DNA of 22,624 nucleotides, from IMG/VR virus record IMGVR_UViG_3300008459_000439, positions 1 to 22,624 of that record; one strand, written 5' to 3'. Source of the DNA: a virus. This document shows positions 1 through 22,624 of this stretch, in pieces. The number at the start of each line of letters is the position of its first letter. Position 1 is the stretch's first letter. The translations under genes were made by a program, and so were the position numbers. A model generated the notes under the pieces. The model worked only from the letters and a program-made list of their open reading frames with translations. It was not told the DNA's origin and searched no databases.

Positions 1-2
1 TT

Positions 3-2294
3 CCAGAACAAGAATTAATTATTGATGATAAATTAGTGTTAGAATATGAATGTGAACTAAAATTACATAAAAATATGTTTGAAAATAACATTAATTTGTA
101 TTGTGTTTTATATCAAAATCATAATAAAATAAGTAGAGAAACAAACACTTCATTAAACATGATGCAACTAGACATAATGATGGGAGACATTTCTTCTTAT
201 AAATTAAAGCAAAACGGTTTAAATGTTTCAAACGGAAAATTAAATGATTTAACAGCAATCAAAAAAGTTTTTGGAGCGGCAGAGCAGATAAATAAGCTTT
301 ATGAAAAAATAAATTTTGACAAAGCTAAAAAGGCCATATTAAAGCAAGAAGATTTTAATTCAACGCAAAAATATTTTATTCAACCATTTTTTTCAAAAAA
401 TGAAAATAGTTTAGAATTTGTTTTTATGTTTGATTATGAAAAGATACTAAGTGACATACGTAATTTTAAAAAAATATATTCTCACTTCGACAATAGCGTA
501 GTTCCAGCCAATATAAGCGAAGAAATACAGAAAATATATAATGCAACTTCTGAAATATGCAGCGTTAATATTATGAGAAGACTTACTAATAGTAAGAATC
601 AAATTATTGAAGAAAAAAATATTGTTTCTGCTGCTGAAAAACAGGAAAATATATCCGGCGATCATCCCGATAATGGTTGTTCTATAAGAGAAAGTATTAA
701 AACTAGTAAGTATCGAGTAATAGAAGTTAGTGATCCTGACGTATTGAAGTTTAAAAAATCAAATATTCAGTATGGAGTTAGCATCCTGCTTCAAGATAAA
801 TACAGATATTTTATAGATTCCCTTAGAGACACTTTATTTGTTGAATTAAATATTTTTAAGCAATATGTTAACGAAACAAATAATAGAAAAAATTATAATG
901 TTTCTACAGATTCTTTTAATGAGCAGTTTATAAATGAAACATATCAGCTACAATACAGACAAAAAGTTGAAAAATCACTGTCAACTCTATTAGCTGCATT
1001 AAAAATACTAAATTTCGTAGAAGGCGAAGATGATTTTATAGAAAATAGCATTAATATGATAAACCCAGGGTCTACAGATAAGAGAATATTAAATTCTTTT
1101 TTGAAGTTTTATCTAAAAATAGTTCAATACATTGATACCACTATTAAATCTTATAACTATAGTAATCAAACAAAAGTAAATATTTGGTTTAAAGAAGTTA
1201 TTCAACCTTCATTTCTAAAAAAATATGGTTACAGGTATTTCTTTAGGAAAGAAAGTAATAAAAAATTTATGTTAGATGTAAATTACATAGAATTGATGAA
1301 TAAGGTAAATTCTGATAAAACTGCATATGCATATTCTGGGGAAAATGTTTTTCAAGAAATCTCTGTATCACCTTGTATGGTGCAAATAGCGGGAGTAGAT
1401 AAAATATTTGATATAGTCGATAATAAAAGAATTTATATGTCAATTCGAAATAATATTCCTCTAGAAGAATATTTTAATATGGAATTGTCGATAAAACAAT
1501 TTTTATCTGGTAATGATAGAATTGTAAGCAATAAAGACATATATGTAACTTCTACTAATTTTTTAGGTGTAAGTTCACCAAATATTATGTATAATAAATA
1601 CGATAATTCAGACGATGCATTATCTGATTTAGAAAATTATTCAAAAACAATGCCCGGCGTGAACGAACAAGCGTTTTTGATGTCTCTTTTAAAACAAAAT
1701 TTAGTCAGTGAATTTGGGATAATCAACACATCGTTTATATCTGGTAAAGAAAAACCATTTCAATTATCAGATTCTAAAAATATTGCATCTAAAATAAATA
1801 ATAGCATGGAAGAAAGTTCTAAATTTTTAATTAATTACAATACAATATGTAAAATTTTATTTTTTGACGATGACGGTATGTGGAAAATTTTAACAGAAAA
1901 CATTATTAATGATAAAAACAATAAAATTTTATGCAAAATTAATCTTTATCAAAACTCCTACGAATCCAATCAATTTCATCAAATAAAACTACCTTTTTTT
2001 GATGAATATTTTTTTCTAAGCTTTGAAGAAACGGATGCTGTTCTGTCAAGTGGATTAACGCAAACCACCTCAGTACTACCTACTAGTAAACCAGTGGATA
2101 CATATCCTAATATATATATTAAAAAAATATCTGGGTATTACGAAACAGCCTATTCTGGTTCAAATTCTTCTAAGACTTCGAGTGCTTCGAACATGTATAA
2201 TTCACAGAGTAACAATGATGAACTTTCAATGGCCCGAAATCGTGATCGTCAACGAGCAGCGCAAAATTATAATCTTAACACAAGCAGAGGATAA
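3..2294 (+). CDS. Large virion structural protein, 5' end outside window
   Basis: The frame is open from base 3, with no stop before the first possible start (GTG at 36), so the gene almost certainly begins upstream of the window and about 764 codons are visible. I do not recognise a named family. The visible protein is hydrophilic, rich in Asn, Lys, Ile and Ser, with no signal peptide or transmembrane segment. A central region (about residues 240-400 counted from GTG 36) has long amphipathic stretches with predicted-helical character. The last 60 residues are Ser/Asn-rich and end in a basic tail (RNRDRQR), which looks unstructured. The next gene starts 2 bases after the stop and its AGAGGA ribosome binding site lies inside this gene's end, so the two are translationally linked. 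Position at the head of a structural run suggests a tail or baseplate component; that role is inferred from context only. Confidence 0.75.
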   Translation, partial: PEQELIIDDKLVLEYECELKLHKNMFENNINLYCVLYQNHNKISRETNTSLNMMQLDIMMGDISSYKLKQNGLNVSNGKLNDLTAIKKVFGAAEQINKLYEKINFDKAKKAILKQEDFNSTQKYFIQPFFSKNENSLEFVFMFDYEKILSDIRNFKKIYSHFDNSVVPANISEEIQKIYNATSEICSVNIMRRLTNSKNQIIEEKNIVSAAEKQENISGDHPDNGCSIRESIKTSKYRVIEVSDPDVLKFKKSNIQYGVSILLQDKYRYFIDSLRDTLFVELNIFKQYVNETNNRKNYNVSTDSFNEQFINETYQLQYRQKVEKSLSTLLAALKILNFVEGEDDFIENSINMINPGSTDKRILNSFLKFYLKIVQYIDTTIKSYNYSNQTKVNIWFKEVIQPSFLKKYGYRYFFRKESNKKFMLDVNYIELMNKVNSDKTAYAYSGENVFQEISVSPCMVQIAGVDKIFDIVDNKRIYMSIRNNIPLEEYFNMELSIKQFLSGNDRIVSNKDIYVTSTNFLGVSSPNIMYNKYDNSDDALSDLENYSKTMPGVNEQAFLMSLLKQNLVSEFGIINTSFISGKEKPFQLSDSKNIASKINNSMEESSKFLINYNTICKILFFDDDGMWKILTENIINDKNNKILCKINLYQNSYESNQFHQIKLPFFDEYFFLSFEETDAVLSSGLTQTTSVLPTSKPVDTYPNIYIKKISGYYETAYSGSNSSKTSSASNMYNSQSNNDELSMARNRDRQRAAQNYNLNTSRG

Positions 2295-2296
2295 AT

Positions 2297-3787
2297 ATGA
2301 ATAAGATAAAAGTGATTGAAACTGAAAATTATATTATCTCGATTCCTCAGCATGTTGAATCAAAATACGAAATTAATGATTATAAAGGTGATCATTCAAT
2401 TAAAAAGATGACAGTTAGTTTTGTATATAACAAATATATCGAAGAGTATGAAAATGGTATATTAGCTTCCAACTCTAATGATATTTTTTTAATTGATTAT
2501 TATGAACTAAAAAAAAATAGAGACAAGTTAGATATAGAAAATTATTATAAAAAATATGATTTTTCTAATGTGGAAAATACTGTTACATACTATGGTAGTG
2601 AATTTTTTACAAGAGAAAAAGAATTTGCTTTAGAAAAAGATAGTCTGCCTTTTTATTGCACTGTTGAATTAGACGAGATAACTGGTAGTGGCGTCTTTGA
2701 TTCAATTTTTGATATTGACACAAAAAGTGCAATTTTAATAAGACACGGAGGTAACAATCAAGAAATAAACATCGTAGATTTTTTTATTGATAAACCGGAA
2801 AAACTACAAAAATTAATAAATCTTTCTAAGGGAGCCGGTATCAATAAGCACTGTATTCTTGGATACAGAATTACAAAGTATTTAAATCAAAATAAAACCG
2901 AGTATTCGAACGATATTTTTATACCTAGTGGTCATTCTAAAAGTTTAAAATTTGTAGATACAAGAATAGTACCAGGGCAATTATACAGATATAACGTTAA
3001 TATAATTTATCTAGTTATATCTACTGATGGTAAGTTTCAAATAGGCAGTATTGAGGATACTGAATTTTCCGGTAGGTTATTGTCTTTTCCACCAATGCCA
3101 CCACAGGTTGATATAATTCCATATATAAATGAACCAAAAAAAGTTAAAATATTGTTTAATAAACAAGTTGGAAGTTTAAAAGAGACACATATACCATTAT
3201 TAGACGAAGAAGATGTTTTTGTGAATAACTTGCAAACTTCTAATATTTTGTTAAATAAAGACAAAGTATTGTACAGATCAGAAATTCCAATAGAAACATA
3301 TGAATTTTTTAGATTAGAAATCAAACCAGAATCTATTTCGGATTTTAAAAATGGGGTGCGTCAATCTACAACCTCGTTTTCTATAGAAGATAATCTAGAA
3401 ACAAATAAAAAATATTATTATATATTTAGAAATAAAGACATTAATGGACACTATTCAATTCCAACTAAAATTTACACACTAGAAATAGTAGAATATACCG
3501 ATGTCTTTTACCACTCTTTTGGATTTTACGATATACCAAAAAATAATGATATTTTTATATCAGATGAAAAGTTTAATTCAAGAATATCAATATCACCATC
3601 AAGCAGGCAGACAAATTTTAAGGCAGAACAAGTTAATAACAATGGCGATATCTTAAATTCTGTTATGAGTAATGTTGGTGACGGCACTAATTCTATATGG
3701 GGTAAAAAAGTTAAAGTGAGAGTCACTTCTAATTCTACGGGAAGAAAAATAGATTTTAATCTTAAATTTGAGAAACAAAAAGAATAA
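2297..3787 (+). CDS. Virion structural protein with FN3-like segments
   Basis: The 496-codon frame starts at ATG 2297 with AGAGGA at 2286-2291, and lies 2 bases after the previous stop. Two stretches look like fibronectin type III strands: around residues 210-245 (PGQLYRYNVNIIYLV) and around 370-400 (a KKYYYIFRNKDINGHYS strand pair followed by PTKIYTLEI). A proline-rich linker (FPPMPPQVD) follows the first. The C-terminus carries IWGKKVKVRVTSNSTGRKID, a compact basic beta segment that to my memory recurs at the ends of such proteins in large phages. No membrane segment or catalytic motif is visible. Together these point to an extracellular, beta-rich virion protein, probably of the tail or baseplate, acting beside the preceding large protein. 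FN3-type modules are common decorations on phage structural proteins; the precise role is not recognisable. Confidence 0.72.
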   Translation: MNKIKVIETENYIISIPQHVESKYEINDYKGDHSIKKMTVSFVYNKYIEEYENGILASNSNDIFLIDYYELKKNRDKLDIENYYKKYDFSNVENTVTYYGSEFFTREKEFALEKDSLPFYCTVELDEITGSGVFDSIFDIDTKSAILIRHGGNNQEINIVDFFIDKPEKLQKLINLSKGAGINKHCILGYRITKYLNQNKTEYSNDIFIPSGHSKSLKFVDTRIVPGQLYRYNVNIIYLVISTDGKFQIGSIEDTEFSGRLLSFPPMPPQVDIIPYINEPKKVKILFNKQVGSLKETHIPLLDEEDVFVNNLQTSNILLNKDKVLYRSEIPIETYEFFRLEIKPESISDFKNGVRQSTTSFSIEDNLETNKKYYYIFRNKDINGHYSIPTKIYTLEIVEYTDVFYHSFGFYDIPKNNDIFISDEKFNSRISISPSSRQTNFKAEQVNNNGDILNSVMSNVGDGTNSIWGKKVKVRVTSNSTGRKIDFNLKFEKQKE

Positions 3788-3837
3788 AATAGATAATAAA
3801 CACTAATTACGTTTGAAACAACAACAGGAGATGTTAA

Positions 3838-4815
3838 ATGGGATTTTTAGATAATAGCGGAGATATAATTTTAGATGCTGTGCTAACAGATGTGGGAAGA
3901 CAGAGGTTAGCGAAAGGAGATGGATCATTTAAAATTACACAATTCGCACTTGGTGATGATGAAATAAACTATTCTCTATATGATAAGACAAAAAACTCAA
4001 GTGCGGAATTTGACGCTGAACTTATGAAAACTCCTATTTTTGAGGCGTTTACGAATAATGCGGCATCTCTCAATAGTCGCCTTATTTCATTTTCAAGAAA
4101 CAATCTAATGTATCTACCGGTACTAAAAATAAATAATTTAGTACCAGGAACTTCGTTTGCTACAGCTAAGTTAGTACAAAATGGTTATGTATTAGCGGTT
4201 GATGAAGATACGGAACAGTTTTTAACCACAACAAATTTAACCTATGAAGGTGATGCCATTTCAAAAAATGGAGTTTTGTTTGGAATAAACCCAGGGAATG
4301 GACAACATATCAGATTAGATCAAGGAATTGACAATTCTAATATGCCACCAGCAATTGCACTTGATTCTGATTTAGTTGAAAATCAATATTTAATTGAAGT
4401 TGATAATCGTTTTATGTCCGTTGCAAGCCCTGCAGCAAATATGTTTTCTCTATCTCCATCATATATTGATGATGATGATATTGCTGCATATTATGTTTCA
4501 GTAGATGATGATACATCAACAGTTGAAATGAACACCACAACAACAACCATCTCTACTGGTCAAGACAACTCCCAGATTATTGCAGGAGCTAGAGGAACAA
4601 TGTTAAAAATGAGATTACGTTCTCAACTTGAGGTTTCAACATCTGACTTTCTATTTAATAAATTAGGAACACAGATAAAAGATGGATTTAAAATAAACAA
4701 TGTTTCCATCACTGATTTTGCAAACATAAAATCAATCATGACCAGCGTTAGAGTTACTGGTTTAAACACAGGTTACTCTATTGATGTTCCTCTGCTAGTT
4801 ATAAAAGCCTACTAA
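3838..4815 (+). CDS. Conserved phage virion structural protein
   Basis: The 325-codon frame starts at ATG 3838 with a strong AGGAG at 3826-3830 (7-base spacing) after a 50-base gap that could hold a regulatory site, though I see no clear promoter. The N-terminus MGFLDNSGDIILDAVLTDVG, followed by RQRLAKGDGSFKI and FALGDDEINY, is a signature I associate with structural proteins of large marine phages, generally annotated without a specific role. Residues about 205-245 form a low-complexity acidic and Thr-rich stretch (DDDD, then DDDTSTVEMNTTTTT), probably a surface loop or a metal-binding patch. No signal peptide is seen. It leads a run of four genes (to 7131) separated by 0-16 bases, so it is likely co-expressed with the two paralogous structural proteins downstream. 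I am confident it is a virion protein; its place in the particle is unknown. Confidence 0.72.
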   Translation: MGFLDNSGDIILDAVLTDVGRQRLAKGDGSFKITQFALGDDEINYSLYDKTKNSSAEFDAELMKTPIFEAFTNNAASLNSRLISFSRNNLMYLPVLKINNLVPGTSFATAKLVQNGYVLAVDEDTEQFLTTTNLTYEGDAISKNGVLFGINPGNGQHIRLDQGIDNSNMPPAIALDSDLVENQYLIEVDNRFMSVASPAANMFSLSPSYIDDDDIAAYYVSVDDDTSTVEMNTTTTTISTGQDNSQIIAGARGTMLKMRLRSQLEVSTSDFLFNKLGTQIKDGFKINNVSITDFANIKSIMTSVRVTGLNTGYSIDVPLLVIKAY

Positions 4816-4831
4816 GATAAGGATAATAAAT

Positions 4832-5956
4832 ATGTCTACAACCTATAAAGCATTTCTTGATGATGATATTGTTACAGCTAGAACTATGTTGCATGAATAT
4901 GTACCAGTGACATCATCAATTCTCTCAAATACACTGTACAGTGGAAATAATTTTAAATCTTACACACATGGAATGTTTCAAAGTGTCTATGATTATCCTC
5001 ATACAAGTTCTGCTGCAAACCATCTTTTTGACTTAACAGTTGGCATAACAAGTGATTCTCCAGCGTCTTCAAGTTTAGATGCCAGCTGCAAAAGAAAGAT
5101 AAATATGTATAATCAGATGGCTCAAACTCTTGTTGGTTTTGATACAACTGGTTCTATTATGAAATTTGATAGAGATGGCGATCAATCAAACGCAATATCA
5201 GATGATAAGTACAATACTGTGTTTGTTGTAAACTTTAGCAGATTATTGACAAAAGACGAAATAAAGAAAAATAGCTTTAATTTAACGCTAGGTGTAGGTG
5301 AAACTTATTCTTCTCCTTTCACTAAAACTATTTTAGTTAGCGATGTAAGCGCAAGTGAATCTGGGAACTATAGAATAAATTCACCAACTGGTGAATATGG
5401 AATTTTATACGCTCAAGATATAAATGGTAATTCTTACCTACACGACAACCAAAATAAGAAAGAGGTTGGTTTAGTGTTTTATCAAGCTGGTATGGCAATC
5501 ATATCAGCTAATGTTTTTGCACAGTATAATGCTTCTAATTCACCAACCGCTAGTTTATCAGCTAGTACTCAGGGTCAATTAGATTCATTACCACAAATGA
5601 GTTCTGTGTACAGCAATGTCCAACACTTAATTGCTTCTGGTACCATTTCTGATGCGTGCGATTCATTTAGGAGTAGAGTAGGTAATTTAACTTTAAGCAA
5701 CACCACAGAATTAAATTCAACAATACATTTCTGTAGAGTTAGCCATAATGAGTTTAATTATAGCTCAAATCCAACATATTTATCAAGTAGTCAAATGATT
5801 GTTAAAAATGTCCCTTCTGATTCTCCAATCAGCTATATCACAACCGTTGGCCTATATTCCCCAGATAATGAACTTTTAGCTGTTGCTAAATTATCAGAAC
5901 CAATTCGTAAAGATCCAACAACTGAGTTAATTTTAAGAGTGCGACTAGATTACTAG
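4832..5956 (+). CDS. Virion structural protein, paralogue of 6172-7131
   Basis: The 374-codon frame starts at ATG 4832 with AAGGA at 4819-4823, 16 bases after the previous stop. The fold is beta-rich with no membrane segment. Three blocks match the protein at 6172-7131: IKKNSFNLT (residues 144-152), a middle block ending EVGLVFYQAG, and the C-terminal pair HNEFNYSSNPTY (305-316) and ITTVGLYSPDNELLAVAKL (336-354) followed by EPIRK. The C-terminal pair is a signature I have met repeatedly in structural proteins of large phages. Residues about 225-275 here (Ser/Ala-rich) have no counterpart in the paralogue and may be an inserted surface loop. The pair probably occupies equivalent positions or forms a heteromeric ring in the tail or baseplate; that is inference. 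Confidence 0.75.
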   Translation: MSTTYKAFLDDDIVTARTMLHEYVPVTSSILSNTLYSGNNFKSYTHGMFQSVYDYPHTSSAANHLFDLTVGITSDSPASSSLDASCKRKINMYNQMAQTLVGFDTTGSIMKFDRDGDQSNAISDDKYNTVFVVNFSRLLTKDEIKKNSFNLTLGVGETYSSPFTKTILVSDVSASESGNYRINSPTGEYGILYAQDINGNSYLHDNQNKKEVGLVFYQAGMAIISANVFAQYNASNSPTASLSASTQGQLDSLPQMSSVYSNVQHLIASGTISDACDSFRSRVGNLTLSNTTELNSTIHFCRVSHNEFNYSSNPTYLSSSQMIVKNVPSDSPISYITTVGLYSPDNELLAVAKLSEPIRKDPTTELILRVRLDY

Positions 5957-5965
5957 GTATAAACT

Positions 5966-6172
5966 ATGAAAGAATTTAATGATAGCGATGTTATTAGAAG
6001 TTCTTTGGTGACATATCCAAGATTTGAATTTAAAATATACAAGAATAAAATTTATTCTAAGAATTTCGAAGAAGATAATCTTGTTCTATATGATATCAAA
6101 ACAGAAAATGATGTTGCTATAGATTCAAATAGTACCGATTTTAGCAGCAACAACAATAACCCAATATTATAA
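5966..6172 (+). CDS. Small protein, possible split N-terminal part of next gene
   Basis: This 68-codon frame starts at ATG 5966, 9 bases after the previous stop, with only a weak AGG just upstream. It ends in TAA at 6170-6172, whose last A is the first base of the next ATG (TAATG). The protein starts MKEFNDSDVIRSSLVTYPRF, then FKIYKNKIYSKN, and ends in an Asn/Ser-rich tail. The N-terminal pattern (FND-S-D followed by T-x-P then a short beta hairpin with IY) resembles, to my memory, the beginning of longer structural proteins whose remainder looks like the downstream gene. It may therefore be the detached N-terminal domain of that protein, translated separately and coupled through the TAATG overlap. 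A simple small virion protein is the alternative. The next frame lacks its own clear ribosome binding site, which supports coupling. Confidence 0.6.
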   Translation: MKEFNDSDVIRSSLVTYPRFEFKIYKNKIYSKNFEEDNLVLYDIKTENDVAIDSNSTDFSSNNNNPIL

Positions 6173-7131
6173 TGCCTTATAGAAATCCGGACGATAAAAA
6201 AAATTATATATACATACCATCAAATAGTGGTTATTCCTTGAGAGGTCAAGAAGATTATTTCTCTTCTCCACTATATGTTGATAAACAACAATATAAATAT
6301 TTACCTTTATCGTCTTCTATAAATATTAAATATTACAACAGCACAGAAAGCGATGAAGAGAACACTAAAAGAAGAAGACTTCACGCTTTAAAAAATATCT
6401 TAAATCGTAACTCTATAAGAAGTCAACATTATCTTTTCTCTTCTTCGCTTGGTGATAAATTAAATCAAGATTTAACATTGATATCAATACCATCTATTTT
6501 CTATGGAACAACCATAAAAAAGGGTAGTGTAGAATTAACCATTAATTATGATGGGCAAAATATTGCTAAACTTTCTGATACAAAACTAAATGGTGAACTT
6601 ATTGAAACAGTTGGAAACAACACTGGCTCTGTCGCTGGTGTTGTTTTATATGATGAGGGTTTTATACTTTTAACAGGTAGTTGGAATCAAAACATAATAG
6701 AAGAATCTGTTGAGGTTGGAACAAGGTGGAATTGTTTTGGAACGGGTTCCGAACATCTTGTAAATAGCGGTTCTTTTGACATAAATTTTAATGGAACAAA
6801 CGAAATACAAACAGTAACAATGATGGCTCACGCTGAAAAACATGAGTTCAACCATTCAAACAATCCAACATATGTCAAGTATGATTCAAATAAAACAAAT
6901 TATATAAACTATTCAGAAACAAACTATAGAGAAGATGAATATAGAGAAATAAAAAACATAACAAAATACGAGTATGAAAACTATTCTGGTAGTTTAGAAA
7001 AAGAAGTATATATTTCTAAAATAGGTATTTATGACGAGCACAAAAACCTTATAGCTGTTGCTAAGTTGGCAACCCCAGTCAGAAAAACATCTAGTAGAGA
7101 TTTTACTTTTAAACTAAAACTAGATATATAA
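6172..7131 (+). CDS. Virion structural protein, paralogue of 4832-5956
   Basis: The 319-codon frame starts at ATG 6172, overlapping the preceding TAA by one base, so translation probably depends on termination and reinitiation. The first 60 residues are Tyr/Ser-rich. The core has IPSIFYGTTIKKGSVELT (residues about 106-123) and SVAGVVLYDEGFILLTGSW, both typical of a structural family I recall from large phages. The end carries HEFNHSNNPTY (224-234) and ISKIGIYDEHKNLIAVAKL (281-299) followed by TPVRK, aligning block by block with the 4832-5956 protein. Between the last two blocks it has a charged, Tyr/Asn/Glu-rich insert of about 45 residues that the paralogue lacks. No signal peptide or membrane helix is present. 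Likely a tail or baseplate structural subunit acting with its paralogue. Confidence 0.75.
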   Translation: MPYRNPDDKKNYIYIPSNSGYSLRGQEDYFSSPLYVDKQQYKYLPLSSSINIKYYNSTESDEENTKRRRLHALKNILNRNSIRSQHYLFSSSLGDKLNQDLTLISIPSIFYGTTIKKGSVELTINYDGQNIAKLSDTKLNGELIETVGNNTGSVAGVVLYDEGFILLTGSWNQNIIEESVEVGTRWNCFGTGSEHLVNSGSFDINFNGTNEIQTVTMMAHAEKHEFNHSNNPTYVKYDSNKTNYINYSETNYREDEYREIKNITKYEYENYSGSLEKEVYISKIGIYDEHKNLIAVAKLATPVRKTSSRDFTFKLKLDI

Positions 7132-7160
7132 CTAATTATCGTAAATATTGAGGAAAAAAT

Positions 7161-7709
7161 ATGTCATCAGCAACTACAAGTTTAACTGTAAAAGACGCAG
7201 AAGGGCAAGTAAGAAAACTTGCTATGGATGCTGATTCTATTTATGGTCTTGTCCCAATTCATAAAATTAGCGGTTCACTAGCCACAACAGCCGAAATAAG
7301 CAACTTTCCAGAAGTAACGAGCGTAACATCCAGCAACGAAGAACCATTAATAGTATCAAATGAGTTTTCAACAGATGTTTCTAATTTAGTTAAATCCTCT
7401 TATGCATGGAATTTAAATCATAGTGGTACATTTAAATTAGCAGATTTAGATCAAACAAGAAAAGAATTAATTATACACAACAGTTCACCATCTCATTTAT
7501 ATATTAAAGTATCAAGCACTTCACAAAGCGATTCAACAAAACACGGCTTTTCTTTAATAAATACAAGCAGCGCTCCAAGTGATTACAGTTTTATACTTTA
7601 TACTTCGGGAACTTATATAACAAGTGATCCTGGTCGATCTCTATATTATGGTGGATATTTTATAAGCGGATCTAATACCGGATCTGTCTTTGTGACAAAT
7701 ATTAAATAA
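7161..7709 (+). CDS. Small virion protein with a beta-sandwich-like C-terminal domain
   Basis: The 182-codon frame starts at ATG 7161 with GAGGA at 7150-7154. The first 100 residues are Ser/Thr-rich (TSLTVKDAEGQVRKL, then SGSLATTAEISNFPEV). Residues 102-182 form a distinct domain: ELIIHNSSPSHLYIKVS, then SAPSDYSFILYTSGTY, then LYYGGYFISGSNTGS and a short final strand. The same order of motifs occurs in the 15521-16651 protein (LSVYNDSNDDLYISLS, then PPDDFSYAISAGESL, then LTMFGYFKEP), so the two share a homologous domain, with a long insert in the other copy. In tail-associated proteins such small beta domains often act as collars or adaptors. Lying directly upstream of the first long fibre gene, it may be an adaptor for it; this is inference. 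Confidence 0.68.
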   Translation: MSSATTSLTVKDAEGQVRKLAMDADSIYGLVPIHKISGSLATTAEISNFPEVTSVTSSNEEPLIVSNEFSTDVSNLVKSSYAWNLNHSGTFKLADLDQTRKELIIHNSSPSHLYIKVSSTSQSDSTKHGFSLINTSSAPSDYSFILYTSGTYITSDPGRSLYYGGYFISGSNTGSVFVTNIK

Positions 7710-7720
7710 GGTAATTACTA

Positions 7721-10402
7721 ATGTCAAATTTTATATATCCGCCAACAGACTTATCGCCATATCCAGCAAAAACAGAAGTTTCTGGTGCAATCACTGGTGC
7801 TTTACAGCCATATGCTAAATCAGAGGATGTTAGTAGCTCGTTTGGTTTAAAAAGTCATTTAACCGCAAGCTATGCAAGGTTATCAGCTGCTAATACTTTT
7901 ACTGCAACAGACAATATATTTAGTAATAATATTACCGTAAATGGAACTGCAAGTATTGCGATGTTAAATACGGTAAATCAACAATCCTTAATTGTTGGTG
8001 ATAAATATATAACAATCATGAGTGGAAGCAATACTCATGTTCAATTAGATGGCGCTGGTATATTATTTGGCAGCGGGAGCGCTGATGTTACGACCGGAGA
8101 TCAAAATTCTGTAGCACATATAGTTTATAGAAAAGGAAATGCACCATCTGATTATACATCAGATTATATAGAGGTGTTTCCTGGACTTAGAGTAACTGGA
8201 AGTTTAACTGCTTCTGGGAATGTAAATGTTCCTTCTATTACTGCGTCCGTTGGATTTAGCGGTAACGGCTCTAAGTTAACAAATATACCAGCTTCTGCAG
8301 TTGATTTGTCGCTATATGCAACCTCTGCTGGTGTTTCTGCTTCGTTTACAACACCTGCTCAAGTAACCAATACAGTTAATTCTTCTTTAACACCATACGC
8401 TAGATCAGAAGATGTCAGTAGCAGCTTTGGATTAAAAACTCATTTAACAGCGTCATATGCTAGATTATCAGCAGTAAATGATTTTAAAGCCAGTCAATTA
8501 ATAACAGGGTCTGTGTCTATTACATCGTTTATAACAGCTTCTTCTGTTACAAGCTCTTTTACAGGAAGTGGTGCTGGTTTATACAATATTCCAGCAAGTG
8601 CTGTAAATCTTATAAATTATCCAACAAAAACGGAAACAAGTGGAGCGATTACAGGAGCTTTAACACCATATGCCAAACTAAACGGTGAAAACATATTTAC
8701 TGGCGGTAATCAAATAGTAACTGGATCTTTATTAGTCACTACATCGGTTAGTGCTTCGTCATTTACCGGTTCGATGAGCGGAACTTTAGTAGGACCAGCT
8801 GGTGGTATATTAAGCGGCACATATCCAAATCCTTCTGCTCTAATAGGAGCGTATACTAGCAGTTTATATTCTATTATACCATTATCAAGCTCTAATTCTA
8901 CTAGAACTGCGGCTTTAATGACTGGCGACAGTTCAACATCTGCAAATAGTTTAGTTATAAAAACAGGCGATAGCTCATCACCATCAAATAAAGCTGGTAG
9001 TATATCAATATTAGCTGGCAGCAGTTCTTATGTCGGTGTAGCAAGTCCGTACAATGGTGATATAAGCATTGTTTCAGAAGGTGATGAGCTTATAAGAGCC
9101 GCAAACACTATAAGATTAATAGCTGGAAATTATACACCAACCCTTTCCAGTTATGGAATATATATTGAAGCAAACCCGCCAGTTGGCATGACAGATTATA
9201 TATCAATTGGATCTAATAAACCTGCTGGTGGTGGTACGCTAAGAGCTGTTGACGTTGGTAAAAGTGCAAATGCTGTTACTTTAGGAACATCTAGTATTCC
9301 CATCTATACAATGGGACAGGATATGCGAGTTCCACAATATAGAACAATAACAAATGTTAACTCTACAATGGCTATAAATGCTGGTACTATTTGTTTATCA
9401 GCAACTTCGAACATAACGATGTCCGGCAAACCAGTGATGGATGTGTATACGCCAGATACACCTGGGCAAACACCAGACGGTTGTCGTGTGACATTAATAA
9501 ATATATCAGATTTTGATATAGCATTTCCAAACGATACAAGCACTACGCCAGTTTCACCATATAGCACTGGTACATATTTGTCTAGTTCGTTAAAGTTAGG
9601 TGATCAACAAAGAGTGTTGAAAAAATGGGGAACGCTTGAACTACAGTTTCAAAAAAGTGGTTCATCTAGTACGTCTGGCGGCTATTGGGTTGAGACAAAC
9701 TTTTCAAACAACCTAACTGGTTCTTACGATTTATCGCCTTATGCAACATTAACCGGAGTGTCGGCATCGTTTACAACACCCATTCAGGTTTCTAACGCTG
9801 TTACTTCGGCTTTAACACCTTATGCTAAATTGAGTGGTGGAAATACGTTTATCGCCGGAAACCAAATAATAAGCGGTTCTGTATTTGTCTCATCTTCACT
9901 TAGCGCCTCTGCTATTACCGGTTCTTTTACGGGAAGTGGAGCTGGTTTATATAATATCCCAACGAGTGCCGTAAATCTTGTAAATTATCCAACAAAAACA
10001 GAAGTTAGCGGAGCAATCACAGGTGCTTTAATACCATACGCTAAATTAAATGGGGGTAATATATTTACGGGTAATCAAGAAATAACCGGTTCTATAAATA
10101 TATTAGGTCAATCTGTACTAAATGGAGGACAAAAGGTTAAAATATCTTCTAAGACTTCAAACTATGCACTAACGGCTTCTTCTGATTATATAGTTGCATT
10201 TAATGGTACCAGTTTAACTGGTACGCTTCCAAGTGCATCATTAACCGAGGGAGCTACTTTTATAATAAAAAATAAAAACACTTCACCACTATTTATAACA
10301 TCATCTGGCGGTTTGATAGACGGTGCATCAAATGCAACAATAAGTACTAGATACTATTCTTACACACTTGTATCAGACGGAACTGATTGGAACGTAATAT
10401 AG
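7721..10402 (+). CDS. Long repeat-rich tail fibre
   Basis: The 893-codon frame starts at ATG 7721 with AAGG at 7708-7711. The protein is a Ser/Thr/Gly/Ala-rich filament of repeated modules: SGAITGAL-x-PYAK units, SEDVSSSFGLK-x-HLTASYA units, and SFTGSGAGLYNIPASAVNL units (F-x-G-x-G-x-x-L-x-x-I, a widespread phage fibre repeat). A GPAGGILSGTYPNP motif at residues 358-371 is typical of phage tail fibres. Residues about 395-700 hold a non-repetitive part. The last 86 residues (808-893) look like a compact tip domain: ALTASSDYIVAFNGTSL, then TLPSAS, FIIKNKNTSPLFI, and VSDGTDWNVI. No enzymatic motif is seen. The product should be a trimeric fibre attached to the tail or baseplate with the C-terminus distal. 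It shares a 56-bp perfect repeat and longer similarity with the next gene. Confidence 0.85.
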   Translation: MSNFIYPPTDLSPYPAKTEVSGAITGALQPYAKSEDVSSSFGLKSHLTASYARLSAANTFTATDNIFSNNITVNGTASIAMLNTVNQQSLIVGDKYITIMSGSNTHVQLDGAGILFGSGSADVTTGDQNSVAHIVYRKGNAPSDYTSDYIEVFPGLRVTGSLTASGNVNVPSITASVGFSGNGSKLTNIPASAVDLSLYATSAGVSASFTTPAQVTNTVNSSLTPYARSEDVSSSFGLKTHLTASYARLSAVNDFKASQLITGSVSITSFITASSVTSSFTGSGAGLYNIPASAVNLINYPTKTETSGAITGALTPYAKLNGENIFTGGNQIVTGSLLVTTSVSASSFTGSMSGTLVGPAGGILSGTYPNPSALIGAYTSSLYSIIPLSSSNSTRTAALMTGDSSTSANSLVIKTGDSSSPSNKAGSISILAGSSSYVGVASPYNGDISIVSEGDELIRAANTIRLIAGNYTPTLSSYGIYIEANPPVGMTDYISIGSNKPAGGGTLRAVDVGKSANAVTLGTSSIPIYTMGQDMRVPQYRTITNVNSTMAINAGTICLSATSNITMSGKPVMDVYTPDTPGQTPDGCRVTLINISDFDIAFPNDTSTTPVSPYSTGTYLSSSLKLGDQQRVLKKWGTLELQFQKSGSSSTSGGYWVETNFSNNLTGSYDLSPYATLTGVSASFTTPIQVSNAVTSALTPYAKLSGGNTFIAGNQIISGSVFVSSSLSASAITGSFTGSGAGLYNIPTSAVNLVNYPTKTEVSGAITGALIPYAKLNGGNIFTGNQEITGSINILGQSVLNGGQKVKISSKTSNYALTASSDYIVAFNGTSLTGTLPSASLTEGATFIIKNKNTSPLFITSSGGLIDGASNATISTRYYSYTLVSDGTDWNVI
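7808..7863 (+). repeat. 56-bp perfect direct repeat, copy 1
   Basis: This 56-base segment, beginning CCATATGCTAAATCAGAGG and ending AAGTCATTTAAC, is identical base for base to 10644-10699 in the next fibre gene. The bases flanking it differ on both sides. It encodes PYAKSEDVSSSFGLKSHL plus one more residue near the N-terminus of the 893-aa fibre. Identity that includes third codon positions points to recent duplication or gene conversion. Confidence 0.95.
8579..8611 (+). repeat. 33-bp perfect direct repeat, copy 1
   Basis: TTATACAATATTCCAGCAAG and the 13 bases after it match 10830-10862 exactly. It codes for the LYNIPASAVNL part of the fibre repeat. A third, diverged copy of the same coding unit lies near 9945-9980 in the same gene. 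Confidence 0.92.
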
Positions 10403-10412
10403 GAAAAATAAA

Positions 10413-12095
10413 ATGTCATATATAGTACCTGACAATATAAAAGTTACAACGATAAGTGCATCTTCTGGTGTTACTGGTTCTCTCACGGGAAGCGGAGTTG
10501 GAGTAAGCGGATTAACTTCTTCAAACTGGAATGGTTCAACTAATGGTTTTATATCAGACGTTAGAAACCAATTTTCCGCTGGAGCTGGTGTTACTATAAC
10601 AAATGGAGTTATAACTGCAACAGGAACATCGGTTGATTTAACTCCATATGCTAAATCAGAGGATGTTAGTAGCTCGTTTGGTTTAAAAAGTCATTTAACT
10701 GCGTCTTATGCAAAATTAAATGTATTAAATGATTTTAAAACAAATCAACTAATAACAGGATCTGTATCTGTTACATCGTTTGTAACCGCATCTTCTGTTA
10801 CAAGTTCTTTTACCGGAAGTGGAGCAGGGTTATACAATATTCCAGCAAGTGCTGTAAATCTTTCTGGGTATGCTAAGTTGGCTGGTGGGAATACATTTAC
10901 TGCCGGAAATCAGATAATTACTGGTAATCTTTACATTACAAGTAATTTAACAAATGGAGATTATTTTAATCTAAGTGCAACAAACGGGTCTCATGCTGAG
11001 GGCTTTAGCGCAACAGCATCTGGTTATTGGAGCCATTCAGAGGGAAAAATGACTATAGCTACTGGTACCTCTTCACACGCCGAGGGCCTTGGAGCTGGGG
11101 CCTATGGTCATTATTCGCACGCCGAAGGGCGTAACACAGAAGCGCACGGGTCAGGATCTCATGCGGAGGGTGATACTACTTATGCTTTTGGCATAATTTC
11201 TCATGCAGAGGGCGAGAGCACGATAGCACGTGGATATGGCTCTCATGCAGAAGGAAGTAACACAGAAGCGTCTGGTAATTATTCGCACGCAGAAGGATTT
11301 GATACCTTATCTAAAGGGAATCATTCTCATGCTGAGGGATATGGTACCAGAGCAATTGCTGACTATCAGCATGTTCAAGGTAAATTTAATGCAGAAAGTT
11401 CAACGGCTTTAATGTTGGTTGGAAATGGCTCAAGCAATTTAATAAGAAAAAACATTTTAGAGGTTTATGAGCAATCTGCTATTATCAGTGGTGCTTTGGA
11501 GGTTAGCGGTAGCACAAAAATATGTCAAATTCAAACTGGTCCTCTCGGAAGCTTTAATACTTTATTATATGTGAAAGGGTCCGATGGAGTAGTTGGAATT
11601 AATACCAACAACCCCGATACAACAAAAAATTTTCACGTTTCAGGAGCGTCTAGATTTGATCTAGATATAACTTGCAGTGGTAGCATACGTATGCAGAGTG
11701 GAGAGGGTATTTCTTTTTCAAGCAATGCAAATTCCGCAGGGATGAATTCTGAATTATTAGACGACTACGAAGAAGGTACTTGGACACCAAATACCCCCGG
11801 AAATTTTAACTTTACAGCAGCTACCGGTCAATATGTAAAAATAGGAAGATTAGTGACAATTAATGGTCAATTTACTGTTACGTCTGCGCCAAACGGAGTT
11901 TATGACTTTTTCTATGGAATTCCTTTTACCGTTGCTTATCATACAACTGTTTCATTCAGTTATATTGACAATCTTCTCACTCTAACACCAACTGCTGATA
12001 ATGCAATAGTTCTTGATAATGAAATTATATTTGTTCCTGCTCTTACAAACGGCAGGACTGTTGCTTTCTCCTGTACTTACTTTACAGATGATTAA
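10413..12095 (+). CDS. Tail fibre with YadA-type head repeats and receptor-tip-like end
   Basis: The 560-codon frame starts at ATG 10413 with AGGA at 10401-10404 overlapping the previous stop. Domains in order: a short N-terminal segment with VRNQFSAGAGV (residues 50-60), a motif also found in the 16653-18758 protein; residues about 76-170, a near copy of part of the upstream 893-aa fibre; nine perfect 14-residue SHAEG repeats plus a degenerate QHVQG (residues 193-323); then a long C-terminal region with LLDDYEEGTWTP (448-459) and YVKIGRLVTINGQFTV, a signature common at the tips of phage tail fibres. SHAEG-type repeats form left-handed beta-roll heads in trimeric adhesins of the YadA class. 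The product is likely a trimeric fibre ending in a receptor-binding tip. Confidence 0.86.
   Translation: MSYIVPDNIKVTTISASSGVTGSLTGSGVGVSGLTSSNWNGSTNGFISDVRNQFSAGAGVTITNGVITATGTSVDLTPYAKSEDVSSSFGLKSHLTASYAKLNVLNDFKTNQLITGSVSVTSFVTASSVTSSFTGSGAGLYNIPASAVNLSGYAKLAGGNTFTAGNQIITGNLYITSNLTNGDYFNLSATNGSHAEGFSATASGYWSHSEGKMTIATGTSSHAEGLGAGAYGHYSHAEGRNTEAHGSGSHAEGDTTYAFGIISHAEGESTIARGYGSHAEGSNTEASGNYSHAEGFDTLSKGNHSHAEGYGTRAIADYQHVQGKFNAESSTALMLVGNGSSNLIRKNILEVYEQSAIISGALEVSGSTKICQIQTGPLGSFNTLLYVKGSDGVVGINTNNPDTTKNFHVSGASRFDLDITCSGSIRMQSGEGISFSSNANSAGMNSELLDDYEEGTWTPNTPGNFNFTAATGQYVKIGRLVTINGQFTVTSAPNGVYDFFYGIPFTVAYHTTVSFSYIDNLLTLTPTADNAIVLDNEIIFVPALTNGRTVAFSCTYFTDD
10644..10699 (+). repeat. 56-bp perfect direct repeat, copy 2
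   Basis: Identical over 56 bases to 7808-7863. Similarity continues beyond it at protein level (HLTASYAKL, then LITGSVSVTSF), matching a second internal module of the upstream fibre near 8400-8620 more closely than copy 1's surroundings, so the shared region looks mosaic. Confidence 0.95.
10830..10862 (+). repeat. 33-bp perfect direct repeat, copy 2
   Basis: Matches 8579-8611 exactly over 33 bases and encodes the same LYNIPASAVNL unit in the second fibre. Flanking bases differ mostly at silent positions. Confidence 0.92.
10989..11381 (+). repeat. 42-nt tandem coding repeats (SHAEG head repeats)
   Basis: Nine consecutive 42-base units (10989-11366) each encode 14 residues starting S-H-A-E-G, or SHSEG in unit 2, with a Gly at unit position 12 in the first eight. 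A tenth, degenerate start reads QHVQG. The units are in exact register with no insertions, but differ at DNA level, so the array is old or selected at protein level. The pattern matches YadA-class adhesin head repeats, which form a trimeric beta-roll. Confidence 0.93.
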
Positions 12096-12106
12096 TGAGG
12101 TTTAAC

Positions 12107-12316
12107 ATGTTAGAAGAAAAAAAAATTATAGACAAAATTGAAATAGTTAAAGAAGGAAGTGTTATACAAGTTCGTGAAAAAATTCAAATATTAAAAGATG
12201 GTATAGAGGTGGCAGGAACATATCATAGATATCTTATATCTAAAGATACCTATCCTCAAATGGAAAATGTTGATATACAAGTCAAAAAAATAGCAGATGC
12301 TATTTGGAATGAATAA
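12107..12316 (+). CDS. Small conserved-looking phage protein (69 aa)
   Basis: I choose ATG 12107 rather than the in-frame ATG 12095 because TGAGG at 12096-12100 sits 6 bases before 12107 and would lie inside the coding region of the earlier start; the longer version adds only MRFN. The product starts MLEEKKIIDKIEIVKEG, with alternating charged beta strands (VIQVREKIQILKDGIEVAGT) and YHRYLISKDTYPQ, ending in an amphipathic helix (VQVKKIADAIW-like). It resembles small phage proteins with an I-x-V-R-x-x-x-x-I-L-K-DG-x-E core that I recall beside tail fibre genes, but I know no function. Immediately downstream of a fibre gene it could be an assembly factor for the fibre; this is a positional guess only. 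Confidence 0.68.
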   Translation: MLEEKKIIDKIEIVKEGSVIQVREKIQILKDGIEVAGTYHRYLISKDTYPQMENVDIQVKKIADAIWNE

Positions 12317-12322
12317 TAAAAT

Positions 12323-13372
12323 ATGTCAAGTATAGAAAACCATCTTCCAAGTTCAATAGAAACTATCGACGGTGCTTTTTTAGAGTATGTCGAGGGGTTA
12401 AACCTATTTGCCACTACAACAAATGGATTTGAGAAAGTTCCTGTTATTTGGTCATCTGCCGAACGTGCGTATCAGATAAAAAATAACAAAGAGATAAGAG
12501 ATACAAATGGATCCCTTATTCCACCCATTATCTCAATTGAAAGGGTGTCAGCGGTTAAAGATGTAAACAAAAAAGGTATTTTTCAAGCTAATTTATCACC
12601 AAAAAGAGACAGATTTGTATATTCAGAAAGAATAGTTCAAGATAAAACTTCAAATTTTGCAAACGCAGATACTCTTAGAAAAAAAGGTCAAATAAACTTT
12701 GTAACTTCTAAGAAAAATGAAAAAATAGTATATAAATATACTTCAATTCCAATACCTGTTTATATAACAGTAGAGTATAAAATACATGTTTTGACAAATT
12801 ATCAGGCACAAATGAATGAAATAATTCAACCATTTATGTCAAGAGTTGCTCAAAATTATTTTTTGATAAAAAAAGATGGTCATCGCTATGAATGTTTTAT
12901 GGATCAAAACTTTGAACAGTCTACAGATGATCTAACTGAGAATGAGCGTCGTTATAAATCAATTATAAACGTTAAGGTACTTGGTTATTTAATTGGAGAG
13001 GGAAATAATCAAGAAAAATCTCAAACAATAGAACAAGAAAATGCAGTAGAAATTAAATTTCCAAAAGAAAATTTAATTCTCGTAGAAGAAACAGATAAAA
13101 AAGTACAAAAAAAGAAGCTCTCAAATGAAGGCGCTTTCATTGCATCAAATATTGTTAAAAAAAGTACTTTTACTATTGGCGATGGAATTAATTCAAAGTA
13201 TACAATTTATCATGATTTTGCTTCTAAAGATATAATAGTTAGGGTAAGAGAAAATTTTGGCGATTATGATGTTGTAGAGGTGTCAGTGGATTTAGGAAAT
13301 ACAGATCATGTTGATATAGATATGGGCGATATAATCCCAGAAGATTCTTATGTTGTAATGATTATTGGCTAA
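12323..13372 (+). CDS. Tail-completion-like protein fused to a fibre-type C-terminal domain
   Basis: The 349-codon frame starts at ATG 12323, 6 bases after the previous stop, with no clear ribosome binding site, so coupling to the upstream gene is likely. Residues about 134-226 have IPIPVYITVEYKIHVLTNY, QMNEIIQPFMSR and NERRYKSIINVKVLGYLIGE. This layout (a beta strand of intermediate-tail type, a helix pairing subunits, and a closing strand) resembles the core of T4 gp15-like tail completion or terminator proteins; the match is tentative. Residues 283-349 form a separate domain: FTIGDGINSKYTIYHDF, then DIIVRVRENFGDYDVVEVSV and a final SYVVMIIG, closely following the IGDG-x-x-x-x-x-V-x-H pattern seen at the ends of many phage fibre and baseplate proteins. 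It is the last gene before the hairpin at 13407. Confidence 0.7.
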   Translation: MSSIENHLPSSIETIDGAFLEYVEGLNLFATTTNGFEKVPVIWSSAERAYQIKNNKEIRDTNGSLIPPIISIERVSAVKDVNKKGIFQANLSPKRDRFVYSERIVQDKTSNFANADTLRKKGQINFVTSKKNEKIVYKYTSIPIPVYITVEYKIHVLTNYQAQMNEIIQPFMSRVAQNYFLIKKDGHRYECFMDQNFEQSTDDLTENERRYKSIINVKVLGYLIGEGNNQEKSQTIEQENAVEIKFPKENLILVEETDKKVQKKKLSNEGAFIASNIVKKSTFTIGDGINSKYTIYHDFASKDIIVRVRENFGDYDVVEVSVDLGNTDHVDIDMGDIIPEDSYVVMIIG

Positions 13373-13406
13373 TATTACTTTTTTTAAAATAGAATACTAA
13401 TTATAG

Positions 13407-13439
13407 TATGCGAGTTTATGATTTTCATAGGCTCGCATA
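13407..13439 (+). terminator. 15-bp hairpin, probable intrinsic terminator
   Basis: TATGCGAGTTTATGA (13407-13421) pairs with TCATAGGCTCGCATA (13425-13439) over all 15 positions, with two G-U wobbles, around a TTT loop. The following ATCTTGTCTT is only moderately T-rich, so termination may be partial. It lies 35 bases after the 12323-13372 stop and just before the isolated beta-helix gene, so it could end the fibre operon, protect the 3' end of its mRNA, or both. Confidence 0.6.
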
Positions 13440-13448
13440 ATCTTGTCT

Positions 13449-13456
13449 TATATAAA
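13449..13456 (+). promoter_or_regulatory. Possible T4-type late promoter
   Basis: TATATAAA lies directly downstream of the hairpin and 34 bases before the start codon at 13490. T4-type late promoters have a TATAAATA core with no -35 element; TATAAAC here fits in part. No sigma70-like -35/-10 pair fits better. In AT-rich DNA such matches occur often by chance, so the main support is position between a hairpin and a strong ribosome binding site. Confidence 0.3.
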
Positions 13457-13473
13457 CCCGCCCCATGATGGGC

Positions 13474-13479
13474 AAGGAG
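13474..13479 (+). promoter_or_regulatory. Strong ribosome binding site for 13490 gene
   Basis: AAGGAG lies 10 bases before ATG 13490. The bases just before it (GCCC at 13460-13463 and GGGC at 13470-13473) can pair around a CATGAT loop, leaving AAGGAG exposed right after a small GC stem. It is among the best Shine-Dalgarno matches in the window. Confidence 0.65.
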
Positions 13480-13489
13480 ATCTAAATTA

Positions 13490-15364
13490 ATGGCAAATCC
13501 ATTAAAAGTTCTAACTCAACTAAGTGCTTCAAAAGAAGCACAATTTGCTGATGTAGTTGAGATGCAAAAGACCGTTACACTATCAGGTGCTGAAGCAGAC
13601 CTAATAGTAAGCGGCGGTGGTGAAATTAGCGGTTCAGGTGAACTAAAGATTGCTGGTGCTTCACAACTAGGTTCAACCCTAGCTGTTCAAGGTGATGCAA
13701 ACCTAGCTTCAAAACTAGATGTCAAAGGAGCTTCTGCTCTAAGTGGCACTCTAGGTGTTGTTGGTGCTGCTGACCTACAAAGCACACTAGCAGTAGCTGG
13801 TGCAGCTGATCTAAATGGTGCTCTAGATGTTCAAGGTGCTGCTAACTTCCAAGATAATGTTGGCGTTAGCGGTTCACTAAAGTCAGTAGGCGAAATCAGT
13901 GGTTCTGCCGCATTAAACATCGGTGGTGCTGCTCATATCGTTGGTGCTGCACAACTAGATTCAACCCTAAATGTTAGCGGAAACGTACAACTAGATGCAA
14001 ATCTAAACGTTGACGGTGCTGCTGATTTTGACAGTACTCTAGATGTTGCTGGAAACGTAACTTTCCAAGCTTCTGCATCAATCCAAGGTGATCTAACTGT
14101 TCAAGGTGACTTATTCGTTGAAGGAACCAGAACTTTCCTAAACACCAACGAACTAAGAGTTGAAGACAAAAACATCCTAATAGCTAGCTCCTCAATGCCA
14201 GTTGATAGCAGTACTGCTGATGGTGCTGGTATTACTGTTATGGGTTCTACCACCAATAAAGAATTTAAGTGGTTAGATGCAACCCAAGCTTGGACTTCTT
14301 CAGAACACATGGATCTTGCCGCTGGTAAGGTTTATAAAATTGCTGGCGAAGAAGTACTAGCTAAAAATGCTTCAGCTGCCAAACTATCATTAAACGGTGG
14401 TTCTGCTCAAATAGCAGTTTCTTCAAGCACTGTAGCTATCGCTGGTGATCTATCACTAGCTGACGATCTAGATGTTGCTGGTTACATCCACGCTGGTGGT
14501 GAAATCAGTGGTTCTGGTGAACTAAAGATCGCTGGTGCTGCAGATCTAAACGGAGCGCTAGATGTTGCAGGTATTGCTACTTTCCAAGCTGCAGTTTCAG
14601 CTTCAGCAAATGTCGATGTTGCTGGTTTCTTAAATGTTAATGCCGCTAATGGTATTAAACTAGGTGGAGTTGACACCATCAAGAAAGACGCTGGAAATCT
14701 ATATGTTTACGGTCCAAATGAAAGAACCATAGAAATGACCTCAGTTAGTACTACTGTATACGGTGGTCTTCTATCTAATGATGCATTTGCAGCCAACGGG
14801 GTATCAAATTTTAATGCTGCTATCACTGCTTCTGCTGGAGTTGATATTGCTGGCGCTCTACACGTAGTAGACAGTGTGGATTTTGATTCAACCCTAAATG
14901 TTGATGGCGAAGCTGATTTCCAAGCAGCTGCTGATTTCCATGCAGACGTTGCAATGGATGCCGCTCTAAACCTAAGCGGTTCAGCATTTATCAACATCGC
15001 AACCCCAGTTGTGGCTGGCAAATACAACGTCAATGACGCGATCCGCGCTCTAGACGCCAAAGCTGGTCAACAAGCAAGCGATATCAATAATGCTTATGCA
15101 AATCTACGTTATCTAGCTTCAGCAAGCTTCGATGGAAATGGCATGGCTGCATTCACCTCAAGCTTTGCAGCTGCTTCAATTCACCAAGTAACCGTAGACG
15201 TACTAGTACAAGCTGGTGGAAGTGGTCCATGGACCAACGATCTAGTTTCCGTACAAGTAAAAGAAGCAGGTTCATACGTTGGCTTTGAAATCTCTGCTCC
15301 AGCAATGGGTGCAAGCGACAAAGTACGTATCATCGCTGTCAAAGAAAGCGGTTCACTAGCGTAA
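13490..15364 (+). CDS. Beta-helix-like fibre/appendage protein, likely highly expressed
   Basis: The 624-codon frame starts at ATG 13490. Residues 57-212 are 13 tandem 12-residue units of the type AADLNGALDVQG, expected to stack as a beta-helix or beta-roll shaft. Then comes a module known from phage fibres: EGTRTFLNTNELRVEDKNI, ADGAGITVMGS, WLDATQAWTSSEH, and AAGKVYKIAGEEVL. A second shaft block follows from about residue 315 (repeating GGEISGSGELKIAGA), and the last 100 residues hold YNVNDAIRALDAKAG (a likely short coiled coil) and a distinct beta domain with GSGPWTNDLVSVQVKE and DKVRIIAVKE. The gene stands alone between a hairpin and a strong terminator, is clearly richer in G+C and Ala/Gly than its neighbours, and uses CTA for nearly all leucines. 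I infer an abundant filament or decoration on the virion; recent acquisition is an alternative. Confidence 0.85.
   Translation: MANPLKVLTQLSASKEAQFADVVEMQKTVTLSGAEADLIVSGGGEISGSGELKIAGASQLGSTLAVQGDANLASKLDVKGASALSGTLGVVGAADLQSTLAVAGAADLNGALDVQGAANFQDNVGVSGSLKSVGEISGSAALNIGGAAHIVGAAQLDSTLNVSGNVQLDANLNVDGAADFDSTLDVAGNVTFQASASIQGDLTVQGDLFVEGTRTFLNTNELRVEDKNILIASSSMPVDSSTADGAGITVMGSTTNKEFKWLDATQAWTSSEHMDLAAGKVYKIAGEEVLAKNASAAKLSLNGGSAQIAVSSSTVAIAGDLSLADDLDVAGYIHAGGEISGSGELKIAGAADLNGALDVAGIATFQAAVSASANVDVAGFLNVNAANGIKLGGVDTIKKDAGNLYVYGPNERTIEMTSVSTTVYGGLLSNDAFAANGVSNFNAAITASAGVDIAGALHVVDSVDFDSTLNVDGEADFQAAADFHADVAMDAALNLSGSAFINIATPVVAGKYNVNDAIRALDAKAGQQASDINNAYANLRYLASASFDGNGMAAFTSSFAAASIHQVTVDVLVQAGGSGPWTNDLVSVQVKEAGSYVGFEISAPAMGASDKVRIIAVKESGSLA
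13616..13660 (+). repeat. 45-bp diverged repeat, copy 1
   Basis: Encodes GGEISGSGELKIAGA (residues 43-57), identical in protein to 14495-14539. The two DNA copies differ at four positions, all silent (ATT/ATC, AGC/AGT, TCA/TCT, ATT/ATC). It marks the start of the first repeat shaft. Confidence 0.88.
13658..14125 (+). repeat. Thirteen 36-nt coding repeats (12-residue rungs)
   Basis: Residues 57-212 divide into 12-residue units of the form A-A-D-L-x-x-x-L-x-V-x-G. Most units fit cleanly; an 18-residue plus 6-residue pair in the middle (129-152) keeps the overall 12-residue register, so the block is exactly 13 units. Hydrophobic residues alternate at positions 4, 8 and 10 and Gly closes each unit, as expected for stacked beta rungs. 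Confidence 0.82.
14495..14539 (+). repeat. 45-bp diverged repeat, copy 2
   Basis: Encodes residues 336-350 (GGEISGSGELKIAGA), identical in protein to 13616-13660 and different at four silent positions. It opens the second repeat shaft, followed again by AADLNGALDV as in the first shaft. Confidence 0.88.
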
Positions 15365-15387
15365 TAAATCTCTAGAATAATCTAGAA

Positions 15388-15421
15388 AAAAGCGGCAGGG
15401 CAGAAATGCTCTGTCGCTTTT
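15388..15421 (+). terminator. Strong intrinsic terminator with GAAA tetraloop
   Basis: AAAAGCGGCAGGGCA (15388-15402) pairs with TGCTCTGTCGCTTTT (15407-15421) over 15 positions with two G-U wobbles and a GAAA (GNRA-type) loop, ending in a T run. It lies 24 bases after the stop of the 13490 gene. The A-tract before the stem mirrors the T-tract, so it could also act on the other strand, but no gene converges on it. Two TCTAGA hexamers (15371 and 15381) lie just upstream, with no role I can assign. Confidence 0.85.
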
Positions 15422-15451
15422 GTTATTATATGACTATTTATTCGTAGAATT

Positions 15452-15498
15452 TTAAAAGAATCAGTATTATATATTATAATTGTGATATTTATAAAATA
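15452..15498 (+). promoter_or_regulatory. Candidate promoter region for the second fibre run
   Basis: This region lies in the only sizeable gap after the terminator and holds two alternatives. TTAAAA (15452-15457), 17 bases, then a perfect TATAAT (15475-15480) fits a sigma70-type promoter with a 4/6 -35. TATAAAATA (15490-15498) resembles a T4-type late core, 22 bases before ATG 15521. AT-richness makes either match weak on its own; a new promoter here is expected because transcription from the 13490 gene should stop at 15388-15421. Confidence 0.4.
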
Positions 15499-15520
15499 TG
15501 TTTAGAAAGAGAAGCAATTA

Positions 15521-16651
15521 ATGTCAATATGCCTTCCGAACCTAAGAAGCACATCTGTTTTTAAAGTATATTACGGCGGAACAGGACAAACATCACTAAC
15601 AGAAGGTGGAGTTGTTATTGGAAACGGAACTGATGCAGTACGATGCATCACCGGATCCGAAGGTCAAGTGCTAACTTGGGATAGTGAACAAAATACGTGG
15701 GTTGCAAAAGACCCAACAGGTGGAACTGGTGGTGGAACAGGAGGATCTGTTCCAGATATCGTTATTGCTCCTCAAAACAATACGCCAACTGAAATTAGAA
15801 AATATAAATTTTCAAACATCTCTAATTCTAGAGAAATAATGAAAAATAAGCATCCTTTGATAGATTGGACAAATTCTTCTAGTGGATCTTTTAGAATATG
15901 TGCATATAATCCAAATAGAAAATATTTATCTGTCTATAATGATTCTAATGATGATTTATATATTTCTTTGAGCGAAGATGAGAATCCAAACATACAAATA
16001 GATTTTGAAAATATTAATGATATTGATGATTTACGTATAAAATATAATTATGTATCATCTTCTATAGAGAGAGAACTTTTTAATTATTCCTATTCTGATT
16101 TACAAAATCATTATTCGTATCATACTCACAGTAATAATCCTTCAACTAAGCTTGGTTACGGAAAAAATGTTGTTTTAACAACATGTAATAGTATAACAAG
16201 TATATACCTAAATCTAACTCCAGACTTTTATTCTAATAATTTAAATATAAATCTAGATAATGAAGTATCGACAGGGTCTTTTACAATATTTTTATCAAAT
16301 TCTTCCGGTATACGCAGTTCTACAAAATTTAATTTGACATCTTCCTATACTGATGAAAAATATCAAAATTTAAAATATAGTATCTATACAAAAGTCTCAT
16401 CATCTAGCGAATTTATTAGTAGCAGTTTAAACACAAGTTCAGTACAATCAGAAAATATAAACGGTTTTGATTTTTATCATTTAGGAGAGTTTTCTAGAAA
16501 AGAAACACCTCCTGATGATTTTTCATATGCTATTTCTGCGGGAGAATCTTTATTAATAAGTGATAGCGATGCTGTTTTAACAATGTTTGGGTATTTTAAA
16601 GAGCCTAAAAATGTTACAGAGATAAAGGCTAGAGTTACAGAGGCAATATAA
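15521..16651 (+). CDS. Fibre-associated virion protein with GGTGQTSL N-terminal module
   Basis: The 376-codon frame starts at ATG 15521 with a modest AGAAAGAGAAG tract upstream. Residues 17-64 hold YYGGTGQTSLTEGGVVIGNG and then VLTWDSEQNTWVAKD, a repeat type frequent in phage tail fibres; the same module, diverged, opens the next protein (residues 40-89). A Gly/Thr linker follows (DPTGGTGGGTGGS, 64-76). The remainder is beta-rich. Motifs at 136-151 (LSVYNDSNDDLYISLS) and 330-358 (PPDDFSYAISAG, then LTMFGYFKEP) match the C-terminal domain of the 7161-7709 protein, with about 180 extra Ser/Asn/Tyr-rich residues between them here. It is the first gene after the terminator and likely the first of a new transcript. 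Role inferred: adaptor or fibre-base protein. Confidence 0.75.
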   Translation: MSICLPNLRSTSVFKVYYGGTGQTSLTEGGVVIGNGTDAVRCITGSEGQVLTWDSEQNTWVAKDPTGGTGGGTGGSVPDIVIAPQNNTPTEIRKYKFSNISNSREIMKNKHPLIDWTNSSSGSFRICAYNPNRKYLSVYNDSNDDLYISLSEDENPNIQIDFENINDIDDLRIKYNYVSSSIERELFNYSYSDLQNHYSYHTHSNNPSTKLGYGKNVVLTTCNSITSIYLNLTPDFYSNNLNINLDNEVSTGSFTIFLSNSSGIRSSTKFNLTSSYTDEKYQNLKYSIYTKVSSSSEFISSSLNTSSVQSENINGFDFYHLGEFSRKETPPDDFSYAISAGESLLISDSDAVLTMFGYFKEPKNVTEIKARVTEAI

Positions 16652-16652
16652 C

Positions 16653-18758
16653 ATGGCTTATGATCCAAATAATACCTTTATAATTGACTTAAAACTTACA
16701 GAAGATTTATCTGGTAGTTTATACGAGCCATATGTTATATCTGTAGAACACGTAGTCTCTGGTGTTTTAAATGTGCTAAATGGAGGTTTAGGTTCATCAT
16801 CAATCCCATATGGATCTATTATCGTAGGAAACAATTCTGACGTTCCTGTATTTTTAACCGGATCTTCTAACGACATCTTAATGTGGTCCCAGGAGTCCTC
16901 TTCTTGGATTGCAAAAAATATAGATATAGTTGAAAGTATAGATATAACTTCTGACCAAAATAATATATTTTCTATCGAAGATATATCTGTTGGAGAAGAA
17001 AAAAAGTTCAATATAACATTTTTAACTCAATCATATGGGTTATTTTTAGCATCTCCATCTGCAAGTAATGGTAGTCTAATTCTCAGAAGAATACAAAAAG
17101 AGGATCTTCCAAGTATATTTGAAAATATAACAGTTATAGACTCTGAATTTAGTGGCACTTTTACGGGTAGTGTACTTGCAACAAAATTAATTGCAGATGG
17201 CTCACAGCTATATAACATTTCTTCATCTCAAATAATTGATTTTGAAGAAAGAGTGACAGATATAGCTACATCTTTACCAAATATTTATAGTAATATTTAC
17301 GCTCAAACTGCTAGTTTTGTGAATGCAAACATAGAAAATGCTAATATATCTGGTAGCTTTATTGGAGACGGCTCCGGTATTGTTGGAATAGTTACAACTA
17401 ATATAGTAAATTTTTCTGATGAAGTTAGAGGGCAATTTTCTGCTGGGTCTGGCATACTAATTGAGAGCGGCAATATATCAGCGCCTTTAGCTAGTTTAGA
17501 GATCGTATCTGGTGATACTAATATAAATATTTCTTCCTCTTTAACGGAAAGAATAGTTACATTATCAAGCAGCGTTACTTTATCTAATTTAACAGCAAGT
17601 AATGCAAGCATTAACTCTTTAACTACTAACATATTAAATATAAACAATTTAAATTCACAAATTATATCATCTTCATATATAACAGGCAATATGTATGGGT
17701 CTTTTTTTGGATCTTATTCTGGTTCTGGCAATTTAATTTCTTCTATACCCAATTCCTCTCTTGTTAATGATAGTATTTTTATTAATGGAAACGCAATTAA
17801 ATTAGGTGAAAGTGTACAAGTTTCCGGAATTTCTTCGGTATCTTCATCTAATCCAAACATAATAACAAATTTATCTGGTAGTGTTGTTGAAATAGGTTTA
17901 CAAAACAATTTATCCATTCCATACGTAAGTTCACAATATTTATCTTCGAGCGAGATTTATGGTGGTAAATATTATGGCGATGGCAGCTCTTTGACAAATA
18001 TTAATTTATCAGATCCGCAAATCTTAAGATCGTTGTTATTAGTAGAGCAATATAATATTGTAACATCTTCAGATGGAGAAATAAGATTAAATAGAAATAT
18101 AGACGTTGATATAGTTACATCCAGTATCGTAAGATCAACTAATATTATTTGTAATGATACTGTTTATTCAGATTTAGTGAGCAGTTCTAATTTTTATGGT
18201 AATGGTTTCAACATTTATAATATAGATGCAAAAAAGATAGTAAATCCAAATGATATTTTTGAATCTCTTGTTTTTGTAGGTGGAAATAATATACAAACTC
18301 AAACAGACATTTCTGGTACTACCGTAGTAGATTTAAATAACGACATATCCGTCACTACGGTTACTGCGTCTTTTAGTGGAGATGGAAAAAATATTACAAA
18401 TTTAACATCTCCAAGATATAAAATTGTAAACGGTTCTGGTTTTTCTATTGGTGATGTTGTTTGCTATACAACAAGTGGATTAAATAAAGCAGACTACAGA
18501 TATGATTCAACAAATAACCCAATAGGAATAATATCAAATATATCTGGTAATTTCTTAAGTGTTCAGTTAGATGGTGAAATCTATATTGATAATTTAAACT
18601 CTAGTTCATTATCTGGTAAAATATTTTATTTAGGCCCAACTGGATCTGTCTTACAGTATGGTTCCATCAACTCTGGTAATTTTGCAGTAAAAGTTGGAAC
18701 ATGCACAGAATCAGGCAAACTTATGATTGATTTTAAAAAACTTTGGAAGGTAAAATAG
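16653..18758 (+). CDS. Tail fibre protein (701 aa)
   Basis: The frame starts at ATG 16653, one base after the previous stop, with AGAGG at 16639-16643. The N-terminal module (LNGGLGSSSIPYGSIIVGNN, then LMWSQESSSWIAKN, residues 42-89) matches residues 17-64 of the preceding protein. The body repeats the F-x-G-x-G-x-x-L-x-x-I fibre unit: GSFIGDGSGIVGI, GSYSGSGNLISSI, KYYGDGSSLTNI, NFYGNGFNIYNI, and SFSGDGKNITNL. EVRGQFSAGSGI (257-268) is shared with the 10413 fibre. Residues 587-701 form a beta-barrel-like end: YKIVNGSGFSIGDVVCYTTS, IGIISNISGNFLSVQLDGEI, and FAVKVGTCTESGKLMIDF. This end is like domains found on fibres and decoration proteins. A trimeric tail fibre is likely; the target is unknown. 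Confidence 0.83.
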   Translation: MAYDPNNTFIIDLKLTEDLSGSLYEPYVISVEHVVSGVLNVLNGGLGSSSIPYGSIIVGNNSDVPVFLTGSSNDILMWSQESSSWIAKNIDIVESIDITSDQNNIFSIEDISVGEEKKFNITFLTQSYGLFLASPSASNGSLILRRIQKEDLPSIFENITVIDSEFSGTFTGSVLATKLIADGSQLYNISSSQIIDFEERVTDIATSLPNIYSNIYAQTASFVNANIENANISGSFIGDGSGIVGIVTTNIVNFSDEVRGQFSAGSGILIESGNISAPLASLEIVSGDTNINISSSLTERIVTLSSSVTLSNLTASNASINSLTTNILNINNLNSQIISSSYITGNMYGSFFGSYSGSGNLISSIPNSSLVNDSIFINGNAIKLGESVQVSGISSVSSSNPNIITNLSGSVVEIGLQNNLSIPYVSSQYLSSSEIYGGKYYGDGSSLTNINLSDPQILRSLLLVEQYNIVTSSDGEIRLNRNIDVDIVTSSIVRSTNIICNDTVYSDLVSSSNFYGNGFNIYNIDAKKIVNPNDIFESLVFVGGNNIQTQTDISGTTVVDLNNDISVTTVTASFSGDGKNITNLTSPRYKIVNGSGFSIGDVVCYTTSGLNKADYRYDSTNNPIGIISNISGNFLSVQLDGEIYIDNLNSSSLSGKIFYLGPTGSVLQYGSINSGNFAVKVGTCTESGKLMIDFKKLWKVK

Positions 18759-18785
18759 TTATATTGTGTACTATTTAACGTAAAA

Positions 18786-19229
18786 ATGCCAACCACGATC
18801 TTAAAAAGACAAAAAATTGCCGTTGTAAAGCCAGTTGTTTCTACAACGGTATTTCCTTTTATATTAGATAGATCAATAAAAAGTACAAACAATGCATTTG
18901 TAGGAAGAATAATAAGACCAATTAGTGAATTTTCAATAGTAAGTTTTGTATTAAATTTTCAATGCGAAGTACCAAAAAAAATAAATGGAGATAGTTCACT
19001 AACGATAGAATATACATGCAGATTGTTGGGTGGAGTTGACATAGTTCCAATTAATACAAATATTTTAACTATTACACCTGGCGATACATCACTTAAAGCA
19101 TACGATATACAATTTCCATCAAGCGATAATACTGTGTTATCAGTAACAGTTTCAGCTAAAAATAACACTAGTTTATCGACTTATATGAACAAAATAACTT
19201 TAGCATATTTAGAAATGAAAGAGGAGTAA
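18786..19229 (+). CDS. Unrecognised small beta-rich virion protein
   Basis: The 147-codon frame starts at ATG 18786 with no visible Shine-Dalgarno sequence (TTTAACGTAAAA before it), 27 bases after the previous stop. The protein begins with a basic segment (MPTTILKRQKIAVVK), and the rest is predicted beta strands: PISEFSIVSFVLNFQCEV, SSLTIEYTCRLLGGVDIVPI, NTVLSVTVSAKNNTSL, and a final ITLAYLEMKEE. The size and strand pattern fit a single beta-sandwich domain, such as a small fibre cap, collar or adaptor. I recognise no family. The next gene's GAGGAG overlaps this gene's final codons, so the two are co-translated. The start is the least certain part; no earlier ATG in frame is available after the upstream stop. 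Confidence 0.6.
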   Translation: MPTTILKRQKIAVVKPVVSTTVFPFILDRSIKSTNNAFVGRIIRPISEFSIVSFVLNFQCEVPKKINGDSSLTIEYTCRLLGGVDIVPINTNILTITPGDTSLKAYDIQFPSSDNTVLSVTVSAKNNTSLSTYMNKITLAYLEMKEE

Positions 19230-19232
19230 AAA

Positions 19233-22043
19233 ATGATATTAAATTGGACAAGTAAAATCAATCAAGAAACAATAGAAACCGGCAGCTTGACTGATTCACA
19301 AAAATCTTCAACATATTCCGTGGGAGATTTAATGAAAGCACACGTATGGAAGCTGTATTGTAATTTAACTTCCTCTGGGTGGGGTCCAATTTCCGCCTCT
19401 GTGTATAATACATCTATGCAGCAGTATCAACTTACAGATGTTAACAATCCTTGGGCTGTTTCTTCCTCTATTAATTTTCCGTTAAGTATGTCAAAAGAAA
19501 CAGAAGAAGAAATACTTCTAAAGACAATAGAGGAAAGAAAAAATTTTGCTTACACTCCTACTCCTCATTCGTGGGTAATGTTATCAAAATCATTTGATGA
19601 TGGTGTTTATTTTATGACAATTGACTGCAGGTATCCTCTGCCGCCACACAAACCAAACTCTAATTTAATTATTGAAAGAATGGGAGGCACAAACTCTGCT
19701 ACAGGCATAACAGTAACTCCTTATATAGCTAGTGAATATTCTGGCTTAAATAAGATATTTCTTGGGGCTTCAGGCATATATTATGAAAAAAATTCTCCAT
19801 ATGCCGTAAAAAAAGATTTAAATAATGATGGAATAATAGACGTAAATACTGTTGTAGATGGATTTTTAAATAATCAAGACATAAACTGTTTTGATGGTAT
19901 ATGCTTTACAGGTAGTCAAACAACATCTGATTTTGATATGAATAATGTTGAATCGGGGCAGGATTATATTTCAAGATGTGTCTCTTTTATTGACATTGTA
20001 TTTCATAGAATAAGCAACAATTCAACAGATATTAATACATTTGTTAATAATATATCTAATCCTAATTCTGATTATGATTCTTGTAAAACAAGCGTAAGAC
20101 CTAAAAATGGAAAAGATGATGATAATGCGTGGTATGTTTGTTGGGGATTTGATTATTTAGAAAAAAATGATCAAAACTTTAATCGTATTTTATCTGATAA
20201 AATTAATATAGATGAGTATAAATACGCATTTCACGAAGCAAAAAACTCAACCACTAACGTTTTTGAAGGTTTTATATATCAAATTTATAAAAATACAGAT
20301 AACAACTTTAGAAGTGGTTTTGGGTTTTTGCCATTAAAAAATAGACCATCAGAAGATGCATATGGACACACATCTTTTTGTGTTAATTGCGACCCTTCTA
20401 AAGACTACTCAGAAAAATCTATCAATTTCAATACCATAGGAAATAAAATAAACTATATTTCAGGATCAACTAGTGTGGAATATAGAAATAATTTAATCGG
20501 CTCAAACAATAACGACTCTGTAAATAGCTTCTTTAATACATGTTTTAGAAATTATAATTTTAGTGACGGAATTAGTAGCTTTAAGGCTGGTAATGGTTTA
20601 CAAATTGGATTACAAAATGAAAATTTAAATCTACCAGCGTTTGCTCCTACAGATCCAAGTGATTCAACTATAATGTCACAACTTTATAGCAATATTGCGT
20701 GTAATAAAAACAATACTAATGCTGACAAGAGTTTAGAAACCTATGATTTTTCAACAATTTCAAAATATATTTCTTCCGATCCTCCAACTAAGATAAGTCT
20801 AGGAAGTTCTGATTCTGGGTTTACGAAAAATAAAAATACCGAATATAAAGAGAATCAAAAATATCTTTATACTGTTAAGAAAAAAAATACAACAAAATCA
20901 TATTCTGTTTATACGATAGACGGTAGTGGTGTTAAAAAAGTTGTACTAGATCCAGGATGTAAAGTTCCATTTTCAACCTTGCAAGTTAAAAACAATATTT
21001 ATAGTAATACAGGCAATACTCATTTAGAGGCTTCATATAATACTTTATCTTCCAAGGCTATATTTTTTCAAGACTACAATGATATCATTATATCCCTACA
21101 AGATTCCCTTCTTTCTTCCTTACCTAGCAATATTAAATTAAGAGATTTTTTTGAAGAAGAATTGTTTAATGGAGATACAAGTGATGATCCAAAGGTTAGA
21201 GTTTATGTAGGAAAAAGATCAGTAGGCGTTCCCGCAGCTGGTAAAAACGTTCCACTCGTTGTTAATAAAAGTTCAAGAGACGGAAGTAATTTATTAGCAT
21301 TTTCCGGTACCTCTGCGACTCCTTCGGTAGCCCTACCACACTTAAAGGAAAATCTTACTCAAAATGCTGCTTTTAGAGATATATTTTTTGATATAACTGG
21401 TAAAACTTCAATTTCAGATATTATGCTGACGGACATATATAAAACTAGTGCCACCGTATCTTTTATTACATCTGGTGGAGCTACAGAATTAGTTCATTGT
21501 TTCATTGATGTTCCATTAAGTGATTTATATGAAATTAAATTTATATCTCCTTATGGTGCTACAACTATTCTAAATCAAGGTAATTTTAATTACAAATCAG
21601 TAAACTCCAATCCTGTTAAATACTCGCAGCACCGTGGAGCAAATTTCTTCTCTGTGTTTAAAACAGCGAAAGCAAATGTGCAAAATCCATTAGCAGTATC
21701 TATATTTACATTTTTAAATTCTAAGGATAGTATCTCTGAGAATTGTATATTTGGAATCACAAAAGAGGATTCTATGCTAGATAACAGATATCTTGAAGAA
21801 AAAGATGTGTGGAACAAATACTCGGAATTACCTACGTTTGTTTTTTCGTGCATAGGAAACAATAGCAATTCTGATTCTCAAAAAGGGCAATTTAAGGGAT
21901 ATATACCAGATATAACATTTGCACCAAATTCTATTAAAAATGGAACTTTAGTAAAAAATGATTCCCCTGCCACTAATTACAAAAAAATATTTTGGGGTGG
22001 CTTTTGGTTTCCGTGGGTTGCAGATGAAGGTCCAGGATTCTAG
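19233..22043 (+). CDS. Large cysteine-containing virion protein with one EF-hand-like loop
   Basis: The 936-codon frame starts at ATG 19233 with GAGGAG at 19221-19226 (6-base spacing) next to the previous stop. I recognise no family. It has no repeats of the fibre type, so it is likely a globular, multidomain protein. Residues 195-206 (DLNNDGIIDVNT) match a calcium-binding loop of EF-hand/dockerin type (D-x-N-x-D-G-x-I-D), though position 12 is Thr instead of Glu. More than a dozen cysteines are present, unusual beside the nearly cysteine-free fibres, including NCFDGIC and CVNC pairs. The C-terminal 30 residues are aromatic (FWGGFWFPWVADEGPGF). Aromatic stretches near the N-terminus (AHVWKLYC, SSGWGPI) suggest carbohydrate or protein contact. 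Position among fibre genes suggests a spike, baseplate or adhesin protein; any enzyme activity would be unproven. Confidence 0.72.
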   Translation: MILNWTSKINQETIETGSLTDSQKSSTYSVGDLMKAHVWKLYCNLTSSGWGPISASVYNTSMQQYQLTDVNNPWAVSSSINFPLSMSKETEEEILLKTIEERKNFAYTPTPHSWVMLSKSFDDGVYFMTIDCRYPLPPHKPNSNLIIERMGGTNSATGITVTPYIASEYSGLNKIFLGASGIYYEKNSPYAVKKDLNNDGIIDVNTVVDGFLNNQDINCFDGICFTGSQTTSDFDMNNVESGQDYISRCVSFIDIVFHRISNNSTDINTFVNNISNPNSDYDSCKTSVRPKNGKDDDNAWYVCWGFDYLEKNDQNFNRILSDKINIDEYKYAFHEAKNSTTNVFEGFIYQIYKNTDNNFRSGFGFLPLKNRPSEDAYGHTSFCVNCDPSKDYSEKSINFNTIGNKINYISGSTSVEYRNNLIGSNNNDSVNSFFNTCFRNYNFSDGISSFKAGNGLQIGLQNENLNLPAFAPTDPSDSTIMSQLYSNIACNKNNTNADKSLETYDFSTISKYISSDPPTKISLGSSDSGFTKNKNTEYKENQKYLYTVKKKNTTKSYSVYTIDGSGVKKVVLDPGCKVPFSTLQVKNNIYSNTGNTHLEASYNTLSSKAIFFQDYNDIIISLQDSLLSSLPSNIKLRDFFEEELFNGDTSDDPKVRVYVGKRSVGVPAAGKNVPLVVNKSSRDGSNLLAFSGTSATPSVALPHLKENLTQNAAFRDIFFDITGKTSISDIMLTDIYKTSATVSFITSGGATELVHCFIDVPLSDLYEIKFISPYGATTILNQGNFNYKSVNSNPVKYSQHRGANFFSVFKTAKANVQNPLAVSIFTFLNSKDSISENCIFGITKEDSMLDNRYLEEKDVWNKYSELPTFVFSCIGNNSNSDSQKGQFKGYIPDITFAPNSIKNGTLVKNDSPATNYKKIFWGGFWFPWVADEGPGF
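19815..19850 (+). other. EF-hand/dockerin-type calcium-loop coding segment
   Basis: Codons 195-206 of the 19233 gene encode DLNNDGIIDVNT. Asp1, Asn3, Asp5, Gly6, Ile8 and Asp9 fit the canonical loop; position 12 is Thr, as in many extracellular or dockerin-like calcium loops rather than intracellular EF hands. It is single, without a recognisable partner loop. Confidence 0.5.
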
Positions 22044-22045
22044 TT

Positions 22046-22570
22046 ATGGCTGATGAGATACAGGAAATTGAGGCTTCTGACTTTCAGGTTTTTAATTTTT
22101 CAATAATAGAAGATGCGACAAAGATATTATCTTTGAGAGAAGAGGAAATTTTTTTAGCAGAAAAAATTTATAATGATGTCGAATTTGTAAACACAGAAAA
22201 AGAGAACACTAGCTTAGTAGATATCGGAGATTCTAACTTTTTTAATTCTTTTTACGTAGATAAAACAAATTTAACAACAGCTGTAAATAACATAAACGAG
22301 ATTTTATTAGATACAAACAATATTCTTTTAGATAAAGTTGTTTTATTATCATCAGAGTATAAGCTTCAAATAGACGTATGTCAAGAATATGAACAACCAG
22401 TTACAATACCAATAAATAAACCAGGAACAACAGCTACAAAAATATATTCTTTTACTGCTATGAATAAATTAACAAAAGAAATAGTTGTGTGGGATACTAC
22501 AGATCCAAACTCTAAAAGTCCAGATGGAAATGATTATAATTACGTAGACGTACTTCCATATTTAAATTAA
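22046..22570 (+). CDS. Unrecognised virion-region protein (174 aa)
   Basis: The frame starts at ATG 22046, 2 bases after the previous stop, with CAGGATT upstream serving at best as a weak ribosome binding site, so it is probably coupled to the 936-aa protein. The first 60 residues are acidic and amphipathic (ADEIQEIEASDFQVF, then LREEEIFLAEKIYNDVEF), followed by a Leu/Asn-rich helical region (NNINEILLDTNNILLDKVVLL) that could mediate oligomerisation, and a beta-rich C-terminal part (CQEYEQPVTIPINKPG to VDVLPYLN). No membrane segment or catalytic motif is seen. It could be an assembly partner or small structural subunit of the preceding protein; that rests on the 2-base spacing only. Confidence 0.62.
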   Translation: MADEIQEIEASDFQVFNFSIIEDATKILSLREEEIFLAEKIYNDVEFVNTEKENTSLVDIGDSNFFNSFYVDKTNLTTAVNNINEILLDTNNILLDKVVLLSSEYKLQIDVCQEYEQPVTIPINKPGTTATKIYSFTAMNKLTKEIVVWDTTDPNSKSPDGNDYNYVDVLPYLN

Positions 22571-22573
22571 AAA

Positions 22574-22624
22574 ATGGCTATTAAAAAATTCTTTTTATCA
22601 ACTGGCGATGGTAGTATGGAGGAG
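22574..22624 (+). CDS. Start of a further virion gene, cut by right edge
   Basis: ATG 22574 lies 3 bases after the previous stop and opens a frame that runs without a stop to the window end (17 codons, MAIKKFFLSTGDGSMEE). The opening MAIKKFF resembles the start of a large structural protein family I recall from big marine phages, but 17 residues are too few for a firm match. No clear Shine-Dalgarno sequence precedes it. Confidence 0.5.
   Translation, partial: MAIKKFFLSTGDGSMEE

Follow-up and report, generated by a model that had tools for sequence, protein, structure and literature searches.

Probable late expression of an abundant trimeric virion fibre from a single-gene unit in a T4-superfamily phage lineage

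Introduction

Why should one gene in a phage fibre cluster stand apart from its neighbours, and what does its isolation say about the protein made? The question is raised by a 22,624-base virus fragment from IMG/VR, belonging to a large aquatic tailed phage. We refer to this whole stretch as the window. Its long genes are all on the + strand and closely packed. Only three inter-gene gaps are at least 45 bases long (3788-3837, 13373-13489, and 15365-15520). Hence, the gene at 13490-15364 (+), with a gap of 117 bases upstream and 156 bases downstream, is isolated by the two largest. This agrees with a preliminary description of the region, which noted a lone gene amid packed runs. The same description reported a 15-bp hairpin and a ribosome binding site (RBS) in front of the gene, and a GNRA-loop terminator behind. 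All three are present, at 13407-13439, 13474-13479, and 15388-15421 respectively. Our preferred reading, with a probability of roughly 0.7, is a monocistronic unit, transcribed late, that encodes a trimeric and abundant fibre of the virion.

Results and discussion

The layout of the unit is conserved in relatives

With the fibre protein as query, a search of viral contigs found no close relatives. Relatives were reached through the neighbouring gene at 12323-13372 and, later, with a family alignment. The search with the neighbour gave 43 loci and, in six of these contigs, a gene starting with MANPLK lies behind it. The family alignment search gave 26 loci. Leaders were compared for the 18 distinct loci with an intact start region; start variants among these MANPLK-type loci are MADLK (L074) and VANPWK (L082). 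The layout of the unit is kept in all 18 and so in at least 17 related loci besides the window. In the closest relative, the major capsid protein (MCP) is of the T4 superfamily; its nearest counterparts are those of Flavobacterium phage immuto, Microcystis phage Mel-JY01, and a 484-kb uncultured phage.

A strand-specific motif precedes the unit

Across 45 inter-gene gaps, we counted 28 copies of the sequence CTA[AT]TTA on the coding strand and a single copy on the opposite one. In independent loci, the strand counts for ACTA[AT]TTA are 53 versus 6. By comparison, the T4-type late promoter sequence TATAAATA is found in the same 45 gaps twice on the coding strand and seven times on the other. 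The ACTA[AT]TTA motif, or a near copy, is upstream of the MANPLK-type gene in 18 of 18 family loci. Usually, the distance to the start codon is 22-60 nt; where a strong hairpin is present, at eight loci, this increases to 65-98 nt. In the window, the candidate late promoter of the fibre unit is the -10-like element ACTAATTAT (13396-13404, +). Note that this is upstream of the hairpin, while the preliminary description placed a late promoter, TATATAAA, downstream. The T4-type sequence is not enriched in the gaps and ACTA[AT]TTAT is. We conclude that the earlier promoter placement is probably wrong, and that the lineage probably uses ACTA[AT]TTAT as its late promoter, rather than the TATAAATA of T4. 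The two resemble each other in being one short A/T-rich element ahead of late structural genes; they differ in sequence.

Two further matches to the motif were found in the window. The first, ACTATTTAT (15433-15441, +), is a candidate promoter for restarting the downstream fibre operon, which begins at 15521. A similar site occurs again downstream of most family genes. In a literature search on ACTATTTAT as a promoter, the one relevant match in a phage genome was a terminator listing in Felix O1. The second, ACTAATTA (3802-3809, +), is a candidate promoter for the upstream run of genes (3838-13372).

The 15-bp hairpin is the predicted mRNA 5' end

The hairpin at 13407-13439 (+) has a folding energy of -19.7 kcal/mol, compared with -7.6 +/- 2.1 for shuffled sequences. 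Equivalent hairpins, differing in sequence, are found in seven other loci, with pairing that begins 8-13 nt from the start of the motif. If the motif is -10-like then the hairpin, which adjoins it directly, would be the 5' end of the mRNA. Stem-loops at the 5' terminus, of the ompA and papA type, are reported to make mRNA more stable (Emory 1992; Bouvet and Belasco 1992; both listed in PMC3997798). The likeness is that of a highly expressed message with a stem-loop at its presumed 5' end. The fibre leader differs in having a predicted transcript start and an additional small stem, directly ahead of the RBS.

A different arrangement has to be weighed, in which the hairpin terminates the upstream operon and a promoter lies between hairpin and RBS, much as first described. 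A run of T follows the hairpin in four relatives (L071 and L075-L077), so the hairpin could be a terminator instead of, or besides, a 5' stabiliser. In addition, TATATAAA is suitably placed in the window. Conversely, the hairpin of the window itself has no T run and, in L073, little room is left for a promoter past the hairpin. The lack of enrichment for T4-type promoters also argues against this layout. Furthermore, the ten family loci without a strong hairpin retain the ACTA[AT]TTA motif, 43-59 nt upstream of the ATG. Hence, the hairpin looks to have been inserted behind a promoter. We consider the terminator arrangement unlikely, and prefer a hairpin at the start of the fibre transcript.

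A covarying stem-loop adjoins the ribosome binding site

The RBS of the fibre gene, AAGGAG (13474-13479, +), is 10 nt upstream of the ATG. Immediately before it is a small stem-loop, GCCC-CATGAT-GGGC (13460-13473, +). In a scan that included RBS sites of the GGGAG type, such a stem was found at 18 of 18 family loci, compared with 13 of 211 other genes and a mean of 1.6 in 18 shuffled loci. Alignment of the leader hairpins was limited to the arms, with loops masked, and two-sided changes were apparent in three of the four base pairs. There are 17 compensatory cells, against 6.8 in shuffles, and none of 500 shuffles reached 17. Since the arms were picked as the best stem at each locus, pairing is favoured; the shuffle test, made over all 18 loci, accounts for this. 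No Rfam family was matched in our search. A similar small hairpin, adjoining the RBS, occurs in G001 (reverse complement) at the genes 78863-79159 and 27211-28497.

A strong terminator follows the gene

The 15-bp intrinsic terminator, with a GAAA loop, is at 15388-15421 (+). Strong terminators are also found behind the MANPLK-type gene in family loci. Note that our general scan for promoters and terminators barely exceeds chance, with 13 terminator-like sites where 8.1 are expected. A stricter scan, anchored at stop codons, identified a terminator after just one of 15 genes in the window, which is the fibre gene. Equivalent numbers for the relatives are 10 of 109, 3 of 65, and 3 of 23 genes, always including the fibre orthologue and the MCP gene where present. 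The terminator of the fibre gene resembles that of the MCP gene. We conclude that terminators are mostly kept for the fibre gene, the MCP gene, and a few others. At the level of sequence, the fibre gene thus has a candidate promoter and a terminator of its own, consistent with the single-gene late unit first proposed.

Codon usage of the fibre gene matches that of the capsid gene

Codon adaptation was scored with an index for which the MCP genes of two relatives served as the training set. In the window, the index is 0.643 for the fibre gene and 0.412 for the next gene. For the orthologues in three relatives, values are 0.657 (sheath 0.541), 0.628 (sheath 0.590), and 0.588 (next gene 0.482). 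In all four contigs, the fibre gene has the highest index of any gene other than the MCP, exceeding the tail sheath wherever a sheath is present. When amino acid composition is controlled for, the signal has a z score of 11.0 in the window and 10.3, 12.3, and 6.7 in the relatives. The fibre gene and MCP prefer the same codons. For example, the share of CTA among leucine codons is 85% for the fibre gene and 83% for the MCP, compared with 15% elsewhere in the window; GGT, ACC, ATC, and TTC are likewise favoured by both. The capsid-type preference recurs in diverged relatives.

Phage structural genes have an established link with high codon adaptation (PMC2266997). When applied to two isolates, the same index ranked the MCP top, and the sheath was one of the few highest-ranking genes; lower scores were obtained for both terminases and for the tail fibre annotated in immuto. 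Hence, the index roughly tracks copy number. In two relatives, the orthologue falls between the MCP and the sheath, which fits a copy number above that of the sheath. A strong leader hairpin is found in eight loci, and these take the top eight places by codon index (Mann-Whitney p = 5e-5, with no correction for kinship). The GC content of the fibre gene is 44%. Its acquisition by horizontal transfer, as a GC-richer gene, was considered and rejected, since the orthologues in all relatives have this GC content too and the codons match the MCP. Phage-supplied tRNAs were also considered, and no tRNA genes were found in the four contigs.

Could the protein be an ordinary tail fibre of low copy number? 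The capsid-like codons would then reflect selection for accuracy in a long repetitive protein, or compositional history. The domains are indeed fibre-like and the gene is inside the fibre cluster. However, the other long solenoid or repetitive fibres of the window have the opposite bias and are at the bottom of the codon ranking, with indices of 0.315-0.323. Moreover, the match to the MCP holds codon by codon (CTA makes up 0.85 of leucine codons versus 0.15 elsewhere) and is repeated in diverged relatives. The low-copy explanation is, in our judgement, improbable. The sequence gives good support for late, high-level expression of the fibre gene as a structural gene, with codon usage that is at the MCP level and differs from that of adjoining fibres. 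The very high expression suggested at the outset is borne out to that extent.

The gene encodes a modular, fibre-type protein

The 624 amino acid product of the fibre gene (13490-15364, +) was analysed using the family alignment, profiles, and structure prediction. In order, it comprises the N-terminus, MANPLKxLTxL, a solenoid, an insert (residues ~200-290), further solenoid, a coiled coil (514-537), and a knob (540-618). Conservation is found in the first dozen residues (MANPLKxLTxLxxS), the insert, and the last 110 or so, while the middle varies in length and sequence. About residues 111-206 match Bactofilin (PF04519) at 31.6 bits, above the Pfam cut-off of 27.9. The beta-helix protein of the preliminary description is therefore upheld, as a solenoid of fibre type. 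In the model of the whole protein, the solenoid is of low confidence (pLDDT 40-60), too weak for the shaft to be interpreted. The C-terminal module was modelled as a long helix, or coiled coil, with a beta-sandwich knob (pLDDT 88). This order, coiled coil then beta knob, is that of a trimeric fibre. We conclude that the protein is probably modular and trimeric, as judged from the predicted structure.

The nearest structural neighbours of the knob module include the C-terminal domain of T4 gp9 (Z 7.4), the cyanophage Pam1 tailspike, a phiKZ baseplate protein, further tailspikes, and pyocin fibres. Their Z scores are 4.5-7.4, all below 8 and so in the range of common arrangements. Like the C-terminal domains of T4 gp9 and tailspikes (1qex, 7eea, 4ru5) and pyocin tips (6cl6, 6cxb), the knob is a predicted beta-sandwich ending a probably trimeric fibre. 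With 7-17% identity, and Z below 8, the resemblance is in fold only. The C-terminal module is present in 16 proteins encoded by related contigs, where it can be at the N- or C-terminal end. Other fibres have the knob module near the N-terminus (G003:38057-41434, G002:49380-50336, and G002:51853-54210); hence, its role may be to connect parts of the fibre and not to bind a receptor at the tip. Matches to PHROG 697 and 6002, which are head and packaging structural proteins, arise via the repeats and the 200-290 insert only. Searching with the knob alone found no decoration family. There was no match in a sequence search of the PDB and no meaningful match in NCBIfam.

The Bactofilin match raises the alternative of an abundant late protein outside the virion, such as a bactofilin-like polymer inside the cell or a coat that is secreted. 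The profile score is above the cut-off, and the abundance signature alone cannot prove a location in the virion. Bactofilins and the fibre protein share a beta-solenoid of short repeats. Unlike a small, one-domain, polymerising cytoskeletal bactofilin, the protein is a far larger fibre, with an anchor motif, insert, coiled coil, and phage-type end domains, and shows no sign of a cytoskeletal role. The coiled coil and knob, in a module common to a dozen fibre-like neighbours, the position of the gene among structural genes, and the matches to virion structural families further argue against a non-virion protein, which we regard as very unlikely.

A model for expression and location of the fibre

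A surface fibre present in hundreds of copies would account most economically for the sequence data. In such a model, RNA polymerase and a phage late factor would start transcription at ACTAATTAT. The 5' end of the transcript would coincide with the base of the 15-bp hairpin, or lie close to it. From its position and the ompA-type precedent, the hairpin may shield this end from decay. The small hairpin, evident from covariation, could keep the RBS open, and capsid-type codons would allow translation near capsid rates. The message would stop at the GNRA hairpin, so that the downstream fibres are transcribed separately, starting afresh at a promoter of their own. The conserved MANPLKxLTxL helix probably docks the protein on the particle. 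From there, the bactofilin-like solenoid shaft would project, with its coiled coil and gp9/tailspike-like knob. The protein would outnumber ordinary tail fibres, and its likeliest site is the capsid or the neck/shaft.

The upstream neighbour (12323-13372, +) is homologous to the gene that immediately precedes the tail sheath gene in T4-superfamily phages, and has an extra C-terminal domain that is head-decoration-like. Hence, capsid, neck, and tail shaft are all possible sites. Head fibres project from the capsid, and known decoration proteins and head fibres include T4 Hoc/Soc and the phi29 head fibre (reviewed in PMC7602432). These are abundant, late, surface-exposed accessory structural proteins (PMC7602432), as the fibre would be in our model. 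The protein described here differs in having a solenoid shaft, rather than Ig domains or a helical coiled coil, and we found no sequence relation to T4 Hoc/Soc or the phi29 head fibre.

More tentatively, this T4-superfamily lineage may coat its particle with several hundred solenoid fibres, with an output second only to the capsid protein. A dedicated conserved leader would be responsible, in which the new late promoter ACTA[AT]TTAT, the 5'-terminal hairpin, and the covarying hairpin before the RBS make up a high-expression module. We propose the fibre as a candidate for second place in abundance among the virion proteins of a group of large, mostly uncultured, aquatic phages. The promoter motif and the covarying leader hairpin are directly testable. 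Codon usage and leader anatomy may also allow copy number to be predicted from metagenomic sequence alone.

Two observations concern adjacent genes. The neighbour at 12323-13372 has been relocated into the fibre cluster, and is a tandem duplicate in L005-L007 (5041-7056). Separately, the protein encoded at 10413-12095 of the window has SHAEG-type repeats, like the heads of trimeric autotransporter adhesins (phrog_25468; NCBIfam Ata, with a weak score).
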